From the NCBI GenBank assembly GCA_963920765.1, contig OY987244.1:20192358-20256357 (forward strand): 64,000 nucleotides of DNA. The letters are read 5' to 3'. Below, piece after piece: positions 1 through 64,000 of this stretch (the stretch's first letter is position 1; each line of letters begins with the position of its first letter). The stretch comes from Ulota crispa. Its lineage: Eukaryota; Streptophyta; Bryopsida; Orthotrichales; Orthotrichaceae. The notes below the pieces were generated by a model. It saw only the letters and a program-made list of their open reading frames with translations. It was not told the origin of the DNA and made no database searches. The translations under genes and the position numbers were made by a program.

Positions 1-760
1 TGACATTGGAAGTGCAAAAAAAAGTTTTTTTCTGCGCTACCCAAAAATTTTAGAAGCCTTTGACCTTTCCTATATCAAAAAAATTGCTCTACTCAAAGTT
101 GAGGTTTATTTTTTCCGTGTAGAAGACCAAGTTAGGTATGTGTGGGAGAGTTTTCAAATGAATTGGAGGTGTGAATCATACTTTGTTAAATCTTGCAATG
201 CCATAAGGCCATGAAATTTGAATATACACTAGGTAAAATTGGAGGGTTTATGTAAAATTCAGAAATTTGAGTTACTTTTATCCAAATGGTTAAAACCAAG
301 GAATCTAGTCTATTACAACTTGGGAAAAAAAAGGTAAAATAAAAATACACAAAGAGCTCAAAAAAGTAAAGCAACAAGTTTTACAAGGGGGAAAAGGAAT
401 GGAGGTTTGGGAGTCCCATACTTGCCCACAAACTAAAATTTCTCACTCATCAATCAGAATTGAATGGTTCAAAGTTTCCTACATATGTAGAAGTCTAAAG
501 AACCAATTTCAAATTTTTTTTTATGAAAAAACGCAATTTAAAAAAAAAATTTGAGCGGCCCAACGTTCCTTGTTTTCCATAAATTCATCCATAACTTCTT
601 TAATAAATGTCAAAATGAAGAAAAAATTAGATGCCCACACAAATCTTTGAATTCCCCATCTTTAATAAAAGTTTCAAAAAATCACACAAAGTAGTTTAGC
701 TATAGGTACATGCCTAAAACCCATTTGTCTCTGAAGGGACAATGGTCCTTTAGGGGTTAA
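1..760. mobile_element. TTAA element, family A, left end outside window
   Basis: The right end reads GGTCCTTTAGGGGTTAA and finishes with TTAA at 757-760. The interior matches the family A copies at 1847-2777 and 27852-28783, for example in the block around 20-110 and the CCCGAAGGGACAATGG-like stretch just inside the end. It has no coding capacity. The final TTAA is followed by a CCCTTGAATGC sequence that looks like the left end of a further TTAA element, so two elements may share this target. Confidence 0.75.
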
Positions 761-1040
761 CCCTTGAATGCTCCAAAGCACAGTCTAGGAAGTTTTTTGA
801 GCTTAACACCTAAAGGATCAAAGAGCCCAATATGGCCAAATGGGGTTCTTGGAGGTTTAAAAGTAGACAAAGAAGGCATTGCATGCTCAGGTTTTGGTTT
901 GCCACTCAAGTCCAAATGGAGCTAAAAGTTCAACAAAACTTTTGGATTGGCTTGTTGTTCCTTGAAGCATCTAGATTTTGCACCCAAACATTTGAATTTA
1001 CTATTTTTAATATTAAAAATAGTAGTGGGAGTGTATATAG

Positions 1041-2826
1041 GCATTGTACAATACCCTAAAGAAAGTATATGGAAGTCCTAGTTTTGTGCTTAAAGACTTC
1101 ATTTCGAAATCAAATTTAGTGGATGCTCCGCTGAGATTTTGGAAAAAATTTTGAACAAAAAGAATTCAGAATTTCTAAGAGAACAATTTTTGTTCCTAGC
1201 CAAATAGCTTATTTTGCATGCATATTGAGTGATCAATCAACAAAGCGGAAAGTTGTACATTCAAAGGTAATTTTTTCAAATCCCAATTACTACATCAATT
1301 ACTACAATTCTGAAAGAACTTTCTAAATGGAAACAACTCAGAACTTACACAAGAGTAACTTTCATTTGAGGCTCAAAAGCTTATCATGCATGCTTTGTTC
1401 ACAAATGAAGCCCAAACAAGCATGGTGGAGAGTAGGTGGGGTTTTTTTTGGAACATTTGCGTTTGTGGGGTGAGAGTTGCACATCCACACAAATATTTGC
1501 ACACTTCCTACTTGGTTCACTTGTTTGAGCTTCATTTTTGAACCACAAAAGCATGACAAGCTTTTGAGCCTCAAATGAAAGTTACTCTTGTGTAAGTTCT
1601 GAGTTGTTTCCATTTAGAAAGTTCTTTCAGAATTGTAGTAATTGATGTAGTAATTGGGATTTGAAAAAAATACCTTTGAATGTACAACTTTCCACTTTGT
1701 TGATTGATCACTCATTATGCATGCAAAATAAGCTATTTGGTTTGGAACAAAAATTGTTCTCTTAGAAATTCTGAGTTCTTTTTGTTCAAATTTTTTTCCA
1801 AAATCTTAGTGGAGCATCCCCTAAATTTGATTTCAAAATGAAGTCTTTAACCCCTAAAGGACCATGGCCTTTATTTTGTCAAAAAACACTCAAAAGTGCC
1901 ACTTCTATGGCAAAAGGTAAAAAAGTTTGAAGATTGGTCTTTTTGCATATCTAACCATAGGATCTTGTACTAGAATTGTATAGGAATGTGTCATTCAAAA
2001 CTTAAAAACTTTGACCACTCAAATTGCAAGATATTTGCGTTTAAAGTGTAAAAAACAAACTCTTTTGCACCTTGCACGACTAGATTATTTGACTTTGAAC
2101 CTTTTTAACTTCAAATTTTTGCTCCATGGAGTTTTGAGGTTTATTTTTTTGTGGTGGGGAATTGAGTTGAGAATCTTTGGGAAAAAACCAAAACAAAAAA
2201 TACTTAATTTTCTTTCTTAAAAAAAATATTAAATAGAAGAAGGTTTAAGATTGACCAAAAGCTTGCATTGTTAATAACCTTGCAATGGAATTGAATCACA
2301 ATAATCCCAATGGTGAGATTGTTCTAGCAAGCAATCTTCACCCTTTCCAATAGTTTCTTTTGCAAAAATTTTAAATTTGCATTCAAAAATGAAGTTCATA
2401 ATTTATTTTTTCAAAGTGAAACCACACCTACCTGCAAACAAAAACTCCTCATAACTTTCATCTCATCTATCAAAATTGAATGATTCAAAGCTCCCCACGT
2501 CTATGTAAGTCTAAAGAACCTATTTTAGATTTTTATTTGAACAAAACAAAAAATTTAAAGAAGTTTTTGGCTGCCCGGGGAGCAGCATTTTCTAGATTTT
2601 CATGCATAACTTCTTCAATAAATGTCAGAGTGAAGAAAAAATTACATTCCCACGTAGATCTTTGAATTCCTCACCTTCAATAAAAGTTTCAGAAAATCAC
2701 ACAAAGTAGTTTAGCCATAGGTACATGCCCAAAATCCCATTTGTCCCCCGAAGGGACAATGGTCCTTTAGGGGTTAAGCACGAAACTCGGACTTCCATAT
2801 ACTTTCTTTAGGATATTGTACATTGC
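1041..2826. repeat. Large foldback interrupted by a TTAA element
   Basis: The left arm (about 1041-1420) is the inverse complement of 1520-1847 continued by 2778-2826, with a loop of about 100 bases (1421-1519). Arms differ by scattered substitutions. The right arm is broken by the family A element at 1847-2777, and the left arm shows the uninterrupted version of the same site at 1090-1093. No gene is visible; short open frames here are repeat sequence. Confidence 0.85.
1847..2777. mobile_element. TTAA element, family A, complete copy
   Basis: It starts TTAACCCCTAAAGGACCATGG and ends GGTCCTTTAGGGGTTAA, with TTAA at 1847-1850 and 2774-2777. It is inserted in the right arm of a foldback. The unoccupied arm carries a single TTAA between the same flanks (GAAGTCT before, GCAC after, read on the minus strand of 1086-1100). 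This gives direct evidence of a 4-bp TTAA target duplication. No transposase frame is present, so it is non-autonomous. Confidence 0.9.
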
Positions 2827-4593
2827 ATTGTGAATGGAGGAATTTTGGATGGGATAGGTTGGAGGCCCACACTCCTATGTATAAGGGAGAAGGTTGGTGA
2901 TGTGTCACTTTTTTCTCTTGATTGGGTAAGGTTTTTGTAGCTCTAAAGTAGTGAGGCAGCTAGATCCACTTCCTTTAAATGACCATAAGTTTTGGGGTTT
3001 TTTCCCATTTGAGGAGTTTTTTTTCCATCAAGTATAGCTAGACATGGTCTCATGGGATCAACCATTAGGGATTTTTTTTTTCAGGAAAAATCACATCAAA
3101 GTCCAAAATCCTTATTGTGAAGTGTGAATTGCTACCCATTAACAAATATGAGATTCTCAATGGTGGGGATTTTGCAGATTTACTTGGATTTGAAATTAAA
3201 CTAGCCTTAAACTTTTGATTTATAGTTGGGTATAGAATGACTAGTTTGGATTGTGTGAATACTTGTTCAAGTTTCTAAAAATTGAGGGAATGGTGTTGAA
3301 GGTTCCATATTGGAGGTATGCTAAATTTTCTTAGCAAGATGCTTAGGTTGGCTAATATCCTACATTCTTTGGGGCCAACCGGTGTTTAGAGTATAATCCT
3401 GGCTAAGCCTAAAGAATTAAATAATGTTCTGTTTTTTTCCTCTTAAATGGACGGTTTTTCCTAAATTTTTGAAATCAATTGGGCAATTCTCAAAATCAAC
3501 TAGCTAGTTTGTAACTAAATGCTAGTACTCCCCGTACATTGCTCCAGAGGACCAAAAGTGTTCTTCCATGATTTCATAGGCCACTTTGATGCACTAAATT
3601 TAATTCTGTTTTACCTTACTATAAACTACAAACATCAAGGCATTCAAGGGGTTCATGTAAGTGGAGTAATGGCAAGGTAAGCCAAATATTGTACAAGTGT
3701 CTCAAGAGCCTTGATTGGGTGGAACATCATACAAAATGAGTTGGCAAGTAACGTTTCACAGGCTGCCGGCCAATACCCCTTGCAAGCTTGCACGTGTGTG
3801 CTTTGTGGTAGTAAGAAACTTGCTAGCAAGAGTTCAAGCATGTTCTAAACCCTTGTCATAGCAACCCTTAATTGTGTTGATCATTGTTTTCCAAGCAATA
3901 TTTAGCAATATGAAGCCTCAAAACTTAACATACAAATAAGTACAATCTTCAATAATTTGCAATTGTATGCATTTACATCTAATCTTGATGCTCACAAAAA
4001 TTTGAGATAAATCATGGGCTTATAGAATTTTGTAAAAATTAATAAAAAGCAACTACCTACTAAAAATTGAGGTTTTGTCATCACATGTTTTTTTTATCAA
4101 ATATCATAGTCTCCTAACTCCCATGGTCAATTGTTCCCAAATATTACATGTTGTTTTCTAAATAGATATTCCACTGTTTTTAATGTTCACTTTCTATGAA
4201 TCATGTGATTGAGTGAGATATGATGCATCAAAGTTGTAGGTCTGCAAAAGCTCTAATTTTTGGTGAAAATGGATTGGGTGATTAGGGGTTAATTTTGTGT
4301 ACATTTTTAGAAAGTCGGTTTCTTTTGCAGTAACATTACAGGGGATCAAGATGGTTTAGCTTACCAGAAGATGAAATTGGTTTGGAACAGCACTACGGAA
4401 GTATCGGAACAATAACAACCATGATTCTTAACATTTTCCAAAAAACAACACTATAAAAAAAAAACTTAGAAACTTTGTAACATCTGTAAGGAAGTAAGGA
4501 AGGTAAGATGAAGAAAATATCAATCTTGCCAACACAAGGCGTGTAGTATTCATGCTGATTTGTCTTTTACTTCTTAAGCAATGTGTGTATCTT
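2827..4593. other. AT-rich intergenic DNA, nothing recognised
   Basis: There is no coding frame of credible length or composition, and no RNA gene or clear repeat end. An isolated TTAGGGGTTAA at about 4291 resembles a TTAA element end, but I found no partner. Confidence 0.6.
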
Positions 4594-5243
4594 TTAACCC
4601 CTAAATGCCCAATGCACCCAATTTGGGTGTTTGTAAAACTTTGAAGACTAATAAAATCTTCTCATATTACTATTTTTGATATAATTTTTTATTACAATTT
4701 TGTTTTAAAGTCTATCTTCAATATCAAAAATTGGATTTTGAAAATGAATGTTCATGATTTTTTTATTCAAGATTTTGTACAAGGGTGTCCACTGCAATCT
4801 TGAGTTTTTTAGTGTTGGAAGATCTTGAAAATGAGCCTCAAATACACTAGAGGTTGGAGAAAAATCCGCATTAGAAATCCATTTAAAAAAATACAGAAGT
4901 AGATTTTGAAAGCCATAAATTGGTTAAGGTTAAGCATGTAATGACCTTAAACCTCATATTTTTTTGATGACCAACTTTTTAGGTTTGACATGTGAAATGA
5001 GGATTAGAAAACTTCAAGTCACTTTTGCAGTTTTAACACCCTCATGTTTGAACATTATAATCTTTCAAACTATAAGTGATATTGTTGTGTTTTCTTTTTC
5101 CATATAATCTCTAACATGTCAAATTCAAATTTGTATAGTTATAGTTTAAAAAACTTCATGAGATTTATGAAAAGGTTGGTAGATTGTTCACTTTCCTGAA
5201 AATGGCTAGAAGTTTAGACAGGCCTTGAGCATTTAGGGGTTAA
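4594..5243. mobile_element. TTAA element, family C
   Basis: The left end is TTAACCCCTAAATGCCCAA and the right end is GAGCATTTAGGGGTTAA, giving an inverted repeat of about 15 bases with TTAA at both borders. The interior is related to 11709-12364 and 25838-26493 (shared blocks around ATTTTGAAAATGA and GAGCCTCAAATACACTAGA). Length is about 650 bp, with no coding sequence. Confidence 0.85.
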
Positions 5244-6163
5244 AATTATGATCTTCTTGCTATTGAGTCTTCCAATCCTGTTGCTCTTGAATCTAATGCA
5301 GCTTCAACTTTACTCACTGAAAATAAGTTGCCTTAGCATTAGTAATTACATGAGTAATTACATTTGTGCATACTCTTCCATACATTTCATTATGGATTTG
5401 TATATTTTGAAGTGCAGTGGCAGATTTAATCAAAAAAGAATTTTGATTCAATTTCTAAAAGAATTGTTGAGATAGGAAGTTAGGTTGGATTTCAAAATTT
5501 CACATGCGTAGATTTGCCATAACATATTGAAGTCCTTGTTTGTGTAGGGTTTTATACAAGTAAAGTAACTCAATTATTAAACAATAAAATTTGTAAATTT
5601 TCCCTTGAGGACCAAGGATAATCTAGATTGCCAAAAGTTGATGATGTCATAGAATGTAATCTAGAAGAATAATTAAGAGATGATTTTCAAAAAGGAGTTG
5701 TATAATTTAACCTATAAATCATGTCTATATAATTGGATCTACTATTGTCCTTTTCAATAATTTTCAAAAATGTTTGGAACAAAGAATTTAGAATTTCATC
5801 TTTAATTGATTACAAAGTGAGATATAATGATTTTGCAATGTTTTGTTCCCTCTATGTTCATGATGTCATGTTTTATTTGAGATGACTTAAAAGTTATTTC
5901 ATAGCAATTGTTATTTTTAAATAATTTTGAGCACTTAACGTTTGAATTGGAAAAATTAGTTTACTGCAGTGAAATAAACCTGTACTACTTGAACTACAAA
6001 ATAAATGAACACAAAAATATTCAATAAGAACAAGTTATTGCAAAGAAATAATAATGATCAATTATTCTTATTTCTAAAGACTAGGATTTTTATGTACTTT
6101 CTAAATGATATAAACATTAGAACAGGATAAGTTGAAGTTTAAATCATTAGTTTGATCTCATTA
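5244..6163. other. AT-rich intergenic DNA, nothing recognised
   Basis: I see low-complexity A+T sequence with no gene, RNA or repeat boundary that I can support. Confidence 0.55.
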
Positions 6164-6496
6164 TTAACCTGTAAATGTCCAAGGGAACAAAAAAAAAAAG
6201 CCCTATGGTCACTATAAAAACACTACGTACTAAAAATAAAAACCTGAATTTTATTTAGAAGTGATCATAAATATATGGTGCATTATGAGAAGCAAAAAAC
6301 AACCTCACTAAAGGGGTTCATACTTTTAGATAATCCAAATTGTGAGAAGATTCAAAAACACAGTGTTAGGTCCCATGTTGCCCTTCTTGCAATTTTCATG
6401 AGGTACCAAGCACTATTGACCTTTGTAATTTTAGGAAATAATATTATAATAAGTGGACGGATTGGCACAATCAACCATCAGGCGTTCAAGGGTTAA
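6164..6496. mobile_element. Short TTAA element with degenerate ends
   Basis: The left end TTAACCTGTAAATGTCCAAG and the right end GGCGTTCAAGGGTTAA form a weak inverted repeat, with TTAA at 6164-6167 and 6493-6496. The complement of the right end (TTAACCCTTGAACGCC) resembles the sequence that begins at 757. Non-coding, 333 bp. Confidence 0.55.
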
Positions 6497-6529
6497 AAGT
6501 TTAAATCAATGCAAGGGCACTTACATTTG

Positions 6530-6797
6530 AACTCCATATTTGTTAATATGTGAAAAACGGGTATCCCACTTTGTACTCCACCTTAAACCCAAAAAGTTAC
6601 CTTAAACTAAATTCAAAGGTATTAAATTTAGTATGAGCCATCAAGATTTTTTCCCTCGCAAATTCCTCCTCTCAAGTGAGGACACGTGTACAAAAAAGAA
6701 GTTGAGCTTGATTTCAAGTGATCACCTAAAACTTTCACCTCAAAATTTGAAAGTCCCAAAATCTACCGTTTTTCCCAAAATTAACGAATATGGTGTT
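6530..6797. mobile_element. MITE family G, copy 1, 4-bp target duplication TTTG
   Basis: The ends are AACTCCATATTTGTTAA and AACGAATATGGTGTT, an inverted repeat shared with 41725-41980 and 52299-52566. TTTG lies directly outside both ends (6526-6529 and 6798-6801). The interior carries a conserved block near CCCTCGCAAATTCCTCC and a CACGTGTAC motif. Non-coding, 268 bp. Confidence 0.8.
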
Positions 6798-6801
6798 TTT
6801 G

Positions 6802-7521
6802 TAATTTAGTGAACACAAGCCGGTTTTGAAAATATTGAAAATCTCAAAAGTAAAACACGTAAGCTTATTTGCTTTCTTCTTCGTATTTCTAAACTCGAAG
6901 TATAAACACGATTCAACTTCATCTTAGAGCAATTGTCTTGTAAATTGTTTTTAGTTTGAAACTGATCTTCTGGAAATTCTAATCAAACATGAAATATGAT
7001 AATAAAATGGTTTATCCACAAGCTTCATACATTTGAGGTTTGGACACCACGAAAATTCCGATTTTCATATTTGATTTAATTGAGAATGATTTTGTTGCCT
7101 AATCATCACAGGCTATTTGTATTATTGGAAAAATGAAAAAAATGCAAAATTCTATGTTTCTATTCTATGCAATGAGTTGCACTAACTTAGAAAATAATTG
7201 GTGATTCTACAAAAGCAATCTGCACACTCAAAAGATATAATTTTCCCAGACGTAGAGTGACATTTCACAAAGAAGTTTATCTATGGTTATTTTCATTAGA
7301 GTGTCCAAAAAAAAGTAAAACTTAATTTGAATGCAATCACCACAAGGCAATGTTGTAACCAAGAATAATGGTTTGCAATCTACCAAGGCATTTTTTCTTG
7401 CTAAGTACTTATTAATACATTTGTAAAAATGACAATTTCCAAATATTATTCAAGCGCCAGATGTAGTTTCTTTACATTCATTTATTTGGTTTAGATTTTT
7501 TGATATTTTTGATACTTCAAT
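6802..7521. other. AT-rich intergenic DNA, nothing recognised
   Basis: No gene, RNA or repeat end is supported here. Confidence 0.5.
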
Positions 7522-7683
7522 CACTACAAGAGAACAATGTTAATTTGAACATTTTTTTTGTCAATTATTTAGGATGTGATGATTGGACCTTTTTTTTTTG
7601 TTATTGCATACAACTTTTTGTCAATTTGGACACATTTAGTCAATGTGCACGTGTTAATTTGGATATTTTTTTTGCTTGTAGTG
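7522..7683. mobile_element. CACTA-like MITE, family H copy 1
   Basis: It begins CACTACAAG (7522-7530) and ends CTTGTAGTG (7675-7683), a perfect 9-base inverted repeat of the CACTA type. Internal sub-repeats read TCAATTTGGACACATTTAGT. A related copy is at 16485-16620 and a degenerate one near 52735-52890. I could not define a convincing target duplication. Confidence 0.55.
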
Positions 7684-9900
7684 TTAATTGATAACACAAA
7701 ACCACATCACATAACAACCATTTTCCTTTTTTGTTTTAATATTTGTGCCAAGAGGTCTCAATCATATGCTAAAATTCATCTTTTGGCGACAAATGATTCC
7801 ATTTGATTATCAAAGGTCAACATTTCCAATAAGTAATCTCACGTAATTACCAAGGCAGACATTCATTTTCTGTAACCAAATCCAACCACCAAGAACGCAT
7901 TATTAATTTATTCATTAAATTGGAAAAAAAACTTACATGTTGGGATTTTTGAATTTTTCATTTTTAATATTACGATGATTTTTTCAAGATCTTACAATGA
8001 AATACCTTACAAGAATTATAAAAAAGCTCACTTCAAACCACCAAAATATTCCCACAAATACAAAACTTAGTATAGTGATGCTTAGATAAGGTCAACTTTT
8101 TGGGCTTGCAAAAAGTATTGACCTTGTCCAAGCATTGATCATAAACAAACACTCCCTTTGTATTGTTTTCCCTAATTCTTGTGATTGCAACTTTGGAGGT
8201 GCTTTCCTACCCATGTTTTTGGTACACTAACCAAACACCTTTCTAACTAATGAGTCAGCTTGGGCATTGATGAAAAGGAAACGTTGACCATATGTAAACA
8301 CTTGACCTTAACCAAGCTCATAATACATGCTTTGGACAAAAGGGGAGTGGGCTTTTGATCTTATCCAATTGTTGCTCTTACAAAGGTTGGTGTTAACCAA
8401 GCACCTTTGTATTCCGAAATACATTTTGGGAAAGTAATTTTCCCAATTTAATGAATAACACGTTCAAGCCAAACATCCCCAATTAGTAAATCCACCCCAA
8501 GAATATTTTCTTGGCTAAAATTTGTCTAAATCTTACCTCAAACCCCAACTGGCAGCCATAACGCTACAAAAATTCAATGAACAAGTGGATGAAGTTACAA
8601 ATCCCTCCCCACTTTAGCACCAAGTTTGCCAAATTTTGGATGAACTAATATTAATAAATTTATGGATGAACATGCACAAGTCGTTAATTCTATCCAAGTC
8701 TGTCTAAATTTTCCGTGCACAAGTCGTTAATTCTATCCAAGTCTGTCCAAATTTTCCTTACCTACTCGCATTGTGGGGGGCGTTGACCTCTACCAGTGAA
8801 ATACCAAAAATAAACCTCAAATCCACCCAAACCAATGGGACGGGTGTTTCTATTTGGTGATAAGCTACCGTTGAGACTCACATTGATAACATCAATCTAC
8901 CAGGGCCATTAGGTGAATGGTTAGAAATTGGCTATCCCCATTCCCCGAAATCACAATAATGTTCATAGGTTTGCTTAAAAGAATTACAAGCTCTATCCTT
9001 CAATCATTTTTACGAAGCAGTTTGGAAGGTGAGTGCTTAGAAGAGCTGCTTCTTATGTATTTACGTTCAGTTGTCTTTTTTTGTAATTATATTTAGTTGT
9101 CTGTTTTTGCAACCATTTGAAGGTGAAGTCAATGCGCATGCTAGAAAATTCTGTTGGAGCTAGTATTTCTAATGCAATGTGATAATAGACTTTATTTATG
9201 TTAGTCAATGTTTTCATTTCAATATTCTGTTCATGACCAAAAAGGTAGCTATGGCGATAATTAAATAATTTACTGCAATCTTGTAAGACCTCTGTTTTTG
9301 TAAAAACTTGAAAATGATACATTTTCTTGAAAACGATTTTTGGAAACTTATTGATGCATTTTTTTCAATCTCATTTCATTTCTGTGGTCATTGTCAGATT
9401 CTTCTTGGCGGATGCTCTACTACAAGGTTGCTTACTTTGTCAAATTGGACAACTATCAACACACATACATATTGTAAAGAGGTAAAGATCTTTTGCTTTT
9501 TGCTTGAACTCCTATTTTTGACTTCTGGCTAGTTTTTCTCTATATTGATAAACCTCATGTAGGTCAATAATTGAGATTTCTTTTTGGATTGTATTGAACA
9601 CAGAGGAATTTGTTTTCTATACGTTGGTTTTGTAACCAACAATATTTTGTCACTGTTTTTGTAATGGTAGAAAAAATAAATTCAATGTTGGTCACTACTA
9701 TTCACACCACTTTGTGTTAGAACAAAAAGAAAAATCAAGAATTGTTAGCCACATAACATTTATTCAATCATCTCTGATGTAGCAAAAAGAGTTTAGTATG
9801 ATTTATACTAATTTTACACAATGTTCTCCAAATTGCAATTTGAAAATAGCGTAGACTTTCGAATAGTGTATAGTTTTTTCTATTCCAAAAAGCAATCTAA
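7684..9900. other. AT-rich intergenic DNA with one small tandem duplication
   Basis: No gene is recognised. At about 8671-8757 a segment of about 46 bases starting GCACAAGTCGTTAATTC is duplicated in tandem with one visible substitution. The DNA just before 9901 could hold the promoter of the Dof-like locus, but no clear element stands out. Confidence 0.5.
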
Positions 9901-11035
9901 ATGATTGATTGTTGCTCTCAGGAAAAGAAAAAAAAGGCAAGCACTATGGCTCCATGTTCTAAGCCTGATCTGACGATTAAAATTCCGGAACACTTGAGAA
10001 ATGTATGCCTAGTTTGCCCTCGTGTGGAGTGTGGTTCAAACAATGTTAAATTTAGGTCTTTCAACAACAACAAGCCTGATCAACCCCGCTTTCTTTGTAA
10101 AGCTTGCAAGCAATTATTCACCCTCGATGGGAAGTTGTTTGTGAGAGAGGAGTCGACGAGCAAAGAGCCTACCATAACAAAATCTAGAGGAATTGTTTTA
10201 GCAAATGCCAAGAATCCAAGACTAGTAGGCCTGTCCAGTCTCTCGCCGAACATGCGGAGATTGGTGAGAGTAGTGAACCATTACGGTGGGCTACGATAAG
10301 ACAGCGGTCTCCACGACCTTCATCAGTTGCAGGAGCCCCAAACGAGAACGGAAACAAGGATGGAAACAAGGATGAGAATGGGGATGAAAATGAGGATGAT
10401 GAGAATGGAGATGAAAACGAGGATGATGAGAATGGAGATGAAAACGAGGAGGATGAGGATGGGGATGAAAACGAGGAGGATGAGGATGTGGATGAAAACA
10501 CGGATGAGAATGGGGATGAAAATGAGAATGTGGATGAAAATAAGGATGAGAATGGGGATGAAAATGAGGATGAGGATGGGGATGAGGATGGGGATGAGGG
10601 TAAGGATGAACACAACGATAAATATCAGAAAAAGGATGAAGACGACGATGAGCCTGGCGAGCGAAGTGGGCGGATTCGAGTGAATTACAGCATCGTCAAG
10701 GTGACGAAATCAGCATGCAGGAGTGGCCGGGGCATCCCAGCAGGAACATCAGCTTGAAAGAGCTTGCTGGCAAAACTCCGGTAAGCTTACTGGTGATCAA
10801 CAGTCGTGTCAAGGGAAGAAGAAAATTAAAGCATATTCTGGACGAATCTCAGGTACAAAGTTAACTTACTGCGGAGGAATCAATGCTAGGAATCACTTGA
10901 ATGAGAGATGCTAGGCTTACCCTGCAGGAGGTGTGTATGGAGAAGCAGGCCATGGCCTTACTTAGAGCTGGAGTGGCAAGCTATGGAGCAACGCCTGCGA
11001 GAACGAGAACGCAAAGCCAGAGACGAGGATGAAAA
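9901..11035 (+). pseudogene. Dof-like zinc-finger gene with acidic repeat tail, frame-broken
   Basis: Dof proteins are plant transcription factors that bind DNA through one C-x2-C-x21-C-x2-C zinc finger. The first open frame (9901-10299) has a finger with Cys39, Cys44, Cys66 and Cys69: the 21-residue central spacing and final CKAC are kept, but the first pair is C-x4-C (CPRVEC). An extra Cys36 would allow C-x2-C-x26 instead. Dof-like residues KF, NNN, QPR and CKAC are present. Coding character then moves one frame back: about 10203-10755 reads as a basic/serine stretch leading to an Asp/Glu/Asn repeat. It shifts again near 10660 to a frame reading GDEISMQEWPGHPSRN, with stops after about 10850. 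A short GT-AG intron (10141-10187 or 10141-10220) could explain the first shift, but the later breaks favour decay. The start could be 9901 or the in-frame ATG at 9946. A second relative lies at 33774. Confidence 0.65.
10341..10640 (+). repeat. Acidic codon repeat (GATGAGAATGGGGATGAAAA-like)
   Basis: Imperfect tandem copies of a unit of about 18-30 bases encode repeated D/E/N/G residues (such as DENGDENEDDENGDE) in the frame starting at positions divisible by 3. The same DNA is open in several other frames on both strands because of the repeat, giving artificial Met/Arg-rich and Ser/Pro/Phe-rich frames that should not be annotated as genes. Confidence 0.85.
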
Positions 11036-11708
11036 GAACTGCACTCAGTGCTTCAAAAACCGAATTGTCCGGATGGTTCACTCCTCTCTCTCTCTTGCCA
11101 ATTACAATTTACTAGTTTTTTGCGGAGGTTTTGTTTTGACGAAGGTTACGCAAGCAATTGAAAGCATGCACATTGAAGAAGAAGAGATGGGTGTTGAGTT
11201 CGTCTCTCTTGCTGTCATGGTAAAGTTGTAGAAAAAAGCAAAGCAAAACTATTGTGGGAATGCGTAGTTTAAAGTTAGATTCTTCATCTGGTTTTTGAAA
11301 AAGCAAAAATTTATTAATAGAATTTTTTAAGACTAAATCCTTCTATAAAAAAGAATTGATATCTTCATATTGTTCAAATAAATCACTTAGCAAAAAAATT
11401 GCAAAACAAAGTAATAAGGATTATATTAAATTATTGTTATTATTTAAATTAACTGCTTAATAAATTTATTAAATTGATAATCATTAAAAAATCCTCAAAA
11501 GAATTAAAAACAAACTATTACATAGAGAATACCGTGTGCAATAAAAACTGCAGGCACTGTTTTGGAGGAGATATTGTGCAATGAATATTGGTTTAGAATT
11601 AAAAATATTCACTTGGTGTTGAGATTTTATTGAATTTTAGGTTGAGATATTGTTTGTAGGTAAAGCATAGCATATCATTATGCTATTTTTTTGTGTAATA
11701 GTGGGTAT
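11036..11708. other. AT-rich DNA after the Dof-like locus
   Basis: There is a short run of coding-like sequence to about 11230 with no recognisable product, then plain AT-rich DNA. No terminator or RNA is identified. Confidence 0.4.
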
Positions 11709-12364
11709 TTAACCCCTCAAGGTCCAAGGGGACCAAAACTGTCCTTCCTTGTTTGTAATTTGGGATGCCTAAATTTTCTTCATGGTTAATTACAATGATC
11801 ATTGTTTTTTTTAAGTTCTTGTTGAAGTCTTGTTTTAGTATCAAAAATCTGATTTTGAAAATGACTGATTATGATTTTTCTATTTAAGATTTTGAGCAAG
11901 GGTGTCTATTGCAAATTCTTCACTTTCTAATGTTGAGAGCTCTTGGAAATGAGCCTCAAATACACTAGAACTTGGAGAAACAATCACATTAGAAACTTAA
12001 TTTAAAAATTTGTAGAGTAGATTTTAAGAAGCCCTAAATTGATTAGGGTTACATATGTTGTACTCTACATACTCATATTTTTTTGGTATCATCAATTTTA
12101 AATTTGAGATGTGAAAAGAGGATTGAAAGACTTCAAATCACTTTCACAATTTTACATCCTCTGCATCAAATATTATAATCTTTCAATCCATAAGTGATAT
12201 TGTTGTGTTTTCTTTTGCTATGTGATTGGTAACATATCTAGTTTGAATTTGTATGGTTACCATTTTAAAAAAATTGATGCAACTTATCCAAATGTTGACA
12301 TTTTTTCATACAAGAACAAGTTTTGAGATACTTGGGACTGAGAGCATGGGCCTTGAGGGGTTAA
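11709..12364. mobile_element. TTAA element, family C
   Basis: The left end is TTAACCCCTCAAGGTCCAAG and the right end is CATGGGCCTTGAGGGGTTAA, with TTAA at both borders. It is almost identical, in inverse orientation, to 25838-26493, which indicates recent mobilisation. Non-coding, about 656 bp. Confidence 0.9.
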
Positions 12365-12929
12365 GGGTTTTTTGTACATAATGTTCACGTTTGTGTAAAA
12401 AATAAAGATTGGGTAACATTCACCATTTTTCAACAATTGAGATTTGAGTGTTACTTAAAATGTAAGTACAATGTTATATGAATTAACAAATTCAAAGTAC
12501 AAAATAAAGGATAGACGATTGCTATAGGCATTGGGTTTGTTTTGTTAGGTACACTAAATTGGTATGGATTAAAATGCTTGAAGGTTGAAATTCAATTATT
12601 CAATGCTTTAAATCTTACAATCATTGTGGATTTGAAAGTCTAAACAAGTGACTGGAAAGCAGGGTTTTTTTTTTTTGGCATTTTGGTGCCAAATTGCGCC
12701 CAAAAACAAACTCTGGCTAAAAAACATTAAAAAAATACCAAAAAACTTGGATGATTTTGCCATTAGTCTTCAATTTTTTTAAAATTGGATGAAATTGCCA
12801 AATTATGGATGAAAATCAAATTTTTAGACATATAGTATGTACCAATGTGATATTTTCTATCCAATATATGGATGAATGTTGAAATTTGAAGCACCATTAT
12901 AACATTTCAAATAGCCACCTTCACACTTC
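12365..12929. other. AT-rich intergenic DNA
   Basis: No supported feature. A poly-T tract lies at about 12664-12677. Confidence 0.5.
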
Positions 12930-13842
12930 TTAACCCCTAAAGGCCCAAGGAGCCCACTTTGGGCTTTAGGAGAACTTGGGCAGGCTCTATTGATGTCATT
13001 GTTTGGAATTTTTTCATGAATTTTTTAGGATGGATGCTACTCATCATAATCTACTTGTGAAGCTTTATTTTATGTCATTCCGATAAGTAATGCAAAAGTT
13101 ATAAGGTATTTTCTATTTCAATATCAAATCAGGCAACAAAAAATATTTTCTAAATTTTTATTTTTTATAAAATTTTATAGATTGATACCTACTCAGAAAA
13201 AGTTGAATCACTCAATTCCAAATAATGAGGTAAGAGTTACAAGGAGTTTTATTTTGTGGGCAATGAAGGTAGGAAGAGGGTAGAAAACACATATAAAGTT
13301 ATCTTTTACTCTCAATTTTGAAACTTTTCAAATGAAAATGAAAATTAAAGTTCCTAATTGTTTGTTAGAGCATTCTCACCATTGGGATTAACAATTTTCA
13401 GATTCTTCCAAAATTTATTAGCATATTAGTTGTATCTTTCATTCATCAATACCTTTCACTTTACAATTTTTGTAAAAATGAATTCAAATTGTTTTTTGGT
13501 CAATTTTTTTATATATGCTTCTAACCCATTTTCCAACCTATTGTAAAAATTGCACAAGAAATACAACATACACGCTTTTCTCTAAAAAGTTTGAAAAACA
13601 AAACTTCACCTTTTGGAAGGACTAGAAAAGCCTACATTTTGAAATTTAGGCACATCAATCTTGGAATTGGTGGGGATTTCATTCTGAAATTTTGGGACAA
13701 TGTAGTTGTGCAAGTCAACCAAAGGATCCTACAATTGGATTTGTTAAGAAGTAAGTTTCAATGAAGATTTTGACCTTGGTTTGGGGACTAGTATTTTGAA
13801 GTAGTTTTGGGCCTCTAAACACAAAAGAATTTTAGGGGTTAA
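12930..13842. mobile_element. TTAA element, family B
   Basis: The left end is TTAACCCCTAAAGGCCCAAG and the right end is AAAAGAATTTTAGGGGTTAA, with TTAA at 12930-12933 and 13839-13842. It is homologous, in inverse orientation, to 50820-51740 and 58126-59064 (shared subterminal CCCACTTTGGGC). Non-coding. Confidence 0.88.
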
Positions 13843-13931
13843 AAAATGAAGAAGAAGACATGTTTGAAAGTGATTGGAGTGATGTTACTTGAACCGATTT
13901 GATGAATTGTGCTCTTGTTAATGTGTTTTCC

Positions 13932-14845
13932 TTAACCCCTAAAGGACCAGAACCCCTTTTTTAGAAACATAGCAATTTTGGGCAGGTACCTGTGATTAGA
14001 GCTTTTCATATTTTAGGCTGAAATTTTAATAGAATGTGGGGACAAGGTTTATCTTTCATATGCACTAAATTTCATGACATTTGGAATTATGAGTAAAAAT
14101 TTATGGCCTAATATGTTGTTTTTTACATTTGTTGGGCAGCTTGGGCAGATTTTTAAAAATCACTTTCTTCAAAAACAAATTTTTAAAATGGGTTTAGAAG
14201 ATTTATGTGAATTTAGGAAGCTTTGGACCATTCCGTTTGGATCAACAAGATGAAAGTTATGAGGACTTTTTGTTTGCAGGTAGTTGTGGATTCTCTACTC
14301 CAAAATAAACTTTGAAGTCCTTTATTTTACTCAATTTTCAACATTTTGGAAAAAGGATAAAGCCAAACAATGAATATTGTTTATGACAACATTATGACCA
14401 TTGGGATTGGCAATTTTCATTTCCATAATTATATTCTTAATAGTTTAGTGTTTTGAATCATTCTCTACTTCTTTTTACTTACTAATTTTTTTCCATATGT
14501 TATACAACTCCAAATGATTTGAAACTTTTTTGACATGTACTTAGGTGGAATAAGGAACTTAGAGAAGCACCACTCACATGGCCTTTTTTCCTTAGGAACT
14601 CCACCTTTTGAAGGGTAGCTGGTTTTTCACCAAATGTTTTTGAATGTTCAAACCATTCTAACTTCCAATCCACGTGGTTAAAAAATCTGAATTTTTTTTC
14701 ACATCTTCTAAAACCATTCTTCTACAAGATCCTAAGGTCATGTATGCACAAAAATGTTTTTTGTTTTCAAATTTGGTTGATGCTCTAAAAATGGCAGTTT
14801 TGAAGAGTTTTTGGAGAAAACTTTGCTTGGTCCTTGAGGGGTTAA
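13932..14845. mobile_element. TTAA element, family A, inverted copy
   Basis: The left end is TTAACCCCTAAAGGACCAG and the right end is TTGGTCCTTGAGGGGTTAA. The interior is the inverse complement of the other family A copies (block around ATGAAAGTTATGAGGA). It sits only about 90 bp from the family B element before it. The short open frames on both strands at 14658-14879 are part of the element, not genes. Confidence 0.85.
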
Positions 14846-16484
14846 TTAAATGGAACCTGTTGTGAGTGATATTAATCAAACCTTACATGGAACCTGCCAT
14901 TGTGAGTGGTATCAATCAGACCATACAGGTTCATTGATTTCCAGTATACGAATTTATGAATTTGTTGCAACGATAAAGGATATATTTATAAGCTTGTTGC
15001 TTCTATAACCTATACCTAATATTTGCTTCTTTTTTTCACATGCTACCTTGTTTGCCTTTTTATTTATTTTGCAAGTTAGCTTTGGAAAATACATTTAGTT
15101 TATGGCCAAAATGTACAATTTATTCACATCAATCACCAATTCTCATATATAAATAACGGGAATTTTATTTTGAAGCTTCTTATTGGTTAATTCAACAAAC
15201 ATTGGAGTACAATATATATTTTGTAAGAGTATACAGTTAACTATCTTGACTATAAGCACTGACTTTGCTACTAATTGTCAATTGATGTTAAGATATAAGT
15301 TCATTGGACTTGTAAATTCAACAATCATAAACATTATAATATTGTAAAATGTCATCAGATTGTCAAATTTAAGAATACATATACATTGGATGAAGTTGAT
15401 TTTTTTTTGGAATGCTACAAATACAATGAACTTACAATACCGTTTAATTTTTCATGATTTCAAGCTGTTCTACAAGTAAATAGAGCCCAAGCTTGGTAAA
15501 AATATATAGGTATGTAAAACTAAAGTGATTTAGCACTAAAATTATGTTACACATGTGTTTAGAGCTTTAGGAACTAGATTGTTATGATGGCCAAAGAAAC
15601 ACTTGGTTACCTCTTCACACTTTTGTTTTTGTTTTTGTAAAATATTTCAAGTATCATGGCAATTGCTAGGTTGATTGGGCAAATAACTTGAATAGTGATA
15701 TTTTCAAATTTAGTTAGTATTTATTCTTCCTTAATCAACAATGATTGATTTATGGTATGTTTGAGGTATTTGAAAAAAATTGTAATTTTTCCAAATACAT
15801 ATATTTATACATATATTTTTCTTTTTATAAAAAATGGTATGTAGCTTCGTAATACTTTTGAAAATGCGCCCTAAACAAATCAATTCAAAATTTGGAAGAA
15901 AAGTTTATTGTGAGGACATTACTTTTCACAATGTTCAACCAGTGCATAATTATATGCACGTGTCATTTTTGAGACTTTGTAAATACTTTAAGTTTTGGTA
16001 ATGGTCTTAACAAGTATCATTCCAATTAAATAATTTTCTTGTAGCTTTTAGCTTATTCATATATTTCAAAAGACTTCAAATAGTATTTAGACAAAATATG
16101 GCTTTTATACCACACCATTAAAATTACTCAATTGTGCAATAGATTGAATTATAGAAAGCTAGGATTGCTTTCTACTAAGAAGCAAGTCCATTTACTTATT
16201 AGTTGACCTACTATCCCATATGAAAGTACTTTATAGTTTTGCTATGATGTTGTATAGTAATCAACAATACACATCAAATGCAAACATGGTCACCTTGCAT
16301 TGAAATTATTGAAGAGTTGAAAGTAAATGAAATGCTTGATTTGCAAGGAATGCCAAAAAGTTAAAGTACTTAATATAGCAACCAAGCTATGACATCAATT
16401 AATGCACAAAGAAAATTTTGAAAAAATTCAATCAATATTTTTTGAATGCAGCAAGACTTTCATTGATGGTATCCATTCAATTAA
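14846..16484. other. AT-rich intergenic DNA, nothing recognised
   Basis: No gene, RNA or repeat boundary is supported. Confidence 0.5.
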
Positions 16485-16620
16485 CACTACAAGGGAACCT
16501 TATCAAATTGGACAATTTTGTAGATTTGGACATGTTGATTTGGACATAATTTTGTCACTGCACACAATTTTTTGTCATTTTGGATACATTTAGTCAATAT
16601 GGACACAATTTTTTGTAGTG
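16485..16620. mobile_element. CACTA-like MITE, family H copy 2
   Basis: It begins CACTACAAGGGAACC and ends TTTTTTGTAGTG. Internal repeats of the TTTGGACA / TTTAGTCAATATGGACAC type match the copy at 7522-7683. It has no coding sequence, and the target duplication is not clear. Confidence 0.5.
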
Positions 16621-19137
16621 CAAAGTGTTTTTCACAATAGTAGGTTGTTATAACACCAAAGCAAAACTTCCACATAAACATTCAAAAACCATATGCAAGG
16701 AGGAGAAATGCACCAAAGAACAACCAGAGACAAATGTTGATTTGATTGATTGTTTGCATCAAAATTTGCATAACTTTTATTTATTCCACTTTCAATATGT
16801 ATAATTGACATGTTTTTGATGAGTGTTGACAATGGACATTTCATTCATCTTCATTGATTTCTAAATAACAAGAATAGTATGAAACCAAGTAGTGCCACTT
16901 CAATCATTTGTTTATAAATTCCAACCAAAAAACCATGTATGAAGTCCAAATAGAAAAGACAATCCTTATGGGATAGATTACACTCACATTGTATCATCAA
17001 ATAATGATATTTGATACTTTTGTATTTCTAATTAATTATCTAATTACAATGGAAAGAGAAATAAATTTTAATGCTTGGTGTTTAGAATCACAAGATCTAA
17101 AGATTCTTAAGAATAGGAGCCACTATCATCTTAATGTTTGTAATTTGATCCTTAATGGAGATTTTAATGGAACATTATGTCCCAAAAAATTCATTTCATT
17201 AAATTAGGCTTAATCCTATTTAGTATTGTCGTTAATGGTATGTTATATCCAAAAAAAATTGATTTCAACAAAAGAATTCTAATCTAGTGCTTTTACCATT
17301 CAAGTAAAGAGTATAAAGAAATGGTTATAAGCCCAATGTCGGCCTTTCTAATAGATTTAAAATTAAAAGTCATTAGTTTTTTATAAAATAGTAATTCAAC
17401 AATCACAAAAATAATAGCAAGTAATTATTTTTTATAATTTCAAGTTTTTGATTAATAAGACAAAGGTTTTATGGATTTTTTCAGAAAAACAAAATTCACA
17501 TCTTGAGTGTCTCCTATTATCTTGTGTTAGTCCAACAACGTAGCTTGCTAGCCTTGAGCGGCGAGCTTGTGAGCCTTGAGCGTGAAATCCATGAGCATGA
17601 AGCATTAATCTGAATATTTTAAGAGATAAAAGAACAAATTCATTTTTATAGACATTTAATAAAATGGAGAAAAACATTGTTTATAGTAAATTTGGAGACC
17701 TATGACCACGTTTATGTCCTTACACTTATGACCATGCAAATGTAAATTTTAATGTTTGAAATGTCTATGGTGATAATTTTATAAACAAATTGAGGTCAAA
17801 ATATTGAAATGGATTATGAGCTACATGTACAATCCTTCAAAGGTTTGAGCATCAAATAAATGAAAATTGATAAAATTTGATAATGTAACATTTAAATAAA
17901 TACAAAAAGGGGTCTTACTCCTACAAGCCCATTTTAGATTAACCTACATGAATATTTATCAATGCATTTTGGTACAAGACTTGGTCATTAAGATAACTAT
18001 TGATCTTCCAAGATTTAGACTAAAGCAATCACATCAACTTTTATTACAATTTTTCACAAATAGTTTGCAATGAAGAAGAAAAAGCTTTGTGATGATAATA
18101 TACAAAAATCTCACATTACATTGATGGAAAAAAGATTTTTTAGGAAAACAATGCATTCATGTAGTTTTGCACAATTGTAAAAGTGTGCGTGGAGAATCAC
18201 AAGTAGCAAATTTGAAGTTGTCATACATGTTAAATTCAGAAATGATTGATTTGAGACATATGCTGCTGATGTATATATTTGCATGAACAATCTTGAATGT
18301 AGAAAATCACTTAAACAACAAATAACTATTGAATCAAAATATGAGCACTTTTAATTTTTGATTTTGATAATCATTGCTTGAACTAGAAAGGCCTTCACTT
18401 TCTTGTAACTATTACTAGAAGCATGTGTAATTATTATTTTTAATATCCATCTTGCAAAAGTAACAAAAGAGGTAATATAAGTGCTTGCAGTTTACATATT
18501 ATTGGCAACATCCAATGGCAAATACAACTATATTTGCAAAGTCTGGGCAAGTGCAAGTGAAAACTTTCCTATTGTAATTTGATAAACATCATTTATGTGA
18601 TTGAATCTTATTTCAACTTTCAAATAAAACAATTGCACCTAATCCTAGCAAAAGAAGTAATGTTACTTCCAAAATCTTACCACATACATTGGCTGCAATC
18701 TATCATATGTTTTTTTGTTATGATGTAGGTACATTAGCAATTTGCAAAATAATACAAGTTTTTTTCACGGTTGGATAAGTTTTTTTGAAGTAGATGATGT
18801 TAGTTTGTTGTAACTAATGCATTCAAAATCATTTCATATGTTGAATAAGGTTCAAGAAAATAATAAAGGCTGTTTTTGCAAACAAAAACCTGCATGTTGC
18901 AACAATACAAAATCCTCATAAGTAAAATTTATACTCAATAAAACATGCCGAGATTCTAAAACCTCTAAGAAGTCAATAACCCACTTTTGCTTACTACCTT
19001 TGACACAATGCCCTATATTATTTGAGCAAAGTAAAAAATTAGTTAGAACTTCCTGGCAACTACTATATTCTTTTTTTTCCCTTAATAAGTTGGAGCAAAA
19101 TTTTTTTAGAGCATTTTCTCTATTTTGGCAATGTATA
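16621..19137. other. AT-rich gene-poor DNA
   Basis: Only short open frames of low complexity are present, and none resembles a known protein. No RNA gene or clear repeat is seen. Confidence 0.5.
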
Positions 19138-19999
19138 GTGGGATATAATAAGTTTTAGTCCACCCTACTCTACTATTCAAAGGACTTAGCATTTTGTAGA
19201 ATGCAATTGGCTTTTTTGTATCTTGTATCACTAATCTTTAATTCTTATACAATCCTAATCAAGCATACCAAATTTGAGTTTCAAAAAACCAAAATCCTAT
19301 TTTTGGTGAATTATTTTAGATAAAATTAATGGTTTTATATGATAATTGATTAAAAAACATTGGTGATGAATTTTTGAGATTTAATTGTATGGGTATGTAG
19401 GAAACATCCATATGCACATCTTTCCTTTTTAAAAAAATCAAAAAAGTCTCAAAATTCCCCTTATAGAGATTTCAATGTTAAGTGATTATAACCAAATTTA
19501 GTAAAATAGATTTATTTGTGTTTTAATTAGCTTTTGGCAAAATAATCATATCATCATGCTCAAAGCTACAAATTTAATCATAATGTATAATTCAATTAGC
19601 AAAATCTAATGACCATAAAGAGATATCTATTTTACTAAATTTGGTTATGATCACTTCAACACTGAAATCTCTATAAGGGGAATTTTGAGACGTTTTTTAT
19701 TTTAAAAAAAAAGATGTGCATATGGATGTTTTCTACATACCCATGCAATCAAATCTCAAAAATTCATTACCAACATTTTTTAATCAATTATCATATAAAA
19801 CCATATATTTATCTAAAATAATTCACCAAAAATAGGATTTTGGTTTATTGAAACTCAAATTTGGTATGCTTGATTAGGATTATGTAAGAATTAAAGATGA
19901 GTGATACAAGATACAAAAAAAGCCAATTGCATTCTACAAAATGCTAAGTCCTTTGAACGGTATAATAGGATGGACTAAAACTTATTCTACCCCAATGTA
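19138..19999. repeat. Foldback element with about 370-bp arms
   Basis: The arm 19138-19513 (beginning near ATAATAAGTTTTAGTCCA) is the inverse complement of about 19625-19999, with many matching blocks such as CAAAGGACTTAG / CTAAGTCCTTTG and CTATAAGGGG. The loop is about 110 bp. Arms carry scattered differences and small indels, so this is an older foldback transposon or MITE. No coding sequence. Confidence 0.85.
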
Positions 20000-20275
20000 A
20001 TTCATATTTGAACTTTGTTGCTAAGCATGCCATTAAACATTAAACTTGCAGTTGATCTTTGCAATGTGCCATTTCAAAGAATAACAAGCCTTTCCATGAG
20101 CTATAGGGACGTAAAAAACAACATATCTCTTTGGAATTGAGTTTGCACCTTTACCAAATTTTGTTGAAGCTATTGTTAACATTGTTTTTAGTCACAATTG
20201 AGAAAAATTAACCTTATTAGGCCAATGTGAATCTTCCTTATCACCTATTAGAAAATCCAATTTTTTTTTGGACTT

Positions 20276-20464
20276 TCAATTTTTTTTTTCTTCTTGCAAA
20301 TGTGAAATGTAAATTTCATTAACTATTGCTTCAAGTAACATGTTCATTGCCTCAATAGTTTTCTTGGGCTCTCCAATTTGTATTGCCACTCTTAACCTAA
20401 ACTCATCCTTAAACAAGTTAAAATCAAAGGCACGGCCATTTAAAGAAGCTCTAAAATCTGTCAT
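20276..20464 (-). CDS. Short unrecognised open frame, possible gene or transposon remnant
   Basis: This minus-strand frame of 62 codons has a fairly protein-like composition (IQIGEPKKTIEAMNMLLEAI) and contrasts with the low-complexity frames around it. I do not recognise a family. Downstream in transcription sense, stops appear at once in all frames, so if it was coding it is a fragment. It may belong to an old element lying between 20.0 and 20.6 kb. Confidence 0.2.
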   Translation of the reverse strand: MTDFRASLNGRAFDFNLFKDEFRLRVAIQIGEPKKTIEAMNMLLEAIVNEIYISHLQEEKKN

Positions 20465-21239
20465 TTGTATCCACGCTCAATGTTGTTGTTACATGTGGCA
20501 TTAAACAAGTTGTACCTTGAATTTCTTGACATTTGAGGCCATTTGTTGTGTATGATCTTTGAAAAATTGCATGAAGGCATCTACCAATTCTTCTTAGATC
20601 ACATTCTACAAAACAATTCAGAAATTAATGAATTAAATTATTGTCATTTCAACATTGAAGTCTTAAAAACTGTGAGTATTTAGTAAAAAATAAAACAAAA
20701 AAATTAAGAGCTAACAAATTTTTGTATCAAATACCTAATTGATTAATAAAGATGCTAAATTGAGCATGAAAAACAATATCCTTGTGATAAAATGAAAACT
20801 TTGTAAGCATGAATATAATTAAACAAAGGTAATCATACAATTTGTTTTGCATGAAACTCAGCAATCTAAGTAAACTAAAGCAATTTAAAAACAATAGCTT
20901 GCTATAACTACAAATCTGTTCTTTGCATTTAACAACTGAACTCTAAATGAATTTACAAATCAAGCTTTAGAAACCAAAAGTACCAAAGAGCCCCTTCAAT
21001 CATTAGTTGTGGCCAATTGATGTACTTTAGGAGCCTTTTGGTACTCAAATATGCAATTCAAATATATCACTAAGTTTTGAGATTAGGTGTAATTTTACAA
21101 ATTTGCAATATATCAATCAAAGCCAATTGATGATTTTCATTTGACATTCAGTACTCACTTTATTTAGGTAATATAGAAACTTCAATATGGAGATTACAGT
21201 TTTTGAAATGAATAGCGGCCTTACTCATCCTAGAACTGT
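20465..21239. other. AT-rich intergenic DNA
   Basis: Nothing is recognised. Confidence 0.45.
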
Positions 21240-24200
21240 CAAAATAAGCATAGCATATTCTAGTGTTACCTAAGTTTAGGCAAGTGGAGGATATCTTCTA
21301 AACTTGGAAAAGTTTACGCCTTTTGTGCGAGTGTCAAGCGGTCCTAGATCAAGTTGCGCTATTACTGCGATATCAATCCATGACAAACTTCATGGGGTTG
21401 TGCATACATGCATCAATGCACATTGAGTTGAGTTGAGCCGCGCTTGTGGGTTTTAATGGGCCTTGAAGTGGGTTGCTCCATCCTTGCAAATCTTGATTTG
21501 CAATTGTTGACATGCCATGAAGTAGGTCACACTACTATTACATGTTTTGAACAATGCTAGATCAAATTACAATGTGCTTAAGAAACTTGCTTTAGAGCGC
21601 CCCGTTACCGTAAGTCCAAATTCGTGCCAGGTTTGGCCAAACTTGACCAAGTTTAGGATCCCTAATGGCATCTAGGCTTGCAAGCACACTAAGTTTCCGG
21701 CTCAAATAGTAACAGATAGTTTTTTGTACGTCAAAGGGAAGGAGAGTTTTGACGTGGTGAATGCTAGTATTTATCAGGAATTCTTAAAATGCAGTCACTA
21801 TATATATTTACAAGGGTGGTTAAGCGCACCGCAAGACCTTAATTGTTGCTGACTAAGCTTTTGGATGTAAGCCTAGCCACCTTTGTTTTGAAAACCATGC
21901 AAGATCAAGTAAGAAAAACGGCATTATTTTGTTGAAACCAAAGTGTGGCTAGGTGCACCCCTAGGAGCTTAGTCGGCAATGACTAGGCTCTTGGAAGTGT
22001 GCCTATCCACCTTCATTTTGACAAACAAGCAAAAAACTTGGTAAGTGTGAGTGCTCAAACCTCCCCTTCGAGAAGTAAGCGCGAGCACAACCGGATTCTA
22101 ACAAAACTAGGAATTGAGCTATATCAGCAAGAGGGTGGATTTGGTTGTAGATTTCCAACTAAAGTTGCCTTCCAAGCAATGGATCTTTACTAACAAGCCT
22201 ACAAGATAAAGTGATGAACAAAGAAGAGGACACTCTACCTAATACTAAATGCGTTGGATTTTGTGATTAATTGAAATGGGAACGTCAGTAATCATACCTT
22301 GTCATGGGGGTTCACATCTCCTACATTCTAGTTGTGAATGGCCTCCATTCTCCCTTGGATGTGGTGACGATGGTGCTTAAGTTGACCGGTTAGTGATTCT
22401 GCTCTAGAGATAAACAATCACAACACTCTAGTGGGTTCCAGATGCCAAAACCTGCTAGCGGACCGGCTTACGTGCCGTGGTTATGACGAATAATCACAAC
22501 GTTGGCCGTGTACCGGGAATGATGCTAAGGGTAGTTTCTAGCTGCCCAAATGACTCAATAGTAGTCAATAGCAATGTAAGTGATCCCTTTGTCTAGCCGG
22601 TGGACATAATATGATGGGTCTGCCTCTCCAACGTGGGCTAAGACATAATTAGTGGACAATCAAGAAAGAACACCTCTTGTAGTTCAAGGAAATCCTAAAA
22701 ATTAATGTTAATTGATGCCAATTGCTAGATAACTCTCTTGAAAGTCAAAAAGGGTTAGTTAGAGTATTTAAAGCCCTTCCCTTCCCTTGTATTGATTTTT
22801 GAACCTAAGAGGGGTTTCTGAGAACCTCAAAGCTTCAAGCTTGGATCAGAGCCTTGGTTGAGGGCCTGGATTGGAGCCCTGTCAAGACCCTGGTTTTGGC
22901 TGATACCCGGCTAGTACCCGATGGTGAAGGAAGGCTTGGGAGGCCGCGGCCGTTGTGCTGCAGGTTGCAGCCGAAGCTAGGTGAGCACTACTGGTCCTAA
23001 CTAAAAGCTTGCTGAGAGCTCAATGAGCACGCTGGTTGCTAGCAGGGGGTTGAGGGACATGAGGGCTCGGCCAAGAGCTCAATGAGCACGTTAGTTGCTA
23101 GCGGTAATTTGAATGGGATGAGAACTTGGCTAGGCTCGATGAGCATTGTTGGTTGCTAGCGGGAGTTTGAGGGGGATGAGAGCTAAAGTTGGAACTTGAT
23201 GAGCACGCTGGTTGCTAGTAGGGGGTTGAGGGACGTGAGGGCTCGGCCAAGAGCTCAATGAGCAATCTAGTTGCTAGCGGTAATTTGAATGGGATGAGAA
23301 CTCGGCTAGGTTCAATGAGCACTGTTGGTTGCTAGCAGAAGTTTGAGGGGGATGAGAGCTAAAGCTGGAGCTTGGTGAGCACTGCTAGTTGCTAGCAGGG
23401 AATTTGAGGGGGTGAGAGCTAAAGCTGGAGCTCGATGAGCACTGTTGGTTGCTAGCAAAGAATTTTGAGAAATGAGAGCTTGGCTAGAGGGCGCTGCTAG
23501 TTGCTAGCAAGAATTCGGGGGAAGTGAGACCATCGGCTAGGAGCTCGAAGGGCACTGCTAGTTGCTAGCGGGGAATTTGAGGGAGTGAGAGCTAAGCCAG
23601 AGCTCAAGAGCAATGCTGGTTGCTAGCAGAGGATACTGAGAAAGTGAGGGCTAAAGCTAGAGCTCAAGAGCAATGCTGATTACTAGCAGAGGATTCTGAG
23701 AAAGTAGGAGCTACGTCTAGAGCTTGATGAGCACGCTGATACTGGGCAGAGAATTCTAAGGAAGTGAGGGCTTGGCTAGAGCTCAATGAGCACGCTAGTA
23801 CTAGCAGAGGATTCTGAGAAGGTGAGGGGTTGGCTAGAGCTCAATGAGCAATGCTGGCCACAAGTTGGGCTTCGAGGGGAGTGAGGGCGTAAGCTGAGAG
23901 CTGAATGAGCAATGTGGGGTGTCAGCCTTGGAATTCGAAGGGGTGAGACCCAGGTGGTGTCTTCACAGTAGAATGTGGGGAGTTTGGGGCAGCTGGTAGT
24001 GCCACAAGCCAAATAAATTTGTAAGCAAGGTTAGGCCTCAAGCTGAGAGAATCTAAAGACTCAATGGCTTCTCAGAGATCTACGAGAGGAATCGGGTCAG
24101 CTGGCTGAAGCTGGGCTAAGATGATTCTAAAGGAGCTGCTAGGAGGACTTGTTCTAGTATGATGGGGGAGTTTTGGTAATGCAATGGTAAGCTGGCTCTA

Positions 24201-25562
24201 AACACCCAATACTCCTATCCTGACTAAAAACCTTGGTGGCTAACATGGTGACCACAGTGCTTAATTAGGACTTCTAAGAAGTATAGAAGAGTGGCATTGC
24301 CAAGTTTTAATCCAACTTCCTAGGGGTTAGTAGGACTTAAGGTAATGCAAACAAATTCTAACTATCTAATGCTTGGAGTGGACAAGGGCAAGTAACAAAA
24401 GAGACCGTGGAGAGAGTACAAGTGATGGTGACAAAGAAAGAGTGATGAGAATGATAAGAAGTGATGGTAAGTGATAAGTGATGGTTTGGGAGGAGGTGGG
24501 CCTCCCTTTATACATTTGAGGGGAGGACACCTTGGCCCTCTATCTAGGAGATCCATAGATCTCTTGAAATCTACCTAAAATATAAGAAAAGCTCAAAAAG
24601 GATGAAATCTGGATGAATTTGCCATAACTTTTGGAGTGTAGCTCCAAACAACAAACGAATGGTGGCATTGGATTCCTTGGACCCAAAATAGACCTAGTTT
24701 TGGTTGTTCACACTCCCCATTCCAAGCTACAGGGCGTCGGGAAACTTGAATGAAGGATTAGAAGTGGATGGATGAAAAATCCAAAATTGGGAATTCATCC
24801 CAAATTGAGAAATTGACTTTCCGAGGTCTTTCAATGTTGTTGGGGGAGCCAAGAAACATTCCTTGCTTTTGGCAATTGGGCTCCAAATAGATGATATCTT
24901 GAATTTGGATGTCGCGCGCTTTCTTGAAACTGGATGGATGTCGTTGTTTGAGGCTTTGCCACTATCAAAACGACTTGAAACTTGGGGGATCTTCACAAAC
25001 CCTTAAGAAACTCTTCCACAAATTTTGGTGGCATTTTACTGCCATTTGTCAACCTCCTTTCACCGAGGTTGACTAGTAGCCTAGCAGGGTTAACTGCTTG
25101 GAATCACACTCTCTGAAAAGTGGAAGGTCTAAACCTTGGGTATAGACGCACCAACTTGATAATGTGACGTGAACTAGATGATGTGGCCCTTAGCCATGGC
25201 TTAGCTAACCATTTCCTAAACTAACCTTCTCTAATTAGGCTAGTGGGGACTTTTGGAGGGGATCCCAAGCCCCTTGTAACCAAACCTAAACTAACCCTCT
25301 CTAATTAGGCTAGTGAGGACTTTTAGCCCCTTGTGTGTGTGTCACTCAAACTAACTAAAAACTACTACATTTCACTAAATCTCTCCTAATGACTTACCAA
25401 ATGGAGTAGGGTAAATGGCGTACCGCTAACCATTAGGTCTAATTAATTTAAATCAACATAAATGGCTATTCCACTTATCTCAATTTAATTTCAAAGCTAA
25501 GTAAAACAAAAAATGAATTCAGGACTTCTGATGCTGAATTTGGGCCTCACAATAAGAATGAT
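21240..25562. other. Less AT-rich repeat island, probable retroelement relic
   Basis: Base composition changes visibly here compared with both sides. The island contains an imperfect repeat pair of about 90 bp (21823-21912 and 21953-22045, each with a CTTAG..GACTAAGCT-like core), a 59-bp tandem array (23014-23935) and a duplicated block of about 70 bp (25213-25330). No intact polyprotein motif (protease, reverse transcriptase, integrase) is visible. A retrotransposon or satellite-like relic is an inference from composition and repeats only. Confidence 0.35.
23014..23935. repeat. Minisatellite, 58-60 bp unit, about 15 copies
   Basis: Each unit contains GAGCTCAATGAGCACGCTGG-like sequence followed by GTTGCTAGC and a G-rich spacer (GTTTGAGGGGGATGAGAGCT). 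The GTTGCTAGC-equivalent core recurs at about 23036, 23096, 23155, 23213, 23272, 23330, 23390, 23450, 23505, 23565 and 23626, then in decayed form. The first six units group into a higher-order repeat of three units (about 176 bp). Units decay toward the right end. Confidence 0.9.
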
Positions 25563-26795
25563 ATTATTTTTTGGGAAAAAATCAAAAACACCCCTCAAGA
25601 CTTTCAATATATCAAATACACCCTTATATTATTTGAAATATAAAAAATAACCCTAGTTTTGTATAGAAATATCAGTTTTACCCCTAGTTACCTTTGATTA
25701 TATCCATAATACCCTTGGTTTTTGTGCCTTTTTACAGCATTTGTTTTTAAATATTGAAATGATAACAAAAATTACTATGTCATCATTGCATTGGATTATA
25801 CCACATTAGGCTTACATGCAAATATCCTATATAGTGTTTAGTCCCTCAAGGCCCATGCTCTCAGTCCCAAGTATCTCAAAACTTGTTCTTGTATGAAAAA
25901 ATGTCAACATTTGGATAAGTTGCATCAATTTTTTTAAAATGGTAACCATACAAATTCAAACTAGATATGTTACCAATCACATAGCAAAAGAAAACACAAC
26001 AATATCACTTATGGATTGAAAGATTATAATATTTGATGCAGAGGATGTAAAATTGTGAAAGTGATTTGAAGTCTTTCAATCCTCTTTTCACATCTCAAAT
26101 TTAAAATTGATGATACCAAAAAAATATGAGTATGTAGAGTACAACATATGTAACCCTAATCAATTTAGGGCTTCTTAAAATCTACTCTACAAATTTTTAA
26201 ATTAAGTTTCTAATGTGATTGTTTCTCCAAGTTCTAGTGTATTTGAGGCTCATTTCCAAGAGCTCTCAACATTAGAAAGTGAAGAATTTGCAATAGACAC
26301 CCTTGCTCAAAATCTTAAATAGAAAAATCATAATCAGTCATTTTCAAAATCAGATTTTTGATACTAAAACAAGACTTCAACAAGAACTTAAAAAAAACAA
26401 TGATCATTGTAATTAACCATGAAGAAAATTTAGACATCTCAAATTACAAACAAAGAAGGACAGTTTTGGTCCCCTTGGGCCTTGAGGGGTTAAAGAGTTT
26501 GCTTCAAAGATTTGGCTTGCATTACACTTACATCTAGTTTTTGTACTTTTCATTATCATCCAAGTATTTACAAAAATTTGCAAAGATAGGCACAAGAGAA
26601 TTATGGATATTTTTATAACTCAAACAATACAAGGGTATGCTTGATGTTTTAATAATTGACGGTCCCAAAGAACTAGGGGTATAATTGATGTTTCTAAATT
26701 AAGCCATGAACATTTTTGATATTTTAAATAATATAGGGGTGTATTTGATATTTTGAAAAAATTGAGTAGTATTTTTAATATGTACCCTTGTTTTT
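25563..26795. repeat. Inverted-repeat element split by a TTAA element
   Basis: Sequence at 25563-25730 (ATCAAATACACCCTTATATT, ACCCCTAGTT) is the approximate inverse complement of 26620-26790 (ATATAGGGGTGTATTTGAT, ACTAGGGGTATAA). The family C element at 25838-26493 lies between the arms. No coding sequence is seen. Confidence 0.6.
25838..26493. mobile_element. TTAA element, family C, near-identical to 11709-12364
   Basis: It starts TTAGTCCCTCAAGGCCCATG and ends GGCCTTGAGGGGTTAA. The left border is TTAG rather than TTAA, a single change in the target duplication. The body is almost base-for-base the inverse complement of 11709-12364. Non-coding. Confidence 0.88.
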
Positions 26796-27851
26796 TAGAA
26801 ATTGGTGGTGACTGGATCAAGGTTGCTCAAGTATGAGCGATAAGTGACAAGCGTTGAGGTTTGAGCAATTGGATTTGAGCAAAAAAAATTTTGGATCTTT
26901 ATTTTTTGTTTTCATAATGACATCACAAATCCAGATGTGGACATTATATTTTTTAATAATAAAATATCAAGGATGTAAATTTAAAAAATCATCCAAAATT
27001 GGATGAACCAATCTCAAAATGAATGTAAAAATGTTTTCATCTAAGAGTTTCAACAAATGAAATTTAGTTTGGATGAAATTAGATGAAAGTTAAAGCGCTT
27101 CTAATGAGACATTTTGTGGTTTTATTTAATCTTTCTGAAACTAAGGAGGCTCTTAAAGTGAATAAAATTAATTACTCCGACTTTAAGGAAAGTAATAGCA
27201 AGTTGTTCTCTGTTTAATTCAATGGATATTCACTTGCACAACAAGCACAATTGCATGCAATAGTTGAGCACATCAAAGATGACAAGACTAGCATTGAAAC
27301 TATGTTATACATTCAAAGCAAATAATCTTTTTTGGATAATGAGTTTATGGTTCATGGTAAAGAAATTTTCTATTTAGCTTGACACATGTGTTTGTATTCT
27401 TTCACTACTATTATTGAAAACGTGTAGTACATCAAGTTTATTTAAACACCATATAGCGGATGCATGGCAATCAAGCCAAACGTATTTGGGCAATTTACTA
27501 TTTGCTCATGTCCTTTACTTTTTGACTAATGGTTGTTAAAGCACAACCAATCTTTATAAAAACAATTCATCTAATATATATGAATATCAAGGGATTTAGA
27601 TTAATTTTCCATAATATTATCATATTATTTTTTAATAAATTTCTTTTGCACAATATACTTATCAAACTTCAAGCTTTAATTTTAAAAATAATTTAATCAA
27701 CTTACATTAGACATTGGCATCACATTGTTTGTGTCCGCTTTCTTATGCAATGTTTTGTTTGTATATTCATTTTTTACTCTTTATTGGAGTTTTTTAATTT
27801 TACTTACATTTTAATCAACTTTGAAGTTTGAATTTACAAAGACCACTTGCC

Positions 27852-28783
27852 TTAACCCCTGAAAGACCATGCTCTTTTTTTTGTGAAAAATATTGAAAAA
27901 TTGTCATTTTTAGAAGGTTTAGTAAAAATGGATTTAATGTTTTGTTGTTGGGAAATCCAACGGTAGAATCTTGCTCCAGACTAGAAGAGGTACATATGGG
28001 AAAAAAATCAACTCATTCTAGATAAAGAAGAGTGAGATATTTACACCTTAAGTGAAAAAAAAAAGTTTTTTTTCATGTTGCTCAAAAATTTCAGAAGCCT
28101 TTAACCACTCTTATAACAAATAAATTGCCCTAGCTAAAGTTGCGCTTTTTTTTTTCCATACAGAAGATCAAGTTAGGTATGTGTGGGAGAATTTTCAAAT
28201 CAATTGGAACTATACATGGGAAAAAATCAGTAAGTAAAAAGAAGTAGAGAATGATTCAAACCACTAAATTGTTAAGAATTTAATTATTGAAATGAAGAAT
28301 GCAAATCCCAACGGAATTAATGTTGTGTTAAACAATCTACTTCCTTTGGTTTAATTTTTTTCAAAATAATGAAAATCGAGTAAAATAAAGGACCTTGAAG
28401 TTTATTTAAGAGTAGAGAGTCCATAACTACCCGCAAACAAAAACTCCTCATAACTTTCATCTCATTGATTGAAATTGAATGATTCAAAGCTCCTCACCTA
28501 CAAAAAAAATCTAAAGAACCAATTTTAAATTTTAGTTTTTAAAAATGTAACTTTTAAAGAAATTTTTGGGCTGCCCAGGGTAGTCCTCCCAAAATTTTCA
28601 TAAATTCATACATAACTTCTTCATCAAATGTCGGAATGAAGAAAAAATTAGATGCCCACATAGATCTTTGAATTCCTTACCTTTAATAAAAGTTTTAAAA
28701 AATAACACAAAGTAGTTTAGCCATAGGTACATGCTTGAAGTCCAACCTGTCCCCCGAAGGGACAATGGTCATTTAGGGGATAA
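27852..28783. mobile_element. TTAA element, family A
   Basis: The left end is TTAACCCCTGAAAGACCATG and the right end is ACAATGGTCATTTAGGGGATAA. The right TTAA has become ATAA. The interior matches the copies at 1-760 and 1847-2777. Non-coding. Confidence 0.85.
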
Positions 28784-28823
28784 TAAAAACGCAATTTGAT
28801 ATTGAATAACACATTTTCAGCTG

Positions 28824-28824
<1 letters not shown>

Positions 28825-28862
<38 letters not shown>

Positions 28863-28967
28863 CATATATATGTATATATGTATATACATATATACATATA
28901 TACATATATACATATATACATATATACATATATACATATATACATATATACATATATACATATATAG
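28825..28967. repeat. Microsatellite (AT)n followed by (TATACA)n
   Basis: A pure AT dinucleotide run passes into hexamer repeats of TATACA/TATGTA. It gives artificial Tyr/Ile/Met-rich open frames on both strands, which are not genes. Confidence 0.95.
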
Positions 28968-28984
28968 TGTTTTTTAAAGATTTT

Positions 28985-29850
28985 AGAAAAAAAAAAGTTG
29001 AAGAGGGCTATTCAATTTTGAATAGCCTTCTTCAACACATTTTTGCCTTTTTTTTCTAAGTTTTTTTAAAAAAAATTAGATTTTATTTTCCACTTGAAAA
29101 AGTGCTCATCAAGGACTATACGATATCAAATAGCTTCTAAAGAGCCATTTTTTGAAGATGACATAATAACTCAGATTGTAGATTTTCAGTTTTGTTTACA
29201 ATCTAACAAGATTTAAAATCTCAAATACAAAGACCATTTACCTTGGAAATGTGTTATTTGATATTGAGTAGCTTATAGCAAGCTAGTTTGAAGATAGTTT
29301 CATCGTGAACCAAAGTTTCTTAGATTTATTCAAATTTTGATCAGCTTTGAGGTCCTAACTACTAAAATCTTTGGTCTAAGGTGCTAATACATCTCCAAAA
29401 ACGGCTTGTTGAAGTGCTATTCAATATTGAATAGTACTTCAACAAGCCGTTTTTGGAGATGTATTTGGGATTTAAAAACTCATGAGATTGTAAACAAAAT
29501 TGTAAATCTCAAATTTGATGTGCTAATTCATCTCCAAAATTGGCTTGTTGAAGTGCCATTTGATATTGAATAGCACTTTTACTATCAAAAAAGTATGTAT
29601 AATAAAGTATTTTTTTTAAAAGAGTAAAAATAATTTTTTTTTAAAATTTAAGAGGGCTATTTGGAATCCAATCAGCCCTCTACAAACCCAATAAAATTGC
29701 AAAATGTGCTATCCAAAATTAAATATGTGCTTAGGACAAAAATAAAATATAAATTTGTTTAAATGGGTTGTTTAAGAGTCTAAATAGCCCTCTATAAGCC
29801 CACTATGATAACAAAAAATGCTACTTAAAATCTAATAGGCTCTTTTAACC
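28985..29850. repeat. Cluster of related short palindromes
   Basis: Variants of GCTATTCAATATTGAATAGC recur at about 29005-29027, 29417-29436 and 29555-29575, with related half-sites near 29120 and 29262. At 29386-29465 an 80-bp palindrome with arms of nearly 40 bases and a single visible mismatch pair (center CAATATTG) contains ACATCTCCAAAAACGGCTTG and its complement. A sister half-copy begins near 29525. No coding sequence. Confidence 0.8.
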
Positions 29851-30155
29851 AATAATAAACCTCAAAAATTGAAATGGAAATTTTTGATTTTTTTTTTTTT
29901 TTTTTTAATTTTTGGTCATAAAAACTTTTCTAAATTCTAAGATGGCTCATGAAGGAGCTACTTTGGAATCAAGGAAGTTTCTTTTTATTTTACAATGGCT
30001 TGTTAAAGAGCCTCTTCAAAACACAGGCGCACTCATAAATGTGTGGTTAATTGGAGATTAATGAATATTATGCTCATTTTAGAGAAGTTATTACTTGTTG
30101 AAAATGGTTGAGAGGTTCATTTAATAGAGGAGCAAATAATTAATGTGTATTGAGT

Positions 30156-30684
30156 TTAACCCCTAAACGCCCAATCGACCATTTTCTAGTTGTTGCCCTT
30201 TTTTCCAGGCTGCCCAAGATGAAAAAAAATTTGGAAAAAGGAAAAATACTTTCATATAGAAAAGCAAGTTTACTTTCCAACCCAATTTGAACCATATCAA
30301 TTCAAGCTAAATTCCACTAAGGACAAACACTTCAGTATTTGCTAGTGTTGTAAAATTTACTATTTTGGGAAACTAATGATGTTTTTTTCTTCAAAAAGAA
30401 AGCATTTTTGACTTTTAGAATAGAATGTCAATTTTCAACCAATAATACCAAATTTTGTATTCCATGACTAGAATTTGTAATTTTGATAAATACCAAATGC
30501 TAAATACTTCTAAATTCACTAAATAAGAATCTAAAACTTTTTATGAATAATTGATTGTATGATAATTACTAAACATCATGATCCTTGTTTTCTCTTTAGA
30601 AGCAACCTTCATCAAAGTTACAAAAGTATCATTTTATAATGCATCTATGTTTTGCCCTTACTCCCTTGGACGTATAAGGGTTAA
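30156..30684. mobile_element. TTAA element, family D
   Basis: The left end is TTAACCCCTAAACGCCCAA and the right end is TTGGACGTATAAGGGTTAA, with TTAA at 30156-30159 and 30681-30684. The inner sequence does not match families A-C clearly. Non-coding, 529 bp. Confidence 0.75.
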
Positions 30685-31375
30685 TAAAAACTACACTTGA
30701 GCTCAATTATAAATAAGTTTAGATTTGGGCCAACAATGCCATGTAGCATTAAGTATACAAGTATGTTTTGGAAATCCTTGAATCTTAATTCATTTGTTTG
30801 CAAAATTATTTTAAACAAGCTTTTTTTATTGAATAGAATATATTTTCATTTTGGCTTTTTATTCAAAACAAAGTTGACTTGTTTTAAAAGGCCCTTACTA
30901 AACTCAAAAGTACTTAATAAAGATACAAGACCAATAGTAAAATCTTTTAGAATATTTCATAATGAGTGTTTTCAAAAAGGTAAATGCCCAAAAAAAATGC
31001 ATCCATTTTTTAAGTGACAATAATTTAATCATAAATATTCTTTTGAATGAATTGTAAATGGATGATGGATGAATGACAATGATGAGTGGACGATAGATGG
31101 ATGGATGATGTATGAACAGACAATAGGTAGATTAAAGATAGATGATAGATGATAATTGATAAATAATGGTTGATAAATCTTGGATAGACAACTAAAACTT
31201 AAAAAATTACAAGTTTTTTGAGATTCATTTTTTTAAAAATTGAAATTTCTTTTTTTGGATCATATTTACCATTCTTAAATGTCCAACTTTAGTAATTAAA
31301 TTATTAGTGACTACTCAAATCTAATTGCTCATTGCTCACTGCTCACTGCTCATACTCTAGCTTCATTGATCAAGG

Positions 31376-32518
31376 ATACTATAACCAATTATTGTATTCA
31401 TAATACATGGATTGTGTTTCATTTGATGTGCCACAAAAAAGAGTCTTGTATATTAAACAAATATATTTCTATCAAATATATGACTTGGTATGATCCTAAA
31501 ATCATCATTGGTCACTAATAATTGAAGAGTTCTTGATTTAGTATTTTCAATTTTTCAATTAGCAAAAAAGTGTACTTTTCTTATAGTCAACAAAATCTTG
31601 TTGAGCACTTACAATTCTCCACAAGTATTGGTGATGGTAAAATTGACGTAAGAAATTCCAAGAACCTAAATTTGTCATTTTTAATGCTAAAAAAGGAAAG
31701 AAATCTATTCACATCTTTTCTTACTTGAGAGATTCTTTATATTAAGGGCCACTTTATACTTGGAGTCAAATTGAGGGTTGGTCCAAAGTCTATAAATGTG
31801 AACCAATAGGATTTGACTTGGCTTTTCCAGATATGACTCAAGGGCTTTATACTAGGGTTGGGAAGGAAATATAATTACCTTAAGTGGCATCCTAAATGGC
31901 ATTGTTTTGGGGCTAATACTTTGGGCCCAAGTGATGGAATCAAGACAAGGTTTTCAAAAGCCCTAACTACAAACTTGGGTTGGATTGAGCTTGATCATTA
32001 GATCAAGATCATCATCACTATTCATTAATGAAAATATTAAAATGATCCAAACTATTTAAAAATCAAAAAAATTAAACTAAAATAGATTAAAATGTTTAAA
32101 CTTTAATTAAATATTATAAGCCAATGTTCCCAAAGTTCCCAATGGTCATTTCTAGAGTTCCCACTAGACATTCCCAAAGTTCCCAAAGTTTCCACTAGAT
32201 ATTACCAACATTTCCAAGGTTCTCATTGGATGTTCTCAAAGTTCCCAAAGTTCCTAAAATTTGAAAATCTTTGATCCTACTAGCTTTATACATGGCTAGG
32301 TTGGTTGCATGACTTGGGACCCAATTGAAGTCCAAAAGGTTTTATAATCAAGACGGCCTTCCCATGGTGTCCTCATTTTCCAAAAGTTTCATAATTGTCC
32401 AAAACTAAATACATAATGCCCCTTGACTAAATTAAAAAAGGACTTCATGCATCAAGCATCTTCTCTTTTGAGTAGTTTCTTGATACTAGCTCATGCAAAG
32501 AACTCACATGCATCATTA

Positions 32519-32520
<2 letters not shown>
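31376..32520. repeat. AT-rich DNA with a degenerate TTCCCAAAG tandem repeat
   Basis: At about 32128-32262 the motif GTTCCCAAAG and variants recur many times with irregular spacing. The rest of the interval shows no gene or RNA. Confidence 0.55.
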
Positions 32521-32524
<4 letters not shown>

Positions 32525-32582
<58 letters not shown>

Positions 32583-32629
32583 TACATACATATATACATA
32601 CATATATATACATATATATAGTCATATAC
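32525..32629. repeat. Microsatellite (TA)n / (CATATATA)n
   Basis: A long pure TA run is followed by TACATACATATA variants. Open frames through it are low-complexity artefacts. Confidence 0.95.
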
Positions 32630-32977
32630 ATACAAAAAAGTACTAAAGTTACACCCTTGTGAACAGGCAATTTGAAATTTAATGCTATTTTTTTTTATCC
32701 AAATGATTCATCATTCCTTTAATTTTGGTGTTACCACCCCTTTGAAAGAACAAAAGACAAATTCAATTTTTTATGAAAACTTTTATTGCACCATTACCTT
32801 CTTTTTCATGTATTCTTGCTTTACGTAATTCAAAAGTTCTTTATTTTCATTTTCAGATTCAAGCACCTCCAATTATTTTGGATATGGTCTTCAATTGATA
32901 AAGGTGAAACAATTCTTTTAATCCAAATCAAAAAATCATTATCAAATTCTCATAAGTCATCCTCAAAGCACACATTA

Positions 32978-33066
32978 GGATGTGGCATTAGCAGTTTTGG
33001 ATGTGGTGTTTGCAGTTTTGGATGTGGCATTAGCAATTTTGGATGTGGCATTAGTAATTATGTATG

Positions 33067-33096
<30 letters not shown>
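32978..33096. repeat. 21-bp minisatellite followed by (TATG)n
   Basis: Four tandem copies of GGATGTGGCATTAGCAGTTT-like units (21 bp) occupy 32978-33059. They are followed directly by a TATG tetranucleotide run to 33096. The frames through it read repeated FGCGIS or VLDVAL and are not convincing proteins. Confidence 0.9.
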
Positions 33097-33097
<1 letters not shown>

Positions 33098-33158
33098 TTT
33101 CTATAATAGTCTTATTTCTATTAGTTGGGTAGTTGGGTGTGTGTGTGCTACAAGAAGA

Positions 33159-33400
33159 TTAACCCTTACAGGACCATAGGGCATAATATATAAGCTGCCG
33201 TATAATACTATAATTGGCATTTGCTACCAAAAAGAAGTTTTAATTTGGGATCTCGAGTAGCTCGCTAAAACGGCTTTGATTTATTCTCCAACTTCTTTGT
33301 TGATCTCAATTGTAGTAAAGGTGTGAATCTAGTCCAAATACAAGAAAAACACCTCATATTCTAGTGGTTGCACTGGCACGCTATGTCCTTTAGGGGTTAA
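33159..33400. mobile_element. TTAA element, family E, copy 1
   Basis: The left end is TTAACCCTTACAGGACCATA and the right end is TATGTCCTTTAGGGGTTAA, with TTAA on both sides. Body motifs (GCCGTATAAT, CAACTTCTTTGTTG, CACCTCATATT) are shared with 52957-53190 and 59536-59778. Non-coding, 242 bp. Confidence 0.9.
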
Positions 33401-33773
33401 ATGGCGGTTATGGATTGCCTCAAGGATGGGGTATACACAATACTTTTCATCCACCAATGTAAACCATTACATTTATCAATAATATTTCTTTTACTTTTAG
33501 CCCACCAATACAGATCAATGGATGAATGTGTTACCTTTTACTTTTCATCTTCCAAGTTGAAAAACAATACTTTGGGATGAAAAAGAGGTGACATTTTACT
33601 TTTTCCTACCTAAATTTATATTCTAAATAAACCATCAACCATTCCTTTTACTATTCACTTCTCATGTTTCATGCTTCCTTAAAATTACTACATCTCTTGT
33701 ATTTACATCTCTTGTGTTTTACTTAGAGTTATTTAAGAGATTTTGTGTATTCACGCAATTATTCACTCTAGGG

Positions 33774-34655
33774 ATGTCACCAAAGAAGAGAGCTATTGAA
33801 GATAAGGAGACAAGTAAGGAAAAGAAGAAGGGAAAGAAAGGTAACACAAAAGGGAGGATACTCAAATGGCCAGAAAGTAAAATGAGTGACCATGTTAAGT
33901 CATTGCCATAAGAATGCCCGGATTGCAATTCCGAACTACACACTTTTTGGATGTTTGCCAATCACAATGTATCTCAACCTTGCTATAAATGCTTAAACAA
34001 GGCTTACCCTATAGAAGCCTACACTATTGGGGGCAAGGCTTTTCCTATAAAGAAGAAAGTTAGTGATACCCAATTAACTAGAATTTCCCGCCCTTGCAAA
34101 ACCAAAGGAAAAAATGCTAGAAACACTACAAGCAAAGATTGGCAAAGCACAAGCTTTTACTCATCGGGTAACAAAGTCCAAGTTACCACAGTAATTGAAA
34201 TTGAAGCCAGTAATTTTGAAGAACAAGAAGCATTTGACGTTCTAGAAGTCTCTGATTTTGGGGAGAGTGATGCTCAAGATAGTATGGATGACGAAACAAG
34301 TACGGATGATGAAACAAGTACGGATGATGAAACAAGTACGGATGACAAAACAAGTACAGACAACAAAAGTGGTTCAGATGATGAACAGGATGATGAAGAC
34401 AATCCAAACAATGAAAGCAGTTTGAATGAAGGCAACCGTTTGGAACATAGAAATGGTGCCGGTGACAAGGCTACCAAAGGCATATTGTATACGGATGAGA
34501 AATGCCATTTGGATGACAATTTGGAAGCGGGCACCAACAAAAATGCTGATGTGGACATTGAGGGTATTTTTGATGAGGATGTTGAAGAGAGGTTTTACAA
34601 CAATGGCAATGTAAATATGGAAGGCGACTTGGATGATAGAGGCAAATTGAATTAA
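33774..34655 (+). CDS. Dof-like finger protein with acidic tail, possibly intact with one intron
   Basis: The ATG at 33774 opens a Lys-rich N-terminus (SPKKRAIEDKETSKEKKK). One stop, TAA at 33909, falls just before the finger, and the same frame then runs open to 34655. The finger reads CPDCNSE...NHNVSQPCYKC: C-x2-C, exactly 21 residues, then Cys, and the SQP-Y pattern is typical of Dof. The last zinc Cys is replaced by Lys (C-LN-K), so zinc binding is doubtful. A basic region follows, then a repeat of DDETSTDDETSTDDETST and more acidic/Asn-rich sequence. A GT-AG intron at 33841-33912 (72 nt, in phase) would remove the stop and give a 269-residue protein. Otherwise it is a pseudogene with one nonsense change. 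The plan (basic N-terminus, finger, acidic tail) matches the locus at 9901. A nuclear DNA-binding role is inferred only. Confidence 0.5.
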
Positions 34656-37600
34656 AATGGGCTCTAAGTGATGAGGATGACAAATGAAGAAAAAGAGGCT
34701 GCAGATGCAACTTGTGAAGATTATTGTTATTTAGAGGAATTCATTGATGAAGAGGGTGTAGAAGTAGAATAGTTTGTTTTTGTTGAGTATATGGATGAGT
34801 TTATGGATGAAAATGAAGGAACAAGCAATGAGAGAGATTCAAACCTAATCCAAATTTTCCATTAATTCAATGACAAAGTTTTGTTATTTGGGCATATTCA
34901 AGACATCTACAATCATCATGTCCATTTAGGGATAGATCATGAAAATTCAAATATTTACAAGTTACAAAGATGAATTTTTGGCAAACAAAAATAGGGAGTG
35001 AGCTTTGGTATATATATGTATATATGAAAATTATTTTATTTTTGAATCCATTTTTTTGATGTGAATACAATTATTTGCAAGAAATTCTTTTGTTGCATTT
35101 TGTTTGAAGTTTAAAGGCAAGATTTTAGAGTTGATATACTACATGTTCTTTAAATTGTTACCTTTTCATTGAGTTTTTTAATTAGCTTTATAGTATTATT
35201 TGATTAGATGTAGCCTTCAATCTTCATTGATCTAGTTGAAATCATCTATGGTCTCTATGTATTTGTCTCAATACTTGTTTTCATGTATTCTCGTTTTACC
35301 TTGTGATTTTGAGGTTTCAACTAATACATTCTTTTTGTATATGTGTGATGGATTATATATTTATTTTTGTTAAAAATTAGTTTTGTTCCTTGTTTATAAT
35401 TGTTTTGAAACTATTTTGAGGGGTGAAAAAATGATTCATGTATTTCTTCCAAAGTGTTGGGTCACAATAAGCTACAAGGAAATGAGATGTTGCTTGGTGA
35501 CACAAATACCTAGTCTCCAATTTTGACACTTGGGATTTGAACTCCATGATTATTGTGTAATTCAAAAGAGTCACAAAAAATTTATCATGTTTCTTATGAT
35601 TTTTTTAGAAAAAAATTTGAAAATGTAAAAGGTTCTTTTAAGAACTGCTTTAACCCATGAAAATCTAGTAAAATAGTGAAATTCAGGTGAAATAGTTTTT
35701 GTTTTTTTTTAAATGTGAAGTATAAATTTCTTTTGTCCTTGTTGATGCAAAGTGTCATAAAGTGCGCATCCATGATGTGATGATCTAGACCCTCAATTGT
35801 CAAATCCATTAAAATTGAACTAATCTTTGAAAAAATAAATTTGAAAGTACAAATTTAAAGATTGTTTTTCTGAAGATGTAATTGAATCTGCATTTCACAA
35901 TGTATTATATTGTGTTTTTTTCATGGACTAAGTTAGAGTCTAGAAAAAGGAACAATCCTATATTTGCACGAAGGGACACTAGTTTCCTCAGCAATAGAGT
36001 TTTGAACCTCACTTTTCAAGGAACAATCCAACTTATTACAACTTTTGAATTCTCTCCACTAGTGTTATTAGCAATTTGATGAAGGGGAAATTTGATGGAT
36101 ACGCTTAAAGTTTGCCATATTTGTACAAATGCCCTAGGATTTTCAAAAGTTGTTCAAACACCGTCACACCTATAAACTTTCATGCAATTGTTTTGTTGAG
36201 CATGTCACTTCCTTCTCCCTTTGTGTGCACATTGTTATAGGAAAGAAGCAAAAAATTAGAGGATATGGATGAGAGAAGGGCCAAATTTTCTTTACAAGGG
36301 GTCATATATGGAACTCATATGCAGTAAATTGTATCCTCACTTTCTCCCAAAATGTGCAATTTGTTACCTCCTTTTACCTCCATCTCTTCTTTGTGCCCAT
36401 CTATCTTGTCCTATTTTAGTAATTATGAAGAAAAGAAGCTCCACTACGGAAGAACAGGTGGGACTTTCATTGAAACATTTGCTATGGCTTTAGAAAATGA
36501 AAATACTTAAAGTTAAACTTTAATTTCTAGCACCTCTAGCACTATTTTAGCAACTTGAGCTAATTCTAAATATTCTTTAGAAACACCAAATTAGGTAAAT
36601 ATGGAAAAATAGTACATTATGGGACTTTCACCATTCCTCTCATTATGTAAAATTTAGAATATTACAAAAAACCAAGCAGGCATTTGCTTATACAGTAGTG
36701 AAGTCTCAATGATTGCCTCCAAGAATTTCAAACAATTACAACTTTGAGCTATAGCTATGCCTCCATTTACCGTATGTAAGATTAAAGTACAGTACAAAAT
36801 TATCCCTCCATTTTTCCCAATTTACCTATTATGATGTTTAGAGGCCACTGGTTAGTACAAAATACAATTTTTTTTGGTTAATGGATGAAAATTTCATCTT
36901 TTGGACATCAGAGATAGATTGCAATAATTTCACCATTTAAGAAATTAATAAATTTTTTTATAATAAAGTCCTAAAAGATTGAATGTATCACAAGCACATG
37001 AATAAAAATAAAGCATCTAAAAGAGGCAATATGACGTTGAGGAGTGATTGGATTGCAAGAAGCTTTACAAAATTTACAGAATAGGTAAGTGAAAAATTTA
37101 ACCTAAATCCATTTTGCATCTTGATACATGGTGCTCCATCTTCTAATAGGGGAGGGGTCATGTATTTGAAATAATCAGTGAACAAATGGTTGTGAAAGTG
37201 TGGTTGTTTATTGGTGAATATTCAGTGATGACCTCAAGGAGGTTGTCAAAACGCGTTCACGGAGTGATCTGGCCAGTTTTTCCACAACCACTTGTTCAAG
37301 TGAACAAAACTTGGGTGGAAACCCATATTTGAACCCCTATTGCATATGATAAGACATATTATAATTAAATTCCTTAAAAAATTCATAAAAAATTGTATCT
37401 TACCTTTATGAATGATAGTACAAATTCAAATAGGATGTCAAAGTTTTCCAATTAATAATTTTTTTTACATTTTCTTTTTAAATCATATGTTTATAAAAGC
37501 TTCTTACAAGTTAATGAATTTCATAATTTTCAAATTCGTTTCATGCATTCTCTTCTTTCTTGAGTAATTCTCCTAACTTTACTTTATATTTTATCATTTT

Positions 37601-38200
37601 AAAGCTGATTTTGTTCTTTAGTTGCTTTAAAAAAGTGCTGATTTGTGTGTATCAATATGCTAACTAATGCAAAGAAACGTAAGCATTGATAAAATCTGCA
37701 TGAATTCTAAAATTGGCTTCAAATAAAAAACATGTGCACATATTGTAGGTTAAGAGCGGATTCGACAGTCAAGTGCCCAATTGATTATTTTTTATGAAAT
37801 TTTAATTTGGCATCAAATTTAGTAACTAGTTGAGGATTAGGCATTTTCAAAAAGAAATATTATTATATGACAATCAATCATTTTTTTAGTAGAATCAAGC
37901 CTTCTTCATAGTATCTTTGACTCTCCAAAATTAGACCTTGGTACAAGGTTTGGAGTAGATTGAGTCGTCTTAGAATTAGCCTTGACTTTCTAGAATTAGC
38001 TAGGCTTAACAACTTCTACAATATTAGACAATTCAATTTTTTGTTGATTGGAGAATGGGCATTTTTGGAGAATAATTTATAGAATAATTGGGCTAAATTT
38101 TGAATAATCATTTTACGCCAAATCTGCTCTCAATCTATAGTAATCAAAAAATAAACATCTGTCGTATGGGAATTGATATGTGTACCACACCCTTTGAATT
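34656..38200. other. AT-rich intergenic DNA
   Basis: No gene is recognised. At about 36081-36160 a segment resembles the left end of MITE family F (GGGGAAATTTGATGGATACG, AAAGTTTGCC) but lacks a matching right end. Confidence 0.5.
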
Positions 38201-38551
38201 ACTGTACCACACCCCTAGGTAAATTTTAGATTTCTACCACCAAAAAGCTAAATTTGAAATTTGAAATTCAAATTTGGACTCATAGACCATCATTTAGCCT
38301 TGAACCATAAAAAAAAATTTTAATTCAACAACACCAAATAAAAGAGTTTAGCTAGGGAAAAAAGTGTTATTTTTACTTTTGTTTGTAAAAAAAGATAAGC
38401 TTTTTCATTGGGTGTTGTTGAATTGCAGTTTATTGTGTGGTTGTAGACTAAATCATGGTCTCTAAGTCCAAATTTAAATTTAAAATTCTCAAATTCAGCT
38501 TTTTGATGGTAGAAATCTAAAATTTACCTTGGGGGTGTGGCATAGTAGTTA
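38201..38551. repeat. Foldback element, arms about 130 bp
   Basis: The left arm (TACCACACCCCTAGGTAAAT, TAGATTTCTACCACCAAAAAG) is the inverse complement of the right arm (CTTTTTGATGGTAGAAATCTA, ATTTACCTTGGGGGTGTGG). An inner pair (TTCAACAACACC / GGTGTTGTTGAA) is also present. Non-coding. Confidence 0.75.
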
Positions 38552-38738
38552 AATATCAATGCCCTTGGTATATACCTTAAAGCATTATTGATTTTTTCTC
38601 AACTTTCAACATATTGTTTATTACCTCTATACTTTGGATTTGTTGATTCTAAAGTACTAACAACAATCACTCTTACTCCAAAATTCAATGATTTAACAAT
38701 AGATTTGATTATTGAGGTCTTAATATGTATTATTATAA

Positions 38739-39061
38739 GGGAAAATTTCATGGATATATACTCCTAAAATTTGCAGTATTTACATAGATACCTCTGCTTT
38801 TTTAGAAATCACACAAATATTTTTGGACCAAAATTTTCATGCATTTGTATGGTTGTACTCGTATTTCCTTCATAACCAATGTTGCGGAAGAGAATGTAAT
38901 GAAACAAAAAAGAAGCAATATGTGCACAAAAGAAGAAGAGAAGTGACATGCACAATAAAATAAACGCTTTAAATTTTGGTCCAAGAGTATTTACAATGTA
39001 ATTTTTGAAAAAGCATGGATATCTATGTAAATATTGCAAACATTAGGGACATCATTTTTTA
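38739..39061. mobile_element. MITE family F, copy 1
   Basis: The ends are GGGAAAATTTCATGGATA and a decayed complement; inside, TTTGCAGTATTTACATAGATA pairs with ATATCTATGTAAATATTGCAA. The whole element is homologous to 57334-57644. Overlapping minus-strand open frames are part of the element. Non-coding. Confidence 0.75.
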
Positions 39062-41724
39062 AATTGGCTAATTTGCGCTCGATATTTATCAAAAAAGTAT
39101 GTATGCTAAATGTACATTGTTAAAATCTTGGAATTCTAAGATAAAATAGCAGAAATCTTTACCTTCATAATTGCAAAATCGCTGAAAGCAATCCCCATGA
39201 CGTATTGATGTAGCAGAAAGGGCCTCCTTTGCTGATTTTGTTGTTGCCATTATGCGCCCTCCACTGTCAAATTATAGCCTAGGCGCCGACATCGTAGCTG
39301 CTGGATTTGCCAGAGCTTCTAGCACACCTGCGCACAAGTAACAGCAAAGCATGTCAACGGATTCATAAATCTTACATTACGGTTGTTTACCTGCTTGCTT
39401 ACCTCTGATTCTCAATCTGGCGCTCAGACATTGCGCAGTGCCATTGCGTTACTGCTCTTGTATTTCTAGCGTAACTTAGTGCTGCCAATTCAGAGGAATT
39501 TACGCTATGTATTGAGGTGGTTCATGTTGTTAGGTTGAGAGGAGTGCGCCTTGGGAATATGCATGGTGTATCGCTACAATTGTGCGTCGTTGACTAAGAA
39601 TTATTAGCGGTCTTAATCTTCAATTTTTAAATCTTTGATCTTCAGTCTTCCGTTGGTCTATCCTGTGGCTGGCTTTAGGGATGTAAGAGTCAAAATAGAG
39701 ATAAGAAGAGTCCACTGGATATGGGACGGGTAGATTGGGACAGCAAACACAAGCTGCTGTCTGTATGATAAGATCCTAAAATCAAATTCACAATCTGCTG
39801 GCCAAAACTCCATACCATAAGAATAAAGCAAGTCTCTATCATGTAGGTGATCAATCCCACTTTGTCACTACAACAATAAATGGCGTTAAATTTGGTTTAA
39901 TCCAAATTACCCGCAACAAAGTTTACAAAACAGAATGGAATTGAATTGACAAACGAGCCTCTAAAACCGGCTAGGAATAACAAAGTTACATTCCACACAT
40001 ATATAAAAAAATAAACTCAAAACATTATTTTTGAAGCTTTCATATCTTCAAGTTTTCATATTTTAATAAAAACAATGAGAAAAATCACAAATAACAAGTC
40101 CTAGAAAAACTGCAACCTTCTATCTAGTGCCATAGATGGTTCAAAGGTTCAAATGCTAAGTGTAATAGCAATTTAAAAAGCTTTTCTAACCTTCTAACAT
40201 CTTTTTAAAATTTCAACTCAATATAAGCTATTGTCCAAAAGTTATGCAAATTCAAAATAGAGGCTCTTCTTCCTCTTTGCAAACTAAATACTGCCTCTAT
40301 AAATCTTTATAACTTTTGTTCTACACATCACCTATAGAAACGTGATATCAATTTGGAAAGATGATACTATTGGCTACAAATCATGAATTTTCAGTTCAAA
40401 ATAAAACTTTGTCCAAGAGTTCCAATCAATCAAAGTAGGGGTCTCAATTTTTTAGAGAGCATCCAAATCCTCAACTTCTATCCATTATAATTTCTTCAAT
40501 AAGAATCCAAATAAAATGATTGAAAACAATTAAAAAAGCCATAACAATAAAATATCACTACTAAAAATTTAAAAAAAAAATTTCATATTGTTGAGAAATT
40601 GTAGCTCTTCAAAGTTTTGGTCTTTTCCTAACAAAAGGGCGGCCACCTCTAATCCTTCACACCTCCATAACTTTCTCTTCCAAACTTCAAATCTCAAATT
40701 TAAAAACTTTTTAAAAAGCTATGACTAAGATAAACACTCCCTCCAAATTTTGTTGCAAAATGACATACAAATAATAAATTATAGCTTGTTGAAGTCTCAG
40801 CCTTTTTTCATAGTTTGGCTTTTTTACTTCAAAATTCAAACATTCATAATTTTTGCATCACAACTCCAAATCAAATTTGCAAACTCATTTTGGAAAGTTA
40901 ATCACACAAGGAATAACTTCTCTAAATTTCAATTCAAAATCATATATACATAGAAATTTCTCTTCTATCAAAATTTTGGAATTTCTTCCTTCTCTTTACC
41001 AACACTCATACACTAACTTCTAACATACTAAGGAATCTCTCCTCCTTAATTTTGACCCTATCTAAGGTAGGGAGGTGAGGCACATCAGTTCATGGCTCTC
41101 TTTATCCTAATCCCACTATAGATGCCAAACTTCTTTTTGTTTTACACCTTTCTCGTTTAATTTTAAATCTTTAGTATTTTTATTCAAACAAATAAAAAAT
41201 ATACAAGCCTTCCAAAACATCTAGATAAACATATAAAAGAAATAATTACAAAATAAACATCATTGTAAAGAGGCCACATACTCTTGCAAACATATAATAG
41301 TGTCAAACGTTTGGCTTCAGTCGCCAAGTTGTGGATTTGGTTGGCTGGAGAAGCGGTTGTTTTTGGCCGCCTACCAGTTTGAGTTGAAACTTCATTGAAC
41401 TTGTTGAGCGGTGTTGGCGGCCCACGGCTTGGCAGCTAGTGAAATAGGAAATTGACCCAATCAACCCGCTACCTACCTCCATGAGCTGTGCATGTGACAA
41501 GACGGCGCAACGTTCTGAAATTTATGACCGCTGCGTTGTCACTAAACTGTAAATCTCACCACGACTACCCCTTTTGCTTCAACTGTTGATTTATTGAAAT
41601 CAATATAAACATAAAAAAATAACAAATATCTACATGATGGACAGATCTCTATTAAAAAAACATCGTTTCAAGATTCTACATTCATTCCATTCCAAGCTGT
41701 ACGTTCATTGCGTTTGGCAAATGT
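39062..41724. other. Intergenic DNA with a less AT-rich patch (39180-39760)
   Basis: The patch carries a possible short minus-strand exon: an ATG at about 39254 reads MATTKSAKEALSATSIRHGD and meets a GGTAAAG donor-like site near 39168. No continuation or family can be recognised, so I do not call a gene. A second patch at 41300-41540 is also less AT-rich without a recognised product. The rest is low-complexity AT-rich DNA. Confidence 0.3.
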
Positions 41725-41980
41725 AACACCATATTCGTTAAATTAGGAAAAAAAATCGTCCCACTTTATACTACATCTTGATCTAGAATAGTCACCTTGA
41801 ATCAAATTTGAAGGTATCAAATTCAGTATAAGCCACTAAGATTTCTTCCCTCGTAAATTTTTTCTCTCAGGTGAGGGCATGTGTTCAAAAAAAAACGTAG
41901 CTAGCTCGGTTGTACATGTATATACAACCTGCAGAAGTCCCAAAATGTACCATTTTTCCCAATTTAACGAATATGGTGTT
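41725..41980. mobile_element. MITE family G, copy 2, target duplication ATGT
   Basis: The ends AACACCATATTCGTTAAATT and AATTTAACGAATATGGTGTT are a perfect 20-base inverted repeat. ATGT flanks both sides (41721-41724 and 41981-41984). The interior is homologous to 6530-6797 and 52299-52566. Non-coding, 256 bp. Confidence 0.9.
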
Positions 41981-41984
41981 ATGT

Positions 41985-43546
41985 GCATTTTGTGTTGATG
42001 TTGTTTAATTTAATGGAATATGTTCTAGAATTGGTAAAATTTACGTGGAATTCCGAGCAGGGTGGAAAATAGCGCATGCGTGAATGCATGGTGATGGCGT
42101 CTCGCGGTCTGTGATTTTAAATGGGCAATTAGACATTGTTGTGGCCATCTTCACGCCTCTGTCACTCCTGGTTTTATATGCTTATATGTTGCAACTTTGC
42201 ATTATGTGATTGCATTTGAATTTGTGCTCTCTGAAATCTGTTTGCTTTTGCAATTACCAAGGCAATCATTTGTTCTTTGCTCCTTGGTTGGCCATCGCCT
42301 ATGTTTTCTTGAGTGTTTGGCAATTGCGCACTGTTTCGGTGACTTTATGGCGAGCCATTTTTTATTGTTAGTTTAGAGCAATTTTATGTTCTTAGTGGCT
42401 GTCATTAGTGTCGTGGAACCTCCCGTTTGTTGAGGTGCCTTTGCAAGTGCAACAAGGATTTTCTTCACCAATTCCAAATTTGGCCGCGCGCTCAACAATC
42501 TTGCGTTTTGTTATCATAAACCCTCAGGCTCAAAAGTGAGCGTTATTCACTTATGAGTTTCTTGTTGTGCATGATTTTGAAAGTATTTTAGGATTTGTGC
42601 TTTTGAATTTGGTTTCTTTTCCATAAAGGATATGGAAGTTATTCTTCTCTACACAATTGGATGCTGGGTAGTTGCAAGAAACACTTCATAGTTTTGTCTC
42701 AAACACCCTTAATACTTGTAGTACTAGTAGTACAACCGAGCTTTTGGAATAATCTTAAAAAAATAAAATAAAATATGGACAGTTTTTAAAGCACTTAAAA
42801 TAGCATATTTGTGAAAATTTAGACCTAGAAAAAGTTTATTCTAAAAGTTATGTGCAAAACAAAATCACCAACAAAAAGCCAATTTCTTTCTTGTTGTTTA
42901 GAAAATAGTAAAATAATTCAAAAAAATAAAATAAAAACTGGACATTTGAGAACCCATTAAACACATTCACATGGTACAATTGCTTTGCTGAGGAATTTCT
43001 TTGTATTTTGCCAATGAAGGGAGATAGGATGCCCACTTTGAGACAATATAGATGCCATGGAATTTATAATTTTGCAAAATCCTTTTACAAATGTATGTAA
43101 GCATGTTCCATAAACAACATCCCTAATTTATAGCCCTAGAAAAGGTTTTTTGGACCCAAAATAGTACTAAAAACCCCCAAAATGACCAAGGTAGATACCT
43201 ATTTGGGGGTTGTTTAAAAATAGTAAAATAATTTTAAGAAAACCACAAAAATTACAAAAAGTATGTAACTATGACATGTACCTTCCTCTGAAATTTCAGC
43301 TCAAAAGAACTTGCTGTGCAAAAGTTACAAGCCTAAAAGCTTCGACGGGAGGTGAAGGGGACAAGAAATAGTACAAGTGTTTCTTGCAATCATCTTGCTG
43401 TTGTTTAGAGTTTAGGGGTCATGCAGGGTTTGTGTCTTGTGTATGATTTGTAATTAGTATCTGCTTTCGAAGGGTTAGGGGTTTTTGAGATTTGGTGACT
43501 GTTTTCACCAATTCGAGAGGGATATCTGGGCATAAGAACAGATCTG
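41985..43546. other. Intergenic DNA, nothing recognised
   Basis: Composition is slightly less AT-rich at 42050-42560, but no frame resembles a protein. Confidence 0.45.
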
Positions 43547-45514
43547 ATGGTGCTGCGACTCTCTTTGCCCAACAATTTCCATGTCCGAGCTTTTAATTTG
43601 GGCAGGAATATCAATGGGTTGGAAAAGTACGTAATGCCAGCTATAGAAGTAATTCATATGCCAGCTATGGAGGGGACAGCACTGCCGGCTGCAGAGGTGG
43701 AGGAAGCTCTAGTATTAGAGACTGGTATCTGCAACTTAGTTTGACAACCTACCACGCGCAAATGTGCTTCAGATAATATTGTTATGTCTCCTAAGATCTT
43801 TGAAGGTGCAAGGAATGCACCAAGTGAGGTCTAGCTTCCAGGGAAAAAGAAGAAGCAACCAACTTTGGAGTCTTCTAGGAAGAGGAGGAAAATTGCAGCC
43901 ACCACCCTTACGAAAAGGTGGCAAGAGGTATGGGCGTGCAAATTCTCTTGGGCTGATGGGGACTTCAATAATGAAGGTCTCTTAACTAGTGTAGTATGTC
44001 GGAGTTGCACCACCATCAACGGTAGGCGGCAAGTGCTTGTACCGAAACTCAACAACCTCGAGAAACATGAAGGTAAGCATGTGTGTTGTGAAGATGGTGT
44101 GGCGTTCAAGAATTTGAAGAAGGGCAATGTTTATACTAACCTAGAGTGCAAACACCTCCAAATGTGTAAGCTTTGGGTAGGCCACAAGCAACCTTCCCTT
44201 GTAGCCAACTTGCTGGCTACCAAATTGGAAGGAGAATCAAAGAGGAAGGGGGTTCAATTTGCCAAGCTTTTACAAGTATTGTGCAGTGGCTGTCCCATGT
44301 GTGAGTATGAGCGTGCAGAGCAGCTCTTGCTACACTTCAAGGTAAAACATCTCCCTCGCAAGCACTGGTCAAAGACATTGGAATGGGAAATTGTTGAGCA
44401 CATTCATGGTTGTATATTGTCTTCCTTGAAGTCTATTATGCAGTCAGCTACTGTGATTTCTATCAGCGCCAATGAGGTAATGACAATAGACAATACCTCT
44501 TGGATTGGAGTACATGTCTATGCCATGGATGGTTGGAAAAGAGCTCTCCATTTGTTACATTTGTCTTGCGTTGGTGAGAGTGGCACCGCAGATCATCTGA
44601 CTAACGCTATCATGAATGCGTTAGTCTCTGAAGGTGGACTAATTGTGGAGGAAATTGCTAGTAAGTTAGCTTGCTTTGGTGAGGACGGGGTAAGTACATT
44701 TTAGGGATTGAAGAATGGAGTCACAACATAGATCCGCCAGAAGTAGGCTCCTTTTGTGATTGGGGCAAGCTGTGTTTCCCATAGAGTGAACCTTGTTGTT
44801 GAGACACTCTCCAAGTATCCTTTGGTTTGTTGTCTCAAGGTTTGTTTCAATTGGTGTATTCTTACTTCTGCTGCTCTAATAAGCAAAATCTAGAGCTGTA
44901 GAAGCTAGTAGATGTCATGGAAACTAAGGGCCCAACAAGATGGTTAGGAACATTGAAACATAATGGATCTCAATGCAAGGTCCAACTATGAAAATTCTGG
45001 AGGAGTACAAGACCCTTTTGGTCAAGATCGGTCAAGACATGATTGGTGGCCTTGGACAGTGGCTGGTAGGTGGGGCGAGTGACATCTTTGACTGCTTGTC
45101 CAACATTGAGGTTCTTCTTTCCTTGGTGTGTTTTGTTCCCTTACTGAACTTAATTCATTGCCTAATCAAATTGTTGCAGTCTTGTGATGTTTTTGTTTGT
45201 GACTTTATGCAAGCAATTAAGCAATGCCAAAACAAATTGGCAAGGCTATTTATTGACAAAACCACAGCTTTTGGGAGCGCGGACTTTAAGGTCTACAATG
45301 CGCTTGTGAAGTTGGAGTCTAAAAACTTTCTTTTAGAGTGGAAGGAGTTACCCAAGGAGAGTGGAATTTCCTATTTGATTTTCAATTTCACATTTACCCA
45401 TGTCTTTGCATGCTACCATGACAAGCAGACTTGGCAGCAAATTTTTGCGACAAAGGCTGAGTATAAGCGCATCCAAGACAACATAGAGTGCCAATTCTTT
45501 GGTAAGTCATCCAC

Positions 45515-45652
45515 TTTAGTTTTTCAATCTCTTTCTTCTTAGAATGTTTAGGCTTAGGTTCTTCCAATTCAATTTTTCAATCTCTTTCTTCTTAGGGTGT
45601 TCAAGCGTACCTTATTTCAATTCATATTTTTGATCTCTTTCTTCTTAGTGTT
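45515..45652. repeat. Three repeats of TTTTTCAATCTCTTTCTTCTTAG type
   Basis: The core AATCTCTTTCTTCTTAG occurs at about 45526-45541 and 45580-45596, with a variant (GATCTCTTTCTTCTTAG) near 45632-45648. Each is a pyrimidine tract ending in TAG, the form of a plant intron acceptor. It sits just after a GTAAGT donor-like site at about 45503 in the transposase remnant. Confidence 0.7.
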
Positions 45653-46549
45653 ACAAAGTTCTTATTTAAAATTTTCAATTTTTTTGTTTGTAGATTGTTT
45701 CTGAACCGGTTGGATCTTAATCAAGTTTCAATCTCTTTGGACTTGGATGATATAAGTCCACCCTAGGTTGTGCTTAAAGCCACCCACATCTGAAATCGGG
45801 AGCTGCTCGTTTTCTCTCAGTTTTCTTCTGTAGTTATTGGGTCACAGTTCTCAAGCTTATATGGTAGCCGTAACCCTAAATCGTGACCTTTCCTTAGGCT
45901 CTTCCCCATTCTTTGTTTTCAAATGTGTAAGTCTTGGGGTCCTAGCCTTGAGGAGTCACATGGCTTTCGTGACGACCTTAGATTCAAAAAAAAGAAGCAA
46001 TTCCTATTTTATAAACATTAGCTAACCTCTTTTGTTAAATCTTTTTGTTTTCTTGAATCGGAAACAGGAAACTTAATAGAGGAATATGGTTAGTATCCTA
46101 TAGACATGCCGGATGGGATAAAATGGTTAAGAAAGAACCTTCTAGTTCCCGTCTTAACTAGATTGTCAACCAGAAATTAGGACCAAAATCTAGAGTTATC
46201 AAGTCTGAGTAGTATGAATAGTAGCGGAGGTAGTTAAAATGTACACTGGGCACTAATTACCCTTATTAGAAACTTAGGCAGGATTCTAAAAACGGTCCTG
46301 ATATTCAATGATTAGGTGCAACGGCCTTTTTATACGGCCCTAATCATTAGTCCGGGCAGTAACTACGTAGGGTTAGGCGGGAATGGCCAAATCCCTGCCC
46401 TTAACTAATTTTTGTTCCCTCTTTCTTTCTCCTACGCGCTTTTGCTCTTCCTTCCCCTCTCAAGAGCTTGTGTGAGATTGGCTTTGTGATAGTCCAGGTT
46501 GTAGTTCTTCCTTCTTCATGTGTCAGGATTGTCAGGATTGTAAGGAACG

Positions 46550-48391
46550 ATGCGAAGGACCGGACAGGCAATAGCTCTTAGATCAATTCAGCCGGGCGTA
46601 CCTCAAGACCCTAAGGAGAGAGCAAACCTGGAGGAGGGCTTGAAGAAAATGGGGTGCTTAGGGTTGATTAATGTACCTTGGAATCTGAAGGATGAGGAGG
46701 TTGTGAAGGAGTTACAAAAGAAACCCTCTAGCAAGTGGCTTGGCACCGTGAGAGCTAACCTAGATAGTTGGACCCCCAAGGTGTAAAGTGAGGTTTACAA
46801 GTTTAGCAGGAAGGGGAGCAAATTAGCTAATGGGATTGACAGGTACGCTGAGGGGAAATTCTGTAGCACACCTGGCCCTCATAATGATCACTCGGTCTTG
46901 GATTGTAAAGTCTGGAGGGATAGGAGAGTATTAGAATTCCTGGTCTCCATCTTACTTCCTCAGCATCCTACTTACCTCACCCTCACCTTTGCTAACAACA
47001 TATTTGGTGCATTGTCAAGAGAATTTCCAGTGAACTGGAGGGTAGTGGTCGGGAAAGTTGTGGAAAAACTAATCAAAGGGTTAGGAAACATCAAGCCTTT
47101 CGGACTTTCCCCTTTTTTCTTCCACCTCTACTCTCACAACGACTTGTTGAGAAACCAAGAGCGCCTCAAATGGAAGAAAGCAGAGGTGATGAGGGTAAAT
47201 GACATTACCCTGGAACCAAAACCAGAACCGGAACCAAAAGAGGAAGAATACAAAGAAGACTCAAATGAGGAGACACCAAATGTCAAGGTGATCCACAAAG
47301 TTTGTGTGAAGGGGAAGGAGCCCACTGAACCTTTTGGGATTTCTAAACTGGAAGTCCATGAGAAGTTTAAGCCAGATCTTATTTTTGAGATTATAAGGGA
47401 GTTGGAAGAGGTCTAGCGAGTGATACGCTTCCACCAAGAGCACAACAGGAACAGGCACAAGCTCTTGGGAGGGGCTTCACAGCAGGATATGATTGCCGAG
47501 GTGAATAGATTAATTGAACTCAAAACCTCAAGACAATCAGAGGTGGACTAGCTATCCCGGCAAGTGAAGGATTTGCAAGGCAAGCTGAGGGAAGAGAGTG
47601 AAGGAAACAAGGCAGCTTGCGAGGCCAACATGGAGATTGCTAAACTCACACGTTTCATCGGAAATCCAAGCGACGTGGTGAATAAGGCAAAGCTCTATGA
47701 TGCAAAAGTCTTGAGGAAGTGTCGCAAGTTGGGGCCAAGGTGGTTGTAGTGGTGGTGGAGTATAGAATGGCAATGGAGGTGATGCTGCTGGAGATGAGGA
47801 GTATTCTGGTAGGTCTTAAAATCTGCCAGGGTATGGGTGAAGGATCTGGGCAAATCAAGGATGCTACACCCACCCGGAAGTCTCCCATCGTGCGATTGCC
47901 AAAGCCGACCACACCAAAGGAGAAGGAGGTAGTGACAACTCCGACGTCTGGTTGTCTACCTAGCAAGATTGATTTGGGTGCTGAAGTGGAGATGTCAGTA
48001 CCTGGATCCCAGGATCAAAACCAAGATCCAACTACACCGAAAGATCAAGCTTTGAAACGGGTTCCTAGTCTGGTGAAACGGAAGCTCATCCAAGCATGTC
48101 AAAGAGTCGTTTTCTCCGGACAAGAGCGAGGTGTCTCCAATCACAATCGATGTTTCGGATGACTCTCCTTCCGAGGCAACAGCAAGTGATGGAGAGACAC
48201 CAGAGTCCTTGGAACATTTGGCGAGTTTGGATTCCTTTGGTGATTCTGATCTGGAGGCCTTCAAGCTTGCCAAGCAAGGAACCCAAAAGACCAAGGGTAA
48301 GACTCTAGCCAAAAGAAAGGGCGCAAGCGGAAGCTGGATGCTACCAACGGGGAGGGCAGTGTCTACTTCTCGGAAGAAGAAGAAAACCTAG
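46550..48391 (+). pseudogene. Decayed unrecognised protein frame nested in the hAT locus
   Basis: One reading frame runs through 46550-47749 and again at 48131-48391, interrupted by stops at 46784, 47414, 47549 and 47747. The intervening part (47719-48162) continues in the next frame. Across stops it reads like a single protein: an N-terminal region (VPWNLKDEEVVKEL, WLGTVRANLDSWTP), a middle part with RYAEGKFCSTPG and WRDRRVLEFLVSILLP, then a Glu/Pro-rich linker (EPKPEPEPKEEE), a possible coiled coil (QVKDLQGKLREESEGNKAA) and a Ser/Lys-rich tail. I do not recognise a characterised family. It could be a Gag-like or other element protein that moved into the transposase gene. It has no RNase H, integrase or RT motif. 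Confidence 0.5.
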
Positions 48392-49735
48392 TCATTCAGT
48401 AGTGGTAATAATTGAAGTAACTAGGATAAATAGAATAAAGGGGACCAGCACTAGGAGTAAAACTGTAGTGACTTCCTGGTATAGTGCATGTAGTACCTGA
48501 TCCAGAATTATAAGATCTCAGATCCATTTTTTTTGGGATTTAGCGGCTAGGGGGGGGACCACTACTTTTTGGTGAATAGAATGACACTTGTCATGCCCTA
48601 GACCACTGCTTTTCAAAAAAGAACTTTTTAGTTTTCCTAAGATTAGCTATTAGAAGCATGATTGTGATTAATGCCTTGTTTAATTTGGTATCTTTGATTC
48701 TCCTAATGCAAGCAAAGCTTTCTCATCTCTGCGCTTTGAATTGATCACTTGAGGTGTTGTGCATGGAATGTGAGTGTTGGAGGAAGAGGAGAGAGAAATA
48801 ACTCCAGACTGTCTGATCCGATTTCTGGAGCTAGTAGGGAGGTATTTAGCAAACTGTGTGTACTAAGGGGTAGTTTTTGTTTGGATTTTCAATCTAGATA
48901 TTCTTGTGAGGGATAGCCAATCTTAGGTTGGGTGCGCTCGGATAGCAATCCCAACGCATGCTAACTAACGGTTGAGAGGTTCCACTACCATCAAGAGTGA
49001 TTGGAAGCAAAGGAATAGGGATCCTTTCATTATCTGATTACCATCTTTGCATCACGAATTATGTCATGAAGGGTTTGTCATTGTAGTATATTGGGATTGT
49101 GGAGTTCCCTGCGTGACCTATTAGTTTGGATCTACTTCCAAACTGGTTGTGAGGGAGTAATTGCACTCTTCATCTTTGTGTTCTTTGTTGTTGTTGTTTT
49201 GACTAGTGATACTTCACTCACTATAAATCGCAGAGGGGTAGGATTTCACATGGCCTTCTTTAATCTCCAATCACAGAACCCTCTGATATAGAGGCTAAAC
49301 TTTTATTACTTGATGTGTGTTTTGACGTCCGAATCCGGAAGAGGTATAGGGAGAGGCCACTCCTTCCAAAAGTCTGGATCGTTAGTGAGGAAAGGAAGGA
49401 TAGTTAGGAGTCCTATTGGTTGACCAAGGATCTTTTGGTTACCTTTTCTCTTTGTGTGTGTGTTTTGTGTCTACTTGCAAATTACCTACAGGATTTCTTC
49501 ATCATGTTCCGAACAACCTTAAGGATCTACAAACTAAATCTCTGTGGAATGAATACAAGTCATCTACTTGGTGTTTTAAGTCTCTTTTAATGCCAACAAG
49601 AGGATAAGTACTTTCTTGTGCTATCACAACTTCCTGTCACAAATCGTAAGTTGCCTCTGTTTTTTTGTGGTTCAGGGTTTTTGGGCCTTCTATTGTACAA
49701 ATGCAATGTTGTTCTAACTTATACAGTGGTTTTCA
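48392..49735. other. Non-coding part between transposase fragments
   Basis: No product is recognised. The interval ends just before the C-terminal hAT fragments. A TATACAG acceptor-like sequence is seen just before 49729. Confidence 0.4.
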
Positions 49736-50819
49736 ATGCTTCTAGACATTGCCCAGAACTTGTCTGCTGAGTTTGACAGACGATTTCAGCAGCAAGATTT
49801 GCTAGATGCCTTTGGGATAATATACCTGCGGTACTTGAGGCAAAAAAAGGCAGAGCAATCTTTCCCTAGGCATTTGGCAATCTTGAAGAAGTTTTACGCA
49901 AACTCCTCTTCATTGAAGGGGAGTACTTATACCGCCTCGCCAATGTTATGTGCCGCAAATCTAGATAACCAGCAGGGTTTGTTCAAGGCCTCCATAAAAG
50001 GCCATGCTAATGCAGCTTGTGGTCCACCCTTCCAAGTAAACCCTATCATCAAATTGTGGAGGCAATTGGTGCAATCCCACCATCTCAGCAAACTCATCTC
50101 ATAATACTTCAACTAGTAGAGATTGGTTGTTGCTTGGTTCTAGGTTTTGTGGAGGATGAAAGGTATTTCTCAACACTAAAGTTCCCTAAATCTTGTCAAA
50201 GGAATAGGCTCGAGAAGCACTTGCTCTTGCAGTCCATATGTTTGAACAAAAATACTATACGCTTGAGACTTTTCCTTACAGCCAAGCTATGGACTCCTGG
50301 AAAAATGCCGTCAAAGGAAGGCGGCATAGAGATCTTTGATGGACTGAAACAATAGTATTCTCATTCCACACCAATTCACCACTTACTCTTTCCCTCTTAG
50401 TTTCATGACATCATGTAGGCTTTGCAGCTCTCAAAGTATACCTTGACTTCCTACTTCTAAGGTGTGCTCTTCGTTGGACTTTGTAAAAGTGGGAGCAAGG
50501 AGGGATTCGGCTGGAGGGGCGTTGATGTAACTGTTACTTCTTGGGGCCACAGTTGCAAATGTTTGGGAACTGTTACTTCTTCTTGGGGCCTTGGCGGGAA
50601 TTGTTCCTTCTTTCTAGAGCCGCGGCTGCAAGTATTTGAGAACTGTTACTTCTTAATCCTATATAGATACTAACTTGCACTACTTTTGGGGGGGGGGGTT
50701 TATTGGGGTGCAGAACACTAACACCGCAATATGGGCGGTCTTGCATTTTGCAAGAAGGGTTCAATTCTCTAGTAAATGACAATAATTTCAGGACAACACT
50801 AATCCACATTGAAATATTG

Positions 50820-51740
50820 TTAACCCCTAAAATTCTTTTGTGTTTAGAGGCCCAAAACTACTTCAAAATACTAGTCCCCAAACCAAGGTCAAAATCTTCA
50901 TTGAAACTTACTTTTTAACAAATCCAACCATAGGATCCTTTGGTTGACTTACACAACTACATTGTCCCAAAATTTTAGAATGAATATCTCCACCAATTGC
51001 AAGATCAATGTGCCTAAATTTCAAAATGTAGGCTTTTCTAGTCTTTCCAGAAGGTGAAGTTTTGTTTTTCAAACTTTTTAGAGAAAAACTTGTATGTTGT
51101 ATTTCTTGTGCAATTTTTACAATAGGTTGGAAAATGGGTTAGAAGCATATATAAAAAAATTGACCAAAAAACAATTTGAATTCATTTTTACAAAAATTGT
51201 AAAGTGAAAGGTATTGATGAATGAAAGATACCACTAATATGCTAATAAGTCTTTAAAGAATTTGAAAACTGTTAACCCTAATGGTGAGAATGCTCTAACA
51301 AACAATTAGTAACTTTAATTTTCATTTTCATTTGAAAAGTTTCAAAATTGAGAGTAAAAGATAACTTTATATGTGTTTTCTACCCTCTTCCTACCTTCAT
51401 TGCCTGCAAAATAAAACTCCTTGTAACTCTTACCTCATTATTTGGAATTGAGTGATTCAATTTTTTTTGAGTAGGTATCAATCTATAATATCCTATAAAA
51501 AATAAAAATAAAAAATTTAGAATATATTTTTTGTTGCCTGGTTTGACTTTGAAATTGAAAAACCCATATAACTTTTGCATTACTTATTGGAATAACATGA
51601 AATAAAGCTCCACATGTAGATTATGATGAGTAGTATCCATCCTAAAAATTTCATGAAAAATTTCCAAATTATGAAATCAATAGAGCTTGCCCAAGTTCTC
51701 ATAAAGCCCAAAGTGGGCTTTTTGGTCTTGTAGGGGTTAA
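50820..51740. mobile_element. TTAA element, family B
   Basis: The left end is TTAACCCCTAAAATTCTTTT and the right end is GGTCTTGTAGGGGTTAA, with TTAA at both borders. It is highly similar and in the same orientation as 58126-59064, and inverse to 12930-13842. Short minus-strand open frames inside are element sequence. Non-coding. Confidence 0.9.
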
Positions 51741-52041
51741 CGTTTTCCACAAAGAGGGTGCCAGATTGCCAATGTTTCACATTCTTTTGTAAGACTTAGC
51801 ATTTGCAAGTTATGTAATAAGCAAAAATAGCTACTCTGCTAGTACTCAAATTTCTCAATATAGCACTCTTGCACTACTAAAATATACCCCCACTTGCACC
51901 ATGTCCTCTATTTCAAATTCTTTTGTATGTAAAATAATATAGTTTTTGCATATCACTTTGATTTTATCTTTCATGCTGAAAAATCGCGGATATAGCTCCT
52001 CCTAGGGCACGGTAATAGCCATTTGGCGCAAACCCAATTAC

Positions 52042-52187
52042 ACCACACACATGCATCCGGATACAATATTTTAGGGAGCCTTTTTTGGGGACGAGGGCCC
52101 GTATGTGAGAGAGACCTCTCTCACATACGGGCTCGCAACCCTAGAAAGGGCTCCTTAAAATACTGTATCCGGACGCATGTGCGTGGG
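52042..52187. repeat. Tight hairpin / small foldback
   Basis: The outer stem CATGCATCCGGATACAATAT pairs with ATACTGTATCCGGACGCATG. The inner stem GCCCGTATGTGAGAGAG pairs perfectly with CTCTCTCACATACGGGC around a 2-base center at 52114-52115. It is less AT-rich than its surroundings. No coding role is seen. Confidence 0.8.
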
Positions 52188-52298
52188 TCAAATAGTGGGC
52201 TCTAGTAACATTGATAAGAGGTATCCATGAAAATTCTCTTATTATGATACTCCAACTAAATATTGGAAGGAATCAAGTATTGGTTCATATACACATAA

Positions 52299-52566
52299 AA
52301 CACCATATTAGGTAAATTGGGAAAAAGCGCACATTTTGGGATTTTTGCAAGTTGTTCATGATCATGTACAACTGAGCTCAGCGTTTTTTTTTTTTTTTTT
52401 TTTTGTACACGTGCCCTCTCTTAAGAGGAGGAATTTACGAGAGAAAAAATCTTAGTGGTTCAAACTGAATTTGATACCTTCAAATCTGGTTCTAGGTGAC
52501 TATTCTGGATCAAGGTGAAGTACAAAGTGGGACCACTTTTTTTCCCAATTTAACAAATATGGTGTT
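52299..52566. mobile_element. MITE family G, copy 3, target duplication ATAA
   Basis: The ends AACACCATATTAGGTAAATT and AATTTAACAAATATGGTGTT are flanked by ATAA (52295-52298 and 52567-52570). A poly-T tract of about 20 bases interrupts the interior (52386-52404), next to GTACACGTGCCCTC. Non-coding, 268 bp. Confidence 0.88.
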
Positions 52567-52734
52567 ATAAAGCATTCTTTAAAATAGTATTAAACATCCA
52601 ACTATCGCACAAAAAGATACTAGAGTTCAGTCACAAAGATAATAAGTTTGACTCTCATAAATTCATCATTCTCTTTCAAATCTCAATTTTCTAACTTCTT
52701 CAATATTTTCTCAATGTTACAAGAAAAATTGTCC

Positions 52735-52890
52735 ACAATGAGTCAATGACACATTCAAATTGACTAAAATGTTCAAATTGACAAAAATTTGAAAATTAAG
52801 TCCAAATTGACATAAATGTGTCCAAATCATGGTGCCCTAATTTACAAAGCATGTCCAAATTGACACTGCTCCCTTGTAATGCAATTAGAC
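52735..52890. mobile_element. Degenerate CACTA-like MITE, family H copy 3
   Basis: Internal repeats of TCCAAATTGACA / TTCAAATTGAC match the subterminal repeats of 7522-7683 and 16485-16620 in inverse sense. The ends (TTACAAGAAAAATTG and CCCTTGTAATG) are decayed. Confidence 0.35.
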
Positions 52891-52956
52891 CGAGGATTCT
52901 TGTAATCCAAGTAATCAACCCATCATTGAATGCAAACAAATCATCATCCACCCAAG

Positions 52957-53190
52957 TTAACCCTTAAATGACCATAGGGAATAATATATACGCTGACATA
53001 TAATTGTCATTTGCTACCACTAAGAAATTGTAATTTGGAATTTCAAGGAGCTCACTAGAACCGCATTGATCTACTCTCCAACTTCTTTGTTGGTCTCAAA
53101 TGTAGTAGAAGTGTGGATCCATTCTAAACACAAGAAAAATACCCCATATTGTACTGGTCGCAAAAGGCCATTTGGTTGTTTAAGGGTTAA
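52957..53190. mobile_element. TTAA element, family E, copy 2
   Basis: The left end is TTAACCCTTAAATGACCATA and the right end is TTTGGTTGTTTAAGGGTTAA, with TTAA at both borders. The body matches 33159-33400 and 59536-59778. Non-coding, 234 bp. Confidence 0.9.
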
Positions 53191-53269
53191 GAATGGCATG
53201 ACACAAACAAAGCGGACTTGATAGAGACTTTTAATAGAGCTGAAGTTTCAAATGAATGTGGAATTTGAG

Positions 53270-53970
53270 AACTAAGGTAGAAATACCATAAACGGTTAAA
53301 ATAAGCCACTGTAGGCTGAAGATATGGGGAATTTCTAGAGAAGTTAAGCTCAGTCTATGCAAAAACAAGGATAAAGAAGAGTGCAATGTTTAAAAAAAAA
53401 CTGAAGAATGAATATTTTATGCAATATAAATGTGGATTTAGGGTTTGGACCGATCCTTGTTTCATAGGTGCACCATAAACGGCTACCTCTAGAACCTTGT
53501 ATCAAAACAAGCTTGAACCAATCAAATGCGAGGAAATAGCATCTTTTTAGAATATTTCAAAATCTTTTTTAGATCCAGCTATTGTTAGTTTCAGAATAGT
53601 CTACTTCTCCAAGTAAGGTAAGAGGCTTGAACTCCGTTAGGACAATAATACCGCTCACCTCCCCAAATGAATTCCACAAGTACATGCTTTATTCATAACC
53701 TTTCAGAAATGTACAATATGCGTACAATTGAGGAAGTGATCCACTTTTGAACCCTATGACCTTTCCTCTTCAAAATTTCATTACTAATTCCACATTGCTC
53801 TGAAACATACAAAATAACTTAAGTTAGATGCCAATTCCTCTCGCCTTTCAAAGAAAATTTGAAAAATATATCAAGAAGTTCCACCTCCCCAAAATTCAGT
53901 TTCAGCTCTTAGATGGTCGGTTTATGAGCCTCTTACCTTAGGGGTCATTAACCATTTATGGAATTTCTAC
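53270..53970. repeat. Inverted-repeat region upstream of the first CHS gene
   Basis: ACCATAAACGGTTAA (about 53284) and ATTAACCATTTATGG (about 53945) pair. A second inner pair, AGGTAAGAGGCTT (about 53617) and GAGCCTCTTACCTTA (about 53928), lies between them. A third CACCATAAACGGCTACC lies near 53470. It may be an old foldback element that now forms the distal 5' region of the CHS gene. Confidence 0.5.
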
Positions 53971-54204
53971 CTTATGACAGTCTAGGCCTGGAATTCTGGA
54001 AAGAACTAAAGTAGATTTTCAAATCAGTCAATTCAACGCCTGCGCGTACACGTTGACTGCCTTTTCAAGCGCCCCCAGGTACGTCCAGGTGGAGTTTTCC
54101 ACGTCCAAAACAGTCAGAATTGAGAACTTGACATTCACAAAGGAGAAGGCCCTTTCCACGAGCCACTGGAAGACTCTCTTGGTCATTGCTGCTCTTACGG
54201 ACCA

Positions 54205-54212
54205 CTTATAAC
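54205..54212 (+). promoter_or_regulatory. Candidate TATA box of the first CHS gene
   Basis: CTTATAAC lies about 335 bp before the chosen start codon and would imply a 5' leader of about 300 nt. The match is weak. Nearby ACGTCC and CACGTCC motifs (54084-54110) are ACGT-core sequences of the sort known in CHS promoters, but no complete light-response unit is visible. Confidence 0.25.
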
Positions 54213-54544
54213 GACAACTCCCAACCTTGAATCCTCATTGTCCTAACTTTCAAGCATTCCAGCAATTCCGTGGCTGCAGACTCTTCTTGGACGCCCAGCG
54301 CTACTCTTCTCTATTCCGTCTTCAGTAGGTGGAGGAACTCCAGCTTTCAACTGTAAGAGCTCATTTCAGCCACTTACTCAGGTTCCGTCAGCAAGTAGCC
54401 TGCCCAAACAGAAGCTCTCATTAGACAAGGCGAGGGTTGATTCCTCGGTCTCGCAGGCAGTGTCACATCCTCCTGGAACTGCAGGAACCATTCTCGGGCT
54501 CAACAGATTGTCCAATTGAAGTGCATTTCAAGCACCCGATCACA

Positions 54545-55977
54545 ATGGCGCCGCGAGCTGGAGAGGCCGTCGGATCCGACGAGCAGATTGCCGTCGCCGC
54601 CCCCGTCGCCAGGACCAACGCGCCCATTCCCCGCGGCCAGCCCCGCGCCGATGGGCCCGCGTGCGTGCTGGGCATCGGCACCGCGGTGCCGCCCACGGAG
54701 TTCCTGCAATCCGAGTACCCGGACTTCTTCTTCAACATCACCAACACCAGCGACAAGGAGGCCCTCAAGGGCAAGTTCAAGCGCATCTGTAAGTGCATCG
54801 CCTCCGTCAATTCCGTCGCAGAATGAATATTGCTGGCAATGGTCGTTCTGCGCTGCTTTTCACGTTAGATAGTGTGGCTTTTCGATTGAGTCAATTAGGA
54901 TTGGTCGTCGAGATCCGTGTGGCGAGTGAATGTCACCTGACGTCGTGAAATGTTCGCAATGCAGGCGACAAGTCGGGCATCCGCAAGCGGCACATGTTTC
55001 TGACGGAGGAGGTGCTGAAGGCCAACCCCGGCATCTGCACGTACATGGAGCCGTCGCTGAACGTGCGGCACGACATCGTGGTGGTGCAGGTGCCGAAGCT
55101 GGCGGCGGAGGCGGCCGTGAAGGCCATCAAGGAGTGGGGCGGACGCAAGTCCGACATCACGCACATCGTCTTCGCCACGACGAGCGGCGTGAACATGCCG
55201 GGCGCGGACCACGCGCTGGCCAAGCTGCTGGGGCTGAAGCCGAGCGTGAAGCGCGTGATGATGTACCAGACGGGGTGCTTCGGCGGCGCGTCCGTGCTGC
55301 GGGTGGCCAAGGACCTGGCGGAGAACAACGCGGGCGCGCGCGTGCTGGCGGTGTGCAGCGAGGTGACGGCGGTGACGTACCGGGCGCCGAACGAGAACCA
55401 CCTGGACGGGCTGGTGGGATCGGCGCTGTTCGGGGATGGCGCGGGTGTGTACGTGGTGGGCGCGGACCCGAAGCCGGAGGCGGAGAAGGCGCTGTTCGAG
55501 GTGCACTGGGCGGGCGAGACGATCCTGCCGGAGAGCGACGGCGCCATCGACGGGCACCTGACGGAGGCGGGGCTGATCTTCCACCTGATGAAGGACGTGC
55601 CGGGGCTGATCTCGAAGAACATCGAGAAGTTTTTGACGGAGGCGCGCAAGTGCGTGGGGTCGCCGGCGTGGAACGAGATGTTCTGGGCGGTGCACCCGGG
55701 GGGCCCGGCCATTCTGGACCAGGTGGAGGCGAAGCTGAAGCTGAGCACGGACAAGATGCAGGGCAGCCGCGACGTGCTGAGCGAGTACGGCAACATGAGC
55801 AGCTCGTCGGTGCTGTTCGTGCTGGACCAGATTCGGCAGCGGTCGCTGAAAATGGGGTCCAGCACGCTGGGCGAGGGCAGCGACTTCGGCTTCTTCATCG
55901 GCTTCGGGCCCGGGCTGACGCTCGAGGTGCTCGTGCTCAGGGCCGCCGCCAACGCCCCCGCCACGGCCGCCGCCTAG
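54545..55977 (+). CDS. CHS: Chalcone synthase (type III polyketide synthase), copy 1
   Basis: CHS joins p-coumaroyl-CoA with three malonyl-CoA to make naringenin chalcone, the entry step of flavonoid synthesis, as a cytosolic homodimer. Exon 1 is 54545-54788 and exon 2 is 54965-55977. The 176-nt GT-AG intron is phase 1 inside a Cys codon (Cys82), the conserved CHS intron position. The 418-residue product has Cys186 (YQTGCFGG), His325 (WAVHPGGP) and Asn358 (YGNMSS), the catalytic three, each exactly 22 beyond alfalfa CHS numbering. Gatekeeper Phe237 and Phe287, Thr154, Thr219, Gly278, Ser360 and GFGPG are also kept, so chalcone-forming activity is likely. The N-terminus is longer than in many CHS proteins; an in-frame ATG at 54437 would add 36 residues. 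It is much richer in G+C than the surrounding DNA. It converges on an inverted copy (61301-62691) that is identical from codon 31 onward. Another type III PKS activity cannot be excluded. Confidence 0.95.
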
Positions 55978-56758
55978 AGTTATACCGGAGGAATCCATTC
56001 CGTACAGAACAGTTCCTTGTAGCCTTCTCAGGGTAACTGTGCAGATTTACCTCTTTGTTCATAAATCCGAGTGGCGTAGTTTCTCCTCAAATCTGGTCCA
56101 AGAGTGTTGAAATGCCACAGTTGAAAGTTTTCGGATGATACTCTGTCAGTAACAGCAATATCTAGCGACAGATGAGGGTTATGTCCCTTCCATAATATTG
56201 AGTATGGAGGGTCGAGAGTAGCGTAAATGGACATTGTAATATAATTTGCCCAACTGATTAAATATGCATTCTTACAGCAGCTCGAGTAAGTTGAATGGAT
56301 TTTTCGGACTGATGCACCAGAATGTGGATGTTAGCGCAGCTGATCTTTGCATACAAAGCTGCAAACTTTCATGTGGAGTCTCTATTACGATTTGAGTGTT
56401 GTCTGTTTTAAAGCGCTCGATTTGCTGTGGTAGTATGTAGACGATGTTTATGGTACACTCGCATGGAGATTGAGAGTCTATGACAAGAAGGGACACGTCA
56501 ATTACGAAATAGTTTAGAGGATATGGCCATAGCCTTGGATGTTGTTGTGGGTACAGAAGGGGGGGGGGAAGTGGCACACAGAAATGTGTTTATTCAACTA
56601 TGTGAGAGTCGGCAATTTCTTCAAAAATTTGCAATGATACTTGAGCAGTCAGAACTGCTACTACACGACGTATGTGCAAATTCCCCTGTTTTATCACATT
56701 AGGGATTTTCGCTACCTTTCTTCCTTCCGCCCATGCGAAACATTTTTGCCAACATGCT
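54635..56758. repeat. Left arm of CHS palindrome
   Basis: This arm pairs with 60521-62643. Positions sum to 117278 throughout the gene, so there are no indels there. Frame-by-frame translation of both strands and direct reading of the flanks show no difference except a G homopolymer (10 G at 56549-56558 against 9 C in the other arm). The arm begins inside exon 1 at codon 31 and runs about 780 bp past the stop codon. Confidence 0.95.
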
Positions 56759-57333
56759 ACTTGCAAAAATATACTCTATATAATCCCTGACCTGATATTA
56801 AACACAATTGTTACTCTGATGCCGTCCCAATATTTCCAGGATAACCTTCTAACAAAAGTGAGAATATTGAAGAGCCTGGAGTGAACGATCGAGGAGCATT
56901 CTGACATGTGGACGAGCTAGTACATTATCAGAAACAGGTTTTTCATCAATCGACAATTTTGCTAGAAAAATAGGGGGTTTCAGATATCTCAAAAAGAAAA
57001 GGTGGAAGAATGGTTGAGAATGAGTTTTTGTTCCTAAGTGAATATGCTGTCAGTACCTGAGGAAGTCGTCATGGCTCATTCATGGAGTGCCTTGGTAGGA
57101 TTATTCACCACTTTCATTCACGTGAACAAAAGTGGTGGTGAACGGCATATTCAAAACCCCTAATTATTCCATTTTTTTTATCCTAAGGAGTGCAAATTAA
57201 TGTTAAGTTGTTCTGTCCAAAACAACAAAGATATATCAATAAAAAGTTGATTAATAATACTAAATTATGTTACTAACTAGTTTAGCTCAATCATCTTTCC
57301 ATATACTGAGAGGTTGTGACGCAATAGAATGAA

Positions 57334-57644
57334 GGGAAAATTCCATGGATACCCCTAAAGTTTGCATTATTTACATAGATATCCCGGTTTTTTCAGAAAT
57401 TACACAACTATCTTTGGATAATAAATTTTAGGTGTTTATTTGATGTGCTTGTACTTCCTTCATGAAGAAGAGAATGTAATGAAACAAAAAAGAAGCAAAG
57501 TGTGCACAAAAGACAAAGGGAAGTGGCATGCACAACAAAACAAACATCTGAAGATTTTGGCCCAAGGGTGTTTGTGTAATTCTGAAAAAGCAGAGATATC
57601 TATGTAAATATTGCAAACTTCAAGGGTATCCTTGAAGTTTTCCC
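57334..57644. mobile_element. MITE family F, copy 2
   Basis: The terminal inverted repeat of about 50 bases has GGGAAAATTCCATGGATACC at the left and GGTATCCTTGAAGTTTTCCC at the right, with TTTACATAGATAT / ATATCTATGTAAA inside. It is homologous to 38739-39061. Non-coding, 311 bp. Confidence 0.85.
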
Positions 57645-58125
57645 TAGATTGAAAGGGTGCGGCGAGATTAACTGTGTTCCAAAACTCATGATACTGTGCC
57701 GGTATAAAGAATATGAATTTGAGACCATTGAAGCAGTTTCTTAAAAATGTGTTAATGGAAAGCAATAAAAACTAATGCTTACTGATGCAAAAGTCCAGAA
57801 AGAACTGATATTTGTATTGTACACCTGGGTAACGAGGTGTTCAACCCCCACCACCTGTACTTCTCTTTTTTAATACAATACAACCGCCTTGAGTGGTATG
57901 GTCAGTCCCTCCGGTTCTGCCCTTGTGGGCTTTCCACCAACTGTACAAGTTTAGCCTAAACACTTGGTACGGTAAATTCCTTTACGATGTGGTCACAAGA
58001 GGCTTTATCAAGGAGTGATACCTTTTACAAAGGTCAAAACTGGAGTTCACAAGACAAATTGCTGTTCGAGTAAAGTAGTGCTAAACACTCAGTGACGTAG
58101 GCGTGTGGGGCAACACCTTCCTAAC

Positions 58126-58449
58126 TTAACCCCTAAAATTCTTTTGTGTTCAGAGGCCCAAAACTGCTTCAAAATACTAGTCCCCAAACTAGGGTCAAAA
58201 TATTCATTGAAATTTACTTTTTCACAAATTCAACCATAGGATTCTTTAGTTGACTTGCACAACTACATTGTCCCAAAATTTTAGAATGAATATCTCCACC
58301 AATTGCAAGATCAATGTGCCCAAACTTCAAAATGTAAGCTTTTCTAATCCTTCTAGAAGGTGAAGTTTTGTTTTTCAAACTTTTTAGAGAAAAACTTGTA
58401 TGTTGTATTTCTTGTGCAATTTTTGCAATATGTTGGAAAATGGGTTGAA

Positions 58450-58490
<41 letters not shown>

Positions 58491-59064
58491 CCAAAAAATT
58501 TTGGATCCATTTTTACAAAAATTGTAAAGTGAAAGGTATTGATGAATGAAAGTTGTAACTTATATGCTAATAAGTTTTCGAAGAATTTGAAAATTGTTAA
58601 TCCCAATGGTGAGAATGCTCTAACAAACAATTAGTGACTTTAATTTTCATTTTCATTTGAAAAGTTTCAAAATTGAGAGTAAAAGATAACTTTATATGTG
58701 TTTTCTACCCTCTTCCTACCTTCATTGCCTGCAAAATAAAACTCCTTGTAACTCTTACCTCATTATTTGGAATTGAGTGATTCAATTTTTTCTGAGTAAG
58801 TATCAATCTATAAAATCCTATAAAAAAAAATAAAAAAAATTTAGAATATATTTTTTGTTGCCTGGTTTGACATTGAAATTGAAAAACCCATATAACTTTT
58901 GCATTACTTATTGGAATGACATGAAATAAAGCTCCACATGTAGATTATGATGAGTAGCATTCATCCTAAAAATTTCATGAAAAATTTCCAAATTATGAAG
59001 TCAATAGAGCCTGCCCAAGTTCTCATAAAGCCCAAAGTGGGCTCCTTGGGCCTTTAGGGGTTAA
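58126..59064. mobile_element. TTAA element, family B, inside the CHS spacer
   Basis: The left end is TTAACCCCTAAAATTCTTTT and the right end is CTTGGGCCTTTAGGGGTTAA, with TTAA at both borders. It is highly similar to 50820-51740; one difference is an (AT)n expansion at 58452-58486. Non-coding, 939 bp. Confidence 0.92.
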
Positions 59065-59535
59065 ACATGGTATTGTCTCATTTTCAAACTGTACTCAACT
59101 TTTTGTAATTGCAGATGACAAATTCTAAGGAGGTACGAGGAATTTGCAATCATACTAAGCTTCCCTAGAAAGGGTCAAGTGCAGCCTTCATACATAACAT
59201 TGTTTACAAGGTCATATTCCTCCCCCCCCCCGTTGGAGGGATATTTGCCCCTAGATACCTAGGCTTGAGTTTATTTAAAGATCTCCATTGGTGTTGGCGC
59301 AGAGTTTGCAAATAGCATTGGTTGGGGGATCCTCATATTGAGGGAGCAAAAGGGAACGCCCTAGTGAAGGTTAACAATGTTATGTAGCATTGATCATGTA
59401 GCAATGTTGCCATCACAAGCACATGCTTAGATTTACTGCCAACATCATCCAACTCTATACTCCCTTGTCCCAATTGATACTAAACCAACTTTATGATATG
59501 AGAATTTTCAAACTGCAAAAAAAATTCATGGTATA

Positions 59536-59778
59536 TTAACCCTTAAAGGACCATAGGACATAGTATATACACTGCCGTATAATTGGTATTTGCTACCAAT
59601 AAGAAGTTTTCATTTGGGATCTCAAGTTGCTCACTAGAAGTCTAGAACCAATTTGATCTATTCTCAAACTTCTTTGTTGATCTCAAATGTAGAAGAAGTG
59701 TGGATTATTTCCAAATACAAGAAAAATACACCGTATTGTACTAATTGCAACGGCACGCTCAGTCCTTTAAGGGGTTAA
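59536..59778. mobile_element. TTAA element, family E, copy 3
   Basis: The left end is TTAACCCTTAAAGGACCATA and the right end is AGTCCTTTAAGGGGTTAA, with TTAA at both borders. The body matches 33159-33400. Non-coding, 243 bp. Confidence 0.9.
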
Positions 59779-60520
59779 CCTCTTGGCATTTTTGTGAGTA
59801 TATCGTCAAAAAATATGAGCCAAGTGTTTAACCCACAGTAGTACACCGATTAGTTCCTCTACTATGAATAATGAAGGATACAAGAAGATACGTCATTAAA
59901 AAAACTTCACATTCAATGTTCATGGGAGATCTGATCTCCTCACAAACAAACAAATCAAGCATATCAAAATCCGACAACTTTTTTCAGGTAGCGAAACCAC
60001 AGATTCGAACTTGAATTGATTAATTATCTATTTCAAATTACAACTAGAATGAATGGAATTATACTCGGTGTTGAGATATTTACACACATTGTTTATCCTA
60101 TCTTGCCCTATTATCAATTCTCTGTTTTTAAATACCCATATCATTTGGGGTTTCTTTCAAATTTAGATTTACCGGCATTTCAAGATAACTCTAAAAACTC
60201 TATACTTACCGACGTAATGTTTTCCTTTCATCAAAAGCCACTAAAATTACAGCAGATATGAAGACCTCAAGTAGACATACAATGTACAGCCCCAAAATCT
60301 TCGTTATAGCAAGCAAAAGATAAAGAATAAGCATGATTTGTGAACTCATCTAACATTTATGGATGACCACAAAGGCCATGGAAAGAAAACAGAAGGCCAA
60401 AGATGAAATACCATATGCTTCACTCAGGATTTTCGAACTTCATGCAGAAACTTGACTCAATCATCTTTCGAATGAAACAATAACCACGGCATTTGCTGTA
60501 CTAACAGGTTTGTTATAAGC

Positions 60521-62643
60521 AGCATGTTGGCAAAAATGTTTCGCATGGGCGGAAGGAAGAAAGGTAGCGAAAATCCCTAATGTGATAAAACAGGGGAATT
60601 TGCACATACGTCGTGTAGTAGCAGTTCTGACTGCTCAAGTATCATTGCAAATTTTTGAAGAAATTGCCGACTCTCACATAGTTGAATAAACACATTTCTG
60701 TGTGCCACTTCCCCCCCCCTTCTGTACCCACAACAACATCCAAGGCTATGGCCATATCCTCTAAACTATTTCGTAATTGACGTGTCCCTTCTTGTCATAG
60801 ACTCTCAATCTCCATGCGAGTGTACCATAAACATCGTCTACATACTACCACAGCAAATCGAGCGCTTTAAAACAGACAACACTCAAATCGTAATAGAGAC
60901 TCCACATGAAAGTTTGCAGCTTTGTATGCAAAGATCAGCTGCGCTAACATCCACATTCTGGTGCATCAGTCCGAAAAATCCATTCAACTTACTCGAGCTG
61001 CTGTAAGAATGCATATTTAATCAGTTGGGCAAATTATATTACAATGTCCATTTACGCTACTCTCGACCCTCCATACTCAATATTATGGAAGGGACATAAC
61101 CCTCATCTGTCGCTAGATATTGCTGTTACTGACAGAGTATCATCCGAAAACTTTCAACTGTGGCATTTCAACACTCTTGGACCAGATTTGAGGAGAAACT
61201 ACGCCACTCGGATTTATGAACAAAGAGGTAAATCTGCACAGTTACCCTGAGAAGGCTACAAGGAACTGTTCTGTACGGAATGGATTCCTCCGGTATAACT
61301 CTAGGCGGCGGCCGTGGCGGGGGCGTTGGCGGCGGCCCTGAGCACGAGCACCTCGAGCGTCAGCCCGGGCCCGAAGCCGATGAAGAAGCCGAAGTCGCTG
61401 CCCTCGCCCAGCGTGCTGGACCCCATTTTCAGCGACCGCTGCCGAATCTGGTCCAGCACGAACAGCACCGACGAGCTGCTCATGTTGCCGTACTCGCTCA
61501 GCACGTCGCGGCTGCCCTGCATCTTGTCCGTGCTCAGCTTCAGCTTCGCCTCCACCTGGTCCAGAATGGCCGGGCCCCCCGGGTGCACCGCCCAGAACAT
61601 CTCGTTCCACGCCGGCGACCCCACGCACTTGCGCGCCTCCGTCAAAAACTTCTCGATGTTCTTCGAGATCAGCCCCGGCACGTCCTTCATCAGGTGGAAG
61701 ATCAGCCCCGCCTCCGTCAGGTGCCCGTCGATGGCGCCGTCGCTCTCCGGCAGGATCGTCTCGCCCGCCCAGTGCACCTCGAACAGCGCCTTCTCCGCCT
61801 CCGGCTTCGGGTCCGCGCCCACCACGTACACACCCGCGCCATCCCCGAACAGCGCCGATCCCACCAGCCCGTCCAGGTGGTTCTCGTTCGGCGCCCGGTA
61901 CGTCACCGCCGTCACCTCGCTGCACACCGCCAGCACGCGCGCGCCCGCGTTGTTCTCCGCCAGGTCCTTGGCCACCCGCAGCACGGACGCGCCGCCGAAG
62001 CACCCCGTCTGGTACATCATCACGCGCTTCACGCTCGGCTTCAGCCCCAGCAGCTTGGCCAGCGCGTGGTCCGCGCCCGGCATGTTCACGCCGCTCGTCG
62101 TGGCGAAGACGATGTGCGTGATGTCGGACTTGCGTCCGCCCCACTCCTTGATGGCCTTCACGGCCGCCTCCGCCGCCAGCTTCGGCACCTGCACCACCAC
62201 GATGTCGTGCCGCACGTTCAGCGACGGCTCCATGTACGTGCAGATGCCGGGGTTGGCCTTCAGCACCTCCTCCGTCAGAAACATGTGCCGCTTGCGGATG
62301 CCCGACTTGTCGCCTGCATTGCGAACATTTCACGACGTCAGGTGACATTCACTCGCCACACGGATCTCGACGACCAATCCTAATTGACTCAATCGAAAAG
62401 CCACACTATCTAACGTGAAAAGCAGCGCAGAACGACCATTGCCAGCAATATTCATTCTGCGACGGAATTGACGGAGGCGATGCACTTACAGATGCGCTTG
62501 AACTTGCCCTTGAGGGCCTCCTTGTCGCTGGTGTTGGTGATGTTGAAGAAGAAGTCCGGGTACTCGGATTGCAGGAACTCCGTGGGCGGCACCGCGGTGC
62601 CGATGCCCAGCACGCACGCGGGCCCATCGGCGCGGGGCTGGCC
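60521..62643. repeat. Right arm of CHS palindrome
   Basis: This is the inverse complement of 54635-56758. Identity stops at the outer end at GGCCAG (62638-62643), inside exon 1 of the second CHS gene, and at the inner end at CCAACATGCT (60521-60530). Confidence 0.95.
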
Positions 62644-62691
62644 CCGGAACACAACTGGAGCCTGAAACTCAACTTCCCCGCTAGGAGCCAT
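61301..62691 (-). CDS. CHS: Chalcone synthase (type III polyketide synthase), copy 2
   Basis: On the minus strand, exon 1 is 62691-62490 and exon 2 is 62313-61301, with the same 176-nt phase-1 intron. The product is 404 residues and identical to copy 1 from its residue 17 onward. Catalytic Cys172, His311 and Asn344 are present. The first 16 residues differ ([16 protein letters not shown] against 30 unrelated residues in copy 1). The chosen ATG gives a start of the common MA-type; an in-frame ATG at 62721 would add ten residues. It acts in the same reaction as copy 1. The 3' ends of the two genes face each other, so readthrough RNA from either strand would be antisense to the other. The separate 5' region suggests separate regulation from copy 1. 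Confidence 0.94.
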
Positions 62692-62899
62692 TTCTCTCAC
62701 TAGATCAACCAATTCCGTCAAGCAAATTCTCTCGCAATCTTCGTCAATAAACTCAATGTATTTCCAGCCTCCAATCCTCTGTTATTTGCTTCACCAGACG
62801 AAATACTCCAGATCGGCCTGCACAATCTGCGTGCTCTGGAGATGCTCTCCTTGCAGTAGTTGTCAGGCTGGTGTATGCACTAGTTGGAGACGTTTGTAA
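62644..62899 (-). promoter_or_regulatory. 5' region specific to the second CHS gene
   Basis: From 62644 on, the sequence is unrelated to the matching region of copy 1. It includes the unique start of exon 1 (62644-62691) and, upstream, a likely 5' leader. Transcript ends cannot be placed from sequence alone. Confidence 0.4.
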
Positions 62900-63211
62900 T
62901 TAGATCACCACTACTATGAAAGGGGTGTGTCGAATTTGAGTTTTATACAACTGAAACTCTACATCCGCTGCTTTATACAGCGACCACGCACCCACCAATG
63001 AGTCCGAGATATTCCGAACAATTTCAACCCCTTCAAGCAAGCTTGACCAGTCGTAAACGCCATGAAAACCGTGATCCGCCACCTGATTATGCTTTACCGT
63101 GACTTTGCGACCATTTTGAAATTCAACGATGTGGAGGTTCCTCTCCACAAGCGCGGTGTCGTCTATCTTTCTGTTAAATCCGAGCATGACGAGTACTTTT
63201 GCTGACTTCAT
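62900..63211 (-). CDS. Unrecognised 103-codon open frame upstream of CHS copy 2
   Basis: The frame has balanced amino-acid composition (for example VERNLHIVEFQNGRKVTVKH and HGVYDWSSLLEGVEI) and lies in DNA less AT-rich than the background, which makes chance less likely. I recognise no domain. It has no signal peptide or membrane segment. It could be a small gene, an exon of a larger gene running in from about 63.4 kb, or a captured gene fragment. It is on the same strand as CHS copy 2 and ends about 210 bp before that start. Confidence 0.3.
   Translation of the reverse strand: MKSAKVLVMLGFNRKIDDTALVERNLHIVEFQNGRKVTVKHNQVADHGFHGVYDWSSLLEGVEIVRNISDSLVGAWSLYKAADVEFQLYKTQIRHTPFIVVVI
62941..62947 (-). 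promoter_or_regulatory. Candidate TATA box of the second CHS gene
   Basis: On the minus strand it reads TATAAAA, about 250 bp before the start codon, which would give a leader of about 220 nt. It lies inside the small open frame 62900-63211, so one of the two calls may be wrong. Confidence 0.35.
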
Positions 63212-63405
63212 TACCTGGGTGCCGGGCTTTCTGACCGGGACGTAGAAAAGGCTGTGACTTTAGGCTGGGAGCACACGTCAATAGGTGACCATCAGGGCAC
63301 GCAGCGTGACCTGGCACTTATTCGTGGATCTAAACATACCCTGGAGGAGTGTTCGGGCATTCGAGAGTTTGCGGGAGAACCGGCATTTAATGTATTGCCA
63401 GCTGT

Positions 63406-63862
63406 TTAACCCCTGAACGGCCCGAAAGCCCTTTGCGGTTGTATGTATGGTTGTATGTACGGAAGTATTTGAGTTGCTTTGAGGGCTTTTCAAAAAAAAT
63501 TATGCACCTATTATCATACAACTTTTCAATATGTATGGTTGTAACACTTAATTTCTAATTGATTCAAATTTTTGGATATTGGTTGCGACAGTATTTAGTA
63601 CCCTAACCCCATAGCTCAAGGGCCCTTCAAGGGAACCCTTTAAGGGCCCTTCAACTCTGGGGTTAGGGTACTAAATACTATCGCAACCAATATTCAAAAA
63701 TTTGAATCAATTAGAAATTAAGTGTTACAATCATACATATTGAAAAGTTGTATGATAATAGGTGCATAATTTTTTATGAAAAGCCCTCAAAGCAACTCAA
63801 ATACTTCCGTACATACGATCATACATACGGTTGCAAAGGGCTTTCAAGCCATTCAGGGTTAA
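63406..63862. mobile_element. TTAA-flanked foldback element
   Basis: The left end is TTAACCCCTGAACGGCCCG and the right end is CAAGCCATTCAGGGTTAA, with TTAA at 63406-63409 and 63859-63862. The whole element is a near-perfect palindrome: arms of about 220 bp meet near 63634 around repeated AAGGGCCCTTCAA motifs. It shares the terminal motif of the other TTAA elements but differs in structure. Non-coding; short frames across it are artefacts. Confidence 0.88.
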
Positions 63863-64000
63863 ATTGCAAATTAATTGGTCAAAAATTTTAAATACAAGAG
63901 AAAAAGTAGGTCAGATTTTTTTGAAAAAATAAAGTATAGTATGTAATAAAAATGTAGAAAAATTATAGGAAATAAACACTGCATGTCTTTGAAAATCCGG
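63863..64000. other. AT-rich DNA to window end
   Basis: Nothing is recognised. Confidence 0.5.

Follow-up and report, generated by a model that had tools for sequence, protein, structure and literature searches.

When a DNA element interrupts one arm of an inverted repeat and the other arm keeps the target, does the pair record TTAA-specific transposition, and which enzyme would have carried it out? The question arises at positions 1041-2826 of the window, as we call the whole 64,000-nucleotide stretch of DNA that was analysed. These positions form a long inverted repeat (foldback) with arms at 1041-1420 (minus strand) and 1520-2826, separated by a 99-nt spacer; the foldback is itself a member of a repeated family. 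The right arm is split at 1847 by an insert of 923 bp, which has TTAA on both sides and no coding frame (no stop-to-stop frame of at least 90 aa was found in 1851-2773). Arm alignment places the inner part of the right arm, up to the insertion, at 1520-1850 and the outer part, past the insertion, at 2774-2826, both on the plus strand.

On the plus strand, the filled site of the right arm reads GAAGTCT, TTAA (1847-1850), the element, TTAA (2774-2777) and GCAC, and the empty site of the left arm, read on the minus strand, is GAAGTCT-TTAA-GCAC with a single TTAA at 1090-1093. When the element and one TTAA were removed, the arms aligned without gaps over 380 columns with 357 identities, which confirmed the claim of the earlier note that one molecule carries both a filled and an empty TTAA site. 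The note had described a 927-bp element; the insert is real, but the element proper is 923 bp long (1851-2773, plus strand) and the figure of 927 includes one TTAA. The element is bounded by a perfect 15-bp inverted repeat, with CCCCTAAAGGACCAT at 1851-1865 (plus strand) and the reverse complement at 2759-2773 (minus strand). This length is within the range of piggyBac, for which terminal inverted repeats (TIRs) of 12-19 bp together with TTAA are given as the hallmark in a passage of PMC2872659. Based on the ends, the arm alignment, the frame check and the copies, we annotated 1851-2773 as a non-autonomous, MITE-like TTAA element. The 4-bp TTAA target duplication of piggyBac was found here, in a sequence that equally fits a TA parse. 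The earlier note had regarded the two sites as proving a TTAA duplication. TTAA-targeted insertion is supported, but "proving" is too strong, because the two arms compared are paralogous rather than allelic and a parse as TA within TTAA is formally equal.

TTAA elements in the window and in the genome

By sequence comparison, 13 TTAA elements of about five sequence-similarity groups were found in the window, with lengths from 234 to 939 bp and some borders that are no longer TTAA. Together they occupy approximately 8.7 kb, or 13.6%, a figure for the window and not a genome average. A truncated sister copy of the 1851-2773 family lies at 446-760 (plus strand), with its TTAA at 757-760. The element at 13932-14845 shows a partial relationship to 1847-2777, with 70-71% over pieces, and the one at 27852-28783, which has ATAA as its right border, matches it at 82% over 365 bp. 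One family is formed by 12930-13842, 50820-51740 and 58126-59064 (89-93%) and another by the short elements at 33159-33400 and 59536-59778; a further short element is found at 52957-53190. The element at 4594-5243 (TTAA included) is 76% identical to 11709-12364 over 505 bp. The latter has an inverted copy at 25843-26493. The two are 99.4% identical and their flanks are unrelated, which speaks for recent movement, although the second border of the 25843-26493 copy is CTAA. The element at 63406-63862 is almost wholly palindromic, with arms of about 228 bp, and is thus almost entirely a hairpin, in contrast to the short-ended TTAA families.

The assembly searched consists of 157 contigs totalling 274.8 Mb. 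Exact copies of the 14-mer end CCCCTAAAGGACCA numbered 8,876, of which 7,555 (85%) directly follow TTAA; by our own estimate from base composition, TTAA would precede an end by chance in approximately 1% of cases. The earlier note had held that copies lacking TTAA borders would count against its claim; this was not the picture at the exact ends. Its proposal of a high-copy family was likewise supported, since the 18-mer TTAACCCCTAAAGGACCA, consisting of TTAA and the end, was found 18,030 times with at most one mismatch, and its reversed control not once. A broader end pattern, TTAACCCYTNARNGNCC, which was devised after the window ends and the end of a transposase-bearing element on C4 (see below) were known, matched 29,788 times genome-wide compared to 3 times for the reversed control, and with at most one mismatch 26 times in the window compared to a mean of 0.11 over 100 shuffles. 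The genome-wide matches would equal about 14,900 elements if each had two matching ends, and some have one only. This number of ends suggests that the genome contains about 15,000 or more elements of this class.

In a search with the window element, 40 of 8,777 candidates were scored and 39 other copies were found at 88-93% identity; with one exception, these cover 923 or more of the 931 bases. Among the 30 best copies, a set biased to close copies, TTAA was intact on the left in 21, on the right in 25 and on both sides in 19. Their mean K2P distance was 0.06 to the majority sequence and 0.106 between pairs, and their left flanks were unrelated (28% identity over 20 nt). Short length, absence of coding sequence, high copy number and uniform size (matched spans of 911-936 bp across the 30 closest loci) are the features of a MITE. 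MITEs are said in a passage of PMC2872659 to be "usually" below 500 bp, and at 923 bp the window element is longer.

piggyBac transposases and the probable source of mobility

A genome-wide profile search with PF13843 (piggyBac DDE) yielded 120 matches; every one exceeded the curated cut-off, and the best had an E-value of 1.3e-73. No match to this profile was found in 14 control genomes. Ten of the 120 are free of stops and all others contain them. Translated pieces of two of these loci, L081 and L082, matched the piggyBac transposase structure 6x67 with E-values of 1.6e-25 and 1.8e-17, and piggyBat (9c0f) was also matched. The aspartate contexts IDE, LDN and GVD were all aligned in L082, and the first two in L081, where the piece ends before the third. 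We take the aligned aspartates to be the catalytic D268, D346 and D447.

The element ends belonging to these transposases were then compared with those of the window family. For the L081 element, two further long copies (90% and 88%) are present, whose alignments stop at query positions 4289-4290; this is the TTAA after GGCAATGAAGGG, giving the end CCCTTCATTGCC, which matches the window element end at only 9 of 17 bases. No TTAA-CC end was found within 4.7 kb of L082. A stop-free transposase domain at C4:3591922-3593028 has an element end 1.8 kb downstream, where the only GGTTAA within 2 kb behind the domain gives TTAA-CCCTTTAGCGACCATGG. This end is alike at 13 of 17 bases to that of the window element, CCCCTAAAGGACCATGG. 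Of the window's 930 17-mers flanked by TTAA, 15 agreed with the C4 end at no fewer than 11 of 17 positions, and all of these begin CCC[CT]T. Three relatives at 68-73% were found for the final 401 bp of the C4 element. The four alignments each break off at the TTAA, and two of these relatives follow a PF13843 match of like orientation at a distance of 1.3-1.6 kb. With at most one mismatch, the C4 end was present at 793 places genome-wide and its reversed control at none. It is a right end only; the other end of the C4 element was absent among the matches listed (100 of 793).

An autonomous partner was sought by pairing exact ends on C1, which gave three pairs. Two of these (L078 and L079) span an ordinary MITE copy. 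The third, at 79-5169 of L077 (C1:459878-464968), measures 5.09 kb from TTAA to TTAA and has the exact ends of the window family. It was rejected as the partner, as only degenerate frames and no Pfam match were found in six frames at E ≤ 1; it contains an internal high-copy repeat, and its inner part recurs in a few diverged copies. One relative of this inner part, L080, was rejected as well: it adjoins a broken and unrelated frame, and its sole Pfam row was far below the cut-off. That frame (4242-5741) has no Pfam match above a cut-off and carries the motif DGCSSQFKNK, which to us looks transposase-like. Among the exact-end pairs on C1 and the PF13843 loci L081, L082 and C4, no transposase-bearing element had exactly the end of the window family. 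This weighs against a piggyBac origin, as do the poor match of the L081 end, the missing end at L082, the lack of a recognisable protein in L077, the CCCC start of the family, the incomplete TTAA borders among the 30 best copies and the stops in most transposase matches.

With the TTAA borders, the single TTAA in empty sites, the copy number, the piggyBac transposase sequences and the similar ends of transposase-bearing elements all observed in this genome, the insert is very probably a non-autonomous piggyBac-type element that was moved in trans into a TTAA by the genome's own piggyBac transposases. A DDD transposase of piggyBac type, encoded on other elements in this genome, would bind the 15-bp ends and cut the element out at TTAA. 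The element would then be joined into a TTAA of the older inverted-repeat element, which would leave TTAA on both sides. We infer the reaction chemistry and the pairing of this transposase group with the window family.

Another TTAA superfamily could have supplied the enzyme, with the piggyBac transposases as bystanders. TTAA duplication is common to piggyBac, Kolobok and Sola3, the three superfamilies which the earlier note had named, and no exact partner element turned up, L077 having the exact end and no recognisable transposase. Nevertheless we regard a Kolobok or Sola3 origin as improbable: the piggyBac elements that carry a transposase in this genome have the ends TTAA-CCCTTTAGCGACCATGG and TTAA-CCCTTCATTGCC, and with these similar ends and the 120 PF13843 matches piggyBac is the best supported of the three. 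Kolobok is disfavored further by its 5'-RR...YY-3' termini, its distinction from piggyBac according to a passage of PMC9587614, as opposed to the 5'-CC...GG-3' ends of the window element.

Still less probable, in our judgment, is a true duplication of TA by a Tc1/mariner-like enzyme entering T-TA-A alone, so that the element would run A-CCCC...GGGG-T. Because TTAA is palindromic, filled and empty sites look alike under both readings. Under the TA reading, an almost strict choice of the outer T and A would be required at ends counted in the thousands (7,555/8,876), and the genome does contain piggyBac elements whose ends are similar and bordered by TTAA. It is the presence of the piggyBac enzyme, and not the sequence of the sites, that decides for TTAA.

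Empty sites in the foldback family

The inverted repeat that hosts the element belongs to a family of near-perfect long palindromes with arms of about 375 bp and a spacer of about 100 bp; 68 matches were obtained from 40 scored of 102 first-look candidates. In the window (1041-2826) and at L039-L076, the foldback ends often adjoin GTAC-rich, self-similar sequence. The 38 loci L039-L076, minus seven that represent the opposite arm of a locus already included, gave 31 loci with 62 possible arms. Fifty-seven arms were insert-free across the site, two were filled, one of them the right arm in the window, and three had no usable match. At the insert-free sites 44 arms have TTAA and 13 have variants (three CTAA, two TTAT, two TTGA and six others once each). 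A doubled TTAA, TTAATTAA, was found in none of these 57 arms of the 31 loci. The earlier note had named empty sites with two TTAA copies as evidence against its claim, and none was seen in this comparison, which is of paralogous and not orthologous sites. As piggyBac excises without a footprint, precise excision from the left arm would leave an identical-looking site, but with 57 insert-free and only two filled arms over the 31 loci the empty state is most simply ancestral for the foldback family, and we consider an excised site very unlikely.

The second filled arm, on another chromosome (C4), contains a member of a different, 241-bp family (TTAA-CCCCTGAGCGCCC...GGA-TTAA) in the very same TTAA, and this is an independent insertion into the same foldback target. 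First-look candidates for the 241-bp family numbered 783; 40 were scored, and of 41 listed matches 36 run from TTAA to TTAA. Two copies at C1:17878435-17878683 and 17878680-17878928 are arranged head to tail, and their matches overlap by exactly four positions. Judged by these coordinates they appear to be two elements with one common TTAA, so that the border of an element may itself serve as a target. Another foldback copy, on C9 (L070, 1690-2326), has an insertion of approximately 635 bp, which is probably a different kind of element because its site lacks TTAA.

Comparison with known systems

piggyBac elements have been described mainly from animals, fungi and protists. The earlier note had taken flowering plants as its frame of reference, wrongly for this plant. 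The host is a moss, as the chalcone synthase of the window, one gene, fits that of Physcomitrium patens far better than others (671 bits for 6dx7, compared to 527 for the next distinct kind in the PDB and 465 for Arabidopsis 6dxb); 6dx7 is identified as the P. patens enzyme in a passage of PMC8580882. The chalcone synthase gene lies in a 1,937-bp stretch that is present as an inverted duplicate with 100% complementarity (54631-56567 and 60711-62647). The window also encodes a Dof zinc-finger domain at 9901-10296 (PF02701, 1.2e-12).

The mechanism is ordinary, and the host and the number of elements are unusual. With the piggyBac of T. ni (PDB 6x67; PF13843) the system shares TTAA borders, short TIRs beginning CCC and a DDD transposase in the genome, and it differs in that the window family is non-coding, begins CCCC and resides in a moss. 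The window family begins CCCCT, so that its fourth base departs from the piggyBac terminal motif CC[C/T]T given in part of PMC2872659; CCCTT starts are found in the transposase-bearing elements here and in some other window elements. CAC and other terminal variants are reported for piggyBac in passages of PMC10140906 and PMC12732532. The closest likeness in form is to the coral CMITEs, which in the account taken from PMC2872659 are non-coding and have short inverted ends, TTAA duplication, a filled and empty pair, tandem copies and piggyBac as the presumed source. They are around 100 bp long, in comparison to 234 to 939 bp in the window. The family is best read as a non-autonomous piggyBac-type family in a moss.

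Reports from plants are sparse in the sources consulted. In the portion of PMC10004981 on angiosperm MITEs, piggyBac is named once, within a superfamily list only, and its piggyBac MITEs have the same superfamily label as the window family. Passages of PMC12732532 describe piggyBac in plant genomes as occasional, for example in red algae, and one in PMC10140906 names plants among the hosts with no detail. In a fern, 1,230 PiggyBac pieces are given as 0.00% (a figure taken from part of PMC6890710). A survey of 207 plant genomes, including four bryophytes, uses five main superfamilies, and its main text is without "piggyBac" or "TTAA" (PMC12550479). Among the titles listed for mosses, bryophytes, Physcomitrella and land plants, none dealt with piggyBac in the genome of a moss, with subscription papers and Repbase outside the scope of this search. 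EDTA, to our knowledge, has no TTAA class. For another moss genome annotated using EDTA with RepeatModeler2, a passage of PMC11704416 gives TIR elements as 29.13% with CACTA as the largest share, which as a hint of overlooked TTAA elements is only a lead.

We suggest tentatively that a native piggyBac system has been active in this moss into the very recent past, perhaps to the present, and that a large part of the DNA transposons in this genome are its TTAA elements. On the same tentative footing, mosses in general may harbor TTAA elements that go unnoticed, since the usual plant pipelines lack a TTAA class. Plant MITE surveys that use five main superfamilies, as in PMC12550479, may misfile TTAA elements. 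A moss with approximately 30,000 TTAA ends and 120 transposase matches offers a plant system for piggyBac target choice, silencing and MITE amplification.
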